A program made the translations under genes and the position numbers. Positions 1 through 64,000 of a stretch of DNA of 64,000 nucleotides are shown in pieces. The notes under the pieces were generated by a model that was not told where the DNA came from, did not search any database, and saw nothing but the letters and a program-made list of their open reading frames with translations. The stretch lies in contig NZ_JARGZA010000011.1 of the NCBI RefSeq assembly GCF_030973515.1, positions 1-64,000 of the forward strand. Direction: 5' to 3'. Source of the stretch: Jannaschia maritima. GTDB taxonomy: Bacteria; Pseudomonadota; Alphaproteobacteria; Rhodobacterales; Rhodobacteraceae. Within the stretch, counting starts at the first letter, position 1; the number at the start of each line of letters is the position of its first letter.

Positions 1-2
1 GC

Positions 3-1277
3 GGCCGCCTCGATCAGGTCGTGCAGGCCCTTCGCGCCCAACTCGGCGGCGTAGGCGGGGAACGCGTCGTCGTCCCCGTCCCCGGCGGAAGCGCCGACGG
101 CGGCCAGGATCTCGCGCTCCGCATCGTCGGATTCGGTGGCGCGGCGGACGCGCCGGGGCCGGATCGGTCCGTCGCCGTCCGCACGCTGTTCGGATACCAG
201 CATCAGCGTGCCGGCGCGGTCGGGTTCCGCCCGCGGGGCGGTCGCGTCCCCGGCCCCGCCCTCCGGCGCGCCGCCGGGCACGCGGCGCACGACGCGGGCG
301 GCGGCCCGGGGGCGGTCGCCGTCGCCGCCGGGCAGCGTGTCGCCGCCCACGTGGCGAGGCTGGATGCTGTGGCGCAGGTCGTCGCGATAGGATTGCTGTT
401 CCGCGACATGCGCCCCGTCGAGGGACTCGTCGTCGCGCCGGGCGGCGACCACCGCCTTCATGCGCGAATGGCGGTCGCGGGCCTGGGCGTTGTCGTCGCC
501 CGACAGGCGGCTGTCGGTGGCGGCGAAGAGGCGTTCGACGTCGTCCACGGGATCGGCGCCGTCCCCCGCGTCGTCGCCTTCGCCCCCGTCCGCGTCGCGG
601 ACCGCGACCGTGCGTGCGTTCGCAGATGTGTCGTCGTCCCAGTCGTCGTCGTCATCGTCCAGGACGTCGAGGATCGCGTCGTCGGCGTCGTCATCGTCAT
701 CATCATCATCGCGCGTGGCCCGCGCTTCGTCCTCCTCGTCGTCGTCCAGCGGCCGGCCCAGCACCAGCGTGTCCCCGGCATCCGCGTCCTGCGCGGGGTC
801 GTCGGCGAACTCGATCGTATCGACGGGCTCGCGCAGGGCATCCTGGGGGCGGCCGTCGCGCACGGCGTCCAGCATCTGCCGCTCGCGCGCGGCCTCCGCG
901 TTCCAGCGTTCGATGTCGTCGGCGTCCTCGTCGTCCCAGGCCTCGTCCGGCCGGGGCGCGTCGGGCCGGCTTTCGGTGACGGCGACGGGTCGCGGGGCAC
1001 CGTCGCCGGTCGGGGCGTCCGCGGCGGGCGTGTCACCGGAGGGTTCCGCATCACGGGCGGCGTCCTCGGCGCGGAAGCGCGACAGGGCGGCGGAGACATC
1101 GTCGTCCGTATGGACCCCCGCGCCGGGCAGGGCGCCGAACCGGCGGTCCGCGGCGACGGTGTCGCGGAAGAAGGCCGCGACGCGGATCACCGCCTCCACG
1201 GGGTCGTCGTACCCTTCCAGCCTGCAGGTGAACGTCCCGTAGGAGACGGTCAGAACCTTGTTGGATCGTTCGGTCAC
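3..1277 (-). CDS. Acidic conserved hypothetical protein, C-terminus cut by window edge
   Basis: The reading frame is open from a GTG at 1277, preceded on the minus strand by AAGGTGG, to the left edge, so about 425 residues are visible. The N-terminus (VSYGTFTCRLEGYDDP, then a segment ending FFRDTVAADRRFGA) is recognisable as a Rhodobacterales family often misnamed chemotaxis protein CheA; no kinase motif is visible. The middle is very acidic and low complexity, including a run of eight Asp followed closely by further Asp clusters. The visible end (YAAELGAKGLHDLIEAAA) is the family's conserved C-terminal helix. Function is unknown. It is divergent from thiN. A long plus-strand frame covers the same DNA but is the antisense shadow of this GC-rich gene. 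Confidence 0.8.
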   Translation of the reverse strand, partial: MTERSNKVLTVSYGTFTCRLEGYDDPVEAVIRVAAFFRDTVAADRRFGALPGAGVHTDDDVSAALSRFRAEDAARDAEPSGDTPAADAPTGDGAPRPVAVTESRPDAPRPDEAWDDEDADDIERWNAEAARERQMLDAVRDGRPQDALREPVDTIEFADDPAQDADAGDTLVLGRPLDDDEEDEARATRDDDDDDDDADDAILDVLDDDDDDWDDDTSANARTVAVRDADGGEGDDAGDGADPVDDVERLFAATDSRLSGDDNAQARDRHSRMKAVVAARRDDESLDGAHVAEQQSYRDDLRHSIQPRHVGGDTLPGGDGDRPRAAARVVRRVPGGAPEGGAGDATAPRAEPDRAGTLMLVSEQRADGDGPIRPRRVRRATESDDAEREILAAVGASAGDGDDDAFPAYAAELGAKGLHDLIEAA

Positions 1278-1356
1278 GTCGCACCACCTTCCCCGTCACG
1301 GGGTCTGTTCACCGTTCCACCGATCCGGTTAACAGGGCAAATCCATTCGGATGTTG

Positions 1357-1378
1357 CCCGAAACGGGACCATTTCGGG
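1357..1378 (+). promoter_or_regulatory. Hairpin in the thiN leader
   Basis: CCCGAAA at 1357-1363 pairs perfectly with TTTCGGG at 1372-1378 (7-bp stem, 8-nt loop). It ends 4 nt before the GGAGG that serves the TTG start at 1396. If translation began at the upstream ATG (1351) this hairpin would lie in coding sequence, so it mildly supports the TTG start. It does not resemble a TPP riboswitch. Confidence 0.35.
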
Positions 1379-1395
1379 AAGCGGAGGCCCCATTC

Positions 1396-2079
1396 TTGAC
1401 AGAATCGCCGGGACCGGACCACTCCGCCGCGCCGGGGATCACCCTGGTCGGCGGGGGCCCTGCTGACACGTCCGCCCTTAAAGCGGCGTTAAGCCGCGCC
1501 CCCCGCGTGGTGGCCGCCGACGGGGGCGCCGACGCCTGCCTGGCGCACGGCCTGCGGCCCGCCGCGGTGGTGGGCGACATGGACAGCCTGTCCCCGGCGG
1601 CGCGGTCGGCCTTCCGGGACGTCCTGGTGCCCGTGGCGGAACAGAACAGCACCGACTTCGCCAAGGCCCTGCGTCACGCCGATGCCGATTTCGTGCTGGC
1701 CGTGGGTTTCCTGGGCGGGCGGATCGATCATGCGCTGGCCGTGTTCAGCCACCTCGCCGAGCGCGGGTCCGGGGCGCCCGCCGTCGTGCTGCTGTCGGCC
1801 GAGGACTGCGTCTGCCTGGCCCCGCGGCGCCTGGCGCTGGACCTGGCGCCCGGATGCCGCGTGTCGCTGTGGCCGCTGGGCCGGGCGCGGCTGCGATCCA
1901 CCGGGCTGCGCTGGCCCCTGGACGGCCTGATGCTGGAGCCCGCGGGGCGGGTCGGGACGTCGAACCGCGCGACCGGGCCCGTGACGCTGCGCTGCGACGG
2001 ACCCTGCCTGCTGATCGTCCCCCTGGATGCGTTGGACGCCCTGGCGTCGGGTCTGGGCATCGGCGCGGGGTTTGCATAG
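1396..2079 (+). CDS. thiN: Thiamine diphosphokinase (thiamine pyrophosphokinase)
   Basis: Transfers pyrophosphate from ATP to thiamine, giving the cofactor TPP; cytosolic. The 227-aa product has the family's N-terminal TLVGGGP, the ADGGAD and GDMDSL loops, NSTDFAKAL and GGRIDHALA, which build the ATP and thiamine site, and a C-terminal beta-sandwich with TSNRATG. Start: I chose TTG at 1396 because GGAGG lies at 1383-1387 with 8-nt spacing; the upstream in-frame ATG at 1351 has no ribosome-binding site and would add 15 non-family residues. It precedes rpiA by 39 nt, so the two may be co-transcribed. Confidence 0.9.
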   Translation: MTESPGPDHSAAPGITLVGGGPADTSALKAALSRAPRVVAADGGADACLAHGLRPAAVVGDMDSLSPAARSAFRDVLVPVAEQNSTDFAKALRHADADFVLAVGFLGGRIDHALAVFSHLAERGSGAPAVVLLSAEDCVCLAPRRLALDLAPGCRVSLWPLGRARLRSTGLRWPLDGLMLEPAGRVGTSNRATGPVTLRCDGPCLLIVPLDALDALASGLGIGAGFA

Positions 2080-2118
2080 GGTCGCGGCCGAACCGACGAT
2101 CCTGGACGCGCGACTGCC

Positions 2119-2907
2119 ATGACCACCCCACCCGACCCCATCGACCGCGCGAAGGCCGTCGCCGCCCGGCGGGCCTGCGACTACGTCGAGGCGGGGATGC
2201 GCGTGGGTCTGGGCACCGGGTCCACCGCCGCGTGGATGGTCCGCCGCCTGGGCGAGCGCGTCCGCGCCGAGGGGCTGTCGATCACCGCCGTTCCCACCTC
2301 CGCCCGCACGGCGGACCTGGCGCGGGACTGCGACGTGCCCCTGACTACCCTGGAGGAGGCCGGCTGGCTGGACCTGACCATCGACGGGGCCGACGAGGTC
2401 GACGCCGACATGAACCTCATCAAGGGCGGGGGCGGCGCGCTTCTGCACGAGAAGATCGTCGCCGCCGCGTCCGACCGGATGGTCGTGATCGTGGACGACG
2501 CGAAGGTCGTGGACACGCTCGGCGCCTTTCCCCTGCCGGTGGAGGTGATCCCCTTCGGCCATCGCGCCACGCGGCAGCTGATCGAGGAAGGGTTGGAGGG
2601 GATGGACGTGGACGGCCACGCCATCGCCCTGCGCATGACGGGCGACGCGCCCTTCCGCACGGACGAGGGGAACCTCGTCCTGGATCTGTCGCTGGGCCGC
2701 ATCGGCCGTCCCGGCCTCCTGTCGGCGATGCTGAACCGCATTCCCGGCGTGGTTGAGAACGGCCTGTTCCTGGACATGGCGGACGTCGTGGTGTCGGGAC
2801 GCGACGACGGCACGGTCGAGATCCGCGACCTGAGCGACGGCAGCCTGCGCGAGGAGGGGGGCGACGTCACGGCCGCCGACCTGCTGTACGGCGAGCTGGA
2901 AGACTGA
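2119..2907 (+). CDS. rpiA: Ribose-5-phosphate isomerase A
   Basis: Interconverts ribose-5-phosphate and ribulose-5-phosphate in the pentose phosphate pathway. The 262-aa length is typical. The phosphate-binding GTGST is at residues 32-36, the DGADE loop at 89-93, and KGGGG followed by the catalytic E111-K112 pair at 102-112. It ends 44 nt before gor, so carbon flow toward NADPH production sits beside the NADPH-using glutathione reductase. The Shine-Dalgarno is weak and the ATG is taken from family alignment. Confidence 0.95.
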   Translation: MTTPPDPIDRAKAVAARRACDYVEAGMRVGLGTGSTAAWMVRRLGERVRAEGLSITAVPTSARTADLARDCDVPLTTLEEAGWLDLTIDGADEVDADMNLIKGGGGALLHEKIVAAASDRMVVIVDDAKVVDTLGAFPLPVEVIPFGHRATRQLIEEGLEGMDVDGHAIALRMTGDAPFRTDEGNLVLDLSLGRIGRPGLLSAMLNRIPGVVENGLFLDMADVVVSGRDDGTVEIRDLSDGSLREEGGDVTAADLLYGELED

Positions 2908-2951
2908 ACCACGGCTGGACGGCGAGGCGCGCCGCGCGGGAGCATCATAAC

Positions 2952-4313
2952 ATGGCATCGTTCGACTACGACCTCTTCGTCATCGGCGGCGGATCGGGGG
3001 GCGTGCGCGCCGCGCGGCTGACCGCGCTGGACGGCCACAGGGTCGGCCTGGCCGAAAGCAGCCGGATGGGCGGCACCTGCGTCATCCGCGGCTGCGTGCC
3101 CAAGAAGCTGATGGTCTATGCGTCCGAGTACTGCGAATCGGCCGGCCTGGCACGGGAATACGGCTGGGACATGCGGGTCGGGGCGTTCGACTGGGGCCTG
3201 TTCCGCGATCACCTCAACGGCGAATTGGACCGGCTGGAGGAGACGTACACCACCAACGCGGAGAAGGCGGGCGTCACGATCCACAAGGCCCGCGCCCGCC
3301 TGACGGACCCCCACAGCATCGAGCTGGACGACGGAACGATCGTGACGGCGCGCCACATCCTCCTGGCGCTTGGCGGCCGGCCCAACGTGCCGGACATGAC
3401 GAACGCCCATCTGGGCATCGTGTCGGACGACATCTTCCACCTCGACGCCCTGCCCCGGAAGATGCTGATCGTGGGCGGGGGCTATATCGGGTGCGAGTTC
3501 GCGGGCATCTTCAACGGGCTGGGCGTCGAGGTGCAGCAGTTCGTCCGCAAGGCGCAGATCTTGCGCGGCTTCGACGACGAGGCCCGAGGCCACGTCGCCG
3601 ACTGCATGACGCAGCGCGGCATCACGATCCACACCGGCTGCTCGCCCACCGCGATCGAGGAACGCGACGGGCGGATCTGGGTGAAGGGCTCGAACGGGCA
3701 CGAGGACACGTTCGACACGCTGCTCTGGGCCACCGGACGCAATCCGAACACGGTGGACATCGGCCTGGAGGAGGTCGGCGTGAAGCTGGACCGCCGCGGC
3801 GCCGTGCGCGTCGACGACCACCTGCAAACGGACGTGCCGTCGATCTTCGCGTTGGGCGACTGCATCGGTCGCGTCGAATTGACGCCGGTCGCCATCCGCG
3901 AGGCCATCGCCTTTCACAAGACCGTGTTCGGGGGCGAGCCTACGAAGATGGACTACGACCTGATCCCGTCGGCCACCTTCACCCAGCCGGAGATGGGCAC
4001 CGTCGGCCTGACGGAGGAGGAGGCGGAGGAGCGCGGCCCCACCCTGGTCTATGCGACCGCGTTCCGCCCCATGCAGATGGCCTTCGCGGGCGGAACCGAG
4101 CGGGTGCTGTTCAAGATGCTGGTGGACCGCGACACCGACCGGGTGCTGGGCGTCCACATCGTCGGCCCCCATGCCGCCGAGATGATCCAGTTCGTCGCCG
4201 TGGCGTTGAAGATGGGCGCCACGAAGGCGGACTTCGACCGGACCTGCGCCGTGCATCCGACCATGGCCGAGGAGATGGTGACCCTGAGGGAGCCGGTGCG
4301 GACCCTCGCTTGA
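2952..4313 (+). CDS. gor: Glutathione-disulfide reductase
   Basis: NADPH-dependent FAD enzyme that reduces oxidised glutathione in the cytosol. The 453-aa protein has the FAD fold GGGSGG at residues 12-17 and the redox-active cysteine pair C43 and C48 in GGTCVIRGCVPKK. A second Rossmann motif (VGGGYIGCEFAG) is followed by basic residues expected for NADPH, and the C-terminal HPTMAEE carries the catalytic His-Glu of the partner subunit. A GGGAG lies about 8 nt before the ATG. The cysteine spacing and the absence of a trypanothione- or mercury-reductase signature favour glutathione reductase over its relatives. Confidence 0.93.
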   Translation: MASFDYDLFVIGGGSGGVRAARLTALDGHRVGLAESSRMGGTCVIRGCVPKKLMVYASEYCESAGLAREYGWDMRVGAFDWGLFRDHLNGELDRLEETYTTNAEKAGVTIHKARARLTDPHSIELDDGTIVTARHILLALGGRPNVPDMTNAHLGIVSDDIFHLDALPRKMLIVGGGYIGCEFAGIFNGLGVEVQQFVRKAQILRGFDDEARGHVADCMTQRGITIHTGCSPTAIEERDGRIWVKGSNGHEDTFDTLLWATGRNPNTVDIGLEEVGVKLDRRGAVRVDDHLQTDVPSIFALGDCIGRVELTPVAIREAIAFHKTVFGGEPTKMDYDLIPSATFTQPEMGTVGLTEEEAEERGPTLVYATAFRPMQMAFAGGTERVLFKMLVDRDTDRVLGVHIVGPHAAEMIQFVAVALKMGATKADFDRTCAVHPTMAEEMVTLREPVRTLA

Positions 4314-4356
4314 ACGAGGGGGCGCCGACGCCATTTGTGGGTCAGAGGGAAGACAC

Positions 4357-4386
4357 ATGATTCTGAGAGACGAGGAACGGACCTGA
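4357..4386 (+). other. Nine-codon upstream ORF overlapping the hflK start
   Basis: ATG at 4357 opens a short frame reading MILRDEERT. Its TGA at 4384-4386 shares its last base with the hflK ATG (TGATG), the same overlap geometry as hflK-hflC. There is GAGGG before it at 4345-4349. It may be a translational-coupling leader or chance. Confidence 0.25.
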
Positions 4387-5570
4387 TGGCAGGACCCAGT
4401 GGCCCCTGGGGGGGTGGCGGCAATTCCAGCGGCGGCGGTGGCGGCGACGAGCGCCCGCCCCGCGGCGGACCGAACGGACCCGGCGGCCCGCGCCGTCCCA
4501 ACCGGGGCGAGGGGATCCCCGAGATCGACGACCTGGTCCGCAAGGGTCAGGACCGCCTGCGCGTCCTGATGGGCGGCCGCGGCGGCGGCCCGAACCGTCC
4601 GAACGGCGGCGGGGGCAACGGCGGGTTCGAGATGAACCGCACCACCTGGGGCCTGCTGGGGGTGGCGGCGCTGGGCCTGTGGCTGTTCGCGTCCTTCTAT
4701 ACCGTGCGTCCGGAAGAACGTTCGGTCGAGCTGTTCCTCGGCGAGTTCTCGGACGTGGGCGATCCCGGTCTGAACTTCGCGCCCTGGCCCATCATCACCA
4801 AGGAGGTGATCCCCGTCACGACCGAGCGGTCCATCGACATCGGCGTGAACCGCGGCAACCGCGGCGAGCAGGGCTTGATGCTGACGGGCGACGAGAACGT
4901 GGTCGACATCGACTTCCAGGTCGTCTGGAACGTCCGCGATCCCGCACAGTTCCTGTTCAACCTGCGCGACCCGGACGCCACCATCCGCGCCGTGTCCGAA
5001 TCCGCCATGCGCGAGATCGTGGCCCAGTCGCAGCTGGCCCCCATCCTGAACCGCGACCGCGGCATCATCGCGGAGCGCCTGGACGACCTGATCCAGTCCA
5101 CGCTCGACAGCTACGACGCGGGCGTGAACATCCTGCGGGTCAACTTCGACCGCGCCGATCCCCCGCGCGAGGTGATCGACGCCTTCCGCGAGGTCCAGGC
5201 GGCCGAGCAGCAGCGCGACCGATTGCAGTCCGAGGCCGACGCCTATGCCAACCGCGAACTGGCCGGTGCGCGCGGTACCGCCGCGCAGGCGTTGGAGGAG
5301 GCGGAAGCCTACCGCGCCCGCGTGGTGAACGAAGCCCAGGGTGAAGCCAGCCGGTTCTCCGCCGTCCTGACCGAGTATTCGGCGGCCCCGGAAGTGACGC
5401 GCAAGCGGCTGTATCTGGAAACCATGGAGCAGGTCTTCGGTGACGTGGACAAGATCATCATCGACGACAACGTCGGCGGCGGCGGTGCGGGCGGCGGACA
5501 GGGCGTGATCCCGTTCCTGCCGCTCAACGAGTTGCGCGGCGGCCGATCCGCCCAAGGGGGGACCAACTGA
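4386..5570 (+). CDS. hflK: HflK, subunit of the FtsH-associated HflKC complex
   Basis: Membrane-anchored SPFH/prohibitin-like protein that with HflC forms a periplasmic cage around the FtsH protease and modulates membrane-protein turnover. The 394-aa product has a Gly/Pro-rich cytoplasmic N-terminus of about 80 residues, one membrane segment near 86-106, the SPFH/band-7 domain after it, and a charged helical stretch rich in Ala and Glu. The ATG at 4386 has GAGGAA at 4372-4377; an upstream in-frame start at 4335 lacks support. The stop TGA overlaps the hflC ATG by one base. Confidence 0.93.
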   Translation: MAGPSGPWGGGGNSSGGGGGDERPPRGGPNGPGGPRRPNRGEGIPEIDDLVRKGQDRLRVLMGGRGGGPNRPNGGGGNGGFEMNRTTWGLLGVAALGLWLFASFYTVRPEERSVELFLGEFSDVGDPGLNFAPWPIITKEVIPVTTERSIDIGVNRGNRGEQGLMLTGDENVVDIDFQVVWNVRDPAQFLFNLRDPDATIRAVSESAMREIVAQSQLAPILNRDRGIIAERLDDLIQSTLDSYDAGVNILRVNFDRADPPREVIDAFREVQAAEQQRDRLQSEADAYANRELAGARGTAAQALEEAEAYRARVVNEAQGEASRFSAVLTEYSAAPEVTRKRLYLETMEQVFGDVDKIIIDDNVGGGGAGGGQGVIPFLPLNELRGGRSAQGGTN

Positions 5571-6688
5571 TGCGGAAATCCGCTCTCTATCTGATCGTGC
5601 CCGTGGTGTTGATCGTCGTCCTGGCGTTCACGTCGCTCTTCGTCGTGGACGAACGCCAGAAGGCGCTGGTCCTGCAGTTCGGGCGCGTGGTGGCGGTGAA
5701 GGAGGATCCCGGCCTCGCTGTGAAGATCCCGTTCATCCAGAACGTCGTGTACTACGACGACCGGATCCTGGCACGCGACGTCGAACCCTTGGAGGTCACG
5801 CCGTCGGACGACCGGCGCCTGGTGGTGGACGCCTTCGCGCGGTACCGCATCACGGACGTGGAACGCTTCCGTCAGGCCGTCGGCGTGGGCGGCGAGTTCG
5901 CGGCCGAGCAGCGGCTCGACTCGATCCTGCGGGCCGAGCTGCGCGAGGTGCTGGGTTCGGTGTCGTCGAACGAGATCCTGTCGGAGGACCGCGCCGCGCT
6001 GATGGCGCGGATCGCGGCGGGCGCCCGGGCCGACGCCCAGGCGCTGGGCCTGCAGATCATCGACGTGCGACTGATGCGCACCGACCTGCCGCCCCAGAAC
6101 CTGGAGGCGACCTTCGCCCGGATGCGTGCCGAGCGCGAACGGGAGGCCGCGGACGAGATCGCGCGGGGCGAGGAGGCCGCCCAGCGGATCCGCGCCCAGG
6201 CCGACCGCACGGTGGTGGAACTGACGTCGGAAGCGCAGCGCGAGGCGGAGATCACGCGCGGTGAAGCCGACGCCCAGCGCAACAACATCTTCGCGCAGGC
6301 CTTCACGCAGGACCCGGAGTTCTTCGAGTTCTACCGTTCGCTGACGGCGTACCAGCGCGCGCTGCAGGGCAGCAACTCGACCCTGGTGCTCAGCCCGGAT
6401 TCGGAGTTCTTCGACTACCTGAAGACGGACCGGCTGGACGGGGACCCGCTGAACGCCCGCCCGGTGCCGTCCAGCGTGCCGCAGGCCGCGCCCGCGGCCG
6501 CGCCGCCGGCGGACGACGCCGCGTTGCAGGCGCCGGCCGCGGACGGTGACGCGGCGGGCACCGACGATGCCGCGGCGTCGCAGGCGCCGGACTCGTCCGA
6601 CGCCGGCGCGGCCCCCGCGGCGGTCGCGGCTGACGCATCCGACGGTGGCGCCGATAGCACGGGAACGATCGTTCCGATCGCGCAATAG
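5570..6688 (+). CDS. hflC: HflC, subunit of the FtsH-associated HflKC complex
   Basis: Partner of HflK in the periplasmic FtsH-regulating complex. The 372-aa protein has an N-terminal membrane anchor at about residues 4-25, then VVDERQKALVLQFG opening the band-7 domain, and a coiled AEREREAADEIARGEEAA stretch. The last 80 or so residues are an unusual Ala/Pro/Asp-rich low-complexity tail absent from enterobacterial HflC. Translation is coupled to hflK by TGATG. Although named for lysogeny in E. coli, it has no protease motif. Confidence 0.93.
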   Translation: MRKSALYLIVPVVLIVVLAFTSLFVVDERQKALVLQFGRVVAVKEDPGLAVKIPFIQNVVYYDDRILARDVEPLEVTPSDDRRLVVDAFARYRITDVERFRQAVGVGGEFAAEQRLDSILRAELREVLGSVSSNEILSEDRAALMARIAAGARADAQALGLQIIDVRLMRTDLPPQNLEATFARMRAEREREAADEIARGEEAAQRIRAQADRTVVELTSEAQREAEITRGEADAQRNNIFAQAFTQDPEFFEFYRSLTAYQRALQGSNSTLVLSPDSEFFDYLKTDRLDGDPLNARPVPSSVPQAAPAAAPPADDAALQAPAADGDAAGTDDAAASQAPDSSDAGAAPAAVAADASDGGADSTGTIVPIAQ

Positions 6689-6698
6689 GAACCCGCGG

Positions 6699-6716
6699 AG
6701 GCCCCCCCGGGGGCCT
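6699..6716 (+). terminator. Possible terminator after hflC
   Basis: AGGCCCCC and GGGGGCCT form an 8-bp inverted repeat just after the hflC stop. The loop is very short and no T-run follows, so at most it is a weak or Rho-assisted terminator. Confidence 0.4.
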
Positions 6717-6784
6717 TCGCCGACCACCCGCGCCCGACGCGATGCGGGCGCCCGTGTGTCACGGCCATGTGAACGCACCCTCCG

Positions 6785-6813
6785 TTGAATGCCCCCGATC
6801 TGCGGCGGATATG
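6785..6813 (+). promoter_or_regulatory. Possible degP promoter
   Basis: TTGAAT at 6785-6790 and GATATG at 6808-6813 are separated by 17 nt, giving a start about 65 nt before the degP TTG codon. This is pattern matching only; no heat-shock or extracytoplasmic sigma site was recognised. Confidence 0.3.
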
Positions 6814-6884
6814 CAACGGACGCCCGAACGGGCACGGACCGTCGAAACGACGGCCCCTGAACGAGATTCCTGGAGGGACGAGAC

Positions 6885-8366
6885 TTGTTCGAATCAACCC
6901 CGACGATAACCCCGCTCCGCCGCCTCGCGGCGCCGGCCACGCTGGGGCTGGCCCTGGCGCTGACGCCCCTGGCCGCCGACGCGCAGAGCCGCCCCGACAC
7001 GTTCGCCGACCTGGTGGACCAGGTGGACGACGCGGTCGTCAACATCACCACGACGAACACCGTGGCCGCCGGCGCCCGCGGGCCCAATCGCGGCAACCCC
7101 TTGGAGGACTTCTTCGACGAGTTCCGCCGCCGCGGCGTACCCGAGGGCGAGGAGCCCCGCCCCCGCACCCGCCGCGGGTCGGCGCTGGGGTCCGGCTTCG
7201 TCATCTCCGCCGACGGCTACATCGTCACGAACAACCACGTGATTGAGAACGCCGACGAGATCCTGATTGAGTTCTGGTCCGGCGAGGAGCTTCCGGCGGA
7301 GGTCATCGGCACCGATCCGAACACCGACATCGCGCTGTTGAAGGTCACCACCGATACGGACGACTTGCCCTTCGTGCCGTTCGGCGACAGCGACGACATG
7401 CGCACGGGCGACTGGGTCATGGCCATGGGCAACCCCCTGGGCCAGGGCTTCAGCGTCAGCGCGGGCATCGTGTCGGCGCGCGAGCGCGAGCTTCAGGGCG
7501 CCTATGACGACTACATCCAGACGGACGCGGCCATCAACCGCGGCAACTCCGGCGGTCCGCTGTTCAACATGGACGGCGAGGTCATCGGCGTGAACACCGC
7601 GATCCTGTCGCCCAACGGCGGCTCCATCGGGATTGGCTTCGCCATGGCGTCCAACGTCGTGACGAACGTGGTCGAGCAGTTGGAGGAGTTCGGCGAGACG
7701 CGGCGCGGCTGGCTGGGCGTGCGCATCCAGGACGTCGACCCCGAGCTGGCGGAGGCCCTGGGCCTGGTCGAGGCGCGCGGCGCCCTGATCACGGACGTCC
7801 CCGACGGACCGGCGCTGGACGCGGGCATCGAGCCGCGCGACGTCATCCTGACCTTCGACGGCGTCGACATCGCGGACACGCGGCAACTGGTCCGCACGGT
7901 CGGCAGCGCGCCCGTGGGCGAGGCCGTGCGCGTGGTCATCTTCCGCGACGGCGAGACGCAGACGCTGCGCGTCACCCTGGGCCGCCGCGAGGAGGCGGAG
8001 CGCGCGGTGCCCGCATCGTCGAGCCAGGAGGATCCGGCCGAGCAGACGCTTCTGGGCATGACGGTCGCCACGCTGAACGACGAGCTGCGCGAGCAGCTGG
8101 GCCTGGACGCGGACGCCGAGGGCCTGGTCGTGTCCGACATCGACGTCGATTCGCCGGCCTACGAGAAGGGCCTGCGCGCCGGCGACCTGATCGAGGAGGC
8201 GGGACAGGTCCGCGTCTCGACCATCGGTCAGCTGGAGGATCGGGTCGAGGAGGCCCGCGAGGCCGGCCAGACGTCCTTCCTCCTTCTGATCCGCCGCGGC
8301 GGCGACCCGCGCTTCGTCGCGCTGTCGCTGGAGGAAACGGACGCCGAGACGTCGAACGACGACTGA
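6885..8366 (+). CDS. degP: Do-family periplasmic serine protease (DegP/DegQ/MucD type)
   Basis: Envelope protein quality-control protease and chaperone. The 493-aa precursor has a Sec signal peptide ending near residue 33 (AADA), a trypsin-like domain with catalytic H118 (NNHVI), D148 (NTDIALL) and S222 (GNSGGPLF), and two PDZ domains (about 255-345 and 390-480). The start is TTG at 6885, supported by GGAGGG at 6872-6877. It follows hflKC, as is common in alphaproteobacteria, and the three probably form one membrane and envelope quality-control unit, with degP also able to be transcribed separately. Confidence 0.94.
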   Translation: MFESTPTITPLRRLAAPATLGLALALTPLAADAQSRPDTFADLVDQVDDAVVNITTTNTVAAGARGPNRGNPLEDFFDEFRRRGVPEGEEPRPRTRRGSALGSGFVISADGYIVTNNHVIENADEILIEFWSGEELPAEVIGTDPNTDIALLKVTTDTDDLPFVPFGDSDDMRTGDWVMAMGNPLGQGFSVSAGIVSARERELQGAYDDYIQTDAAINRGNSGGPLFNMDGEVIGVNTAILSPNGGSIGIGFAMASNVVTNVVEQLEEFGETRRGWLGVRIQDVDPELAEALGLVEARGALITDVPDGPALDAGIEPRDVILTFDGVDIADTRQLVRTVGSAPVGEAVRVVIFRDGETQTLRVTLGRREEAERAVPASSSQEDPAEQTLLGMTVATLNDELREQLGLDADAEGLVVSDIDVDSPAYEKGLRAGDLIEEAGQVRVSTIGQLEDRVEEAREAGQTSFLLLIRRGGDPRFVALSLEETDAETSNDD

Positions 8367-8388
8367 TCGTCCCCCGACCGGACGGACC

Positions 8389-8419
8389 AGAACGGGCGCC
8401 CCATCGGGGCGCCCGTTCT
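8389..8419 (+). terminator. Strong intrinsic terminator after degP
   Basis: AGAACGGGCGCCCC (8389-8402) and its exact complement (8406-8419) form a 14-bp stem with an ATC loop, followed by TCGTTC. It lies between the convergent degP and the acyltransferase gene and may act in both directions. Confidence 0.85.
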
Positions 8420-8457
8420 TCGTTCGGCGCCCCCGCCCCGCACGGGGGCGTGCCCCG

Positions 8458-9577
<1,120 letters not shown>

Positions 9578-9582
9578 CCGCG

Positions 9583-10356
9583 TTGCGCGCCGTGGTCGTC
9601 GGGCTCACGATGATGGCCGGTCCGGCGATGGCCTGCATCGGCCAGGGCGAGGGCAGCCAGACGGGTGGCGTCCAGCTCCAGCCCGGACCAAGCGGTTTCT
9701 ATGCTGCCTTCTATGGCTCACCTACCGACATCTACGGCCACGACGTGCTGGGCCGTGCACGCGACGGGCTGACATTGCACCTGCGCTTCGTAAGCTACGA
9801 AGGAGGATGCCGTGATTGGGTCGTGCAATCGGGAGACGGTCACGTATTCGAGGATACCCGTCCTCGGATCACGGATGTTGATAGCGATGGCCGCCCTGAA
9901 CTGGTAGCGGTCCGGTCCTCGTTGACCCAGGGGGCACAACTGGTCGTATATCGGATCGACGACGACAGACTAACGCCTCTCGCCGCGACCCCCTACATCG
10001 GCACCCGCCATCGCTGGCTGGCCCCCGCCGCCTGGGGCGATCTCGACGGCGACGGTGCGTGGGAGGTCGCTTATGTCGACCGTCCCCACCTGGCGAAGGT
10101 GCTCCGGGTCTGGCGGCTGGTGGGCGACGAACTGCGACCGGTCGCAAGCCTCGAGGGCGTGACGAACCACGCCATCGGCCAGCCCTTCATCGAAGGCATC
10201 CAGGCGGACTGCCTCGATGGCGTCCGCTTCACCCTGCGCGACGCCGCCCGCACCCGCACGCTGTCCGTCGCCCTGCGCGGCGATGTGCTGGATGTCCGCG
10301 ACCTGGGCACCGGTACGAATGGCCACGCAACGCTCGGGGACCCATGCGATGCGTAA
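9583..10356 (+). CDS. Secreted FG-GAP/VCBS repeat protein
   Basis: About 257 aa with a hydrophobic N-terminal segment (VVVGLTMMAGPAMA) directly before a Cys; the lipobox is poor, so it may be an ordinary signal peptide. Two Asp-rich calcium-binding-like motifs, DVDSDGRPELV and DLDGDGAWEVA, are typical of FG-GAP/VCBS beta-propeller repeats. The start is uncertain: TTG at 9583 lies 6 nt after the ferredoxin stop with no well-placed Shine-Dalgarno. It overlaps the next gene by 8 nt, suggesting the two secreted proteins are made together. Function is unknown, possibly envelope binding or sensing. Confidence 0.65.
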   Translation: MRAVVVGLTMMAGPAMACIGQGEGSQTGGVQLQPGPSGFYAAFYGSPTDIYGHDVLGRARDGLTLHLRFVSYEGGCRDWVVQSGDGHVFEDTRPRITDVDSDGRPELVAVRSSLTQGAQLVVYRIDDDRLTPLAATPYIGTRHRWLAPAAWGDLDGDGAWEVAYVDRPHLAKVLRVWRLVGDELRPVASLEGVTNHAIGQPFIEGIQADCLDGVRFTLRDAARTRTLSVALRGDVLDVRDLGTGTNGHATLGDPCDA

Positions 10357-10744
10357 GGTCGCCGCCCTGATCGCGTTGCTGGCCGCGCCTGCCGCGGCGC
10401 AGGAAACGCCGGTATCGCCAGCCGAATTCCTGAACCTGGCGGCGGGCAACACCTTGACCTTCGTGATGGCCGGGTCGGGCGACCTGGTAGGGATCGAGCG
10501 GTTCCTATCGCGCGAACGCTCCATCTGGACGCGCGCCGACGGCACCTGCGCCTATGGCGAGATCACGACCGACGACGCGCAGGTCTGCTTCCTCTACGAC
10601 GACGATCCGCTGCGGCTCCATTGCTGGCTGCCGTTCGAGGCGGACGGCAGCACCTTCGTGCGCTCCACCGCCAACGCGGAGGTCCAGCGCATCGCGGAGG
10701 TCGGGCAGTCCCTCCTGGGCTGCGAGGGGGAGCCGATGTCCTAG
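10349..10744 (+). CDS. Small secreted hypothetical protein, paralogue of the gene at 14092-14508
   Basis: 131 aa with a clear signal peptide (MRKVAALIALLAAPAAAQE). The mature part is a compact domain with IWTRADGTCAYGEI, then VCFLYDDDP, then CWLPFE, and a late single Cys. The order of Cys and acidic residues (G.C..G, CF.YD.DP, CW.F/P) is shared with the gene at 14092-14508, so both belong to one small periplasmic family of unknown function. The start at 10349 overlaps the upstream gene. Its TAG lies in a CTAG that also holds the stop of the convergent doxX gene. Confidence 0.75.
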   Translation: MRKVAALIALLAAPAAAQETPVSPAEFLNLAAGNTLTFVMAGSGDLVGIERFLSRERSIWTRADGTCAYGEITTDDAQVCFLYDDDPLRLHCWLPFEADGSTFVRSTANAEVQRIAEVGQSLLGCEGEPMS

Positions 10745-11109
10745 CGGGCCTCCCGCCGGGTCGCGTCCCACGCCACCGCGAGCGCCAGGCACCCGCCCGC
10801 GATCGCCCAGTTCTTCACGAAGATCGACATCTGCCAGGGATCGTCCGGGATCAGGTGGAACACGCTGGTGACCGCGCAATAGGCCGCCAGCGACAGCGCC
10901 ACGGGCGCGACCCTCCACCCCGCCAGCAACGCCAGGGCCGCCGCCGCGTTGTAGGCGGTCGCGGGCCAGACCAGCCAGTCGGGCAGGCCCCGGTCCGTCA
11001 GCAGACCCATCGCCCCGTCCGGGGACAGCGCCTTCTGGAACGTGCCCGCGGCGAACAGGGCCGCGATCAGGATGCGGGCCGCCAGCAGGGCGGTGCGGTG
11101 CCACGTCAT
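10741..11109 (-). CDS. DoxX-like membrane protein
   Basis: 122 aa with four hydrophobic segments, opening LLAARILIAALFAAGTFQKAL, the DoxX/SURF4 pattern. Family members are small four-helix membrane proteins linked loosely to redox stress; no specific activity can be assigned. Its ATG overlaps the purD stop by 4 nt (ATGA), so it is translated as the second gene of a purD operon. The stop codon shares CTAG (10741-10744) with the convergent plus-strand gene. Confidence 0.82.
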   Translation of the reverse strand: MTWHRTALLAARILIAALFAAGTFQKALSPDGAMGLLTDRGLPDWLVWPATAYNAAAALALLAGWRVAPVALSLAAYCAVTSVFHLIPDDPWQMSIFVKNWAIAGGCLALAVAWDATRREAR

Positions 11110-12365
11110 CCCAGCGCCCGCCATCCGATGTCGCGGCGCACGAAGCCGCCCGGCCAGTCGATCCCGTCCACGATGCCGTAGGCCGCGTCGCGCGCCGCGC
11201 GCAGGTCGTCCCCCCGCGCCGCGACACCCAGGGTCCGACCGCCCGCCGACACGTATCCCCCGTCGCGCCGTTCGGTGCCCGCGTGGAACACCATGCGGCG
11301 GCTGTCGCCCTCGAACCCGTCCAGGCCGCCGATGGGCTCTCCCGTCGCGTACCGGCCGGGATAGCCGTCCGCCGCCATCACCACGCAGATCGCGTGGTCG
11401 TCCGCCCAGCGCACCTGCGCGTCCGCCAGCCGGCCTTCGGTGCAGGCGACGATCAGGTCCAGGACCTGCCCCCCCAGCCGCATCGTCAGGCACTGGCATT
11501 CGGGGTCGCCGAAGCGCGCGTTGAACTCGACCAGCGACGGAGCGTCGTCCTCGATCATCAGGCCGGTGAACAGGACCCCGCGGAAGGGCGTCCCCCGCCG
11601 GACCATCTCCGTCGCCACGGGCTGCACGATCTCGCGCAGGGCGCGGGCCTCCACTGCGGACGTCATCACGGGGGCGGGGGAATAGGCCCCCATGCCGCCG
11701 GTGTTCGGCCCCGTATCGCCCTCGCCCACCCGCTTGTGGTCCTGCGCCGTGCCGATGGGCAGCACCGTCTCCCCGTCGACCAGGCAGAAGAACGACGCCT
11801 CCTCGCCCCGCAGGACGGCCTCCAGCACCACCTCCGCCCGGCCGTGCGCACCGGCGAAGACGTCGCGCAGGGCGGCGCGGGCGGTCGATGCGTCCTCGGC
11901 CACCGTCACGCCCTTGCCCGCCGCCAGGCCGTCGGCCTTGACCACGATCGGGGCGCCGACGCGGGCGAGATGCGCCAGCGCCGCGTCGAGGGCGTCGAAC
12001 CGGGCCCAGGCGGCGGTGGGGGCGCCCACGGCATCGCAGATCTCCTTCGTAAACGCCTTCGACGCCTCCAGCCGCGCGGCGGCGGCGGTCGGCCCGAAGC
12101 AGGCGATGCCCGCATCCGCCAGCGCGTCGGCCACGCCCGCGGCCAGCGGCGCCTCCGGCCCGATCACCACGAGGTCGATGCTCTCCTCGTCGGCGAAGGC
12201 CGCCACCGCCGCGCCGTCGCAGATGTCCAGATCCGCCAGGTCCGCGACGCGCCCGATGCCGCCGTTGCCCGGCGCCACGATCAGGCGGTCGCAGCGGGGG
12301 TTCTGCAGGATGGCCCAGGCCAGCGCGTGCTCGCGCCCGCCGGAGCCCAGGATCAGGATGTTCAT
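11106..12365 (-). CDS. purD: Phosphoribosylamine-glycine ligase
   Basis: Joins glycine to phosphoribosylamine using ATP, the second step of purine synthesis. The 419-aa protein opens NILILGSGGREHALAW, has the ATP-grasp core (VKADGLAAGKGV, then EVVLEAVLRGEEASFF), the GPNTGGMGAYSPAP signature, and the Mg-binding VEFNARFGDPECQ. The ATG at 12365 has GGGGGAGG upstream. It is divergent from xseA across 99 bp, a pairing seen in related genomes, and purH of the same pathway lies 10 kb away. Confidence 0.96.
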   Translation of the reverse strand: MNILILGSGGREHALAWAILQNPRCDRLIVAPGNGGIGRVADLADLDICDGAAVAAFADEESIDLVVIGPEAPLAAGVADALADAGIACFGPTAAAARLEASKAFTKEICDAVGAPTAAWARFDALDAALAHLARVGAPIVVKADGLAAGKGVTVAEDASTARAALRDVFAGAHGRAEVVLEAVLRGEEASFFCLVDGETVLPIGTAQDHKRVGEGDTGPNTGGMGAYSPAPVMTSAVEARALREIVQPVATEMVRRGTPFRGVLFTGLMIEDDAPSLVEFNARFGDPECQCLTMRLGGQVLDLIVACTEGRLADAQVRWADDHAICVVMAADGYPGRYATGEPIGGLDGFEGDSRRMVFHAGTERRDGGYVSAGGRTLGVAARGDDLRAARDAAYGIVDGIDWPGGFVRRDIGWRALG

Positions 12366-12449
12366 GGCCACGCCTCCCCCGGTGTCGGCCGGTCCGCGAT
12401 ACGGCGCCGCCCCGCGCCCCGCAACCGCTGGCACCCGCGGAACGCCCGC

Positions 12450-12455
12450 GCTAGC
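12450..12455 (+). promoter_or_regulatory. -10-like hexamer, near-leaderless xseA start
   Basis: GCTAGC sits exactly 9 nt before the xseA ATG (12465) and no Shine-Dalgarno intervenes. The same 9-nt geometry occurs before rsmB, regB and serB. A possible -35 (CTGGCA, 12428-12433) lies 16 nt upstream. Confidence 0.35.
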
Positions 12456-12464
12456 TGTCGGGCC

Positions 12465-14078
12465 ATGGACGACCTGATCGACGACCCCCGCCCCGGCGCG
12501 AACGAGCCGGAGTTCTCCGTGGCCGAGATCTCGGGCGCGGTGAAGAAGACGCTCGAAGGCACGTTCGGCCGCATCCGCGTGCGGGGCGAGGTCGGGCGCG
12601 TGTTCCGCGCCCGGTCGGGCCACCTCTACTTCGACGTCAAGGACGACCGCGCCGTCCTCGCCTCCGTCGTGTGGAAGGGCCAGATCCCCGCCCTGTCCGT
12701 CGTGCCGGAGGAAGGGCTGGAGGTCGTGGCCACCGGCAAGCTGACCACCTTCGGGTCGCAGTCGAAGTACCAGCTGACCGTGGATGAGGTGCAGGTCGCC
12801 GGCGAGGGCGCGCTCCTGGCGATGTTGGAGAAGCGGCGCAGGCAGTTGGGGGCCGAAGGGCTGTTCGACGATGCCCGCAAGAAGCCCCTGCCCTTCCTGC
12901 CCGACGTCATCGGCGTCGTGACCAGCCCCCAGGGCGCGGTGATCCGCGACATCCTGCACCGCCTGCGCGACCGCTTCCCCCGCCACGTCCTGATCTGGCC
13001 CGTGGCCGTGCAGGGCAAGAACTGCGCGCCGGAGGTGTCGCGCGCCATCCGGGGCTTCGACGCGATCCGGCCCGGCGGCCCCGTGCCCCGGCCCGACCTG
13101 GTGATCGTCGCCCGGGGCGGCGGGTCGATCGAGGATCTGTGGGGCTTCAACGAGGAAGCCGTCGTGCGCGCCGCCCACGACTGCACGATCCCCCTGATCT
13201 CCGCCGTGGGGCACGAAACGGACACGACGCTGATCGACCACGCCGCCGACCGCCGCGCGCCCACCCCCACCGCGGCGGCCGAGATGGCGGTGCCGGTGCG
13301 CGCGGACCTGGCGGCGCACGTGGCGACGCTGGGGATGCGGCAGGGGCGCGCGCTGATCGGCCTGACGCGCGCCCGGCGGCAGCGGCTGGGCGACGTCGCC
13401 CGCGCCCTGCCCCGCGCCGACCGCCTGCTGGACCGGCCCCGCACGCGCCTGGACCGATCCGCCGACCGCCTGCCCCAAGCGTTGCGCGCCCGTGCCGGGA
13501 CCGCGCGCCTGGCGCTGTCGCGGCTGTCGGCGCGGGCCGGGCCGCAGGCGCTGCGGACGCGTCTGGCCCGGGCGCGGGGACGGCTGGACGGGCTGGCCAC
13601 GCGCCTGGACCGGGCCCCCGCCGCGCGGCTGGACCGCGCGCGCGCGGCGCTGGACCGCCACGCCCTGCCGCGCCCCGCGCAACTGCTGGACCGCCCGCGC
13701 TTCCGCTTCCGCCAGACCGCCTCTCGCCTGACGGCGGTTCCCCTGCTGCGCCGGATGGACCGCGACGGCGACCGCTTGCGCGCGGCGCTGGCACGCCTGT
13801 CCCGGGCGGCGCGCGTGCGCCAGGACCGCCTGTCCGACCGCCTGGCGGCGCTGGACCGCCTGCGCCGGTCGCTGGGCCACGCCGCCACCCTGGAACGGGG
13901 CTATGCGGTCGTGCGCGGCGACGACGCGGTCGTCACCACGGCGAAGGCCGCGGGGGCCGCCGCCACCTTGGAGATCGAGTTCGCGGACGGTCGGGTGAAG
14001 GCGGGCGGCCCCGGCGGCGGCGGGGCGCGCAGGGCCGCGACGAAGGCGAAGGCCCCCGAGCAGGGCAGCCTGTTCTAG
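12465..14078 (+). CDS. xseA: Exodeoxyribonuclease VII large subunit
   Basis: Degrades single-stranded DNA in both directions together with XseB. The 537-aa protein has the N-terminal OB fold (about 20-110), the catalytic domain with VVTSPQGAVIRDILHRL, ARGGGSIEDLWGFN and SAVGHETD, and a very Arg-rich coiled region (about 290-490) with repeated LDR/DRL motifs, followed by GYAVVRGDD. The C-terminal coiled region is long and unusually basic but in register. No Shine-Dalgarno precedes the ATG. xseB is not in the window. Confidence 0.94.
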   Translation: MDDLIDDPRPGANEPEFSVAEISGAVKKTLEGTFGRIRVRGEVGRVFRARSGHLYFDVKDDRAVLASVVWKGQIPALSVVPEEGLEVVATGKLTTFGSQSKYQLTVDEVQVAGEGALLAMLEKRRRQLGAEGLFDDARKKPLPFLPDVIGVVTSPQGAVIRDILHRLRDRFPRHVLIWPVAVQGKNCAPEVSRAIRGFDAIRPGGPVPRPDLVIVARGGGSIEDLWGFNEEAVVRAAHDCTIPLISAVGHETDTTLIDHAADRRAPTPTAAAEMAVPVRADLAAHVATLGMRQGRALIGLTRARRQRLGDVARALPRADRLLDRPRTRLDRSADRLPQALRARAGTARLALSRLSARAGPQALRTRLARARGRLDGLATRLDRAPAARLDRARAALDRHALPRPAQLLDRPRFRFRQTASRLTAVPLLRRMDRDGDRLRAALARLSRAARVRQDRLSDRLAALDRLRRSLGHAATLERGYAVVRGDDAVVTTAKAAGAAATLEIEFADGRVKAGGPGGGGARRAATKAKAPEQGSLF

Positions 14079-14091
14079 GGGGCGCGCGCCT

Positions 14092-14508
14092 TCAGACCCC
14101 CAGGTCGGGGGCCGGGCATTCCAGCGCCTCGTCCCCCCAGTCGCGGGCGACCAGGTCGGCTGTGGGATCGGCACCCTCGGCCCGGGCGTGGAACGCGCCG
14201 GACGGCATCTCCAGAAAGGTCCAGCATTGCGGCACGGGGTCGGAATCGTACACGAAGCAGATCCGGTCGGATCCGCCCGCGTACCAGATGCCCCGCTCGC
14301 ACGCGCCGTCGTCGAAGGCCCAGATCACCCGGTTCCCGTCAAGGTACTGCTCGGCCCCATAGGGCGCGCCGAAGCGGTCGAACGTCACCGTGCGCCCCTC
14401 CACCATGCGGGCGAACGCGTCCGCGCTGACGGCCCGTTCCGCGGCGGCGGGCGCGGCGGCGACCAGGGCGACCAGGGCGACCGAAAGGCAGGCGGCGGCA
14501 TGGCGCAT
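14092..14508 (-). CDS. Small secreted hypothetical protein, paralogue of the gene at 10349-10744
   Basis: 138 aa with a signal peptide (MRHAAACLSVALVALVAAAPAAAE). The mature domain has VIWAFDDGACERGIWY, ICFVYDSDP and CWTFLEM, the same order as the 10349 gene (IWT..DGTC..G, CF.YDDDP, CW.PF). One late Cys (ECP) could pair with another. Function is unknown; two dispersed copies within 4 kb suggest a small family active in the envelope. It is convergent with xseA, with 13 nt between stops. Confidence 0.75.
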   Translation of the reverse strand: MRHAAACLSVALVALVAAAPAAAERAVSADAFARMVEGRTVTFDRFGAPYGAEQYLDGNRVIWAFDDGACERGIWYAGGSDRICFVYDSDPVPQCWTFLEMPSGAFHARAEGADPTADLVARDWGDEALECPAPDLGV

Positions 14509-14571
14509 GATAGGACCCCACGGATATCCAGCGACGACGCCCGGTATCCGACGCGGGGGCCGGATCGTCCA

Positions 14572-14601
14572 GCGGGTTTGCGTCCGGCGGGTTTGCATCC
14601 G
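14572..14601 (+). repeat. 15-bp tandem direct repeat
   Basis: GCGGGTTTGCGTCCG (14572-14586) is followed at once by GCGGGTTTGCATCCG (14587-14601), one mismatch in 15. It lies in the divergent region between the small secreted gene and ftsY, where an operator would be expected. Confidence 0.6.
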
Positions 14602-14684
14602 CCGGAACCCGCGTCCGGCCTGCCGGCCCCCGGTCCCTTTTCCCCGTCCGCCGTGCCGGCTAGATGGACCCAAAGGGGTGCCCG

Positions 14685-15818
14685 ATGTCGTTCTTCCGCA
14701 AGCTCAAGGACCGCCTGACGCGGTCGTCCTCCCGCCTGGAGGAGGGGTTGGAGGCCATCGTCGAGGATGCGCCCGACGACGCCCCGGACCCCGGCCCGGA
14801 AGCGCAGCCCCCCGACCCAGACCCCACGCCCGCGCCCACACCCCAGCCCGTCCCGACCTCGGCCCCCGCGCCGGCCCCGCCCGCGCCCGCCGCGCCCGAC
14901 CCGGAACCGGCGCCCGCGAAGCCGGGGCTTCTGGGTCGCCTCCTGGGCCGGAAGGCCGACGACGCGCCCCGGCGCGTGCTCGACGACGACATGCTGGAAC
15001 AGTTGGAGGATCTGCTCGTCGCCTCCGACATGGGGGTGGACGCCGCCACCCGCATCGCGGCCAACCTGGCCGAAGGACGCATGGGCCGCCGCCTGTCCGT
15101 GCCCCAGATCCGCGACCTCCTGACCGCCGAGATCGCGCGCGTGATGGAACCCGTCGCCAAGCCGATGCCCCTGTTCCCCCACAAGCCGCAGGTCGTCCTG
15201 GTGGTGGGCGTCAACGGGTCGGGCAAGACGACGACGATCGGCAAGCTGGCCAGCCAGTTCAAGGCGGCGGGCAAGACCGTCGTGATCGCGGCGGGCGACA
15301 CGTTCCGCGCGGCGGCGGTGGAGCAGTTGAAGGTCTGGGGCGACCGCGCGGGCGTGCCCGTGCTGGCCGCCGACCAGGGCACCGACCCGGCCAGCCTGGC
15401 CTTCACGGCGCACGAACGCGCCGAACGCGACGGCGCCGACCTCCTGATGATCGACACCGCCGGACGGCTCCAGAACCGCGCCGACCTGATGGAGGAATTG
15501 GCCAAGATCGTCCGCGTCCTGCGCAAGCGCGACCCCGACGCGCCGCACAACACTCTGCTGGTCCTGGATGCGACGACGGGCCAGAACGCGCTGGAGCAGG
15601 TCAAGGTGTTCCGCCAGATCGCCGACGTCACGGGCCTGGTGATGACCAAGCTGGACGGCACGGCCAAGGGCGGCGTCCTCGTGGCGCTGGCCGACCGCTT
15701 CGGCCTGCCCATCCACGCCATCGGCGTGGGCGAGCAGATCGACGACCTGTCCCCCTTCGACCCGGAGGAGTTCGCGGTCGCCCTCACCGGCGCGGAAATC
15801 GGCGACCCCCCCGCCTGA
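14685..15818 (+). CDS. ftsY: Signal recognition particle receptor FtsY
   Basis: GTPase receptor that docks the SRP-ribosome complex at the inner membrane. The 377-aa protein starts MSFFRKLKDRL (basic amphipathic membrane-targeting helix), followed by a Pro/Ala/Asp-rich linker to about residue 80, and the NG domain: G1 GVNGSGKTTT at 175-184, DTAGR at 257-261, and TKLDGTAKGG near 318. I chose the ATG at 14685 (AAAGGGG 6 nt upstream); an in-frame ATG at 14664 would add seven residues. Confidence 0.95.
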   Translation: MSFFRKLKDRLTRSSSRLEEGLEAIVEDAPDDAPDPGPEAQPPDPDPTPAPTPQPVPTSAPAPAPPAPAAPDPEPAPAKPGLLGRLLGRKADDAPRRVLDDDMLEQLEDLLVASDMGVDAATRIAANLAEGRMGRRLSVPQIRDLLTAEIARVMEPVAKPMPLFPHKPQVVLVVGVNGSGKTTTIGKLASQFKAAGKTVVIAAGDTFRAAAVEQLKVWGDRAGVPVLAADQGTDPASLAFTAHERAERDGADLLMIDTAGRLQNRADLMEELAKIVRVLRKRDPDAPHNTLLVLDATTGQNALEQVKVFRQIADVTGLVMTKLDGTAKGGVLVALADRFGLPIHAIGVGEQIDDLSPFDPEEFAVALTGAEIGDPPA

Positions 15819-15834
15819 CGGTCCGAAGATCGCG

Positions 15835-15908
15835 CTTGGCGGATGTCACGGACGCGTCATACGCTCGTCACGCGATGTTCGTCCGCCGGGCGGACACGAA
15901 CGCATCGC
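15835..15908 (+). promoter_or_regulatory. Possible promoter and leader hairpin of the periplasmic GDPD gene
   Basis: CTTGGC (15835-15840) and CATACG (15858-15863) are 17 nt apart. Downstream, 15872-15908 folds as an imperfect long hairpin: GCGATG pairs with CATCGC, TTCGT with ACGAA, and GTCCG with CGGAC around a CCGGG loop. It ends before the GGGGGAGAG ribosome-binding site. Confidence 0.35.
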
Positions 15909-15928
15909 GACCCTGGGGGAGAGACCTG

Positions 15929-17155
15929 ATGATCCTACGACCGACACTCGCAGTGCTGCTGGGCACCGGCGCCGCGCTGGCCGACGGCCACGCCGCCACG
16001 CAGGGCCTGACCTACGGGACGCGCCCCGCCTATCTGATCGACCAGATGGACGACGGCGCGCTGAAGGACACGCTGCAGGCCTGCCTGGGCCAGACGCCGC
16101 GCACGTCGAAGTTCTCCATCGGGCACCGCGGCGCGCCGCTGATGTATCCCGAGCACACGCGCATCTCGAACGTGGCCGCCGCGCAGATGGGCGCGGGCAT
16201 CCTGGAATGCGACGTCACCTTCACCCAGGACCACGAGCTGGTCTGCCGCCACGCGCAGAACGACCTGCACACCACCACCGACATCCTGCTGACCGACCTG
16301 GCGGACACCTGCGTCACCCCGTTCACGCCCGCCTCCGGCGACGCGTCCGCGACAGCCGAATGCCGCACGTCCGAGATCACGCTGGACCAGTTCCGCACGC
16401 TGACGCCCAAGATGGACGCCGCCGACGGGGACGCCGAAACGGTGGAGGCGTATGTGAACGACGGCGTGGCCGACTGGCGGACGACGCTGTATTCCGCGGA
16501 CAACGCGGGCCTGCTGACGCACGCGGAAAGCATCGCGCTCTTCGACACGCTGGGCGCCGACTTCACGCCGGAGCTGAAGTCGCCCTCGGTCGAGATGCCG
16601 CATGACGGGTTCAGCCAGGAAGACTACGCCCAGAAGCTGGTCGACGAGTACAAGGAGGCGGGGATCGACCCGTCCCGCGTCTGGCTGCAATCGTTCAACT
16701 TGGAGGACGTGCGGTACTGGATCGAGGCCGAGCCGGAGTTCGGGGCGCAGGCCGTCTATCTGATGGACGAGTACGACATCGACGGCTACTCGCCCATGGA
16801 CCCGGACACCTGGCCCGACACGATGGAAGAGTTGGCGGGAATGGGGATCAACTACATCGCGCCGCCGCTCTGGATGCTGGTCACCACCGACGAGGTCGGC
16901 GAGATCGTGCCGTCCGTCCTGGCCGAACGGGCGAACGCCGCCGGGCTGGGGATCATCACCTGGACGCTGGAACGCTCCGGCCCGCTGGACGGCGGCGGCG
17001 GCTGGTACTTCCAGTCGATCGAGGAGGCGACCGACAACGACGGCGTCTACTTCGAGCTGCTGGACGTCCTGGCGCAGGACGTGGGCGTGGCGGGCGTGTT
17101 CAGCGACTGGCCCGCGACGACCACGTTCTACGCCAACTGCCTGGGGCTGGAATGA
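15929..17155 (+). CDS. glpQ: Periplasmic glycerophosphodiester phosphodiesterase
   Basis: Hydrolyses glycerophosphodiesters to glycerol-3-phosphate and an alcohol. The 408-aa precursor has a signal peptide ending ALADG. The catalytic domain opens FSIGHRGAPLMYPEHT, then ILECDVTFTQDHELVCRHA, which supply the catalytic His pair and the Glu/Asp metal ligands, and the long insert with a C-terminal GIITWTLERSG matches periplasmic GlpQ-like enzymes. GGGGGAGAG precedes the ATG. A second, short cytoplasmic GDPD lies at 53527, so the genome separates periplasmic and cytosolic activities. Confidence 0.88.
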   Translation: MILRPTLAVLLGTGAALADGHAATQGLTYGTRPAYLIDQMDDGALKDTLQACLGQTPRTSKFSIGHRGAPLMYPEHTRISNVAAAQMGAGILECDVTFTQDHELVCRHAQNDLHTTTDILLTDLADTCVTPFTPASGDASATAECRTSEITLDQFRTLTPKMDAADGDAETVEAYVNDGVADWRTTLYSADNAGLLTHAESIALFDTLGADFTPELKSPSVEMPHDGFSQEDYAQKLVDEYKEAGIDPSRVWLQSFNLEDVRYWIEAEPEFGAQAVYLMDEYDIDGYSPMDPDTWPDTMEELAGMGINYIAPPLWMLVTTDEVGEIVPSVLAERANAAGLGIITWTLERSGPLDGGGGWYFQSIEEATDNDGVYFELLDVLAQDVGVAGVFSDWPATTTFYANCLGLE

Positions 17156-17198
17156 TCGAGGCGCGGCGGGGGGTGCGGTTCCCCCGCCGCGCGACCCG

Positions 17199-17687
17199 TC
17201 AGGCGAAGGCCGCGTTCGCGTGGACCTTCGCCTGCGGCGACCGCCGCTCGATGATCGCAGCGGCGACCAGGGCGAACAGGACGTGGCCCCACAGCGCGAC
17301 CCAGGTGATGCCGCCGAAGCCCAGGAAGGCGGGCATTCCGGCGACCAGATGCGCCATCACGTAGAGCGCGAAGACCCACAGGCCCACGCCGTAAGCTGCC
17401 GCCACCGCGGACCAGTGCAGGAAGGGCGTCACCTTCGCCGCGATCGGGCGCGCCACCAGGAGGTATCCCAGCGGATAGGCGATTGTCCCCGTCAGGATGT
17501 GCAGCGTGTCGGCCGCGCCTTTGGGCACGGAGCCGAACACGGTGCTCAACGTCGACTGCGCCAGACCCACCGGCGCCAGCTTGGCGAAGCCCAGCAGGGG
17601 CGACAATCCCTGGCCGAACAGGTCGAAGGCGATCGTGGCGAAGGCGCCGGCGGTCAGGACGGTGGCGGCGGTGCGGGCATGGGTCAT
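17199..17687 (-). CDS. Small integral membrane protein of unknown function
   Basis: 162 aa with about five hydrophobic segments and short loops: ATVLTAGAFATIAFDLFG at the start, TIAYPLGYLLVARPIA in the middle, AYGVGLWVFALYVMAHL and HVLFALVAAAII at the end. No catalytic motif is visible, and I do not recognise the family with certainty. GGAGCC lies 5 nt before the ATG at 17687. It is convergent with the GDPD gene, 43 nt between stops. Confidence 0.65.
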   Translation of the reverse strand: MTHARTAATVLTAGAFATIAFDLFGQGLSPLLGFAKLAPVGLAQSTLSTVFGSVPKGAADTLHILTGTIAYPLGYLLVARPIAAKVTPFLHWSAVAAAYGVGLWVFALYVMAHLVAGMPAFLGFGGITWVALWGHVLFALVAAAIIERRSPQAKVHANAAFA

Positions 17688-18181
17688 GGGATGGCTCCGG
17701 TGATTGGTGCGGCGGGTCGTGCCGCGGTTGCGTTGCCCCACCCCTAGCCGGGGCCGCACCAGTCCAGGCAGCCCCCCTCACGCAGGGGTCACGCCGCGCG
17801 ATAGAAGCGCACCGTTCCCGTGATCGACTGAAACAATCGACGGACCGGAAGGGGCATCGTGTTTCAGGCCAAGCGCGATCCGGTGGCCACGCCACCGCCA
17901 CCAAGGCTCGGACATCGGCAGCGAATCGGGAAACCGTCCGACGCCGCGCAGACACGGAGCAGACGCATCGCAGACACGCCCCGCAAGGCCGCCATCCCGC
18001 CCCTGCGCCGCGACGGCGGCCCCCGGACCTCGCCGACGAAGGCCCCGGAACCCCAGGCCCCGTTGACCGAACGCCCCGGCTTGCACGTCCCCCATGCTCC
18101 CGGTCACACTATACCCGACGGCGCCTCCCACCGTCCCGACGTCGGAGAAACCATCGCCGCAGCGCAGCGAACGGCCCCCGG
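17688..18181 (+). other. 494-bp intergenic stretch without a convincing gene
   Basis: Between the membrane-protein start and the truB stop. A GTG at 17859 preceded by GGAAGGGG opens a 131-codon frame, but its product is Pro/Arg/Thr-rich, has no domain and runs into the 3' end of truB, so I do not call it. The only structure seen is a GC-rich inverted repeat around the truB stop (18173-18194). Confidence 0.5.
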
Positions 18182-19108
18182 TCATCCCGGGGCCACGACG
18201 TCCCCCTCGTCGCGGACGAAGACCCGGCTGGGGTGGAGCGACCCGCCGCGATAGGTGCCCAGGGCGACCGCGCGACCGTCCTCGGACGCCCAGGCCTCCG
18301 TTCCCTCCGCGACGCCCCGCGTGACGGCGCCGGGGTTGCCGTGGCGCAACCGCGTGGCGCCCTCGGGGGTGCAGGGCAGTTCGGGCAGGCCCCCCAGCGC
18401 GACCTCCAACGGTCGCAGCAGCGCGTCCAGGTCGGGCGTTCGGGCCAGCCGCTCGACCGTGTCCAGCGCCACGCCGTGCTCGGCCCGGAACGGCCCCGAC
18501 CACGTCCGCCGCAGCCAGGCGACGTGTCCCAGGCACCCCAGCGCGCGGCCCAGGTCGCGGGCGATCGACCGGACGTAGCCGCCCTTGCCGCACGCCATGC
18601 GCAGATCCGCCCAGTCCGGCCCGACCTCCAGCACCTCCAGCGACGCGACGTGCAGGGGCCGCAGGGCCAGGTCCACCGCGGTCCCGTCCCGCACGACGTC
18701 ATAGGCCCGCCGCCCGTCGACATGCACCGCGCTGACCTGCGGGGGAACCTGCGCGATGTCGCCCCGGAAGGCGGGCAGCGCCGCCTCGATCGCCGCGCGG
18801 TCGGGACGCCCCCGCGACGTCGCGGTCACCGTCCCGGCGGCGTCGTCCGTCGTCGTCTCCGCCCCCCAGGTCACCCGGAAGTCGTAGCCCTTCGTCGCCT
18901 CCGCCAGCAGGGGGATCGTCTTCGTGGCCTCCCCCAGGGCCACGGCGAGCAGCCCGGTCGCGTCCGGGTCCAGCGTCCCCGCATGACCCGCCTTCCGAGC
19001 GTCGAGCGCCCAGCGGACCTTGCCCACCACGGCGGTGGAGGTGAGGCCGGCGGGCTTGTCCACGATCAGCCAGCCGTGGACCGCCCGCCCCTTCCGCCGC
19101 CGCGCCAT
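18182..19108 (-). CDS. truB: tRNA pseudouridine(55) synthase
   Basis: Converts U55 in the T-loop of tRNAs to pseudouridine. The 308-aa protein opens [13 protein letters not shown], has the catalytic Asp (D48) in [14 protein letters not shown], then the YDFRVTWG strand and the [16 protein letters not shown] loop. It is the third gene of the rbfA operon, 4 nt after the phosphodiester glycosidase start region. The C-terminal part is shorter in PUA-like features than in E. coli but the overall length is normal. Confidence 0.95.
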
Positions 19109-19112
19109 GGGA

Positions 19113-19829
19113 TCAGCGTTCCGTGACGGCCAGGATCGGCCCCATCGCCCGGCCCGGGTCGGACCGGCCCAGGGCGGGGGCGTGCAGGCGCGACACGCGC
19201 CCGTCGAGATACAGCGCGTCCCGCACCCCCAGCACGTCGCGGAACAGAGTCGCCATCTCATGGAACGTGACGCCGCGGTCGCTGATGACGAAGTGGACGA
19301 TCCGGCCGTCCGGCGTGGCGCCGACCCCGTTGCGCACGTTCCGATACGGGCTGTCGGGGATGAACCGCGGATGCAGCGCCCCGTCGACCACCAGCATCGG
19401 ACCCGACTGCGTGGCGTCCCGGCAGGCCGGCGGGTCGGCGGCGAAGGCGCGGCTCTCCCTCACGAAGGCCGCGTCGTCGCGGATGCAGAGCACGCCGTTC
19501 GGGCGCATCCCGAAGTTGCCCGGCCCCGCCCGCGTCACGACGGGGGTCCGCTGCACCCCGTCGCGCACGAACAGGCCCACGGGCGTGCGGTCGGGATGGT
19601 ACATCCCCCCGTTCATCGCGAAGCGGACCGGCCCGTCCACCACCGCCTCCAGCCGGGCGAAGTCCCCCAGCACCGCGCCCGCCGGATCGGTCAGGTGCAG
19701 CGAGATCCGGTCGCGCGACAGGTCGGCGGTGCAGACCACGAAGCCCTGCCCCCGGTGGTCGACGGGCCGGCAATCGGCCAGGGCCGCCCCCGCCAGGATC
19801 GACCAGACCAGGGCCGCCAGACGGATCAT
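19113..19829 (-). CDS. Secreted phosphodiester glycosidase (NAGPA family)
   Basis: 238 aa with a signal peptide ([16 protein letters not shown]). The mature domain matches the NAGPA/DUF2233 fold that cleaves GlcNAc-phosphodiester bonds: [45 protein letters not shown] and [10 protein letters not shown] are the family's successive motifs. The biological substrate is unknown, probably an envelope glycan. Its ATG overlaps the rbfA stop by 4 nt and truB follows 4 nt after its own stop, so an envelope enzyme is embedded between two RNA-processing genes, as in many Rhodobacterales. Confidence 0.85.
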
Positions 19830-20239
19830 CCGTCGGCGTCGTCGCGGCCCGCCTCGACGTCGCGGCGCACGTCGTCCTGGCCGAACAGGCGGCGGGTGGC
19901 GTCCATGCGGTCGAACGTCTCGTCGATGCGGAACCGCAGGTCGGGGGCGTATTTCAGCGTCATCTCGCGCGACACGGCGCGGCGCAGCTCGCCCTTGTTG
20001 CGGGACAGGGCGGCGATGGCCTCCTGCCGCTTGTCGCCGCCCAGCGGCAGGACCCAGGCGGTGGCGACCTTCAGGTCGGGGCTGACCGTGACCTCGCCCA
20101 CGGTGATGGACATGGCGTTCAGCTCCGGGTCATGGACCTCGCCTCGGGTCAGGACGTCCGACAGGGTGCGGCGGATCAGTTCGCCCACGCGCAACTGCCG
20201 CTGCGACGGGCCGGGGCCGGTGTGACGGGGTCGGGCCAT
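19826..20239 (-). CDS. rbfA: 30S ribosome-binding factor A
   Basis: KH-fold protein needed for 16S rRNA 5'-end maturation and cold adaptation. The 137-aa product contains [14 protein letters not shown], the [20 protein letters not shown] core strand and [12 protein letters not shown]. It is the first gene of an operon with the glycosidase and truB (4-nt overlap). The stretch before the ATG has AAGGA, and dapB is divergent across 117 bp. Confidence 0.94.
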
Positions 20240-20356
20240 GGGGGGTCCTTCCTTGCGGGAAGGCGGCAGATAGGCCGGGCCGCAAGCGGACGCAAGTTGC
20301 GCGGCCCCGCCGATCGGGCCACAGAAGGGCACCGGACGGGAGGGGGGAGCGCGCGC

Positions 20357-21178
20357 ATGAGCATCGGAATCGTCGTGGCGGGGGCGTCGGGCCGGATGGG
20401 GCGCATGCTGTGCGAGGTCGTCGCCGCCTCGGACGGCGCGCACCTGGTCGGCGCGACCGAAGGGCCGGGCCACCCTTGGGCGGGACGGGATCTGGCGCAG
20501 GTGGCGCCGGGCCTGCCCGCGGGCGTGCCCGTGACCGACGATCCGATCGAGGTCGTGCGCGCGGCCCAGGCCGTGATCGACTTCACCACCCCCGCCGCGA
20601 CGGTGGCGATGGCGGAACTGACGGCGCAGGCCCGCGCGGTCCACGTGGTCGGCACGACGGGCCTGTCGGAGGCCGACATCGCGGCGCTGGGCCGGACGGC
20701 GCACCACGCCCCCGTGATCCGGGCGGGCAACATGTCCCTGGGCGTGAACCTGTTGACCACGCTGGTCCGGCAGGTCGCCGCCGCGCTGGGCGACGACTAC
20801 GACGTCGAGATCGTGGAAAGCCACCACCGCCACAAGGTCGACGCGCCCTCGGGCACGGCCCTGATGCTGGGCCAGGCGGCGGCGGACGGCCGCGGGGTGG
20901 CGCTGGACGACGTGGCCGACCGGGCCCGCGACGGGGCCACGGGCGCGCGCACCCATGGCGCGATCGGCTTCCACGCCATCCGCGGCGGCGACGTGGTGGG
21001 CGAGCACGAGGTGATCTTCGCCGCCGAGGGCGAGCGCATCACCCTGGGCCACAAGGCCAGCGACCGCACCGTCTTCGCCCGCGGCGCCCTGCGGGCCGCC
21101 CTGTGGGGCCAGGACAAGGGGCCGGGGGCGTACGACATGCTGGACGTGCTGGGCCTGCGGGCCCTGCCGGGCGCCTAG
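20357..21178 (+). CDS. dapB: 4-hydroxy-tetrahydrodipicolinate reductase
   Basis: NAD(P)H-dependent step of lysine and diaminopimelate synthesis, supplying peptidoglycan precursors. The 273-aa protein has the nucleotide-binding GASGRMGRM at 9-17, [10 protein letters not shown], and the catalytic [13 protein letters not shown] with H156-H157 and K160. AGGGGGGAG lies 7 nt before the ATG at 20357. Its TAG stop is shared in a CTAG with the convergent DUF1674 gene. Confidence 0.96.
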
Positions 21179-21480
21179 AAGTCGATCGCCAGGCCCTTCA
21201 GCTCCCAGTCGCCATAGCGCACGGGTTCCGGCCCGTCGCGGCCACCCAGCTCCACCGGCATGGTGGCTGCCATGGCAGCGGCCTTGCGGGCCTCCGCCTC
21301 CTCCAGGGCGCGGCGGGCGACCTCCGGAAGGGCGGCGCGGCGGGCGGCCTCCGCCTCCGGAGACAGGCGCTGGGGGACGGGTCCCGTTCCGCGCGGCGCG
21401 GTGGGGCAGCCCGGCGCGTCATCGGCGGCCTGGGCCAGATCGGCGGGGTCGACCGCCATGCGGGGGGGTTGGTTGGTCAT
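21175..21480 (-). CDS. DUF1674 protein, SdhAF4-like succinate dehydrogenase assembly factor
   Basis: 101 aa. The last 25 residues ([17 protein letters not shown] then AIDF) are the DUF1674 signature, related to mitochondrial SdhAF4, which assists flavination of the succinate dehydrogenase A subunit. The Pro/Ala-rich N-terminus is not conserved. The stop overlaps dapB tail-to-tail. Its start is 45 bp from the divergent rsmB, sharing the rsmB promoter region. Confidence 0.88.
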
Positions 21481-21488
21481 CGTCGCAC

Positions 21489-21516
21489 CTTGCCGGTCAC
21501 ACCCCTTGGATATACG
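21489..21516 (+). promoter_or_regulatory. rsmB operon promoter candidate
   Basis: CTTGCC (21489-21494), 16-nt spacer, TATACG (21511-21516), then 9 nt to the ATG at 21526 with no Shine-Dalgarno. This predicts a leader of only a few bases. It is the best sigma-70-like match noticed in the window. Confidence 0.5.
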
Positions 21517-21525
21517 CGCACGCGG

Positions 21526-22788
21526 ATGCCGAACAAGCCGCCCCCCCGCACCGAAAGCCTGGACGCGCGCGCCGATGCGCTGCGTCTGATGGCCCAGGTC
21601 ACGCGCGATGGGCGGATGCTGTCGGACGCGTCTTGGCTTGACGGTCCCCGCGCCGCCCGCGCCTTGCGGCTGGCGGGACTGGCCCTGCGCCATGCGGGCC
21701 GGGCCGACGCCGTGCTGAAGCCCCTGGTCGACCGCCAACCCGCGCCGCGCATCCGCGACGTCCTGCGCCTGGCGATGGCCGAGATGTTCGAGGACGGGGC
21801 CGCCCCCCACGGCGTCGTCAACGACGCGGTGGCGCTGGCGCGCATGTCGCCCAAGACCGCCAAGCAGGCCGGTCTGGTGAACGCGCTGCTGCGGAAGATC
21901 GACGCCGCCGCATGGTCCGCCGCCCCGCCACCGCAACTGCCGAACTGGCTGCGCAAGCATGTGGGCCGGGCCTATGGCCAGGACCGCACCCGCGCCATCG
22001 AGGCGGCGCACCTGGCCGGCGCGCCGCTGGACCTGACCGTGGTGGACGACGCGGCGGATTGGGCCGAACGTTTGGGCGGCACGGTCCTGCCCACGGGCAG
22101 CGTTCGGCTGGCGGGGGGCCAGGTCAGCGCCCTGCCCGGCTTCGACGACGGCGCGTGGTGGGTCCAGGACGCCGCCGCCGCGGTGCCGGCCCGCCTGCTG
22201 GGCGACGTGGCGGGACGGCGCGTCCTGGACCTGTGCGCCGCACCCGGCGGCAAGACGATGCAGCTGGCCGCCGCGGGCGCGCGGGTCACGGCGCTCGATT
22301 CGTCGGACAAGCGCCTGCGTCGGCTGCACCAGAACCTCCGACGCACGGGGCTGGAGGCCGAGATCGTCGTCGCGGACGCGCTGGACTGGGACGGGGGGGC
22401 CTTCGACGCCGTTCTGCTCGACGCGCCCTGTACGGCCACCGGCACCATCCGCCGCCACCCCGACCTGATCCACCTGCGCGCCGCCCGCGACGTGGAAGCG
22501 CTGACGACGCTGCAATACAAGCTGCTGGACCGGGCCCTGACCCACGTCGTCCCGGGCGGCGCGCTGGTCTTTTGCACCTGTTCTCTGCTGCCGGTCGAAG
22601 GCGAGCATCAGATCGCCGCCGCGCTGAAGCGCCATCCCGCCGTGGTCGCGGAACCGCTCGACCCCGCCGATCACGGTCTGCCGCCCGAGGCCGCGTCCCC
22701 CCACGGCCTGCGCCTGACGTCCGAGATGTGGTCCGACCGGGGCGGGATCGACGGGTTCTTCATGGCCCGCCTGCGCGTGCCCGGCTGA
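21526..22788 (+). CDS. rsmB: RsmB-type 16S rRNA (cytosine-C5) methyltransferase
   Basis: SAM-dependent methylation of rRNA cytosine. The 420-aa protein has an N-terminal NusB-like helical domain (about 10-130, with [18 protein letters not shown]) and a C-terminal Rossmann methyltransferase: [11 protein letters not shown] (SAM), [17 protein letters not shown] and [15 protein letters not shown], which hold the two catalytic Cys. First gene of a run with purH and lspA. Unlike many relatives, no heparinase-like gene separates it from purH. Confidence 0.92.
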
Positions 22789-22855
22789 CCCTTCCCTTCG
22801 CGGCCACGGCACCGTAACCCCGCCCCGTGGCCAGCATGACCCCCGGAGCGACCCC

Positions 22856-24424
22856 ATGCACGTCCCCCTGAAGCGCGCGCTGCTGTCGGTGTCCGACAAG
22901 ACCGGGCTGGCCGATCTGGGCCGTGCCCTGGCCGCCCGCGGCGTCGCGCTGATCTCCACCGGGGGTACGGCACGCGCCCTGCGCGACGCGGGCCTGGATG
23001 TGACGGACGTGGCGGACGTGACCGGCCACCCGGAGATCATGGATGGCCGCGTCAAGACCCTGCATCCCCGCATCCACGGCGCGCTGCTGGGCCTGCGCGA
23101 CGTCCACGCGGGCGAGATCGCGGAGCTCGGGATCGAGCCGATCGACCTCGCCGTCGTGAACCTCTACCCGTTCGAGGCCGCGGTTGCCCGCGGCGCGGAC
23201 CCGGCGGAGGTGGTGGAGAACATCGACATAGGCGGCCCTGCCATGATCCGGGCGGCGGCCAAGAACCACCGCTGGACCGCGCTCGTCACCGACCCGCAGG
23301 ACTACGACGCGCTGCTGGCGGAGCTGGACGCGAACGACGGGGCCACGACGCTGGGCTTCCGGACCACGCTGGCCGCCACGGCCTATGGCCGTACGGCGGC
23401 CTACGACGCGGCGGTCGCCGCGTGGATGTCGCGGGACGACCCCGCCCCCCGCCGCGTGGCCACCGCCGCCACCCTGCGCCAGCCGCTGCGCTATGGAGAG
23501 AACCCGCACCAGGGGGCGGCCTTCTACAGCGACGGCACCGATGCACCGGGCGTCGCAACGGCCACGCAGCATCAGGGCAAGGCGCTGTCCTACAACAACA
23601 TCGCCGACACCGATGCCGCCTTCGCCGCGATCGCCGACCTGCCGCGGGACGTGCCCGCCGCCGTGATCGTGAAGCACGCCAACCCGTGCGGCGTGGCGGT
23701 GGGCAACACCTTGGCTGGGGCGTACGGGCGGGCCTACGACTGTGACCGGACCTCGGCCTTCGGGGGCATCGTCGCGCTCAACCGCACGCTGGACGCCGAG
23801 ACCGCAGAAGCCATCGCATCCATCTTCACGGAGGTCGTGATCGTCCCCGACGCGACCGACGACGCACGTGCGGTCTTCGCGGCCAAGCCCAACCTGCGGC
23901 TCCTGACCACCGGCGGCCTGCCCGGCGGCGCCCCGGCCGGACGGGCATGGACGCAGGTGTCGGGTGGCTGGCTGGTGGGGGATCCCGACACGGCGAAGCT
24001 GTCCGACGACGCCCTGCGCGTCGTCACCAAGCGCCGGCCGGATGCCGCCCAGATGGCCGATCTGCGCTTCGCCTGGACCGTGGCCAAGCACGTCAAGTCG
24101 AACGCCATCGTTTATGCCAAGGACGGGGCCACCGTGGGCATCGGCGCCGGACAGATGAACCGACTCGATTCGTCGCGCATCGCAGCCCTCAAGGCCGCCG
24201 AGATGGGCGATCTGCTGGGTCTTCCCCATACCGCGGCGCGCGGCTCCGTGCTGGCGTCGGACGCCTTCTTCCCCTTTCCCGACGGCCTCCTCGCGGCGGC
24301 GGAAGCGGGCGCGAAGGCCGTGATCCAGCCCGGCGGTTCCATGCGCGACGCCGATGTCATCGCCGCCGCCGATGACGCGGGGCTGGCCATGGTCTTCACC
24401 GGCCAGCGGCACTTCCGCCACTGA
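22856..24424 (+). CDS. purH: Bifunctional AICAR transformylase/IMP cyclohydrolase
   Basis: Catalyses the last two steps of IMP synthesis. The 522-aa protein has the N-terminal cyclohydrolase ([36 protein letters not shown]) and the C-terminal transformylase with [10 protein letters not shown], the [11 protein letters not shown] loop containing the catalytic Lys-His, [12 protein letters not shown], and [12 protein letters not shown] lies 7 nt before the ATG at 22856. The TGA overlaps the lspA ATG by one base. Confidence 0.97.
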
Positions 24425-24921
24425 TGGGCCGCCTGTCCGCCGCTGCCCTGGCCGCCTTCGGCCTGGACCAGTTGTCGAAGGTCGTCGTCGTCCACCTGCT
24501 GAACCTGCGCGAGGTGCTGTTCCTCGACGTCTGGCCGCCGTTCCTGACCTTCCGCATGGGATGGAACACGGGCATCAACTTCGGCCTGCTGGCGGGGCAG
24601 GCCGAGCTGACGCGGTGGATCCTGGTGGCGCTCGCCGTGGCGGTCAGCGCGGGGCTGGCCTGGTGGGCCCGGCGGCTGGTCCGGCCCATCGCGCGGATCT
24701 CGGCCGGCTTGGTGATCGGTGGCGCGCTGGCGAACGCGCTGGACCGCGTGATCTATGGCGCGGTGGCCGACTTCCTGAACGTGTCGTGCTGCGGCATCCA
24801 CAACCCGTTCGCCTTCAACCTGGCGGACGTTTTCATATTCGCGGGCGCAGCCGGCCTCGTGCTGTGGGGGGACGAGGGGCGGGGCGCGAAGGGTCGTGAC
24901 CCCAAGCGGCGGACACGCTAA
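24424..24921 (+). CDS. lspA: Lipoprotein signal peptidase II
   Basis: Inner-membrane aspartyl protease that cleaves lipoprotein signal peptides before the lipidated Cys. 165 aa with four membrane helices; family motifs are [10 protein letters not shown] at the start, [11 protein letters not shown], and two catalytic Asp in GAVADFLN and FNLADVFI. Coupled to purH by TGATG. The adjacent lipoprotein DUF3035 and the two other lipoprotein-type genes in the window are its expected substrates. Confidence 0.94.
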
Positions 24922-24946
24922 GGATGGCGCCGAGACCTTGGGACGC

Positions 24947-25477
24947 ATGAGGGGCGCGATGTTCCGAAACCTGACCGTCGGCGCAGTGGCCGCCACCATC
25001 CTGGCGGGCTGCGGGGACGGCGACCCCACGCTGTTCAACCTGCGCAAGTCGGACCGGACGCCGGACGAGTTCTCGATCCTGCCGACCCGCCCGTTGGAAC
25101 AGCCGCCCTCCTATGCCGCGCTGCCCGCGCCCCTGCCGGGGGCCGCCAGCCGCGCGGACCGACGCCCGGAGGAGGAAGCCATCGTCGCGCTGGGCGGCAA
25201 CCCGGGCCGCGGCACGGGGGCCGACGGGGCGCTGGTGGCGTCGGCGACCCGCTATGGCGTGGCGGGCGGCATCCGCGAACGGCTGGCCGCCGAGGATCTC
25301 GCCTTTCGGCGCGCGAACGACGGCCGGCTGCTGGAGCGGATCGCCAACGTGAACGTCTATTACCGCGCCTACAGGCCGCAATCGCTCGACCAGCACGCGG
25401 AGTTGGAGCGTCTGCGCCGCGCAGGCATCCGCACCGTCGCCGCCCCGCCCGATCCCGCCCGGTTCCCCGACGACTGA
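24947..25477 (+). CDS. DUF3035 lipoprotein, BamF-like
   Basis: 176 aa with a lipoprotein signal peptide ([10 protein letters not shown]). The mature part has [17 protein letters not shown] and LPPP-like turns characteristic of DUF3035; in Caulobacter a protein of this family (BamF) belongs to the outer-membrane beta-barrel assembly complex. Start choice is between ATG 24947 and ATG 24959; GAGGGG lies just before the second, so the true protein may be four residues shorter. It follows lspA by 25 nt. Confidence 0.83.
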
Positions 25478-25674
25478 CGGGGGAGCCGCTGCGGGGGCCC
25501 GATCCCGACCGATACCGCATACCGGTCGTCCGGTCCTCCGGGCGTTCCGGCCCCGCATCGTGCGGTGAAAGGGGCGGCGCTCCGGATCGCGGGGGCGCCC
25601 GGCTTCCGGGGATGCGATGGGAACCACGACTCCCAGGGCTCGTTGGCATGGGCGAATGCAAGGAGCACACCCCC

Positions 25675-26136
25675 ATGAGCGAGCACGACACCTGGCTGAA
25701 GAAGACCCTGGCCGACATCCTGGGCGAGGATCGGGGCCTGCCCGACTACACGATCCAGCGCCTGCGGGGCTTCCAGCCGGAGGACCTGGCCGAGCTTCGC
25801 TTGAACGAGCGGGACGCCGCGATGGGGGCCCTGAAGCGCGTCGCCCATCAGAGCAGGAACACCCGTCAGGCCACCAAGACCGAGGATGGGCAGCGCGTCC
25901 CCCCCTGGGTGGACGGCGACATCGACTGGGGCCTGCGCGCCGCCAAGTCCGCGTTGGAGGCGATCCCCGCGGGAGAACGCTCGCAGAAGGCCAACGAGCT
26001 TCTGGCCGCGTGCACATGCCCCGCGGCGACGGGCCCGAACCCGGGCATCGACGGCGGCAGCCACGCCTACGAGGATCCCAAGCCCGCGCTCGACCGGCCA
26101 GATCCCTATCGCCCCGAGAACCCCCTGCCCTACTGA
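25675..26136 (+). CDS. Hypothetical protein with C-terminal Cys motif
   Basis: 153 aa, no signal peptide or membrane segment. The N-terminal half is helical and charged (DTWLKKTLADILGED, then YTIQRLRGFQPEDLAELRLNE), the C-terminus has a CTCPAATGPNPG element and ends in a Pro/Tyr-rich tail. I do not recognise a family. The start at 25675 (GGAG about 9 nt upstream) is preferred to longer in-frame ATGs at 25612 and 25648, which add unrelated residues. Confidence 0.6.
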   Translation: MSEHDTWLKKTLADILGEDRGLPDYTIQRLRGFQPEDLAELRLNERDAAMGALKRVAHQSRNTRQATKTEDGQRVPPWVDGDIDWGLRAAKSALEAIPAGERSQKANELLAACTCPAATGPNPGIDGGSHAYEDPKPALDRPDPYRPENPLPY

Positions 26137-26260
26137 CCGCTCCCCCCTCCGGCGGGGCCACGGCGCCGTCCCAGCCCGCTTCGCCCGTGATCGCGGGCGG
26201 GCATCCGCGCATTGCATGGCGGCCCGCCCCGGGGTTACGAGGCGGGCGGGAGGACGATCC

Positions 26261-26935
26261 ATGGCGCTGCTCCAGACGGTTCCGCCCTGGCTTTGGATCC
26301 AGGGGGCGCTGGCCTGCTACCTGTCCGGCTTCCTGTTCCGCGACGAGGTCGCCCTGCGCAGCCTGATCGTCGTCGGCTCGTCCTTCTATCTGATCTACTA
26401 CGCGACGGTGGGCGACACGCCGCTGTGGGACGCGCTGCTGGCGAGCGTCGCGATCATCTCGGTCAACCTCGCCATGCTCCTGGTGATCGGGCGCGAACGC
26501 TCCCTCCTCGGCCTGTCCCCCCTGGGGCGGGAGGTCGTGGCGGCCACGGGCCTGGCCCCCGGGCAGGTCCGGGCCCTGCTCCGGCATGCGATGCCCGTGA
26601 CGGCCGAGACCGATCTCGACCTGATCCGGGCGGGGCGGATGCCCGAAGCGATCTGGCTGGTGCTCTCGGGGCCGGTTGACGTCCGGCGGGACGGACGCAC
26701 GATGCCGCTGCGACGGGGGAACTTCGCGGGCGAGCTGGCCTACATGCTGGACCGGCCCGCCACGGCGGACGTCGTGGCGCGTCCGGGCAGCCGCGCCGTC
26801 GGCTGGGAGGTCGGCCGCCTGCGCACCCTGTTGCGCCGCAGGCCCGTCCTCGACGCGCGGCTGACGGCGCTGATGGGCACCGACGTTGCCCGCAAGCTGG
26901 CCGCGCCCGCAGCGGTGCCGGGTGACGCGCGATGA
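26261..26935 (+). CDS. Popeye-like membrane protein with cyclic-nucleotide-binding fold
   Basis: 224 aa. Three hydrophobic segments (about 8-24, 30-50, 53-75) precede a soluble domain of about 140 residues. That domain reads as a beta-barrel of the cNMP/Popeye type: LIRAGRMPEAIWLVLSG, then VRRDGRTMPLRRGNFAGELAYML, then RPATADVVARPGSRAVGWE. The GELA stretch matches the phosphate-binding cassette position, but the usual downstream Arg is not obvious. GGAGG sets the ATG at 26261. Its TGA overlaps the patatin start by 4 nt. Confidence 0.7.
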   Translation: MALLQTVPPWLWIQGALACYLSGFLFRDEVALRSLIVVGSSFYLIYYATVGDTPLWDALLASVAIISVNLAMLLVIGRERSLLGLSPLGREVVAATGLAPGQVRALLRHAMPVTAETDLDLIRAGRMPEAIWLVLSGPVDVRRDGRTMPLRRGNFAGELAYMLDRPATADVVARPGSRAVGWEVGRLRTLLRRRPVLDARLTALMGTDVARKLAAPAAVPGDAR

Positions 26936-28143
26936 TCCGCGGGGCCGTCTTGGCGGCGATCCTGGGCGCGGCCGTCGCGGGATGCGCCCGCATCGACCGG
27001 GGTCCGCCCCTGTCCTGTCCCGCCTTCCTGCCGCCGGGGATGGCCACGACGGTGCTGTCGTCGCAGGGTCCGGCACCGGACGCGGCCGCCCCGCCCGATC
27101 CCGTCGCCATGACCGCCCGCATCCGCCGCGACACCGCGGCCCGGATCGAGGACGCGATCCTGCGGGACGCGCGCGCGACGCCGCCCGGCCAGCCCGTGCG
27201 CTTCCGCGTCCTCGCCCTGTCCGCGGGGGGCCAGTTCGGCGCCTTCGGCGCGGGCCTGCTTTCGGGCTGGGGCGCGGAGCGGGGCGCGTTCGACTTGGTC
27301 ACGGGCGTCAGCGCGGGTGCGATCCTCGCGCCGGTGGCCTTCGCGGGGCCGGCGTTCGACGATGCGCTGTCCTTCTACGACGGGCTGGACGACACCGCGA
27401 TCTATCGCCGCGACCTCCTGGGGGCGCTGACGGGCGCACCCGCCGTGACCGACGCCGCGCCCCTGCGCGCCGCCCTGCGCGCCCGCGTCACGCCCGCGCT
27501 GGTGAACGCCGTCGCCGCGCGCGGCGCGCGGGGCGGGCGCCTGCTGGTAGGCGTCACCAACCTGGAAACGACGGGGGGCGAGGTCTTCGACCTGACCGCC
27601 GCCGCGACGGGACCGAACGCGCGGGACTGCATCGTCGCCGCGCTGATGGCGTCGGCGGCCATCCCGGGTCTCCTGCCGCCGCAGAACGTGAACGGCTCGC
27701 TCTATGCGGACGGGGGGCTGCGTAGCCACGTCTTCCTGCAGGCGATCGACGACGCCCGCCGGGACGCGGCCCGCCGGACGGGGCGGCGCGTGGTGGTGGA
27801 CGCCCACATCGTCGTCAACGGCGCGCTCGACCCGCCCCGAACCGGCACGGCGGACGCCACCCTCCTGGGGATCGTGGACCGCGCCGTGACCACCCTGGCC
27901 GACGAGGTGCTGCGCGATTCCATCGCCGAGGCCGTGACCTTCGCCGCGGACCGCCCCGGCTGGACCCTGCGCGGCATCCGCGCCCGCGCCGACCTGTCCG
28001 CCTGCGACGACGCCGACGCCACGGGGGGCTTCGACCCCTGTGTTACGACCCGGCTGTTCCGCCATGGGCAGAGGATCGGCGCGGCCGACCCGATCCCCTG
28101 GCTGGACGCCGACGACCTGCGCGCGCTTGCGGACGCGCTGTGA
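26932..28143 (+). CDS. Patatin-like phospholipase lipoprotein
   Basis: 403 aa. An N-terminal lipoprotein signal (AAILGAAVAGC) is followed by a patatin domain: oxyanion-hole SAGGQFGAFGAG, nucleophile motif GVSAG, and the catalytic Asp in YADGGL, with SAAIPGLLPP before it. Substrate is unknown, probably envelope phospholipids. The lipobox places it outside the inner membrane, unlike cytoplasmic patatin effectors of antiphage systems. Translation is coupled to the Popeye-like gene (ATGA). Confidence 0.87.
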   Translation: MIRGAVLAAILGAAVAGCARIDRGPPLSCPAFLPPGMATTVLSSQGPAPDAAAPPDPVAMTARIRRDTAARIEDAILRDARATPPGQPVRFRVLALSAGGQFGAFGAGLLSGWGAERGAFDLVTGVSAGAILAPVAFAGPAFDDALSFYDGLDDTAIYRRDLLGALTGAPAVTDAAPLRAALRARVTPALVNAVAARGARGGRLLVGVTNLETTGGEVFDLTAAATGPNARDCIVAALMASAAIPGLLPPQNVNGSLYADGGLRSHVFLQAIDDARRDAARRTGRRVVVDAHIVVNGALDPPRTGTADATLLGIVDRAVTTLADEVLRDSIAEAVTFAADRPGWTLRGIRARADLSACDDADATGGFDPCVTTRLFRHGQRIGAADPIPWLDADDLRALADAL

Positions 28144-28155
28144 TAAGGTGCTAGG
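28126..28155 (+). promoter_or_regulatory. Possible promoter inside the patatin 3' end
   Basis: CTTGCG (28126-28131) and GCTAGG (28150-28155) are 18 nt apart, 31 nt upstream of the next start codon. Confidence 0.25.
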
Positions 28156-28186
28156 ATGGGGGTCGAACCGCATGGAAAGGCCGGCC

Positions 28187-28474
28187 ATGACCGAAAGGAC
28201 ACCCTGCCGCACGCCCGCAGGCAAGAGCGCGACGAACATCCCCACCTGGAAGTTCGACGCCTGCCGCGCGGCGCTGCTGGCCGAATTGACCGGGGGCCCC
28301 GTCCCCGCGAAGGACATCGCCGCCCGGGCGGGGGAACGGCTGTCCGCCCCGGACCGCGACGCCCTGGGGGCGCTCGGCTGGCACATGACGACCGTGCGCC
28401 TGGAGATGGAGGTCCGCCGCGAGCTGGAACGGATCCCGGGCCAGACCCCCGTCACGCTCCGCCGACCCAGGTGA
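28187..28474 (+). CDS. Small DUF6958-like hypothetical protein
   Basis: 95 aa. Reads MTERTPCRTPAGKSATNIP then a WKFDACRAALLAEL helix and ALGWHMTTVRLEMEVRREL, ending RIPGQTPVTLRR. The plan resembles small winged-helix-like DUF6958 proteins, but I place it there from memory of the pattern only. GAAAGG precedes the ATG at 28187. It sits alone between the patatin and App1-type genes. Confidence 0.65.
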   Translation: MTERTPCRTPAGKSATNIPTWKFDACRAALLAELTGGPVPAKDIAARAGERLSAPDRDALGALGWHMTTVRLEMEVRRELERIPGQTPVTLRRPR

Positions 28475-28538
28475 CGCAACCGTTGCCCCGCCCCTTCCGT
28501 TGGGGTCGCGAACGATCGGACGGCCACGGAGACGACGG

Positions 28539-29525
28539 ATGCTGAGACCCATCGCGATGCGCGCCGCGCGCTTGGTGGAACGCGGGCTGGAACGGATCGG
28601 CGACCGCGACGACGACGAGCCCGTCCTCGACCCCTATATCGGCTATGCCACCCCGGACGGCGTCGTCCTGAGGGGGCGCGTCCTGTCCCACCTGCGTCGC
28701 GCCGAACCCGACCCCCGGCAGTCGAGATGGACGAACCTGCGCCAGATGGCGAACCTGTTCATCACCGACGAGGTGCAGGGCGTCCGCGTCACCGCCCCGG
28801 GGGCGCAGGCCGTGTCGGATGCCGAAGGCTACATCCGTTTGACGGTCGCGGGCACCTTCGACCCCGGCTGGGTGGACGTGCCCGTCGCGATCGAAGGGCA
28901 GGCGCCCGTGCGCTTCCCCGCCCTGATCCCCTCGCCCGCTGCCGAATGGATGGTGATCTCGGACATCGACGACACGGTGATCCGGACGGGGGCCCACAAC
29001 CTGGCCCGGAATCTGTGGACGACGTTCACCGGCTCCGCCCTGACGCGGCAGGCCCATCGCGACGCGGTGGCCCTGATGGACGCGATGGTCGACGGGGGCC
29101 GGAACCCCGTCTTCTACGTATCGAGCAGCCCTTGGAACCTGCACGACTTCCTGACCGATCTGTTCCTGAACGAAGGCATCCCCAGGGGTCCGAAGTTCCT
29201 TCGCGACCTGGGCGTCACGACGGAAGGCGTGGGCGAAAGCCACCGCACCCACAAGGGGGCGGCCATCGACGCGATCCTGACAGCGAACCCGGACTTGCCC
29301 GCTTGGCTGATGGGCGACAGCGGACAGAAGGACGCGCAGGTCTATCGGGCGGCGGTCGAGCGCCACCCGGGCCGGATCAAGGGCGTGGCCCTGCGCGAAC
29401 CGGCGCCAGGGGCGGGCGCGGACGACGCCCGCTGCATGACCGCCATCGAGGCGCTGGGCGTGCCCTGCTATCACGGTCCGGACTTCGGGGGCGCGCTGGC
29501 CCATTGGGGCCTGGAACGCCCATAG
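28539..29525 (+). CDS. App1-family (DUF2183) phosphatidate phosphatase-like protein
   Basis: 328 aa. The core is the DUF2183/App1 phosphatase: ISDIDDTVIRTGA supplies the DxDxT nucleophile motif, VFYVSSSPWNLHDF the second HAD motif, and LMGDSGQKD the third. In yeast App1 dephosphorylates phosphatidate; bacterial substrates are unproven. The N-terminal part (about 40-130) is a beta-rich region usual in bacterial members. GGAG lies 8 nt before the ATG at 28539. No signal peptide is evident. Confidence 0.87.
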   Translation: MLRPIAMRAARLVERGLERIGDRDDDEPVLDPYIGYATPDGVVLRGRVLSHLRRAEPDPRQSRWTNLRQMANLFITDEVQGVRVTAPGAQAVSDAEGYIRLTVAGTFDPGWVDVPVAIEGQAPVRFPALIPSPAAEWMVISDIDDTVIRTGAHNLARNLWTTFTGSALTRQAHRDAVALMDAMVDGGRNPVFYVSSSPWNLHDFLTDLFLNEGIPRGPKFLRDLGVTTEGVGESHRTHKGAAIDAILTANPDLPAWLMGDSGQKDAQVYRAAVERHPGRIKGVALREPAPGAGADDARCMTAIEALGVPCYHGPDFGGALAHWGLERP

Positions 29526-29570
29526 GGCGGACATCGTCGTCCCCGCTACGCGGATCGACCGCCCCGCCAC

Positions 29571-29591
29571 GGCGGGCATGGGGTGCCCGCC
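29571..29591 (+). terminator. Hairpin between convergent App1 and lipoprotein genes
   Basis: GGCGGGCA (29571-29578) pairs with TGCCCGCC (29584-29591) around TGGGG. An outer TAGGGCGG (29523-29530)/CCGCCCTA pairing encloses it. No T-run; possible bidirectional terminator. Confidence 0.4.
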
Positions 29592-29921
29592 CTACGGACA
29601 CTGTCGTCCGGCCGCCCCTCCCGCGGTTCGCCAACCGACGAAGGACCTGCCCTCGAACACCAGGATCAGCCCGCCGCCCGCGTCGAACGCATCGCGCCCG
29701 CCACCGCACGCGACCGGGATGGGCCTGCGCCCTGTCACCCGCGCGACGCTGTCGAGCGCGCCGGCGCGGTCGCGTCCGAAGCCAATCTGGCGCCCGCCCG
29801 ACCCGTCCACGTCGAGCCCGTCCGCGGCGGGCACCAGCGCCAGACCGGGCAGGCCCGGGGGTGCGGTCGCCACGGCGCAACCCGCGACCAGCAGGACCGC
29901 CGCGACGATCGGCGCCTTCAA
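29592..29921 (-). CDS. Small lipoprotein coupled to regA
   Basis: 109 aa from a TTG at 29921 whose last bases overlap the regA TGA (TTGA). The N-terminus KAPIVAAVLLVAGC is a lipobox-type signal. The mature part has GLALVPAADGLDVDGSGGRQIGFGRDRAGALDSVARV and a C-terminal LILVFEGRSFVGW strand, a pattern I associate with small Rhodobacterales lipoproteins of unknown role. No own Shine-Dalgarno is seen, so coupling to regA is likely. Possible envelope partner of redox control, but that is only position. Confidence 0.62.
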   Translation of the reverse strand: MKAPIVAAVLLVAGCAVATAPPGLPGLALVPAADGLDVDGSGGRQIGFGRDRAGALDSVARVTGRRPIPVACGGGRDAFDAGGGLILVFEGRSFVGWRTAGGAAGRQCP

Positions 29922-30472
29922 CGCGGGGAACGCTTGGCCAGAATCCGCTGCAAGGTGCGCCGATGCATGTTCAGCCGCCGCGCCGTTTCCGACACGTTGC
30001 GGTCGCACAGCTCATAGACGCGTTGGATGTGCTCCCATCGCACGCGGTCCGCGCTCATGGGGTTCTCGGGCGGGGGGGGCATCTCCTCGTCGGAGCACAG
30101 GAGCGCGTCCATGACGTCGTTGGCGTCCGCGGGCTTCGCGAGATAGTCGGTCGCCCCGATCTTCACGGCGGCCACCGCCGTCGCGATGGCGCCGTACCCC
30201 GTCAACACGACGATGCGCGCGTCGGGGCGGCGTTCGCGCAGATGCTCCACCACGTCCAAACCGTTGCCGTCCTCCAGCCGAAGGTCGACCACCGCATAGG
30301 CCGCGGGCCTGGCGCCCACCTTCGCCACTCCCTCGGCCACGCTGCTGGCCGCCTGGACGTCGAAGCCGCGCTTCTCCATCGCGCGTTCCAGGCGGCGCAG
30401 GAACGGCTCGTCGTCGTCCACCAGCAGCAGGCTGTTGTCAGGTCCGATCTCGCGGCGCGCGCGTTCGCCCAT
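29918..30472 (-). CDS. regA: Redox response regulator RegA/PrrA/ActR
   Basis: Global regulator of photosynthesis, respiration, carbon and nitrogen fixation genes in response to redox state. The 184-aa length equals the family standard. The receiver domain (about 13-125) has the acidic DDDE pocket and phosphorylated D63 in VVDLRLEDGNGLD; a Pro-rich hinge (PPPPENP) links to the FIS-type HTH, NVSETARRLNMHRRTLQRIL, at the C-terminus. It is divergent from regB across 99 bp, without the usual intervening senC/prrC. GAGAGA precedes the ATG. Confidence 0.95.
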   Translation of the reverse strand: MGERARREIGPDNSLLLVDDDEPFLRRLERAMEKRGFDVQAASSVAEGVAKVGARPAAYAVVDLRLEDGNGLDVVEHLRERRPDARIVVLTGYGAIATAVAAVKIGATDYLAKPADANDVMDALLCSDEEMPPPPENPMSADRVRWEHIQRVYELCDRNVSETARRLNMHRRTLQRILAKRSPR

Positions 30473-30571
30473 CGTCTCTCTCCCGGTCGGTTCGTCTTTG
30501 GAAATGGGGTGCCGCGCCCCTGCGTCAAACCCACGCTTGCGGCACCGGGGCACGGTGCTAAGCCCGACGCC
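30473..30571 (+). promoter_or_regulatory. regA-regB divergent control region
   Basis: 99 bp serving both genes. Toward regB: CTTGCG (30536-30541), 15 nt, GCTAAG (30557-30562), then 9 nt to the ATG with no Shine-Dalgarno. Toward regA on the minus strand a TTGACG occurs upstream with a weak -10 (ATTTCC) after 17 nt. No clear RegA-binding box could be defined. Confidence 0.45.
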
Positions 30572-31936
30572 ATGCCCGAACGCCTGTCCGAGTCCCTGCT
30601 GCCGCCCGGCCACGACCGGAACCACATCCGGCTCCAGACTCTCGTCAACGTCCGCTGGGCCGCCGTCATCGGTCAGACCGTCACCGTCCTGACCGCATGG
30701 CTGGTGCTGGGGCTGGACCTGCCGCTGATGGGGTGCTTCGCCATCATCGCCGCGATGGTGGCTGCCAACCTCTGGGCGCAGTTGCGCAACGCCCCCGGCT
30801 ATCGCCTGCCCCAGCGGGAAGCGATCGTCTTCCTGGCCTTCGACATCGCGCAGCTGGCCGCGCTGCTGTACCTGACGGGCGGACTGAACAACCCCTTCGC
30901 CATCCTGATCGTCGGGCCCGTCACCATATCGGCCACGTCGCTGTCGCTGCGCGCCACGCTGGTGCTGGCGGGCTTCGCGCTGGCGCTGACGTCGCTCCTG
31001 GGAGGGTACCACGTGCCGCTGCACGCAGACGGGGGGCCCGATCTGAACCTGCCGCGCCTGCACCTTATGGGCTTCTGGGCGGCCATCGTCGTGGCCACCT
31101 TGCTGCTGGCCACCTTCGCCCTGCGCCTGACGCAGGAAACGCAGCGCATGTCCAACGCCCTGGTGGCCACCCAGACGGCCCTTGCGCGCGAGCAGAAGCT
31201 GCACGACCTGGGCGGGGTCGTCGCCGCTGCCGCCCACGAGCTCGGCACCCCCCTGGCCACGATCAAGCTCGTTTCCGCGGAGCTGGAGGACGAACTGGGC
31301 GACCGCCCGGAGCAGGCCGCCGACGCCGCGCTGATCCGCCAGCAGGCGGACCGGTGCCGCGACATCCTGCGGTCGATGGGACAGGCGGGCAAGGACGACC
31401 TGCACCTGCATGCCGCCCCCTTCCAGACCGTCGTCGCCGAAGCGGCGGAGCCCCATGCCGGCCGGGCGGCCGCGATCCTCTACGACTTCGCCCCGGAACA
31501 GGGCGCCGATCCCGCCCGCCCCCGGATCCGCCGCGCCCCGGAAACGATCCATGCCCTGCGCAACCTGATCCAGAACGCCGTCGACTTCGCGGCGCAGTCC
31601 GTTTGGATCGTGGGCCGCTGGGACGACGACGAGATCCGGCTGTCGATCACCGACGACGGCCCCGGCTATCCGCCGGAGATGCTGCGCCACCTGGGCGACC
31701 CGTTCCTGCGCACCCGGCCCGACGGGCGCACGGGCTATGCCGGCATGGGGCTGGGCCTGTTCATATCCAAGACCCTGCTGGAGCGTACGGGTGCGCGCAT
31801 CGCCTTCGCCAACGGCGCGGGCAGGCCGGGGCGGCGGGGTGCCGTGGTCGAGATCGCCTGGCCGCGCGAGCGGATCGAGGACACCGATACGTCCTTGGGG
31901 GAAAATAAGCCCTTGATCGCCCTGGGCGCACGCTAG
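30572..31936 (+). CDS. regB: Redox sensor histidine kinase RegB/PrrB
   Basis: Membrane kinase that phosphorylates RegA when the quinone pool is reduced. 454 aa with six hydrophobic segments in the first 185 residues; the quinone-sensing GGLNNPF is at 103-109. The kinase part has phospho-accepting H222 in AAAHELGTPL, the redox-active C262 in DRCRDIL, the N-box NLIQNAVDFA, and DDGPGYP and GMGLGLFI ATP motifs. All sensing residues known for this family are present. The C-terminus is followed by the PAS gene 76 nt downstream. Confidence 0.95.
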   Translation: MPERLSESLLPPGHDRNHIRLQTLVNVRWAAVIGQTVTVLTAWLVLGLDLPLMGCFAIIAAMVAANLWAQLRNAPGYRLPQREAIVFLAFDIAQLAALLYLTGGLNNPFAILIVGPVTISATSLSLRATLVLAGFALALTSLLGGYHVPLHADGGPDLNLPRLHLMGFWAAIVVATLLLATFALRLTQETQRMSNALVATQTALAREQKLHDLGGVVAAAAHELGTPLATIKLVSAELEDELGDRPEQAADAALIRQQADRCRDILRSMGQAGKDDLHLHAAPFQTVVAEAAEPHAGRAAAILYDFAPEQGADPARPRIRRAPETIHALRNLIQNAVDFAAQSVWIVGRWDDDEIRLSITDDGPGYPPEMLRHLGDPFLRTRPDGRTGYAGMGLGLFISKTLLERTGARIAFANGAGRPGRRGAVVEIAWPRERIEDTDTSLGENKPLIALGAR

Positions 31937-32012
31937 AAACTGCTATACACCTTCTGCGTGCACCGAAGCGCGGGTCGGCGCGCGCCATCCCCCCCTCCGT
32001 GCGGAGCCGCCC

Positions 32013-33545
32013 GTGACCCTGCCCGCCTCGATCGCCGTCGTCGTTGCCGCCGTCGTCGTCACGCTCGCCGTGCTGGCGCTGGTCCTGTGGATGCTGCCCG
32101 CCCGTGCCGACCGATCCGTTCCGGTCCCCGAATCGCATCCCAGGCCGCGCAGCTTCCGGTTCCGCCAGGGCTATCTGGTGTCGGCGAACGCGGGCGTGGG
32201 GTTCCTGCTGCCCGATCCCGTCGATCCCGTCACGGCCTGGGACGACCTCGCGGCGGCCCTGGCCGAGATGGTCCCCGGCATCGAGGACGCGCTCGACGAC
32301 CTGAACCGCACCGGCCGGTCCTTCCACCTCGAAGGGCGCTTCGGCCGCGACCGCCTGCACGTCGTTGGGCTGCGCGACCGCGAGATCGTGCATGTCGGCG
32401 TCGCCACCGTGGCGCAGGGCGACGACGCCATCGCGCTCGACCGCGAGGCGTTGCTGGCGCTCGAAGGGGAATGCGCGCTCCTGATGGCGTCGCAGGATGC
32501 CGCGCCCACGCTGTCCTGGGCCCTGGACGAGGACGGGCGCGTCGTGTGGGGCAACGCGCGCTACAGGGCCACCGTGTCGCGGCATCTGGGCGTGGACCCT
32601 TCGGTCGTCTGGCCCCTTCCCGCGCTGTTCCCCTTCCCGGTGGACGCGCCCGCCGGATCGACCCGGCGCGACCTGGACACCGCCGATGGGACGAAGCGGT
32701 TCGAGGTCACGCTGGCCGCCCCGCGGGACGGGCTGCGCCACGCCCACGCGCAGCCCCTCGGTCGCCTCCTGGAGGTCGAGACCGCCCTGCGCGGCACCAT
32801 CGAGACGCTGACCCACGCCTTCGCCGCCATGCCTTTGGGGGTCGCGGTCTTCGACACCGACCGCAGGCTTCTGGCGCACAATCCGGGGCTGACCACGATC
32901 ACCGGGCTCGACGCGGGCTGGCTGACGGGGCGGCCGGGGCTGGGGCAGGTCCTGGACCGGATGCGCGACGCGGGCCGCCTGCCCGACCTGCACGACCCCG
33001 TCGCCTGGCGCGACCGGCTACTGATGACAGGCGAGACCCGCGACGGCAGCGGGGTTGAGCCGTGGTCCGAGACCTGGACCCTGGCCGACGGCCAGAGCCT
33101 GCGCATGAACGTGCGCACCCTGCCCGCGGGCGCCATCGTCCTGCTGCTGGAGGACATGACACGCGACGTCGCCCTGGCCCGGACCCGGCGGGACGAGCGC
33201 TCGACCCTGGCCGCCGTCCTGGACACCTCCCCCGACGGGGTGGCCGCGTTCGACGCGGACGGGCGCTGCCTGCACGCGAACGGCTCGCTCCGGCGCCTGT
33301 GCGGGCTGGACGAGGTCGCGGCGCCCGCCCTGGCCGAGGTGATCGACCGGCTGTCCGAACGCGGCGCCCCCCGCATTGAGGTGACGGACGGCACCGCCCG
33401 CGCCTTCGACCGCCGCTTCGCCTGGCCCGGGGCGCACGGGGCCGATGCCAGCCTGCGCCTCCTGCCCTTGGCGGACGGCGCGATGGCGCTGCGGGTGACG
33501 CTGCCGCCCAACGCGGGGCCCACCGTGGTGCGCGCGGCGAACTGA
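32013..33545 (+). CDS. Membrane PAS-domain protein without a kinase domain
   Basis: 510 aa. One N-terminal membrane segment (about 5-28), then a region of unknown fold, and two PAS-like modules: FAAMPLGVAVFDTDRRLLAHN (about 270-340) and LDTSPDGVAAFDADGRCLHAN (about 395-460). No histidine-kinase, GGDEF or HTH domain follows, so it would have to signal through a partner or is an orphan sensor. GTG start at 32013 with GGAG 9 nt upstream. The gene has a conserved place between regB and tsaE in related genomes. Confidence 0.8.
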   Translation: MTLPASIAVVVAAVVVTLAVLALVLWMLPARADRSVPVPESHPRPRSFRFRQGYLVSANAGVGFLLPDPVDPVTAWDDLAAALAEMVPGIEDALDDLNRTGRSFHLEGRFGRDRLHVVGLRDREIVHVGVATVAQGDDAIALDREALLALEGECALLMASQDAAPTLSWALDEDGRVVWGNARYRATVSRHLGVDPSVVWPLPALFPFPVDAPAGSTRRDLDTADGTKRFEVTLAAPRDGLRHAHAQPLGRLLEVETALRGTIETLTHAFAAMPLGVAVFDTDRRLLAHNPGLTTITGLDAGWLTGRPGLGQVLDRMRDAGRLPDLHDPVAWRDRLLMTGETRDGSGVEPWSETWTLADGQSLRMNVRTLPAGAIVLLLEDMTRDVALARTRRDERSTLAAVLDTSPDGVAAFDADGRCLHANGSLRRLCGLDEVAAPALAEVIDRLSERGAPRIEVTDGTARAFDRRFAWPGAHGADASLRLLPLADGAMALRVTLPPNAGPTVVRAAN

Positions 33546-33593
33546 CCCCGCGCGGTCGCTTGCGCCCCGCCCGGCGACGGGGATAGTCACAGG

Positions 33594-34076
33594 ATGCCCC
33601 CGGCACCGGCCCCCCTTCGGATCGACCTTCCGGCGCCCCACGCGACCGACGCGCTTGGCGCCGCGCTCGCGCGCCATCTGGGCGCGGGCGACGCGGTGCT
33701 GCTGCACGGGCCCGTGGGGGCGGGCAAGTCGCACCTGGCGCGCGCCGTGATCGGAACGGCCCGGCGGGAAGCGGGGCTGCCGCCCGAGCCCGTCCCGTCG
33801 CCGACCTTCACCCTCGTCCAGACCTACCATGCGGGCGGGTTGGAGATCTGGCACGCCGACCTCTACCGTCTGTCGGACCCCGCGGAGCTGGCCGAGTTGG
33901 GGCTGGAGGACGCCTTCGCCGCGGCCCTGTGCCTGGTCGAATGGCCCGACCGCCTGGGCGACGCCCGCCCGCCGGACGCCATCGACCTGACGCTCGGGCC
34001 GGGCGCGACCGACGACGCCCGCATCGCGACGATCGCGCTGCCCCCGCGGCTGGTCCACCTGGCGGACCACCTGTGA
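33594..34076 (+). CDS. tsaE: tRNA threonylcarbamoyladenosine biosynthesis ATPase TsaE
   Basis: ATPase partner of TsaD/TsaB in forming t6A37 of ANN-decoding tRNAs. 160 aa with the P-loop [10 protein letters not shown], the [11 protein letters not shown] switch-like motif and HADLYRL, then LVEWPDRL, the usual order. The ATG at 33594 has a GATAGT -10-like element only 6 nt upstream and no Shine-Dalgarno. The next gene begins with GTG inside its stop (GTGA), starting a chain of 4-nt overlaps. Confidence 0.94.
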
Positions 34077-35038
34077 CGGATCGCATCGACGCCTTCCTGG
34101 CCCGCGCGGGCCTGGCGGACGGGCCGCGGCGCGTGCTGGCCGGCGACATGTCCACCCGCCGCTACCTCCGCGCGGGGGGGCGCATCGTCATGGACGCCGA
34201 CCCCGCCGTCGCCCCGCCCGTGGAGCCCTTCCTCGACCGGGCCGCGCGGCTGGCCGGGGCGGGCCTGTCCGTGCCCCGGATCGAATGCGCCGACCCCGGG
34301 CGCGGCCTGATCGCCATGGAGGATCTGGGCGACGACCTCCTGTCCGCCGTCGCGGCCCGCGACCCGGGGGCGGAGGGGAGGCTCTATGCCGCCGCGGGCC
34401 GGGTCCTGGCCCGCCTCCAGGCGGTCCCCGCGGACGACCTGCCCGACCACGCGGACGACATGCCCGAACGCGCCTGCTGGGCGCTCGACTGGTACGCGCC
34501 CGAGAACCTGTTCCAACGCGCCCGGGCGAAGGACGCGGTCGCCGCCCTGATGGAAGACCTGCCCGGCCCCCGCGTGATGACGCACCGCGACTGGCACGCC
34601 GAGAACCTCGTCTGGCTGCCGCACCGCGACGGCGACGCGCGCATCGGCATCCTCGACTTCCAGGACGCGCAGCGCGGCCCCGCCGACTACGACCTGGCGT
34701 CGCTCGTGCGCGACGTGCGCCGCGACGTGTCGCCCGCCGCCGCCGAGGCCGCCCTCGACGCCTATTGCGACGCCTCCGGGCGCGACCGGGCGACGGTGGA
34801 GGCCGGCACCGCGCTCTGCGCCGCGCAGCGCAACATGCGCATCTTCGGCAACTTCGCCCGCGCCGCCGTCACCGCGGGCAAGACCCGCTACCTGGACCTC
34901 CTGCCGCGCCTCCACGCCCTGTGGTCCGCCGACCTGGCCCACCCCGCCCTCGGCCGCGCGGCGCCGATGCTGCGCGACCTGGTCCCCCCGCCCGACGCCG
35001 ACCGCATCCGGGCCCTGCGCGCACGGGCTGCGGCATGA
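34073..35038 (+). CDS. amgK: N-acetylmuramate/N-acetylglucosamine anomeric kinase AmgK-like
   Basis: Aminoglycoside-phosphotransferase-fold kinase that in Pseudomonas and Caulobacter phosphorylates MurNAc at C1 during peptidoglycan recycling. 321 aa; the catalytic [13 protein letters not shown] (HxDxxxxN) and metal-binding [15 protein letters not shown] are intact. GTG start at 34073 overlaps tsaE by 4 nt. The following gene encodes the matching nucleotidyltransferase MurU, which together convert MurNAc to UDP-MurNAc and bypass de novo synthesis. Substrate assignment is by context. Confidence 0.85.
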
Positions 35039-35706
35039 CCCTGCCCGCCATGGTCTTCGCCGCCGGCCTGGGCACGCGGATGCGGCCCCTGACCGACGAC
35101 CGCCCCAAGGCGATGGTTCCGGTCGCCGGGCGGCCCCTGATCGACCACGCGCTGGACCAGGTCGCGGGCTGCACGCCGGTGGTCGTCAACGTCCACCACC
35201 ACCCCGCCCCCCTGCGCGCCCACCTCGCGGATCGCGACGTCACCGTGTCGGAGGAACCGGACCTCCTCGACACCGGGGGCGGCCTGCGCCATGCGCTGCC
35301 GCTGCTGGGCGGCGACCCGGTGTTGACGATGAACGCGGACGCCGCCTGGACGGGCCCGCGCGCGGCGGACACCCTGCGCGCGGCCTGGGACCCCGCACGG
35401 ATGGACGGACTGATGCTGCTGACACGCCTGCCCCGACGGTTGGAGGCCGGACGCCGGGCCTTCGCGATCGCCCCGGACGGGCGGCTGTCGCTGGCCCCCG
35501 ACGGGTACGACTACACGGGCGCGGGGATCTTCCGCACCGGCGGCCTGGCGGACCTGCCCCCCGGCCCCGTGTCGCTCCTGCGCCTGTGGGAAGGGATGCT
35601 GGCGGCGGGCCGCATGTTCGGCGTCGTCCATCCCGGCGGCTGGATGGACGTCGGCCGCCCCGGCAACGTCGCCGCGGCGGAAACGATGCTGGCACGGAAC
35701 GCATGA
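35035..35706 (+). CDS. murU: MurNAc-1-phosphate uridylyltransferase MurU-like
   Basis: Nucleotidyltransferase that makes UDP-MurNAc from MurNAc-1-P and UTP. 223 aa with [21 protein letters not shown] (nucleotide binding), [12 protein letters not shown] and TMNADAAW, and the C-terminal [17 protein letters not shown] at 35035 overlaps amgK (ATGA), and addB follows with the same overlap. The acidic metal-binding DAAW replaces the D.D of some relatives but fits MurU. Confidence 0.85.
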
Positions 35707-38636
35707 CCCTGTGGTACGAACCCCTGGGCGTCGACTTCTCGGCCGCCTTCGTGGACGGCGTGCTGGACCGTATGGCCGGCCGTCCGCCCGAAGCGATGGC
35801 CGCCCTGACCATCCTGCTGCCCAACCGCCGGATGCTCCGCCGGGTGGAGGAAACGTTCGCCGCCCGCGGTCCCACCCTCCTGCCGCGCCTGGGCACCGTG
35901 GCCGACCTGACGCCGCTCTGCCCGCATCGCGCCCTTCCCGCAGCGCGCAGCGCCCTGTCCCTGCGCCTGGAGATGGCGACGCTGATCGAGCGCGTGTTCG
36001 ACGCCCGCCCCAACCTGCGCCGGTCCGGCGCCGCGTTCGAGTTGGCGGGCACGCTCGGCGCCCTGATCGACGAATTGCGCGAGGAAGCGGTCCCCCCCGG
36101 CACCCTCGAAGGGTTGGACGTGACCGACAGCGCGCAGCATTGGCAGGATGCGCTGCGCCTCCTGCGCATCGCCTCCGACCTGGCCGACCAGACCGGGGGC
36201 GCGGCGGACGCGCAGATGGACTGCCTGGCGCACCTCGAAGCCACGTGGCCCGACGCCCCACCGGCGGGCGGCGTGATCGTCGCGGGCAGCACGGGGTCGC
36301 GGGGGCCGACCCTGCGCCTGATGAAGCTGGTCGCGGCCCTGCCCGGCGGCGACGTCGTCCTGCCCGGCCTCGACACCGACATGCCGGACGACGCCTGGGA
36401 CCGTTTGGGTCCCGACCAGCAGGACCACCCCCAGACCCGGCACCGCATGGTGCTGGACGCACTGGGACTGACACGCGCGGACGTCGCGCAATGGTCCGAC
36501 GCGGCACGTCACGCCCCCGCCAACCCGGCCCGCAACCGCCTGGTGTCGCTGGCGCTGCGGCCCGCCCCCATCACGGACATCTGGCCTGCGGAAGGCGGCG
36601 ACCTCGCGCACACGCTGCACGATGCCTGCGAGGACGTCACCCTGCTGGAAGCCGACACCCCCCTGCAGGAAGCCCAGGTCATCGCCCTGCGGATGCGCGC
36701 AGCCCTGCACGACGGTCAGCGCGCGGCGCTCGTGTCGAACGACCGCACCCTGTCGCGCGAGGTGGCCGCCTGCCTCGACCGGTGGGGGATCGTGCCCGAC
36801 GACAGCGCGGGGCGCCCCCTGGATCTGACGCCGCCGGGCCGGCTGATGGTGCAGACCGCCCGGATGCGCGGCCGCCCGGTCGATACGGCGGCCTTCGTGG
36901 CACTGCTCAAGCACCCGCTGGTCCACACCGGATCGGCCCGCAACGAGCATCTGCGCCGGACCCGCGACCTGGAGCTCGGCTGGCTGCGCGGCGGCCCGCC
37001 CCGCCCCGATGCGGCGGGCCTGCGCGCCTGGGCCAGGGCCGAAAGGACGCGCGGAAAGGACGATGTCTGGACCGACTGGGTGGCCGACCTGCTGTCCGGC
37101 CTGAACGCCCCCGACGCGGAAACCGACTTGGCCACCCGCCTCGCTCGCCATCGCGCGGTGCTCGAGAACCTGTCCCGCGGGTCTGGCCTGGACGCCCATG
37201 GCGAATCCGAGCCCGGCCGCCTGTGGGAGGAGAAGGCCGGCGAGGACGCCCGCGCCGCGATGGACGAGCTGGCCGCCGACGCCGAAGGGGCCCGCGGCCT
37301 GAAGCTGCGCGCGCCGGACTACGCCCGCCTCGTCGCGTCCGTCCTGAACGGCAGGGACGTCCGCGACCCCATCGCAGCCCATCCCGACCTGATGATCTGG
37401 GGCGCGATGGAGGCCCGCGTCCAGGGCGCCGACCTCGTGATCCTGGGCGGGCTCAACGACGGCACCTGGCCCGACCTGCCCCCCGCCGACATGTGGCTGA
37501 ACCGCCGGATGCGGCGCGACGCGGGCCTGCGCGCGCCCGAACGGACTGTGGGCCTGGCCGCGCACGACTTCCAGCAGGCGGTGGCGGGCCGCAAGGTGTG
37601 GCTGACCCGCGCCCGCCGCACGCTCGACACGCCCACCGTGCCGTCGCGCTGGGTCAACCGCCTGGTCAGCCTGCTCGACGGGCTGGGCGATCCGGGCCGG
37701 GCCGCCCTGGCCGCCATGCGGGGCCGGGCCGCCGCGTGGTCCGCCCGCGCGGGCGCCCTGTCCGCCCCGGATGCCCGCCATGCCGCCGCTCCGGCCCCGC
37801 GCCCCGCGCCCGTCCCGCCGCCCGACGCCCGGCCGCGCGAGCTGCCCGTCACGGGCGTCGAGACGCTGATCCGCGACCCCTATGCGACCTATGCCCGCTA
37901 TGTGCTCGACCTGCGCGCGCTCGACCCGCTGGCGCCGATCACGGACGCCCGCCTGCGGGGCAACGTCGTCCACGACGCCCTGCGTGGCCTGGGGGAGGCC
38001 GAGCTGAACGCCGCCCAGCTGATGGACGCGCTGGAGCGCGAATTGGCCCGCGCCGTGCCCGGCCCCGCCCAGCGAAGCCTTTGGCTGGGCCGCTTCGCGC
38101 GCATCGCCGACACCTTCGCGACGCAGGAAGGCGAACGCCGCGCGACCGGCGCCCCCGTCCTGACCGAGCAGCAGGGCCGCCTGGACTTCCCGGATCTGGG
38201 CTTCACCCTGACCGCCCGCCCCGACCGCCTGGACCACGGGCCCGGGGGCATCGCGATCTATGACTACAAGACCGGCGAGCCGCCCGGAAAGAAGGACCAG
38301 GAGCGTTGGGCCAAGCAGTTGTGGCTGCAGGCCGTGATGGTCGCCGAGGGCGCGTTCGACGACCTGCCGGCCCGCGACGTCGCGGGCGCGTCCTATCTGC
38401 AGGTGGGCCGGGAATCGAAGGCGCGCGACGCGGACGGCCTCGACGCAGACGCCATCGCCGCCCATCGCGACGGCCTCGTCCGCTTGGTGGAGGCGTATCG
38501 CACGACCGCCCCGTTCTATGCCCGCCTGACGCCCGAATCCTTGAAGTACCCCTCCGACTACGACCACCTGTCGCGGCGCGGCGAATGGGACGACACGGCC
38601 CCCGCCGTGCCGCAACCCGTGGGGGCGCATCCGTGA
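35703..38636 (+). CDS. addB: Double-strand break repair protein AddB (alphaproteobacterial type)
   Basis: Subunit of the AddAB helicase-nuclease that resects DNA ends for RecA, the RecBCD counterpart. 977 aa: N-terminal helicase-like but inactivated domain ([16 protein letters not shown]), long helical middle, then [14 protein letters not shown], and a C-terminal nuclease region with [15 protein letters not shown]. The four-Cys iron-sulfur cluster of Firmicutes AddB is not visible. ATG at 35703 overlaps murU by 4 nt; addA follows by GTGA overlap. Confidence 0.93.
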
Positions 38637-41600
38637 ACACCGACCCCTTCCGCAACGGACGCGCCGGGCGGGCGCCCCTGCACGACGATGCCACCCGCGC
38701 CCAGATCGGCGCCGCCGACCCGGCCGGATCGGTCTGGCTGCGTGCGAACGCGGGATCGGGCAAGACGCGCGTGCTGACCAACCGCGTGGCGTGGCTGCTG
38801 CTGAACGGCACGCCGCCCGACCGCATCCTGTGCCTGACCTTCACGAAGGCCGCCGCGGGCGAGATGCAGAACCGCCTGTTCGGCACTCTGGGGGCCTGGG
38901 CGCTCCTGCCCGACGACGCCCTGCGGGCCGAGCTGCGCCGCTTCGGCATCCCCGTGGGCGCGATCTCGACCGACGGGCTGCGCACCGCGCGCACGCTCTT
39001 CGCGTCGGCCATCGAGACGCCGGGCGGCCTGAAGATCCAGACGATCCACGCCTTCTGCACCTCGCTCCTGCACGCCTTCCCCCTGGAGGCCGGGGTCAAC
39101 CCCGCCTTCGGCCTGCTCGACGACGTCGCGGGGGACCGCCTGCTGGCGCAGGTCATGGACGACATGGCCACGGATGCCCGCGACGCGCCCGCCGTGCGCG
39201 CCCTGGCGGAAGTGCTGGATCTGGGCGAGCCGAACGAGTTCCTCGCGACGATCGCGAAGAACCGCCGCGCCATGGCCGACCCCGCCGCGGAGGACGCCCT
39301 GCGCCACGCCCTGGACGTCCACGACCGCGACTGGCCCGGCATCTGCGAGGACGCGCTGACGGCGGACCACCTGCGCCTGATGGCGGACGTCATGACCCAC
39401 ATGCCGCGCGACAAGGGCGTCAAGGCGCAGGCGATGGTCCTCCACATGCGGGGCTTCGACGCCGCCTCACCGGTGCGGCGGGTCGAGACCCTGCTCGACC
39501 ACCGCGCGCTCCTGTTCACCCAGAAGGGGGAGTTCGCGGCCAAGCCCTTCACCGCCGGCGTGTTGAAGGCCCTCGGGCTGGACGGGGACGATGCGGGCAT
39601 CGCCGAGATGCGTGCCCGCCTGGCCGATCGCGCCGATCGCCGCCGGGGCCTGGCACTGCTGGCCCAGGCGCAGGCGGTCCACGCCTTCGCGCCCCGCTTC
39701 CTGGATCGGCTGCAGCACGCGAAGGACGCGCAGGGCTGGCTGGACTACGACGACCAGATCCTGCGCGCCCGCGACCTGTTGCAGGTCCGAGAAAGCGCGC
39801 AATGGGTCCTCTACAAGCTCGACGGCGGCGTGGACCACATCCTCGTGGACGAGGCGCAGGATACCAGCCCCGTGCAATGGGACGTCGTCCAGACCCTCGC
39901 GCGCGAGATGGGGGCCGGCGAGGGCGCGCGCGGCGCGACGGCGCGCACGCTCTTCGTGGTGGGCGACCGCAAGCAGTCGATCTACAGCTTCCAGGGCGCA
40001 GACCCCGACCATTACGACGCCATGCGCGGCACGCTGGGCGGCCTGCTGGGGGGCGGCCCGCCCCTGACCGACCACGCCCTGCGCCATTCCTTCCGTTCCG
40101 CGCCAAGCATCCTGTCGGTCGTGGACGCCGTCTTCGCCGAACCCTCCGGCGCGGGCGCGGACGTGGAGCACGTGGCGCACGACCCGGCGAAGCCCGGGCG
40201 CGTGGACCTGTGGCCCCATGCCTACGATCCCCCGGACGACGACCCGCCCGAATGGCACGCCCCCCGCGCCCGGCGGTCCCGCGACAAGGGCCGCACCGTC
40301 CTGGCCCGCCGCATCGCCGACGCGGTCGCCGCGATGATCCGCAACCGGACCCCCATCGCCACCCGCGACGGGCGCCGGCCCGTGCGCGCGGGCGACGTGC
40401 TGATCCTGTTCCGCTCCCGCGGGGCGCTGTTCGACGACACCATCGCCGCCTGCCGCGCCCGCGGCCTGCCCATGGCGGGCGCCGACCGGCTGCGGCTGAC
40501 CGACGACCTGGCCGTCAAGGACCTGCTTGCGCTCCTGCGGGTGGCCGACACGCCGGAGGACGACCTGTCGCTGGCCGCCGTCCTGCGCTCCCCCCTCGGC
40601 GGCCTGTCGGAGGCGCAGCTCTTCGACGTGGCCCACGGTCGCGCCCCCCGGACGCTGCTGCGCGCGCTCCGCGACCATCCCGACCACGGCGCGGTCGCCG
40701 CGATGGTGGACGACGTGCTGTCGCAGGCCGACTTCCTGCGCCCCTACGAGATGCTGCAGCGCATCCTGATCCGCCACGACGGCCGCCGCCGCCTCCTGGG
40801 CCGCCTGGGGCGGGAGGCCGCCGAGCCCGTCGACGGCCTCCTGCACCAGGCCCTGGCCTACGAGACGCAAGCCGTGCCCAGCCTGACGGGCTTCCTCGAC
40901 TGGATCGACACCGCCGACGTCGAGATCAAGCGCGAGGCCGCGTCGGGCGGAATCCGCATCATGACCATCCACGGCGCCAAGGGCCTGGAATCGCCCGTCG
41001 TGATCCTGCCCGATTGTGGCCCCCACAAGCCCAACGAGCGCGGCATCCACCTGCTGCGCGCGGGCACCGACGGTCCGTTCCTTTGGCGCGCCACGAAGGA
41101 CGCCCGCAACGCCGCCCTCCAGGCCCTCGAGGACGACCGCAGGGCGCGCGAGGAGGCGGAGCGCGACCGCCTCCTCTACGTGGCCCTGACCCGCGCGGAA
41201 TCCTGGCTCATCTGCGCCAGCGCGGGCGGCGAAGAACCCAAACCAGGCAAGCCCGGCGCCGACGAGGACCCGACCGCCTGGCGCAGCCGCATCCGCACCG
41301 CCCTGGACAGGGCGGGCGCCACCGACCTCGACTGCGGCCCCCTGGGCACCGGACTGCGCCTGCAGGACGGCGACTGGTCCCCCGTGCCGGATGCCGCCGC
41401 CCGGGACGCGGATCGCCACGCCCTGCCCCCCTGGCTGGAGGATCCGGCCCCCGCCCCGCCGGAGCCCGTTGCCCTGTCCTCCCCCTCCGACCTCGGCGGG
41501 TCCAAGGTCATGCCGGGCGAGGCCGGAACGGCGGAGCAGGCCGAAGGCGCCCGCCTGCGCGGCACCCTGATCCACTGCCTCCTGGAACACCTGCCGGGCA

Positions 41601-42058
41601 CGGCGCCCGCCGACCGCGCGGACGTGGCGCGCGCCCTGTGCGACCGCAACGGCTGGTCCCCCCCCACGGAGGCCGAGCTGGCCGAGGTCGGCGCCGTGAT
41701 CGACGCCCATCCCGACCTCTACGGCCCCGGCAGCCTGGCGGAGGCGCCCTTCGTGCTGCCCCCCGCGAACGGCCGCCCCGGCCTGCGGGGCACGATGGAC
41801 CGCGTCGTTCCGGGCGCGGACGACGTGCTGGTCGTGGACTACAAGTCGAACCGCGTGGTGCCCGGCGACGTGGACGACCTGCCCGACGGCATCCTGCGCC
41901 AGATGGGCGCCTACGGGGCCGCGGCCGCCGCGATCTGGCCCGGCCGCCGCATCCGCTGCGCGGTCCTGTGGACCGCGACCAACGCCTTGATGGAGGTGCC
42001 CCACGACCGCGTGACCGCCGCCTGGGACGCCATTGACCCCGCGCCGGGGGGTGCCTAG
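38633..42058 (+). CDS. addA: Double-strand break repair helicase AddA
   Basis: UvrD-type 3'-5' helicase and nuclease subunit of AddAB. 1141 aa with the Walker A region RANAGSGKTRVLTN at 38-51, LCLTFTKAAAGEM (motif Ia), ILVDEAQDTSPVQW (motif II), GDRKQSIYSFQGAD (motif III), MTIHGAKGLESPVV and LLYVALTRAESWL (motifs V-VI), and the nuclease motif VVDYKSNRVV near the end. GTG start at 38633 is inside the addB stop. trxA follows 51 nt later. Confidence 0.96.
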   Translation: MNTDPFRNGRAGRAPLHDDATRAQIGAADPAGSVWLRANAGSGKTRVLTNRVAWLLLNGTPPDRILCLTFTKAAAGEMQNRLFGTLGAWALLPDDALRAELRRFGIPVGAISTDGLRTARTLFASAIETPGGLKIQTIHAFCTSLLHAFPLEAGVNPAFGLLDDVAGDRLLAQVMDDMATDARDAPAVRALAEVLDLGEPNEFLATIAKNRRAMADPAAEDALRHALDVHDRDWPGICEDALTADHLRLMADVMTHMPRDKGVKAQAMVLHMRGFDAASPVRRVETLLDHRALLFTQKGEFAAKPFTAGVLKALGLDGDDAGIAEMRARLADRADRRRGLALLAQAQAVHAFAPRFLDRLQHAKDAQGWLDYDDQILRARDLLQVRESAQWVLYKLDGGVDHILVDEAQDTSPVQWDVVQTLAREMGAGEGARGATARTLFVVGDRKQSIYSFQGADPDHYDAMRGTLGGLLGGGPPLTDHALRHSFRSAPSILSVVDAVFAEPSGAGADVEHVAHDPAKPGRVDLWPHAYDPPDDDPPEWHAPRARRSRDKGRTVLARRIADAVAAMIRNRTPIATRDGRRPVRAGDVLILFRSRGALFDDTIAACRARGLPMAGADRLRLTDDLAVKDLLALLRVADTPEDDLSLAAVLRSPLGGLSEAQLFDVAHGRAPRTLLRALRDHPDHGAVAAMVDDVLSQADFLRPYEMLQRILIRHDGRRRLLGRLGREAAEPVDGLLHQALAYETQAVPSLTGFLDWIDTADVEIKREAASGGIRIMTIHGAKGLESPVVILPDCGPHKPNERGIHLLRAGTDGPFLWRATKDARNAALQALEDDRRAREEAERDRLLYVALTRAESWLICASAGGEEPKPGKPGADEDPTAWRSRIRTALDRAGATDLDCGPLGTGLRLQDGDWSPVPDAAARDADRHALPPWLEDPAPAPPEPVALSSPSDLGGSKVMPGEAGTAEQAEGARLRGTLIHCLLEHLPGTAPADRADVARALCDRNGWSPPTEAELAEVGAVIDAHPDLYGPGSLAEAPFVLPPANGRPGLRGTMDRVVPGADDVLVVDYKSNRVVPGDVDDLPDGILRQMGAYGAAAAAIWPGRRIRCAVLWTATNALMEVPHDRVTAAWDAIDPAPGGA

Positions 42059-42109
42059 GTTCGGCCTCCCCGCCCACGACCGGGCGCGAACCGACCATTG
42101 GAGGCCATC

Positions 42110-42430
42110 ATGGGCACCGTCGCCGTCACCGACAGCACCTTCGACAAGGAGGTGAAGCAAGCCGACATCCCCGTCATCGTGGATTTCTGGGCGGAATGGT
42201 GCGGCCCCTGCAAACAGATCGGCCCCGCGCTGGAGGAACTGGCCGAGGAATACGCCGGCCGGGTCAAGATCGTGAAGGTCAACGTGGACGAGAACCCGCA
42301 ATCCCCCGGCGCGATGGGCGTGCGCGGCATCCCCGCGCTCTTCATGTTCAAGGGCGGCGAGGCCGTCGACCAGAAGATCGGCGCCGCCCCGAAGGCCGCC
42401 CTGAAGGACTGGATCGACGCCGCGGTCTGA
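42110..42430 (+). CDS. trxA: Thioredoxin
   Basis: Small dithiol reductase for ribonucleotide reductase and other proteins. 106 aa with active site WCGPCK (C31, C34), the buried Asp in IVDFWAEW and the cis-Pro loop [16 protein letters not shown] at 42100-42104 is 5 nt before the ATG at 42110, which rules out a TTG start 12 nt upstream. Last gene of the regB-to-trxA block; downstream the accessory cassette begins on the other strand. Confidence 0.96.
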
Positions 42431-42457
42431 GGGGTTCAAGCGGAAGGGAAGAACCCC
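42431..42457 (+). terminator. Weak hairpin after trxA
   Basis: GGGGTTC (42431-42437) pairs with GAACCCC (42451-42457) directly after the stop; no T-run follows. Likely a Rho-assisted or partial terminator. Confidence 0.35.
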
Positions 42458-42637
42458 GCTCCGAGGCTCCGCCGTTCCGAAGACCCGCGCCCCGGGTCCG
42501 CTCCGGGGCCGCCCTCCGCAACTCCGGATGGTTCGGCCGGCCCCGTCACGGTCCCGGATCGATTGCGGGATCATGTCGCCCCCTGGGGTGGACATTCACG
42601 TCCGCCGTTCCCGGGCACCACCCGCCTTGCGACCTCT

Positions 42638-42853
42638 TCAAGCTTGGCCCGAGGCGACCTTGTAATTTCCGTCCTCGGCCCGGACGAGGTAACCGTCCGC
42701 CTCCATCTCGCCCAAATAAGACATCAGCGTATATCCGTCGTGGAATTCGCTTCGCGGCACGCGAAGCCGATGTTCCAAGGCGTACCACCCCATTGGACCA
42801 CGCTCGGTCAGAACCTTCAAAATCTCGTCGCAGACAGGGTCGGGGTGATGCAT
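42638..42853 (-). CDS. Candidate immunity protein of the toxin cassette (winged-helix-like)
   Basis: 71 aa, starting MHHPDPVCDEILKVL 2 nt after the effector stop (ATG at 42853). The sequence reads as a compact helical domain followed by a hairpin: ILKVLTERGPMGWYALEHRL, then DGYTLMSYLGEMEADGYLVRAEDGNYKVA, as in small winged-helix proteins. It has no signal peptide. Position directly after a polymorphic-toxin-like gene is where an immunity protein is expected, and it has no conserved neighbour otherwise. A DNA-binding regulator of the cassette is the alternative. Confidence 0.6.
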   Translation of the reverse strand: MHHPDPVCDEILKVLTERGPMGWYALEHRLRVPRSEFHDGYTLMSYLGEMEADGYLVRAEDGNYKVASGQA

Positions 42854-42855
42854 GG

Positions 42856-44340
42856 TCAAAGGCCCCACGTATCTGGATGGTACAGGGTCGAGTTCTTATC
42901 CGCGTCTACTTCAGAAATGCCGTAGTCTTCCAGAGTCGCGGTATGCGCGTTGTTCCACACATCGTACCCGGGGTCCACGTCGTCCGGAACGCCGAGGTTC
43001 CTGTACCGCTCCAACTCCCGGCGCTCGTGGGTATAGTATCGCAGATCGTAGTCGGTCGGTTCGAGTTCGCCCCTGGATATGCGTTCCAGTCTTTCGACCA
43101 TCGCGGCGTTTGGTGGATAGTCTCCGAAACGATCCGTGTGCAGGCGCACGTCGGCTACGCCGTCTCGATCGATCGTCGCAGTACGCCAATCGGATCGCCT
43201 GATCGGCCCGCCAGCCGCATCCGGATCGTACCTCCGACCGCTCGCCGTCCCCCTCCCGGAATGGTAGGAAAGGCGCTCGGGGTTCTGCTTGTGCTGCCGC
43301 ACCACATGCGGATCCGCGTTTCGCGTGACAGCCTGCCGGATCCGCGTCATGCCTGCCGCGATGGTGGCGAACAGACGGCGTTGCAGATCCTCGGCGGCCT
43401 CCCGAAGACGGGCCGGGGCCTCGGCGCGGAAGGCGGCGACGTGCTCCAGGCCCTCGTCCAGACGACTGTACCAACCGGTCAATCGGCCTAGCCGCGTCTT
43501 CGCGCGGTTCATTCCGGCAACGACGCGATCCATCATGTCGTCCAGCAGGCTCAGCGCAGTATCTAGGTGTCGACCGGTCAGGTCGTGGGCGAAGTTGACC
43601 AACCAGCGATGCGCGTTGCCCCGCATGAAGAAGTTGAAGATCCCATAAAGGGCGCGCAGCGCACCGGAATCTGCGACCCGGCGCAGGACCAGCTTCAGGA
43701 TGCCTTTGGCCAGCGACCCTAGCGTCGGAATTAGTCCGATCAGCGTTATCACCAGAATGATCCAGTGCATCGGCACGTTCCATTCCCGCTTCCAAACGAG
43801 GCGGTAGAGTACGTTCACGATGTCCTGCCCATCGGCCAACTGGTCGACACCGGGGATCATGGTCAGGATCATGCGCGCTATGATCTGGCTTGTGGACGGA
43901 TCCTCCTCGAAATCGCCTTTCAGAACGCCCCAGATCCAGTCGCCTGCATCGGTGATGTTATCCCAGAGCCTGGCGAAGAAGCCGGGGGACGGCTCTCTTA
44001 ACGGAACGGTCGCCTCGGGATCCTCGTAGGAGTCCGACCCTGGATCATCATGGAAATAGTAGACGACCTGGTCGTGCCCGTCGGGTAGCGAAACATGGGC
44101 CTCGCCGTTCTCGTCGGTCACCCCTTCCGCCAGGACGCGGCCCATCGGCTCATCGTCGGTGGGCACCATTCCGACGACGTAGTTCGCGCCACCGACGCCT
44201 GTCCCGTCCTCGTACTCGTACCGGATCTTGATCCAGTTGGTCAGGCAGGACGCGCAGACCGTGCCGATGGGCTCCGCGCCTTGGGCCGCTGCCCCGTCGG
44301 TCGCAGCCTCGAAGGTCGATGGGTACTGGGGGCTACCCAT
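42856..44340 (-). CDS. Polymorphic-toxin-like effector with membrane-active middle
   Basis: 494 aa, no signal peptide. Order: unique N-terminus with a CASC pair (C29, C32) and a beta-rich segment ending TDENGEAHVSLPDG (about 22-95); an acidic linker; a hydrophobic region (about 151-220) with IPGVDQLADGQDIV and a membrane segment at 192-208; a helical region (about 235-350); and a C-terminal toxin-like domain (about 355-494). The latter contains YTHERRE (H438, E439, E442), NNAHTATLEDYG (H466) and LYHP (H488), a combination I associate with C-termini of secreted bacterial toxins. Activity is not assigned. ATG at 44340 overlaps the upstream stop (TAATG). GC is visibly below the core genes. Confidence 0.75.
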   Translation of the reverse strand: MGSPQYPSTFEAATDGAAAQGAEPIGTVCASCLTNWIKIRYEYEDGTGVGGANYVVGMVPTDDEPMGRVLAEGVTDENGEAHVSLPDGHDQVVYYFHDDPGSDSYEDPEATVPLREPSPGFFARLWDNITDAGDWIWGVLKGDFEEDPSTSQIIARMILTMIPGVDQLADGQDIVNVLYRLVWKREWNVPMHWIILVITLIGLIPTLGSLAKGILKLVLRRVADSGALRALYGIFNFFMRGNAHRWLVNFAHDLTGRHLDTALSLLDDMMDRVVAGMNRAKTRLGRLTGWYSRLDEGLEHVAAFRAEAPARLREAAEDLQRRLFATIAAGMTRIRQAVTRNADPHVVRQHKQNPERLSYHSGRGTASGRRYDPDAAGGPIRRSDWRTATIDRDGVADVRLHTDRFGDYPPNAAMVERLERISRGELEPTDYDLRYYTHERRELERYRNLGVPDDVDPGYDVWNNAHTATLEDYGISEVDADKNSTLYHPDTWGL

Positions 44341-45083
44341 TAACCGTCCGCCTCGAGATAGATCCGGCGGATGTCCGCAGCCAGCCGCGCGGGCTCCGCC
44401 CCGGACGCGACCGCTGCAGCCAGACGAGGATACTGCGGATCGCTCGGCCATTGCGGTCCATGCACCAGGGCGCAGGCCATATAGGCCAGGTGACGTGGCC
44501 CGCCGTCGCGGAACGGCGCCGGGGTCACCCTATCCAGCCAATCGAAAAGTTGGTCGTTCTCGGCAGCGGACAGGACACGCCGATGGCCGGGCAACACACG
44601 GAGCAGAGTAGACGTCCGTGGCCCCTCGCCACCATCCATTCCATTAGCGAGACGATCCGCGAACCCGCATAGATCGTCGTCGAGCCAAAGCGCGCGCAGC
44701 CAAGCCTTCGTCTCGCGGATCATGGCGCCCGCACGCCTGTCCGCCGGCCTGCCCGTCGCCATTGCGGCAGACACGCGGCTGCGAAGCCGGGGGTCTTGCC
44801 AGAACCGATGCCCAAGCGCCGCCGCGACGTGGGACAAGCGCATCAGGTCGGCCCCGCCATCGATGCCATGCCGCTCCGCCCACCCGACCGTAGCCTGCAC
44901 GACGCATAGGAGATTATCCGCCGATGCACCGTGCGCGACGTAGTGCATCCTGTAGGCCCGAAAGAGATCCCGCGCCGCCGAAGCGCACCAACGGTTCCGG
45001 GCTCGGCCTTCGAAGACTGCGAACTGTTCAGGAGAAAAACTGACGACCACGCGTCCACCCCAAAGACAGGCCACATGTATCAT
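44340..45083 (-). CDS. Effector adaptor/chaperone-like protein
   Basis: 247 aa from ATG 45083, or 236 aa from a GTG at 45050, which has GGGGTGGA directly upstream and better fits the family N-terminus (SFSPEQFAVFE). The body, with a charged helix, a WAERHGI turn and a segment ending ALGHRFWQDP, follows a pattern seen in small proteins encoded beside secreted toxins and type VI effectors. The C-terminal part has no match I recognise. The stop overlaps the effector start by one base, so the two are made in a fixed ratio. An adaptor or chaperone role is inferred from this position. Confidence 0.62.
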   Translation of the reverse strand: MIHVACLWGGRVVVSFSPEQFAVFEGRARNRWCASAARDLFRAYRMHYVAHGASADNLLCVVQATVGWAERHGIDGGADLMRLSHVAAALGHRFWQDPRLRSRVSAAMATGRPADRRAGAMIRETKAWLRALWLDDDLCGFADRLANGMDGGEGPRTSTLLRVLPGHRRVLSAAENDQLFDWLDRVTPAPFRDGGPRHLAYMACALVHGPQWPSDPQYPRLAAAVASGAEPARLAADIRRIYLEADG

Positions 45084-45490
45084 GGTTCCGGTAAAATGTC
45101 TGTACGCCTGCCGACCACACAGGAACTGCCATTCATCGGCCGAACCGGTCTCGGCCCCCGGTGCGGTCGACTCTGGACCAGCGAACGGCGAGGACGTGCG
45201 GTCCCTCGGCTCCCCCAGGCAGGGGGAACGCCGTAAGGGTTACCCCTTCTGGCACCCCGTCACTCGAGGCGGCGCGCATTCCGGTTCGGCCTCGGCGGTG
45301 CAGACCTCGGGACTTCGACGCAAGACCTTAAGCCGGCACCGCACGGCATCGAACCTTTCTTTCCCCAACCCCCTTTCCACCATCCTGCGCAACATCAACC
45401 GCGCGGTGCCGTTGCGCCGCCCGATATTCGGGCATCGTGCCGCCCCCGTCGGGGTACCGGGCGGGCCGCCGACCCGTCGGCGGCGGCCCC
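45084..45490 (-). other. Upstream region of the toxin cassette, no gene called
   Basis: About 400 bp between the adaptor gene and the iteron repeat. It holds two small hairpins (TCCCCC with GGGGGA at 45212-45228, and AAGGG/CCCTT just after) and a T/C-rich patch near 45355-45385. Short frames here (for example 45240-45500 minus) have no domain and are read as noise. The cassette promoter should lie here but no clear one was found. Confidence 0.45.
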
Positions 45491-45531
45491 GCGTATGCAC
45501 GGGGGGTGTACGGGGGGTGTACGGGGGGTGC
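45491..45531 (+). repeat. 41-bp iteron repeat, copy A
   Basis: Three near-identical 11-bp units (ACGGGGGGTGT, last one ending GC) follow GCGTATGC. Copy B at 58420-58460 differs by one base in 41 and has the same orientation. It lies 94 bp beyond the 3' end of amtB. The period of one DNA turn suggests a protein-binding array. Confidence 0.75.
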
Positions 45532-45553
45532 CCCCTCCCCGCCGGAACGAATC

Positions 45554-45579
45554 GGCCCCGGACGTCTCCGCCCGGGGCC
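45554..45579. terminator. Terminator-like hairpin downstream of amtB
   Basis: GGCCCCGG (45554-45561) pairs with CCGGGGCC (45572-45579), 46 nt beyond the amtB stop. A T-rich run (TTCCTTTTC) follows on the plus strand and GATTCGTTCC on the minus strand. Confidence 0.6.
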
Positions 45580-45624
45580 TTCCTTTTCGCGCAGGTCCCC
45601 CCCGAGGGAGGACGGGGGGTTCGC

Positions 45625-46971
<1,347 letters not shown>

Positions 46972-46993
46972 TCTCTCGTTCCCCTCTGGTGGA

Positions 46994-47332
46994 TCAGATC
47001 GCGTCGTCGTTCAGCTCGCCCGTGCGCACGCGGACGGCCTGGTCCACGTCCAGGACGAACACCTTGCCGTCGCCGATCTTGTCGGTCTTGGCCGTGCTCA
47101 CGATGGTCTCGACGACCTGGTCGGCCATCGCGGCGGCGACCACGATCTCCAGCTTGACCTTCGGCACGAAGTTCACGGCGTACTCCGCGCCGCGGTAGAT
47201 CTCGGTGTGGCCCGACTGGCTGCCGAACCCCTTGATCTCCGTCACCATCATGCCGCGCACGCCGATGGCGGTCAGCGCTTCGCGCACCTCCTCCAGCTTG
47301 AACGGCTTGATCGCTGCTATGATGAGTTTCAC
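46994..47332 (-). CDS. glnK: Nitrogen regulatory PII protein GlnK
   Basis: Trimeric signal protein for nitrogen status. 112 aa with the T-loop uridylylation site Y51 in RGAEYAVNFVPK, the B-loop TGKIGDG-like stretch TDKIGDGKVF and ending GELNDDAI. First gene of glnK-amtB. No canonical NtrC dyad or -24/-12 element was identified in the 248-bp region upstream. Confidence 0.96.
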   Translation of the reverse strand: MKLIIAAIKPFKLEEVREALTAIGVRGMMVTEIKGFGSQSGHTEIYRGAEYAVNFVPKVKLEIVVAAAMADQVVETIVSTAKTDKIGDGKVFVLDVDQAVRVRTGELNDDAI

Positions 47333-47580
47333 GGCGATTCCCCTTGCTGCGGCGCGAACGCCAGTGGCGGCAGGTCAGGCGGGGGACCCCGCGAACGCAA
47401 CGCATCGCCACGCCGCGCCGAACGGGCATCGGCGGGTTTGCCGATAATTGTGCCTATTTTTAGGGCGCTGCCTGGAATTTAGCCGTTTGTCGAAGCGTCG
47501 ATTTCGGGCCGGGGGGCGTGCAAACGCCCCCCGAGAGCGCGTAAGGGTTCGTCGGACCGGATCGGGACGCGGGCAGGACG

Positions 47581-49740
47581 ATGGCGAAGAACACGGCACG
47601 ACGGCGGCTGGTGGCCGAACGGCGGACGCAGCCGAAGGCCCCCAAGCGCAAGGCGCCCACCCGGCGCCGCAAGGCCGCCCCGCCCAGGCGGCGGGGCCTG
47701 GCCTATTGGCTGACCTGGCCGCTCCGGTTCCTCCTGCGCCTGACCTGGTACGCCGCGACCCGGGGCGCGCTGGTGGGCCTGCTGATCCTGGGCGTCGCCG
47801 TGGCCTACGACTACCTCCGGATCCCGGACCTGGCGACGCTGGCGGACGGTCGGGCGCGGGGATCGGTGACCTTGCAGGACCGCGAGGGCACCGTCTTCGC
47901 CTGGCGCGGGGACCAGTTCGGCGGCCTCGTCACGACCGACAACGTGTCCCCCCGCCTGGTGCAGGCCGTCGTCGCGGCGGAGGACAAGCGCTTCTACCGC
48001 CATCCCGGCGTCGACCCGATTGGCATCGCCAGCGCCATCCGCATCAACCTGCGCGAAGGCCGCGGGCCGCTCTCGGGCAACGGCGGCTCGACCATCACCC
48101 AGCAGGTCGCCAAGCTGCTGTGCCTGGGCGTCGACTACGACCCGTCGATGGGCATGACCGAAGCCCAGTTCGAGGCCGATTGTCGGCGCGGAACCGTGTG
48201 GCGCAAGCTGAAGGAGATCCCCTACGCGCTGGCGCTAGAGCTGAAGTTCACGAAGGACGAGATCCTGTCGATCTATCTGAACCGCGCCTATCTCGGTGCG
48301 GGCGCGCGGGGCTTCGCCGCGGCCAGCCAGCGCTACTTCGGCCGGAACGTGGCCGACCTGGACGCCTCGGAGGCCGCGATGCTGGCGGGCCTCCTGCCGG
48401 CACCGTCCTACTATGCGCCCACGGGCAACCTGACCCGCGCCCGCGAGCGCGCGGCCACCGTCCTGCGGTTGATGAACGACCAGGGCTATCTGACGGACGC
48501 CGCCTTCGCGCAGTCGCTCGACGCGCCCGCGGGCCTGTCGGTCGCCGCGCGCCAGGACGTCGGTGGGTACTTCGCCGATTGGATCGTCACCGACGCCCCC
48601 GACTTCCTGGGCGAGGACACGACCGAGGACGTCATCATCGCCACCACCCTCGACCAGAGCATCCAGCGCGCTGCCGAAGACGCGTTGGAGGTCATCTTCG
48701 ACACGAAGGTCCGCCCGGGATCGGAAGCGCAGGCCGCCATCGTGGTGATGGACGCCGATGGCGCGGTGCGCGCGATGGTGGGGGGCCGCAACACGCGCGG
48801 GGCGGGCCTGTTCAACCGGGCCTATCAGGCACGGCGCCAGACCGGCAGCGCGTTCAAGCCCTTCGTCTATGCCGCGGCACTTGACCTTGGATACCGCTGG
48901 GACAGTCCCGTCCTCGACGCGCCCCTGTCGATCCAGGTGCCCGGATCGGGAACCTATTCGCCGGAGAACTATTCCCGCGACTATTACGGCGAGGTGACGT
49001 TGACGGAATCGCTGGCGCGGTCCCTGAACACGTCCACCGTGCGCCTGTCGGAGGCCGTGGGCCGCGACGTCGTGCGCAACGTGGCGACCGATTTCGGCAT
49101 CGTCTCCGACCTCGCCGCGGGGCCCGCCCTGGCGCTGGGGGTCAGCGAATCCACCCTGCTGGAGATGACGGGCGCCTATGCCGGCATCCTGAACGGCGGC
49201 ACTTCCGTCACGCCCTATGGCCTGACGTCCATCACGCTGCGGGGCGACACCGATCCGCTCCTGGACCGCGAGGGCGGTCTGGGCGAGCGCGTGATCTCGG
49301 AGGCGGCGGCGCGGCAGCTGACCTACATGATGTCGCGCGTGATCGCGGCGGGCACGGGGCAGCGGGCGCAACTGCCCGGCGGACGCCCGGCCGCGGGCAA
49401 GACGGGCACGACGCAGGCCGCCCGCGACGCCTGGTTCGTGGGCTTCACCGGCGACTACGTCGCGGGGGTGTGGATGGGCTACGACGACAACACCCCCCTG
49501 TCGGGCGTGACAGGCGGCGGCCTGCCGGCCGAGATCTGGCGCGAGGCGATGGCCCGCATCCACGACGGCCGCCCGGTCACGCCCCTGCCCGACTTCGATC
49601 CGGGCGCAGACCGCGTGCGCCGCGAACGCCAGATCGTCGTCCAGGTGCCCGAAGCGGTCCAGCCCGTCCCGCCGCCTTCCGACAACCTGGCGGAGCGGAT
49701 CCTCACGGACGTGCTGGGCAGCCTGTTCGGCGGTCGCTGA
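47581..49740 (+). CDS. mrcA: Class A penicillin-binding protein (PBP1A-like)
   Basis: Bifunctional peptidoglycan glycosyltransferase and transpeptidase. 719 aa: a very basic cytoplasmic N-terminus (about 1-40), one membrane anchor (about 62-82), the GT51 domain with EDKRFYRHPGVDPIGI and the GGSTITQQVAK motif, and the transpeptidase with nucleophile Ser in TGSAFKPF, SLN and KTGTT. The C-terminal tail is short. It is divergent from glnK across 248 bp. The ATG at 47581 has only a weak AGGA. Confidence 0.93.
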   Translation: MAKNTARRRLVAERRTQPKAPKRKAPTRRRKAAPPRRRGLAYWLTWPLRFLLRLTWYAATRGALVGLLILGVAVAYDYLRIPDLATLADGRARGSVTLQDREGTVFAWRGDQFGGLVTTDNVSPRLVQAVVAAEDKRFYRHPGVDPIGIASAIRINLREGRGPLSGNGGSTITQQVAKLLCLGVDYDPSMGMTEAQFEADCRRGTVWRKLKEIPYALALELKFTKDEILSIYLNRAYLGAGARGFAAASQRYFGRNVADLDASEAAMLAGLLPAPSYYAPTGNLTRARERAATVLRLMNDQGYLTDAAFAQSLDAPAGLSVAARQDVGGYFADWIVTDAPDFLGEDTTEDVIIATTLDQSIQRAAEDALEVIFDTKVRPGSEAQAAIVVMDADGAVRAMVGGRNTRGAGLFNRAYQARRQTGSAFKPFVYAAALDLGYRWDSPVLDAPLSIQVPGSGTYSPENYSRDYYGEVTLTESLARSLNTSTVRLSEAVGRDVVRNVATDFGIVSDLAAGPALALGVSESTLLEMTGAYAGILNGGTSVTPYGLTSITLRGDTDPLLDREGGLGERVISEAAARQLTYMMSRVIAAGTGQRAQLPGGRPAAGKTGTTQAARDAWFVGFTGDYVAGVWMGYDDNTPLSGVTGGGLPAEIWREAMARIHDGRPVTPLPDFDPGADRVRRERQIVVQVPEAVQPVPPPSDNLAERILTDVLGSLFGGR

Positions 49741-49841
49741 GCCGGCGGTCTTCATCCTTCGTTGTCACCCCGCCCGCTAGGTGGTCGCATCCCCCGACGG
49801 GACGGGGTATCACGCCCCCGGGCACGATTGGACGACGCGAC

Positions 49842-51584
49842 ATGGCACTCAGGACGGGCAATCCGCACGACGGCGCGGCCGAGGTCGCGGACCTTCGGCG
49901 CAAGGGGACCACCCTCCTGGTGATGGCGTTCCTGTTCTCGGTCGTCGTCAACGCGCTGATGCTGACCGGCCCGATCTACATGCTGCAGGTCTATGACCGA
50001 GTGCTGTCGTCCCGGTCGGAGGCGACGCTGATCGCCCTGACCGCGCTCGTGACGTTCCTGTTCCTGATGATGGGCGTGATGGACCACCTGCGCGGACGGG
50101 TGATGGCCCGCTTCGGGGCGCGGTTCCAGGACGGGTTGGACAGCCGCGTCTTCCAGGCCCACCTGAAGCGCGCCGCCTTCGCGCAGGGCGGTCCCGGCGG
50201 GCGCAACCCCCTGCGCGACGTGGAAGCCGTGCAGCGCCTGCTGGCCTCGCCCGTGTTCCTGGCGCTGTTCGACGCACCCTGGACGCCGTTCTTCCTGGCC
50301 GCGATCTTCATCTTCCACCCGCTGCTGGGCCTGCTGGCCGTGGGCGGGGGGCTGGTGCTGATCACGGTCGCCATCCTGAACCAATGGCTGACCTCCGGCC
50401 CCATGGCGCAGGCCAACCAGGCCAGCGCGCGGGCCGAGCTGACGGCCCAGCAGCTGGCGTCGGATGCCGAGCTGGTCCATTCGCTGGGGATGCGCGGATC
50501 GGCCTTCCGACGCTGGCAGACCGCGCGGGGCCAGTCGCTTGAGGACGGGGTGACCTATTCCGACCGCTCCGGGCTGTTCACGGTCACCACGAAGACGCTG
50601 CGCCTGTTCCTGCAATCCATGATGCTGGGCTTGGGCGCCTGGCTGGTCCTGCAGGAGCAGCTGACCGCGGGCGCCATGATCGCGGGCTCGATCCTGCTGG
50701 GCCGGGCGCTCGCGCCGTTGGAATTGCTGATCGGGCAGTGGCAGCTGGTCCAGGCCGCGCGCAAGGGCCGCTCGGCGGTGGTCGAGCTCCTGTCCGAGAT
50801 CCCGCCGGAGCGCGAACGCCACCCCCTGCCGCGGCCTCAGGCCCATCTGGTCGCCGAGAACCTGACCGTCTTTCCGCCCGGCGCGCAGCAGGCGACCCTG
50901 CGCGGGATCGGCTTCGCGCTGAAGCCCGGTCAGGCGATGGGCGTGATCGGCCCGTCGGGCGCGGGCAAGACGACGCTCGCCAAGGCGCTGACCGGCGTGT
51001 GGCCGCCGGCGGGCGGCAAGATCCGGCTCGATACCGCGACGCTGGACCAGTACGACGCCGACGTGCTGGGCGGCTATGTCGGCTATCTGCCGCAGACCGT
51101 CACGCTGTTCGACGGCACCATCGCCGAGAACATCGCCCGCCTTTCGACCGACCCCGACCCCGCCGCCGTCGTGGCCGCCGCGAAGAAGGCCGCCGCGCAC
51201 GAGATGATCACGGCCCAGCCGCAGGGCTACGACACCCCCGTCACCGCGGTGGGCGGGCGGTTGTCGGGCGGCCAGATCCAGCGCATCGGACTGGCGCGCG
51301 CGATGTACGGGGATCCGGTCCTTCTGGTCCTGGACGAGCCCAACAGCAACCTCGACAACGAGGGCACGGAAGCGCTGAACCGCGCCATCGCCGCCCACAA
51401 GGACCGGGGCGGGGCGGTCATCATCATCGCCCACCGCCCCGCCGCCATCAAGGAATGCGAGGTTCTGCTGATGTTGCGCGGCGGCATGCGCGTGGCCTTC
51501 GGCCCGCGCGAGGAGGTGCTGCGCGACATGGTCAAGAACCACGCCGCCATCACGCAGACGCAGGACGCCGGGGGCGTGACATGA
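49842..51584 (+). CDS. Type I secretion ABC transporter (PrtD/PrsD-like)
   Basis: 580 aa. Six-helix membrane domain (about 28-310), then the ATPase: Walker A IGPSGAGKTT, signature RLSGGQIQRIGLARA, Walker B VLLVLDEPNSNLD and switch His IIIAHRP. There is no peptidase C39 domain, which places it with exporters of RTX-type proteins and adhesins. Pairs with the HlyD-like gene (4-nt overlap). No RTX substrate or TolC homologue lies in the window. Confidence 0.9.
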   Translation: MALRTGNPHDGAAEVADLRRKGTTLLVMAFLFSVVVNALMLTGPIYMLQVYDRVLSSRSEATLIALTALVTFLFLMMGVMDHLRGRVMARFGARFQDGLDSRVFQAHLKRAAFAQGGPGGRNPLRDVEAVQRLLASPVFLALFDAPWTPFFLAAIFIFHPLLGLLAVGGGLVLITVAILNQWLTSGPMAQANQASARAELTAQQLASDAELVHSLGMRGSAFRRWQTARGQSLEDGVTYSDRSGLFTVTTKTLRLFLQSMMLGLGAWLVLQEQLTAGAMIAGSILLGRALAPLELLIGQWQLVQAARKGRSAVVELLSEIPPERERHPLPRPQAHLVAENLTVFPPGAQQATLRGIGFALKPGQAMGVIGPSGAGKTTLAKALTGVWPPAGGKIRLDTATLDQYDADVLGGYVGYLPQTVTLFDGTIAENIARLSTDPDPAAVVAAAKKAAAHEMITAQPQGYDTPVTAVGGRLSGGQIQRIGLARAMYGDPVLLVLDEPNSNLDNEGTEALNRAIAAHKDRGGAVIIIAHRPAAIKECEVLLMLRGGMRVAFGPREEVLRDMVKNHAAITQTQDAGGVT

Positions 51585-52966
51585 ACCAGATGCCGATGCA
51601 GCCGCCGAAGCCCGAAGCGCCCGTCCCCGCGCCGGCGGGCCGGCCGGTGGCGGTCCAGCCGCCCGCCGCGCCGCCCAAGCGGACCTGGACCGCGAAGCGC
51701 CACATCACCATGGGGGTGCTGGCGCTGACCGTCCTGCTGGGGGGCTTCGGCACCTGGGCCGCGACGGCCAACATCTCGGGCGCGATCATCAGCCCGGGCC
51801 GCGTGGCGGTGGAAAGCAACCGTCAGGTCGTGCAGCACCCCGACGGCGGCGTGGTGGCCGAGATCCGCGTCCGCGAAGGGTCCCGCGTGGCCGAGGGGGA
51901 CACCGTCATCGTCCTGGACGACAGCACCCTGCGCGCCGAGAAGACGATCATCGACGACCAGCTGCTCGAGATCGCGGCCCGCACCGCGCGCCTGACCGCG
52001 GAACGCGACGAGGCCCTTGCCATCGCCTTCTCCGACGCCCTGCTGCGGGCCGCCGAAACGGAGGCCGAGATCGAGGACGCGGTCGCGGGCCAGCGCAACC
52101 TGTTCGCCGCCCGCCGCGAATCCACCGCCACCCAGGTCGAGCAGCTGGAACGCCGCAAGGGCCAGATCGACAGCCAGATCGAGGGGATCACCGCCCAGCA
52201 GCAGGCGCTGACCCGTCAGCTGTCCTTCATCGAGGAGGAGCTGACCGCCCAGCAGAGCCTGCTCGACCGCGGCCTGGCGCAGGCCCCCCGCGTCCTCGCC
52301 CTGCAGCGGGAGGAGGCCCGCCTGCTGGGCTCCGTGGGCGAGCTGACGGCCTCCGTCGCCGAGTTCGAGGGACGCATCACCGAGATCGACCTGGAGATCG
52401 CCCGCCTGCGCGCCCAGATCCGCGAAGCGGCCATCACCGAGCTGCGCGACCTGCGCTTCCGCGAGGTCGAGCTGGCCGAACGGTCGCGCGCCCTGGCCGA
52501 ACGGCTGTCCCGGTTGGAGATCACGACCCCCGTGTCGGGCGTCGTCTACGACATGCAGGTCTTCGCGCCGCGCGCCGTGATCCGTCCGGCGGAGCCCGTC
52601 CTCTACGTCATCCCGCAGGACCGTCCCCTCGTGATCCGCACGGAGGTCGAGCCCATCCACATCGACCAGGTCTTCCCCGGCCAGGAGGTGACGCTGCGCC
52701 TGCCCGCCTTCGACGCCCGCACCACGCCCGAGCTGAAGGCCCAGGTGGTCCGCGTGTCGCCCGACGCCTTCACCGACGAGGCGACGCGGCGCACCTACTA
52801 TGCCGCGGAGGTCCTGCCCAACGAGGGCGAGATCGCGCGGCTGGACGGCCAGCCCCTCCTGCCCGGCATGCCGGTGGAGGCGTTCCTGCGCACGGAGGAT
52901 CGCACCCCGATCGAGTATCTCGTGAAGCCGCTGTCGGACTACTTCGTGCGCGCCTTCCGCGAATGA
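51581..52966 (+). CDS. Type I secretion periplasmic adaptor (HlyD family)
   Basis: 461 aa. A Pro-rich cytoplasmic N-terminus, one membrane helix (about 43-62), the lipoyl half-motif VVQHPDGGVVAEIRVREG, long coiled coils (about 110-350, QQALTRQLSFIEEEL among them), and the barrel/second lipoyl half with ITTPVSGVVYDMQVFAP. The C-terminus ends DYFVRAFRE as in PrsE-type adaptors. ATG overlaps the ABC gene stop (ATGA). Confidence 0.92.
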   Translation: MNQMPMQPPKPEAPVPAPAGRPVAVQPPAAPPKRTWTAKRHITMGVLALTVLLGGFGTWAATANISGAIISPGRVAVESNRQVVQHPDGGVVAEIRVREGSRVAEGDTVIVLDDSTLRAEKTIIDDQLLEIAARTARLTAERDEALAIAFSDALLRAAETEAEIEDAVAGQRNLFAARRESTATQVEQLERRKGQIDSQIEGITAQQQALTRQLSFIEEELTAQQSLLDRGLAQAPRVLALQREEARLLGSVGELTASVAEFEGRITEIDLEIARLRAQIREAAITELRDLRFREVELAERSRALAERLSRLEITTPVSGVVYDMQVFAPRAVIRPAEPVLYVIPQDRPLVIRTEVEPIHIDQVFPGQEVTLRLPAFDARTTPELKAQVVRVSPDAFTDEATRRTYYAAEVLPNEGEIARLDGQPLLPGMPVEAFLRTEDRTPIEYLVKPLSDYFVRAFRE

Positions 52967-53036
52967 GGCGCACCCCGCGTTGCGCTCCGCCCGGGGCTTG
53001 GGCAATGTGAGGGCATCGTTAACGGAGTTTCGTCCC

Positions 53037-53495
53037 ATGACCATCGACGCCAAGCTGGCCGAACACGGCATCGACCTGTCCGTGCCGCCCGCCCCCGCCG
53101 CCAACTACGTCCCCCATGTCCGCGCGGGCGGCCTGCTGTTCGTGTCGGGCCAGATCAGCCGCGACGACGATGGGCTCATCACGGGCGTGCTGGGCGACGA
53201 GATGTCGGTCGAGGACGGGGCCCGCGCCGCGCGCACCTGCGCGATCGCCCTGCTGGCGCAGGTCAAGGACGCCTGCGGCGGGGACCTGTCGAAGCTGCGT
53301 CGCGTCGTGAAGCTGACGGGCTTCGTGAACTCGACGAAGGACTTCGCGGACCAGCCGAAGGTCGTCAACGGCGCGTCCGACCTGCTGGTCGAGCTGCTGG
53401 GCGATGCGGGGCGCCATTCCCGCTCCGCGGTGTCCGCGGGCGCCCTGCCGCTGGGCGTCGCGGTCGAGATCGAAGGCATCTTCGAGATCGAATGA
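53037..53495 (+). CDS. ridA: RidA/YjgF-family protein
   Basis: Hydrolyses reactive enamine/imine intermediates from PLP enzymes, or a relative of unknown substrate. 152 aa with LFVSGQISRDDDG, RTCAIALLAQVKDACGG and the C-terminal GALPLGVAVEIEGIFEI, which carries the conserved position near the trimer active site. The catalytic Arg of the canonical RidA is not evident, so it may belong to a RidA-like subgroup. GGAG lies 10 nt before the ATG at 53037. Confidence 0.88.
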   Translation: MTIDAKLAEHGIDLSVPPAPAANYVPHVRAGGLLFVSGQISRDDDGLITGVLGDEMSVEDGARAARTCAIALLAQVKDACGGDLSKLRRVVKLTGFVNSTKDFADQPKVVNGASDLLVELLGDAGRHSRSAVSAGALPLGVAVEIEGIFEIE

Positions 53496-53526
53496 TCCGG
53501 CCCGTCCCGCGACGGGGGGCGCGGTG

Positions 53527-54285
53527 ATGCCCCTGCTGCCCCGTACGTTCCTGAACCCGGGCCATATCGCCCATCGCGGCCTGCACGGCCCCGGCATTCC
53601 CGAGAACTCCGCATCGGCGTTCCGGGCGGCCATCGCGCGCGGCTATGCGGTCGAGATGGACGTCCAGCCGTCGCGCGACGGGGTGCCGATGGCGTTCCAC
53701 GACGATGCGCTCGACCGTCTGACCGCACGGGGCGGCCTGGTCGATTCCCTGTCCGCCGCCGAGCTGGCGGACCTGCCCCTGACCGGATCGGACGCCGCGG
53801 AAGGGGTGCCGACCCTGCGCGGGGCGCTCGACCTGATCGCGGGCCGCGTCCCCGTGGTCGTCGAGCTGAAGGACCGCGACGGCGACATGGGCGACCGCGT
53901 CGGCCCGCTGGAGGACGCCGTGGCGGAGGTCCTGCGCGGCTATCGCGGCGACCTGGCGGTGATGTCCTTCAACCCGCACACTGTGGGACGCCTGGCCGAC
54001 CTGCTGCCCGAAGTGCCCCGCGGCCTGGTCACGTCCGACTTCCGGGCCGGGCAATGGCCCGGACTGTCCCCCGCCACGCGCGAGCGGCTGGCCGGGATAC
54101 CGGACTTCGACCGCGTCGGCGCCTCGTTCGTCAGCCATCAGGCGGACGCGCTCGCGATGCCGCGGATCGCCGCGCTGAAGGCGCGGGGCGTGCCGATCCT
54201 GTGCTGGACCATCCCCTGCGCGGGCCTGGAGGCGATGGTCCGTCGGGTCGCGGACGCGGTGACGTTCGAAGGCTACTTGCCTTGA
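53527..54285 (+). CDS. ugpQ: Cytoplasmic glycerophosphodiester phosphodiesterase (UgpQ-type)
   Basis: 252 aa, no signal peptide. The catalytic motif HIAHRGLHGPGIPENSASAF, VEMDVQPSRDGVPMAFHDD and VELKDRD carry the His pair and metal-binding Glu/Asp. Shorter than the periplasmic enzyme at 15929 and lacking its insert, so it likely acts on imported glycerophosphodiesters. ATG at 53527, with GTG three nt earlier as alternative. ridA ends 31 nt upstream. Confidence 0.9.
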   Translation: MPLLPRTFLNPGHIAHRGLHGPGIPENSASAFRAAIARGYAVEMDVQPSRDGVPMAFHDDALDRLTARGGLVDSLSAAELADLPLTGSDAAEGVPTLRGALDLIAGRVPVVVELKDRDGDMGDRVGPLEDAVAEVLRGYRGDLAVMSFNPHTVGRLADLLPEVPRGLVTSDFRAGQWPGLSPATRERLAGIPDFDRVGASFVSHQADALAMPRIAALKARGVPILCWTIPCAGLEAMVRRVADAVTFEGYLP

Positions 54286-54310
54286 CGCGAAGCCCCCCCA
54301 AGTCGGGGGG

Positions 54311-55492
54311 ATGACGACCGACCTGACGATCGAGCTCCGCGACGGCGTCGCCTCCGTCGACGCGGCGGACTGGGACGCCTGCGCCTGCCCGGAGGCGGCG
54401 GAGGGCGGACGTCCGAACGACCCGTTCACGACGCACCGCTTCCTCGCCGCGCTGGAGGACAGCGGATCGGTCGGCCGGGGCACGGGCTGGGGCCCCCAGC
54501 CGATGGTGGCGCGCCGGGGCGACACGTTGATCGGGGTGGCGCCGCTCTATGCCAAGGCGCACAGCCAGGGCGAGTACATCTTCGATCACAACTGGGCCCA
54601 TGCCTGGGAGCGTGCGGGCGGCGACTACTACCCCAAGCTGCAGATCGCGGTGCCGTTCACGCCGGCCACCGGCCGACGTTTCCTGACCCGCCCCGACGAC
54701 GCCGACGCGTTCGACGCCCTGATCGCCGGCGCCGTCCAGGTCACCGAAACGAACGGCCTGTCGTCCCTGCACGCGACGTTCTGCACACGGGCCGAACGCG
54801 ATGCGGGCGAGGCGATCGGCCTGTTGGGCCGGTCGTCGCAGCAATACCATTGGCTGAACGACGGCTACGCCGACTTCGACGCCTTCCTGGCCGCCCTGTC
54901 GTCGCGCAAGCGCAAGAACATCCGCAAGGAACGCGCGCAGGCCCAGGGCTTTGGCGGCACGATCCACGCCCTGACCGGCGACGCGATCCGGTCCCACCAT
55001 TGGGACGCGTTCTGGCGGTTCTATCAGGACACGGGCGCGCGCAAGTGGGGCCAGCCGTACCTGACGCGGGCCTTCTTCGACGCCGCGCAGGAATGTCTGC
55101 GCGACGACATGCTCTTGGTCCTGGCCGAACGCGACGGAACCTTTGTGGCGGGCGCGCTGAACTTCATCGGGCGGGACACCCTGTTCGGCCGCTATTGGGG
55201 ATGCACCGAGCACCACCCCGCCCTCCACTTCGAGTTGTGCTATTATCAGGCCATCGACTTCGCCATCGCGCAGGGCCTGTCGCGCGTGGAGGCGGGCGCC
55301 CAGGGCGAGCACAAGCTGGCGCGCGGCTATCTGCCCGTGACCTGCCATTCCCTGCACCACATCCCCAACGAATCGTTCCGGGACGCGGTGGCGCAATTCC
55401 TGCGCGCCGAATCCCGCGCCGTGGAACGCGACATCGAGGTCCTGACCGGCTATGGCCCCTTCCGGCGGGTCGAAATCGAGGAACAGCAGTGA
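54311..55492 (+). CDS. FemAB-like GNAT acyltransferase (DUF482)
   Basis: 393 aa. Pattern of the FemAB_like/peptidogalycan biosynthesis family: PFTTHRFLAALEDSGSVG, YIFDHNWAHAWER, then SSLHATFC, WLNDGYADFDAFLAALSSRKRKNIRKERA and GCTEHHPALHFELCYYQAIDFAI. The reaction is presumed amide or ester acyl transfer; no substrate is known. A C7/G6 hairpin covers the ribosome-binding site directly before the ATG at 54311. The stop is shared with phhB (GTGA). Confidence 0.85.
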   Translation: MTTDLTIELRDGVASVDAADWDACACPEAAEGGRPNDPFTTHRFLAALEDSGSVGRGTGWGPQPMVARRGDTLIGVAPLYAKAHSQGEYIFDHNWAHAWERAGGDYYPKLQIAVPFTPATGRRFLTRPDDADAFDALIAGAVQVTETNGLSSLHATFCTRAERDAGEAIGLLGRSSQQYHWLNDGYADFDAFLAALSSRKRKNIRKERAQAQGFGGTIHALTGDAIRSHHWDAFWRFYQDTGARKWGQPYLTRAFFDAAQECLRDDMLLVLAERDGTFVAGALNFIGRDTLFGRYWGCTEHHPALHFELCYYQAIDFAIAQGLSRVEAGAQGEHKLARGYLPVTCHSLHHIPNESFRDAVAQFLRAESRAVERDIEVLTGYGPFRRVEIEEQQ

Positions 55493-55749
55493 TCCCGGGT
55501 TCCATCCCCGATGGCTGGATGCTGGACGGCGACGCGATCGTGCGCCGCTACGTCTTTTCCGGCTTCCCGGCGGCCTGGGCGTTCATGTCCCGTGTCGCGC
55601 TGCTGGCCGAACGGCACGACCACCATCCCGACTGGCGCAACTCGTGGAACCGGGTCGAGATCCGCCTGACGACCCACGACACGGGCGGCGTGACGGCTCG
55701 CGACCTCGACCTGGCCCGTGCCATCGATGCGATCCCCGCCACTGGATAA
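55489..55749 (+). CDS. phhB: Pterin-4a-carbinolamine dehydratase
   Basis: Dehydrates 4a-hydroxytetrahydrobiopterin to recycle the pterin cofactor of aromatic amino-acid hydroxylases. 86 aa with the fold-defining LAERHDHHPDW motif (two catalytic His) and RVEIRLTTHDTGGVTARDLDLA. GTG start at 55489 inside the stop of the previous gene. No hydroxylase gene is present nearby, so the pterin partner is outside the window. Confidence 0.9.
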   Translation: MIPGSIPDGWMLDGDAIVRRYVFSGFPAAWAFMSRVALLAERHDHHPDWRNSWNRVEIRLTTHDTGGVTARDLDLARAIDAIPATG

Positions 55750-55798
55750 GCGTACGTCGCCGGTCTAGTCCCTGGCTGCGGACAACGACGGGACGACG

Positions 55799-56647
55799 AT
55801 GCGCGAACTGCTTTCCACCGAGATCTATGCCGGGCGCACGCTGGGCGACTTCCTGAGCCTGGAATTCCTGGCAGGCCTTCTGGGCGACGTCCTCGCGGCC
55901 ATCCTGATCATCTTCCTGGCCTACGTCATCTCCAGCTGGGTATCGCGGCGCATCAAGCGGTTGGCCGAACAACACGCGCGGCTGGATCAGACGCTGTTCG
56001 ACTTCCTGTCCAACATCGCCCGCTACGCGATCCTGGCGCTCGCGGTCGTGGTCGTGCTGAACACGTTCGGCATCCAGACCACGTCGATCGTCGCGGTCAT
56101 CGGTGCCGCGGGCCTGGCGATCGGCCTCGCGCTGCAGGGGACCCTGTCGAACGTGGCGGCGGGCGTGATGATGATCATCTTCCGGCCCATCAAGCTGGGC
56201 GACTTCGTGACGATCAACGGCCAGATGGGGACGGTCCGGTCGATCAACCTGAACTTCACCGAACTGGCCAGCATCGGCAACTTCCAGATCATCATTCCCA
56301 ACAGCCAGGTCTGGGGGAACACCATCGTGAACTATTCCGCCTACGACACGCGGCAGGCGGAATGGATCATCGGCGTGGCCTACGACACGGACCTGCACTT
56401 GGCGACGCAGATCATCAGGGACGCGATCACCAGCGATGCGCGCTTCCTGCCCGATCCCGAACCGACCGTCCTGGTCGACAAGCTGAACGACAGCAGCGTG
56501 GATTTCCTGGTCCGCGCCTGGGTCAAGCGGACCGATTTCTTTGGATACTGGAAGGACATGAACCGCGACATCAAGATCGCGCTGGAAGGCGCGGGCATCC
56601 AGATCCCCTTCCCCAACCGCACCATCACGATCGCACGCGAGGACTGA
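55799..56647 (+). CDS. mscS: Small-conductance mechanosensitive channel MscS
   Basis: Releases solutes at membrane tension. 282 aa with three hydrophobic helices (about 30-50, 70-90, 95-125); the pore helix is Gly/Ala-rich (VAVIGAAGLAIGLALQGTLSNVAAG), followed by the MscS beta-domain (FRPIKLGDFVTINGQMGTVRSINL) and a C-terminal alpha/beta domain. The length is that of minimal E. coli-type MscS. Next gene ggt starts 3 nt after its stop. Confidence 0.93.
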   Translation: MRELLSTEIYAGRTLGDFLSLEFLAGLLGDVLAAILIIFLAYVISSWVSRRIKRLAEQHARLDQTLFDFLSNIARYAILALAVVVVLNTFGIQTTSIVAVIGAAGLAIGLALQGTLSNVAAGVMMIIFRPIKLGDFVTINGQMGTVRSINLNFTELASIGNFQIIIPNSQVWGNTIVNYSAYDTRQAEWIIGVAYDTDLHLATQIIRDAITSDARFLPDPEPTVLVDKLNDSSVDFLVRAWVKRTDFFGYWKDMNRDIKIALEGAGIQIPFPNRTITIARED

Positions 56648-56650
56648 ACC

Positions 56651-58228
56651 ATGCGCGACTTCCACCTGCCCGGCCGGTCCGCCACCTATGCGGCGAACGG
56701 CATGTGCGCCACGTCGCATCCCCTCGGCGCGCTGGTCGCGATCGACACCCTGCGCCGCGGGGGCAACGCCGCCGACGCGGCCATCGCGGGCGCGATCGTC
56801 CTGGGCCTGTGCGAGCCGCAGATGACGGGACTGGGCGGCGACATGTTCGCGCTGGTCAAGCCGGCCGGATCGGACGACGTCGCGGCGCTGAACGGGTCGG
56901 GTCGCGCGCCCGCGGGCGCCGACGCCTCGGACCTCCGGGATGCGGGTCACGCCGTGGTCCCGCCGGATGGTCCCGCCGCCGTCACGATCCCCGGCGCGGT
57001 GGACGGCTTCTGCGCCCTGTCGGACCGCCACGGCGCGTTGGGCCTGCAGGACACGCTGGGCCCCGTGATCGCGGCGTTCGACGCGGGCGTCCCGGTCGCG
57101 CCCCGCGTGGCCTTCGACTGGGCGGTCGCGGGCGGCACGCCGCAGGGATCGGCGCGCGCCGTCTATCTGAAGGACGGCGCCCCGCCGCGCGCGGGCGACC
57201 CGTTCGCCCTGCCCGGGCAGGCGGAGGTGCTGCGCCGGATCGCGAAGGACGGTCGCGACGGGTTCTATGCGGGCGAGGTCGCGGACGACATGACAGCCTC
57301 GCTGCGGGCGGCGGGGGGCGTCCACACGGAGGACGACTTCGCCGCCACGCGCGCCGATTGGGCCACGCCCCTGTTCGGGCGCTACGGCGGACACGACCTG
57401 ATCGAGCATCCGCCGAACGGCCAGGGCGCGACCGCGATCCTGATGGCCGACATCCTGTCCCATACGGACTATGCCGACGCCGACCCCCTGTCCGCCCGTC
57501 GCGTCCACCTGGAGGCGGAGGCCGCGCGCTTGGCCTACGACGCGCGCAACCGCTTCGTCGCCGACCCCGACCATGCCGCGGGCGCGGCCGCCATGCTGGA
57601 CGCGGACGTGGCCCGGCGGCTGGCGGCGCTGATCGATCCGAACCGCGCGAGCGCCACCCTGGTCCAGGGAGCGGAGGCCGTGCACCGCGACACCATCTAC
57701 ATCACCGTGGTGGACCGCGACCGCATGGCCGTTTCGCTGATCTATTCGATCTTCCACAGCTTCGGCAGCGGCATCGCGTCGGACCGCTTCGGCATCCTGT
57801 TCCAGAACCGCGGCGCGGGCTTCACGCTGACGCCGGGCCACCCGAACGAGTTGGGACCGGGCAAGCGGCCGATGCACACGATCATCCCCGGCATGCTGGC
57901 CCGGGACGGCGTGGTGCATACGTCCTTCGGCGTGATGGGCGGACAATACCAGCCCAACGGTCACGTCCGCTTCCTGTCGAACGTCGCGGATCACGGCATG
58001 GACGTGCAGGCGGCCATCGACGCGCCGCGCGCCTTCGCCGACGGGCCGGTCCTGAACGTCGAGCGCGGCTATGGCGACGACGTCCGCTCGGCGCTGTCGG
58101 ACATGGGCCACGACGTCCGCATCCCCGAGACCGCCATCGGCGGCGCGCAGGCGATCGTGATGGACCCCGCCGGTCACCTGATCGGCGGCAGCGATCCCCG
58201 CAAGGACGGCTGCGCGCTGGGATACTGA
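56651..58228 (+). CDS. ggt: Gamma-glutamyltransferase
   Basis: Cleaves gamma-glutamyl bonds, mainly of glutathione. 525 aa; autoprocessing before the nucleophile T348, which aligns with the E. coli Thr in a DTIYITVVD segment. The large-subunit GGNAADAAIAGAIVLG and the small-subunit PMHTIIPGMLARDG are typical. No signal peptide is seen, so it may be a cytosolic member. Alternative roles such as cephalosporin or gamma-glutamyl-amine acylase cannot be excluded. Confidence 0.9.
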   Translation: MRDFHLPGRSATYAANGMCATSHPLGALVAIDTLRRGGNAADAAIAGAIVLGLCEPQMTGLGGDMFALVKPAGSDDVAALNGSGRAPAGADASDLRDAGHAVVPPDGPAAVTIPGAVDGFCALSDRHGALGLQDTLGPVIAAFDAGVPVAPRVAFDWAVAGGTPQGSARAVYLKDGAPPRAGDPFALPGQAEVLRRIAKDGRDGFYAGEVADDMTASLRAAGGVHTEDDFAATRADWATPLFGRYGGHDLIEHPPNGQGATAILMADILSHTDYADADPLSARRVHLEAEAARLAYDARNRFVADPDHAAGAAAMLDADVARRLAALIDPNRASATLVQGAEAVHRDTIYITVVDRDRMAVSLIYSIFHSFGSGIASDRFGILFQNRGAGFTLTPGHPNELGPGKRPMHTIIPGMLARDGVVHTSFGVMGGQYQPNGHVRFLSNVADHGMDVQAAIDAPRAFADGPVLNVERGYGDDVRSALSDMGHDVRIPETAIGGAQAIVMDPAGHLIGGSDPRKDGCALGY

Positions 58229-58419
58229 CGCCTGACGGATCGTCCCCGGGGATCCATTCCGCCACCGGCACCGGGACCGGCCGCGCGAGCGGCGGGACGG
58301 TCCGGGGGACCGTTCCGAGGTCCGAAGCGCGACCCGCCCCGGGGCGCCGGATCACCCCCCCGTCTCGGAACGCTGCGTTCTGTCAAGACGGCCGCAACGC
58401 GCGCTGTCTCATCTGCACT
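58229..58419 (+). other. Intergenic DNA beyond ggt, no gene seen
   Basis: Together with 58461-58603 this makes a 375-bp gap between ggt and serA stops, interrupted by the iteron repeat. Short frames here have no domain. No T-run terminator was recognised behind ggt. Confidence 0.5.
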
Positions 58420-58460
58420 GCGTATGCACGGGGGGTGCACGGGGGGTGTACGGGGGGTGC
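58420..58460 (+). repeat. 41-bp iteron repeat, copy B
   Basis: Same three-unit 11-bp array as copy A (45491-45531), differing at one base, in the same orientation, 144 nt beyond the 3' end of serA. The sequences on either side are unrelated between copies, so the conserved unit is the repeat itself. Confidence 0.75.
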
Positions 58461-58603
58461 ATGTGTCATATTCGCCGAAACGGACTGCCGACGATTCGAC
58501 CGACCCGCGCAACACCGTTGTTATCGCTGGAAAATTCTCCGATCGGAACGATCCGAACGATTTCCCCTGCCTCCCAGGCCCCGCTCGGCGTTACCACTCG
58601 GCA
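58461..58603 (-). other. serA downstream region
   Basis: 143 nt. On the minus strand TCGGA-TCGT-TCCGA is a small 5-bp hairpin about 40 nt after the serA stop, and an AT-richer patch (AATTTTCC) follows. A weak terminator is possible. Confidence 0.35.
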
Positions 58604-60196
58604 TCACATCTCGAACCGCAAGGGCGACACCGACTGGAACAGGCCCGTCGCCTTCAGCTTGTCCAGCACGGACGCGGGCGGCTGGTCGTCGAGGTACAGC
58701 AGCGCGATCGCCTCCTTTCCCCGGTCCGACCGGCCCAGGGTGAAGTTCGCGATGTTCACCCCGTTCTCGCCCATTGTCTGTCCCAGGGCGCCGATGATGC
58801 CGGGCATGTCCTCGTTGGTGGTATAGAGCATATGCGCCCCCACCTCGGCGTCGATGTTGATGCCCTTGATCTGGATGAACCGCGGCTTGCCGTCGCTGAA
58901 CACCGTGCCCGCGACCGACCGTTCGCGCGTGGGCGTGCGGACGATCAACTTGACGTATCCGTCGAACACGCCCGTCTTGTCCTGACGGGTGGTCGAGATC
59001 TCGACTCCCCGTTCCCGCGCGATGACGGGGGCTGACACCATGTTCACGTCGGGGTTCACGACCTTCATCAAGCCCGCGATGGCAGCGCAGTTCAACGCCT
59101 CCAGGTTCATCGCGGCCACGGACCCGTTGTAGACGATCTCGATCGCCTCGATCGAATCCTGCGTCAGCTGTCCGGCGAAGGCGCCCAGATGCTCGGCCAG
59201 CTTCAGCCAGGGACCCATCACCTTGGCCTCCTCGGCGGTGACGGACGGCATGTTCAGCGCGTTCGACACGGCCCCCGTCAGCAGATAGTCGGCCATCTGC
59301 TCGGCCACCTGCAGGGCCACGTTCTCCTGCGCCTCGGTCGTGGCGGCCCCCAGATGCGGGGTGCAGACCACGTTCGGCAGACCGAAGAGCGGGCTGTCCG
59401 TCGCGGGCTCCTCCGCGAACACGTCGAAGCCCGCACCCGCGACGTGACCGGATCGCAGCAGGTCGGCCAGCGCGGCCTCGTCCACCAGACCGCCCCGCGC
59501 GCAGTTGACGATGCGCACGCCCTTCTTCGTCTTGGCCAGGTTCTCGGCCGACAGGATGTTTCGCGTCTGATCGGTCAGCGGCACGTGCAGCGTGATCACG
59601 TCCGCCCGCCCCAGCAACTCGTCCAGTTCCACCTTGCGGATGTGCAGTTCCGTCGCGCGCTCCTCGGACAGGAAGGGGTCGTAGGCCACGACCTTCATGC
59701 CCAGGCCCACGGCCTTCTGGCAGACGATGCCGCCGATGTTGCCCGCGCCGATCACGCCCAGCGTCTTGCCGGTCAGCTCGACGCCCATGAAGCGCGCCTT
59801 CTCCCACTTTCCGGCCTGGGTGCTGGCATCGGCCTCGGGGATCTGACGCGCGACCGCGAACATCAGCGCGATGGCGTGTTCGGCGGTCGTGATCATGTTG
59901 CCGTAAGGCGTGTTCATCACGATCACGCCGCGCTTGCTGGCGGCCGGCTTGTCGACGTTGTCCGTGCCGATGCCCGCGCGGCCCACGACCTTCAGATTGG
60001 TCGCGCGGTCCAGCAGCTTCTCCGTCACCTTGGTCGCGGACCGGATCGCGAGGCCGTCGTAGTTGGCGATGACGGCGGCCAGCTTCTCCTTGTCCTTGCC
60101 CAATCCGGGATCGAAGGTCACGTCGATGCCGCGATCCCGGAAGATCTGCACGGCGGTTTCGGACAGCTTGTCGCTGACCAGCACTTTGGGGGCCAT
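58604..60196 (-). CDS. serA: Phosphoglycerate dehydrogenase
   Basis: First enzyme of serine synthesis, NAD-dependent. 530 aa; substrate/NAD domains with GRAGIGTDNVD, the NAD-binding GAGNIGGIVCQKA, and the ELDELLGRADVITLHVPLT region; catalytic Arg-Glu-His in the CARGGLVDE and PHLGAATTEAQ loops. The length includes the extra ACT and ASB domains at the C-terminus (GINIDAEVGAHMLYTTNEDMPG), as in long-type SerA. AAGGAG precedes the ATG at 60196. Downstream of serC by 63 nt. Confidence 0.95.
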   Translation of the reverse strand: MAPKVLVSDKLSETAVQIFRDRGIDVTFDPGLGKDKEKLAAVIANYDGLAIRSATKVTEKLLDRATNLKVVGRAGIGTDNVDKPAASKRGVIVMNTPYGNMITTAEHAIALMFAVARQIPEADASTQAGKWEKARFMGVELTGKTLGVIGAGNIGGIVCQKAVGLGMKVVAYDPFLSEERATELHIRKVELDELLGRADVITLHVPLTDQTRNILSAENLAKTKKGVRIVNCARGGLVDEAALADLLRSGHVAGAGFDVFAEEPATDSPLFGLPNVVCTPHLGAATTEAQENVALQVAEQMADYLLTGAVSNALNMPSVTAEEAKVMGPWLKLAEHLGAFAGQLTQDSIEAIEIVYNGSVAAMNLEALNCAAIAGLMKVVNPDVNMVSAPVIARERGVEISTTRQDKTGVFDGYVKLIVRTPTRERSVAGTVFSDGKPRFIQIKGINIDAEVGAHMLYTTNEDMPGIIGALGQTMGENGVNIANFTLGRSDRGKEAIALLYLDDQPPASVLDKLKATGLFQSVSPLRFEM

Positions 60197-60259
60197 CTCG
60201 GGCTCCTTCTGGGAAATGCACGAAGTCCGAAGCGCGGTCTGCACGCTCCGTACGAGAAA

Positions 60260-61384
60260 TCAGGCGGTCGCCAACTCGGACTGATAGGCCCATTCGACCC
60301 ACGGCATCAGCGCCGCCACGTCGTCAGGCTCGACCGTCGCACCGCACCAGATGCGCAGGCCTTCGGGCGCGTCGCGGTAGGATGCGATGTCGAAGGCCAC
60401 GCCCTCGGCCTCCAGCCGCTTGGCCATCCGCTTCGCCAGCCCCTCCGGCGCGCCGACCAGCTTCAGGCAGACCGACGTGGTGGACCGGGTCGCCGGGTCA
60501 TCCGCCAGGTTCGCGATCCAGTCGTGGCGGTCGCAGAAGTCCCAGATGTGCCGGGCGGACACATCGCAGCGCGCGACCAGACCGTCCCGGCCCACGCCCT
60601 CGGCCCAGGTCAGCGCCGATAGGCAATCCTCGACGCACAGCATCGACGGGGTGTTGATCGTCTCGCCCCGGAAGATGCCGTCGATCAGCGCGGCAGCCTT
60701 CGTCAGGCGGAAGATCTTGGGCAGGGGCCGCGGCGGGGTGTAGGATTCCAGCCGTTCCACCGCGCGGGGCGACAGCACGACGACGCCATGCGCCCCCTCG
60801 CCGCCCAGCGCCTTCTGCCAGGAGAACGTGGCAACGTCCAACTTGCCCCAGGGGAGCGGCATGACGAAGGCAGCCGACGTCGCGTCGCACAGGGTCAGGC
60901 CCGCACGGTCCGCCGGGATCCAGTCGCCGTCGGGGACCCGCACGCCGGACGTCGTGCCGTTCCAGGTGAAGCAGACGTCGGTGTCCCAATCGATCGATGT
61001 CAGGTTCGGCAGGCGGCCATACGGCGCCTGCAGGTCCACCATGTCCAGGTCCAGCAGCTTGGCATCCGTGACCCAGCCCTTGCCGAAGGATTCCCAAGCC
61101 AGCATCGTCACGGGACGCGCGCCCAGCATCGTCCACATCGCCATCTCGTAGGCGCCGGTGTCGGAGGCGGGTACGATGCCCAGCCGGTAGTCGTCGGGGA
61201 TGCCCAGCAGCGCCGCCATGCGGTCGATCGCATCCCGCAGCCTGGCCTTGCCGACCGCTGCGCGGTGCGAGCGGCCCAAGGGGGCGTCGGACAGGGTGTC
61301 GAGGGTGAAGCCCGGATGCTTCTTGCACGGCCCGCTGGAGAAGCGGGCATCGCCCGGCCGCACGGCCGGTTGGGTCGGTCCCAT
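60260..61384 (-). CDS. serC: Phosphoserine aminotransferase
   Basis: Second serine-pathway step; also acts in pyridoxal phosphate synthesis. 374 aa with [13 protein letters not shown], the [12 protein letters not shown] segment and the PLP Lys in [14 protein letters not shown]. The sequence follows the archaeal/alphaproteobacterial SerC subfamily. The leader upstream holds two hairpins and the ribosome-binding site (see next entry). serA follows, so serC-serA form an operon divergent from serB. Confidence 0.94.
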
Positions 61385-61390
61385 CGTGGT

Positions 61391-61440
61391 ATCCTTCCAG
61401 ATATGTGCGCCCCGTTGGGGGGGCGTGTCCCGCCGGCGGG
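61391..61440 (-). ncRNA. Candidate serC leader RNA motif
   Basis: In the serC 5' leader two adjacent hairpins occur: CCCGCCGGCGGG (61429-61440) and CGCCCC/GGGGCG around CCCAAC (61407-61426). They are followed by GGAAGGAT (61391-61398), the ribosome-binding site 6 nt before the ATG. The arrangement resembles the serC motif described upstream of serC in alphaproteobacteria; the resemblance is from memory, not a covariance search. Its ligand or regulator is not established. Confidence 0.6.
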
Positions 61441-61480
61441 GCTAGCGGCACCGCGGGGGTCGCGCAAGAACAATCACCGC

Positions 61481-61486
61481 GCTAAG
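61481..61486 (+). promoter_or_regulatory. -10-like hexamer, near-leaderless serB start
   Basis: GCTAAG is exactly 9 nt before the serB ATG (61496), identical in spacing to xseA, rsmB and regB. No convincing -35 was found. Confidence 0.3.
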
Positions 61487-61495
61487 GGCGCGGGC

Positions 61496-62359
61496 ATGTT
61501 CACCACCGTCCTGACCTGCGATCCTGAGCGCCCCGTCCTGGACGAGGCCATCTGCACGGCCCTCCGCAATGCCTGGGGCGGCGGCGACATCCGCTGGCTG
61601 GCCGGAGGGGCGGCAGCGGAGTTCGACATGCCGGACCGTCGGGACGTCGCAGCGGCGCGGGACGGATCGAGGGTCCTGGGCGTGGACGTGAACGTCGTTC
61701 CCACAGGGGGCAGGCGCAAGCGACTGCTGCTGGCGGACATGGACAGCACGATGATCCAGCAGGAATGCATCGACGAACTGGCCGCCGAAGCCGGCCTGGG
61801 CGATCGCGTCGCTGCGATCACGGCCCGCGCCATGAACGGCGAGATCGGGTTCGAGGGCGCCTTGCGCGAACGGGTCGGCCTGCTGGCGGGGCTGCCCGTG
61901 GACGTGATCTACCGGGTCATCAGGGACCGCATCACCTTCATGCCCGGCGGCGCGACCCTTGTGGCCACGATGAAGGCGCACGGCGCCACGGCGGTGCTGG
62001 TCTCGGGCGGGTTCACCGCCTTCACCGCCCATGTCGCTGCCACGCTCGGTTTCGACCACCACCGCGCGAACACGCTCGCGGTGCGGGACGGGCACCTGAC
62101 CGGCGAGGTCGGCGAGCCCATCCTGGGCCAGGACGCGAAGGTCGCGGCCCTGCACGACTTGGCGGAGGACGCCATGGATGCCCTGGCGGTAGGCGATGGC
62201 GCGAACGACCTGGGGATGCTGCGCGCGGCGGGGATGGGTGTCGCGCTGCACGCCAAACCGGCGGTCCGAGCGAAGGCGGATCTGGTCGTGGATCACGGGG
62301 ACCTGACGGCGTTGCTGTATCTCCAGGGCTACAGACAGGCGGAGTTCCGCGCGCCCTGA
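61496..62359 (+). CDS. serB: Phosphoserine phosphatase
   Basis: Last step of serine synthesis. 287 aa, HAD family: nucleophile motif LLADMDSTMIQQECIDELA, the ILVSGG-like AVLVSGGFTAF, and GDGANDLGMLRAAGMGVAL at the third motif. The N-terminal 80 residues are a short ACT-like/unassigned region. It is divergent from serC across 111 bp, so the pathway genes share one intergenic control region. Confidence 0.94.
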   Translation: MFTTVLTCDPERPVLDEAICTALRNAWGGGDIRWLAGGAAAEFDMPDRRDVAAARDGSRVLGVDVNVVPTGGRRKRLLLADMDSTMIQQECIDELAAEAGLGDRVAAITARAMNGEIGFEGALRERVGLLAGLPVDVIYRVIRDRITFMPGGATLVATMKAHGATAVLVSGGFTAFTAHVAATLGFDHHRANTLAVRDGHLTGEVGEPILGQDAKVAALHDLAEDAMDALAVGDGANDLGMLRAAGMGVALHAKPAVRAKADLVVDHGDLTALLYLQGYRQAEFRAP

Positions 62360-62403
62360 CGCGTGGCGGAACCGAAGTGCCGCGCGGACGTCATGGACGT
62401 GTC

Positions 62404-62429
62404 ATGCCCGCGGCCTAACTCGCGGGCAT
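62404..62429 (+). terminator. Hairpin downstream of serB
   Basis: ATGCCCGCG (62404-62412) pairs exactly with CGCGGGCAT (62421-62429), 9-bp stem, 8-nt loop, 45 nt after the serB stop. No T-run. Confidence 0.45.
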
Positions 62430-62462
62430 CGAACGCCAGAATCAGCCTGCGGAACCATCGCC

Positions 62463-62534
62463 ATGACCGAGTTCGACCCGATTCGTTTCATCCTGGACGT
62501 GTTCCTGCCCCGCCGCAGCCGCAAGCTGCGCTGA
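62463..62534 (+). CDS. Possible 23-aa protein between serB and rlmN
   Basis: ATG at 62463 to TGA at 62534. The peptide MTEFDPIRFILDVFLPRRS (and a short basic tail) has a hydrophobic core and a basic end, as many small membrane-associated peptides do. It is behind the 9-bp hairpin and has no good Shine-Dalgarno. It ends 7 nt from the rlmN stop. Conservation would be needed to believe it. Confidence 0.3.
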   Translation: MTEFDPIRFILDVFLPRRSRKLR

Positions 62535-62541
62535 ACGGCGG

Positions 62542-63732
<1,191 letters not shown>

Positions 63733-63749
63733 GGGGGGAACTCCTGGAA

Positions 63750-63780
63750 CGAAAACGGGCGCCCCATATAGGGACGCCCG
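63750..63780 (-). terminator. Intrinsic terminator of the IalB-like gene
   Basis: On the minus strand CGGGCGTCCC and GGGGCGCCCG form a 10-bp stem (one G-U pair) with a TATAT loop (63756-63780), followed by TTTTCGTT. Its end is only 18 nt before the rlmN ATG. Confidence 0.85.
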
Positions 63781-63804
63781 CGCGGGAATGCCAACGGAAC
63801 CGGG

Positions 63805-64000
63805 TCAGCCGGAACAGCGCCCCTCCGCATCCTCGAGCGCGGCGGTGAAACCCAGCAGGCTGAACGTGTCCTCCGTGCGGGTGCCGCGGCCCGACACGCC
63901 GACGACGACCGCCTGCGCGCCGCGCCGCATCGCGGCGGCGATGCGGGCGTCCTCCTCCGGGGACGCGGCCCAGGCGAACTCGCCGTCGGTGAACAGCTCG
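63805..64000 (-). CDS. Invasion-associated locus B (IalB) family protein, C-terminus
   Basis: The last 64 or so codons run from the window edge to a TGA at 63805-63807. The visible end has ELFTDGEFAWAASPEEDARI and VSGRGTRTEDTFSLLGFTA, the IalB-family C-terminal domain, with a Cys close to the end (RCSG). In Rhodobacterales such a gene commonly precedes rlmN. It is a secreted protein in relatives; the signal peptide is outside the window. Confidence 0.8.
   Translation of the reverse strand, partial: ELFTDGEFAWAASPEEDARIAAAMRRGAQAVVVGVSGRGTRTEDTFSLLGFTAALEDAEGRCSG

Follow-up and report, generated by a model that had tools for sequence, protein, structure and literature searches.

Replication-oriented triplets of 11-bp direct repeats in Jannaschia chromosomes, candidate sites of a head-to-tail binding protein

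Two arrays in the window and their relatives in the genome

The window is a stretch of 64,000 nucleotides from a Jannaschia genome (G000 below; congeners carry labels such as G007). Two short arrays of direct repeats lie in it, copy A beyond the ammonium transporter gene amtB and copy B between a gamma-glutamyltranspeptidase gene and serA (Table 1). In copy A, the 11-bp period is perfect from 45499 to 45530, and only the final base of the third unit deviates (TGC, not TGT). The sequence-only reading had described three copies of the unit here and a near-identical second copy 13 kb away. Both descriptions were confirmed; copy B differs from copy A by one T/C change within the units and by the base 3′ of the array. 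GCGTATGCACGGGGGG has exactly 2 exact occurrences in the window, and allowing up to 3 mismatches gave 3 matches in 64 kb versus 2.2 expected; the window alone therefore shows nothing. Between positions 44000 and 60300, no Rfam family matched at the gathering threshold, and a known RNA family was rejected. To the left of copy A, the stretch at 42430-45083 holds two long minus-strand ORFs that lack a Pfam match and were dropped by the coding model, and it is possibly acquired DNA.

Table 1. Positions of the arrays and neighboring features in the window
Feature	Position	Strand	Remark
Copy A	45491..45531	+	GCGTATGC followed by three 11-bp iterons, ending GTGC
Copy A iterons, TGYACGGGGGG	45496-45506, 45507-45517, 45518-45528	+	
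amtB (ammonium transporter)	45625..46971	-	stop about 95 bp from copy A
Gamma-glutamyltranspeptidase gene	56651..58228	+	ends before copy B; convergent pair with serA
Multi-hairpin body, copy B	58274..58416	+	next to copy B, 5′ of it when read along the G strand; nhmmer E 4.8e-20
Copy B	58420..58460	+	array as in copy A, ending GTGCAT
serA (phosphoglycerate dehydrogenase)	58604..60196	-	ends after copy B

Across the whole G000 genome, ACGGGGGGTGYACGGGGGG occurs 60 + 35 times, versus 0 for the reversed pattern. The longer pattern GTATGYACGGGGGG marks 64 exact places; tolerating a single mismatch raises the count to 81 (reversed control, 2 + 2). The sequence-only reading had allowed for a mere pair of copies without conservation in relatives; the 64 exact places and the conservation described below speak otherwise. 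We analyzed 66 places, namely the 64 exact ones with one close pair merged and three with one mismatch, each taken with 2.5 kb per side where contigs allowed. Units of the form TGYAC-RGGGGG number three in 58 of the 66 arrays and two in the remaining 8, and no array has four (up to 2 mismatches per unit). An AT-rich WTTY motif, picked post hoc, follows within about 20 bp of the last unit at 29/66 loci, whereas control segments taken from these loci gave 4.4. Unlike the few-copy iterons beside a rep gene or origin, the 64 exact copies are dispersed over many contigs, and copy A has no plasmid match, which sets the arrays apart from plasmid and phage iterons. Nine contigs of the congener G015 (C12, C13, C27, C32, C33, C42, C72, C73, and C81) start or finish within about 510 bp of an array; arrays or adjoining repeats may break the assembly there.

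A multi-hairpin body of about 165 bp, oriented as the array, adjoins 34 of the 66 G000 arrays. The distance between the two is at most 5 bp in 24 loci and 26-54 bp in 9, and at L101 the body lies beside a tandem neighbor. Across 225 kb of contig C42 plus the window, the body matched three times, always beside an array. It has no match alongside copy A; in G007, 34 array loci and a further 400 kb from elsewhere gave none either. The body was therefore gained in the G000 lineage, whereas the array stays constant. The earlier statement that the flanks of the two copies differ was partly wrong: copy B forms the end of this repeat, which recurs at 34 of 66 arrays. At one locus (L125, contig C41 of G000, about 113.6-114.3 kb) five body matches stand in tandem, and the internal body copies terminate in GTATGCACGGGGGC, a first iteron cut short.

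Orientation, spacing, and gene context

GC skew was computed per locus after masking from -350 to +200 bp relative to the array. On the array's G-rich strand it was negative, marking this strand as lagging, at 60 of 66 G000 loci (P = 3e-12) and at 30 of 33 G007 loci (P = 1e-6). Loci fetched from five more species gave 32/33 (G013, 9; G005, 7; G001, 7; G012, 3; G015, 7), and the pooled count by local GC skew is 122 of 132 arrays. Copies A and B obey the same rule (skew -0.046 and -0.041). The polarity is independent of the body, being present in 30/34 arrays with it and 30/32 without it. At fourfold sites of G000, the skew was -0.119 in sense genes (47/54 loci) and -0.191 in antisense genes (45/50 loci); since it is present in genes of both directions, it is not due to transcription. 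Fourfold sites of G007 gave a clear result in sense genes (29/30 loci) and one that was not significant in antisense genes (16/25 loci). On contig C42 to the left of parS, where both genes and skew mark the minus strand as leading, four of five arrays are on the plus strand, and the fifth sits in a stretch of reversed skew. The KOPS-like 8-mer GGGNAGGG agrees with the strand assignment in G007 (43 versus 19, P = 0.003) and weakly in G000 (59 versus 45, P = 0.20). Skew signs alternate in patches along the G007 chromosome, whose arrays track the local sign better than a model of two clean origin-terminus arms; orientation may therefore travel with inherited DNA blocks instead of being enforced.

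Arrays with a different word, GATC-type (described below), are also polar. Their GTGATC strand has positive skew at 16 of 18 loci from seven species rich in them (P = 0.0013), a count that omits seven loci of other species and five duplicate loci. In G014, which is a single contig, 18 of 23 GATC-type arrays are polar relative to a parS-based origin (P = 0.011).

The arrays are held apart along the chromosome, as judged against uniform placement. Among 63 G000 clusters, one gap is shorter than 10 kb versus 9.2 expected (P = 0.00015), and among 38 G007 arrays, one gap is shorter than 20 kb versus 7.8 expected (P = 0.0007), with a CV of 0.67 (P = 0.006). For the 23 GATC-type arrays of G014, the minimum gap was significant (P = 0.015) and the regularity by CV was not (P = 0.14).

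By our own gene finder, 64/66 arrays in G000 and 33/33 in G007 lie outside predicted genes, with a coding fraction of 0.87-0.89; one of 34 G007 loci was dropped, having no array by the pattern used. Divergent gaps are avoided by number (5 versus 17.6 expected in G000; 4 versus 9.8 in G007) and convergent gaps enriched (22 versus 11.0; 10 versus 4.7). When gaps are weighed by length, the convergent excess stays in G007 (10 versus 4.2) but is gone in G000 (22 versus 26.8, P = 0.24). The G000 gap counts exclude four loci that have no predicted gene on one side and the two arrays inside genes. Between tandem genes, the sense orientation prevails, 34 versus 18.

Conserved places and changing words

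Comparison of the array loci of seven species revealed recurrent pairs with common flanking genes, nearly always in equal orientation to those genes, and some array places are common to two to six species. The exceptions are L097-L159, which has the opposite orientation, and L078-L328 and L174-L330, in which the array positions do not coincide. Between G000 and G007, ten pairs project to within 100 bp of each other (the inverted L097-L159 among them), in addition to the gltD place. Flanks at coincident sites are about 72-83% identical between species, and in alignments inspected by eye the array stands out as a conserved block amid poorly aligned intergenic DNA; in the pair L289/L326, the array does not align cleanly. 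The place beside phaA is common to G000, G007, G013, and G015, which form one clade in the tree. Scanning of the phaA flank in 19 congeners found period-11 arrays scoring at least 16/22 in these four only and no alternative word in the others; the background was 3, 2, 1, 1, and 1 for periods 9, 12, 10, 14, and 15, respectively.

In the flanks examined, G000 alone has copies A and B. Over the 1,500 bp 3′ of the gene, an array was found beside amtB in 0/18 congeners (G017 has no full amtB match) and beside serA in 0/19; a single period-11 window scoring 18/22 in the serA flank of G006 lies in a GC-rich stretch and is taken for chance. The two copies are thus lineage-specific members of the array set, and because they are not common to the congeners, the array sites turn over. 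Conservation, as the earlier reading framed it, applies to some array sites across species and not to the two copies from which that reading started. Its terms "iteron" and "maintained as a unit" suit the set as a whole, since period, triplet number, and polarity are conserved, as are some places.

The word itself changes within the genus. TGYAC-N6 triplets are present in 9 of 20 congeners (G003 and G019 with 2 matches each). A search for the exact G6 word succeeded in 7 of the 20 and in 0 of 40 genomes outside the genus. On the 3′ side of gltD, a G6-type word follows directly in G007, G012, G005, and G001, and in G000 and G015 it lies within 900 bp, separated from gltD by an extra gene. At this place G010, G003, G004, G014, and G016 have GGGTGATC-type 11-mers, some of them degenerate, and G017 and G011 have TGTTACGGCTG; in the other seven congeners, no array type was recognized on the 3′ side of gltD. 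From the gltD place alone, we predicted a genome-wide GATC word, GRTGAYCNNNGGRTGAYC, and searched for it in 20 Jannaschia genomes. It matched 41 times in G010, 40 in G014, 30 in G005, 24 in G001, 23 in G004, 10 in G003, 9 in G016, 4 in G018, and once each in G015, G006, G009, and G011; the other eight genomes, including G000, G007, G012, and G013, had none, and the reversed control gave 0 in all 20. Seven congeners use GGGTGATCYAC-type words genome-wide. Read on the leading strand, the words start alike: GTGCACCCCCC, GTGCATACGTC (G013), GTGATCYACGG, and GTGTTACGGCT. No array type was recognized in G002, G006, G008, and G009, and G018 and G019 gave few array matches; the scans by period covered 17-34 kb of each genome.

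Some genomes contain more than one word. Arrays of G013 (L034, L040, L045, L283-L290) mix 11-bp words, e.g., CGTATGCACGG and TGCACGGGGGG, within one array and are possible intermediates in word change. Both the G6 and the GATC type of array coexist in G001 and G005, as though these genomes were passing from one word to the other. In the gltD 3′ flanks of many Jannaschia (L331-L350), a palindrome resembling GTCAGC-n-GCTGAC was seen by eye between the array and the next gene; perhaps it is the operator of that gene.

The gltD place was followed through Rhodobacterales in 80 named loci, the best 80 of 581 relatives, by scanning 250 bp after gltD. A period-11 window scoring at least 16/22 was present in 14/80, versus 0/344 control pieces, and among the other periods from 7 to 20, only period 20 gave a match, a single one. 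At a threshold of 15/22, the counts were 18/80 and 2/333, and at 18/22, one odd control piece matched every period. Outside predicted genes in 1.28 Mb, ten periods were scanned at 17/22 or above, and 10 of 14 tandem arrays had period 11; the gene finder, trained on G000, predicts no genes in some of the 80 genomes. All ten are gltD arrays, the strongest at this place, and start between -1 and +25 bp relative to the gltD stop. The gltD words go by lineage, with GTACACCCCCY in Nioella, GTCGGTATCGC in Shimia, ATGCACAWCC in Harenicola, and GTACACAACCT in a Planktomarina MAG. In 75 of the 80 genomes, gltD is on the strand of positive skew, so the gltD array cannot separate a gltD-specific or 3′-end role from a replication role. 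The chromosome-wide set is shown inside Jannaschia only; in other genera, an array at the gltD place does not by itself establish such a set.

Interpretation of the arrays

An array that usually has three units, at a strict 11-bp step and in one direction, points to head-to-tail protein binding on one face of the DNA. The anatomy, number, polarity, spacing, and word turnover of the arrays and the conservation of some sites are well supported; from them we infer a binding protein, its family, and a purpose. Our leading account, which we hold tentatively, is that the array is a chromosomal site of such a protein, oriented by replication, serving chromosome upkeep and coevolving with the word. 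Several copies of one protein, or several of its DNA-binding domains, would line up on the triplet at each of the approximately 65 G000 sites. The site would be read relative to replication, the repeat strand starting with GT (here GTGCACCCCCC) being the leading strand. The sites are spaced by at least ten kilobases and lie in intergenic DNA, away from divergent promoters. The putative binder may serve segregation, domain organization, or the handling of forks and transcription, tasks that would need spread-out, fork-oriented marks. Protein and word would change together, shifting the word at many sites while the period, the polarity, and some places persist.

Stated more broadly, and more guardedly, Rhodobacterales chromosomes might possess an undescribed replication-oriented address system, composed of tens of dispersed triplets of 11-bp words and a fast-coevolving head-to-tail reader, with words that differ within a genus even at the same place. 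Word and topic searches of the published literature, with subscription papers mostly outside their scope, found no description of these sites. If the proposal is true, there would be an order-wide, strand-oriented set of chromosome marks whose word changes within a genus while period and polarity are kept, at the gltD place too, and both the function of spaced polar marks and the joint change of a DNA-binding protein with tens of sites would become testable. Even with a humbler purpose, word turnover at the fixed place after gltD would offer a natural experiment in site-protein coevolution.

Known chromosomal sites resemble the arrays in part. The matS, SlmA, and Noc sites are palindromic, not known to be polar, and conserved in sequence. 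Like the proposed array sites, they are tens of chromosomal sites for one organizing protein, but the arrays are polar and their words vary. KOPS and AIMS, linked to FtsK, are like the arrays chromosome-wide and oriented by replication. In the accessible part of one study, KOPS is the 8-mer GGGNAGGG, and its polarity is reported in large replicons, with Paracoccus among the strains studied (PMC13342612); the accessible part of a D. shibae paper mentions KOPS only generally (PMC7901474). The array words do not contain GGGNAGGG, which occurs elsewhere in the genome and in G007 favors the leading strand, and the arrays are rare triplets with lineage-specific words. For a direct-repeat reader, the MerR-like or winged-helix proteins may offer models. 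The MerR-type protein CarH, whose operators are built from tandem 11-bp direct repeats, three or four in number (PMC9304148), is a lead about geometry. BldC, according to the part of the source available, binds direct repeats as cooperative multimers (PMC5859096), and RdfS and excisionase-type winged-helix proteins similarly act cooperatively on direct repeats or as oligomers on DNA.

A doubtful alternative is a mobile repeat of the REP or MITE kind whose insertion targets are single-stranded DNA of the replication fork; polarity would then reflect the insertion mechanism and spacing a form of target immunity. The hairpin body at 34/66 arrays, its five tandem matches at one locus, and the many lineage-specific sites, copies A and B included, are what such an element might leave. 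However, arrays without the body are equally polar, coincident sites are common to species whose flanks are about 72-83% identical, and the gltD site recurs order-wide with different words. The transposase domain Y1_Tnp (PF01797), the sole transposase family searched, had no match (E ≤ 0.001) in G000, G007, G013, and G015 and matched in 3 of 20 congeners. With the low-complexity filter on, a search of 72,556 plasmid records gave no match of copy A, and 50,697 phage records returned one weak 34-base partial match, to copy B with its body. The exact G6 pattern was found in one viral contig, L481 (IMGVR_UViG_3300034019_000950), and the GATC pattern in none. REP/BIME elements with their RAYT (Y1) proteins are also interspersed intergenic repeats, and the G000 body is hairpin-rich like them; the array, in contrast, is a direct repeat and not a short palindrome, has hairpins only in that body, and occupies some places conserved across species. 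With no Y1 match in the array-rich genomes, the RAYT/REP family was rejected.

It is unlikely that the arrays are transcription 3′-end elements acting in termination, in Rho loading by the C-rich strand, or in mRNA 3′ processing. Such a role would fit the over-representation of convergent gaps by number, the avoidance of divergent ones, the sense preference between tandem genes, and the start of the strongest gltD arrays close to the stop codon, and the strand of gltD is compatible with either reading. Replication polarity (122/132) nevertheless exceeds the gene-sense bias, and the convergent excess of G000 is gone by length. Moreover, the words differ between species too much for an apparent common RNA signal, and Rfam had no match in the part of the window searched.

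Still less probable are operators of a dispersed regulon under one transcription factor, e.g., a CarH-like MerR protein. In the part of the source available, operators of CarH (MerR-type, B12) comprise three or four 11-bp direct repeats in tandem with the word nnnnTnnACAn, and those described there are promoter sites (PMC9304148). The arrays are likewise tandem 11-bp direct repeats, three in most cases, and the CarH word resembles their TGYAC[A/G]. Against the CarH consensus as given in that part, TGYACG and TGYACA have 3-4 of the 4 fixed letters in some species, and other words do not fit, several gltD words (e.g., L393, L396, L422, and L453) among those departing from TnnACA. The described CarH operators overlap promoters, whereas the arrays, numbering in the tens, polar, and spaced, stay clear of divergent gaps; polarity and spacing are not operator features.

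A G-run structure, be it a G-quadruplex or G-tract polarity, is highly improbable either as what the arrays serve or as the reason for their strand bias: three G6 tracts are kept off the lagging-strand template, but GATC-type and TTACGG-type arrays have the same layout without G6 runs. The stress that the sequence-only reading laid on G-runs does not generalize, and a G-quadruplex as the general mechanism was rejected on the same absence of G6 runs from other species' words. In the GATC type, the G-richer strand is on the opposite replication strand.
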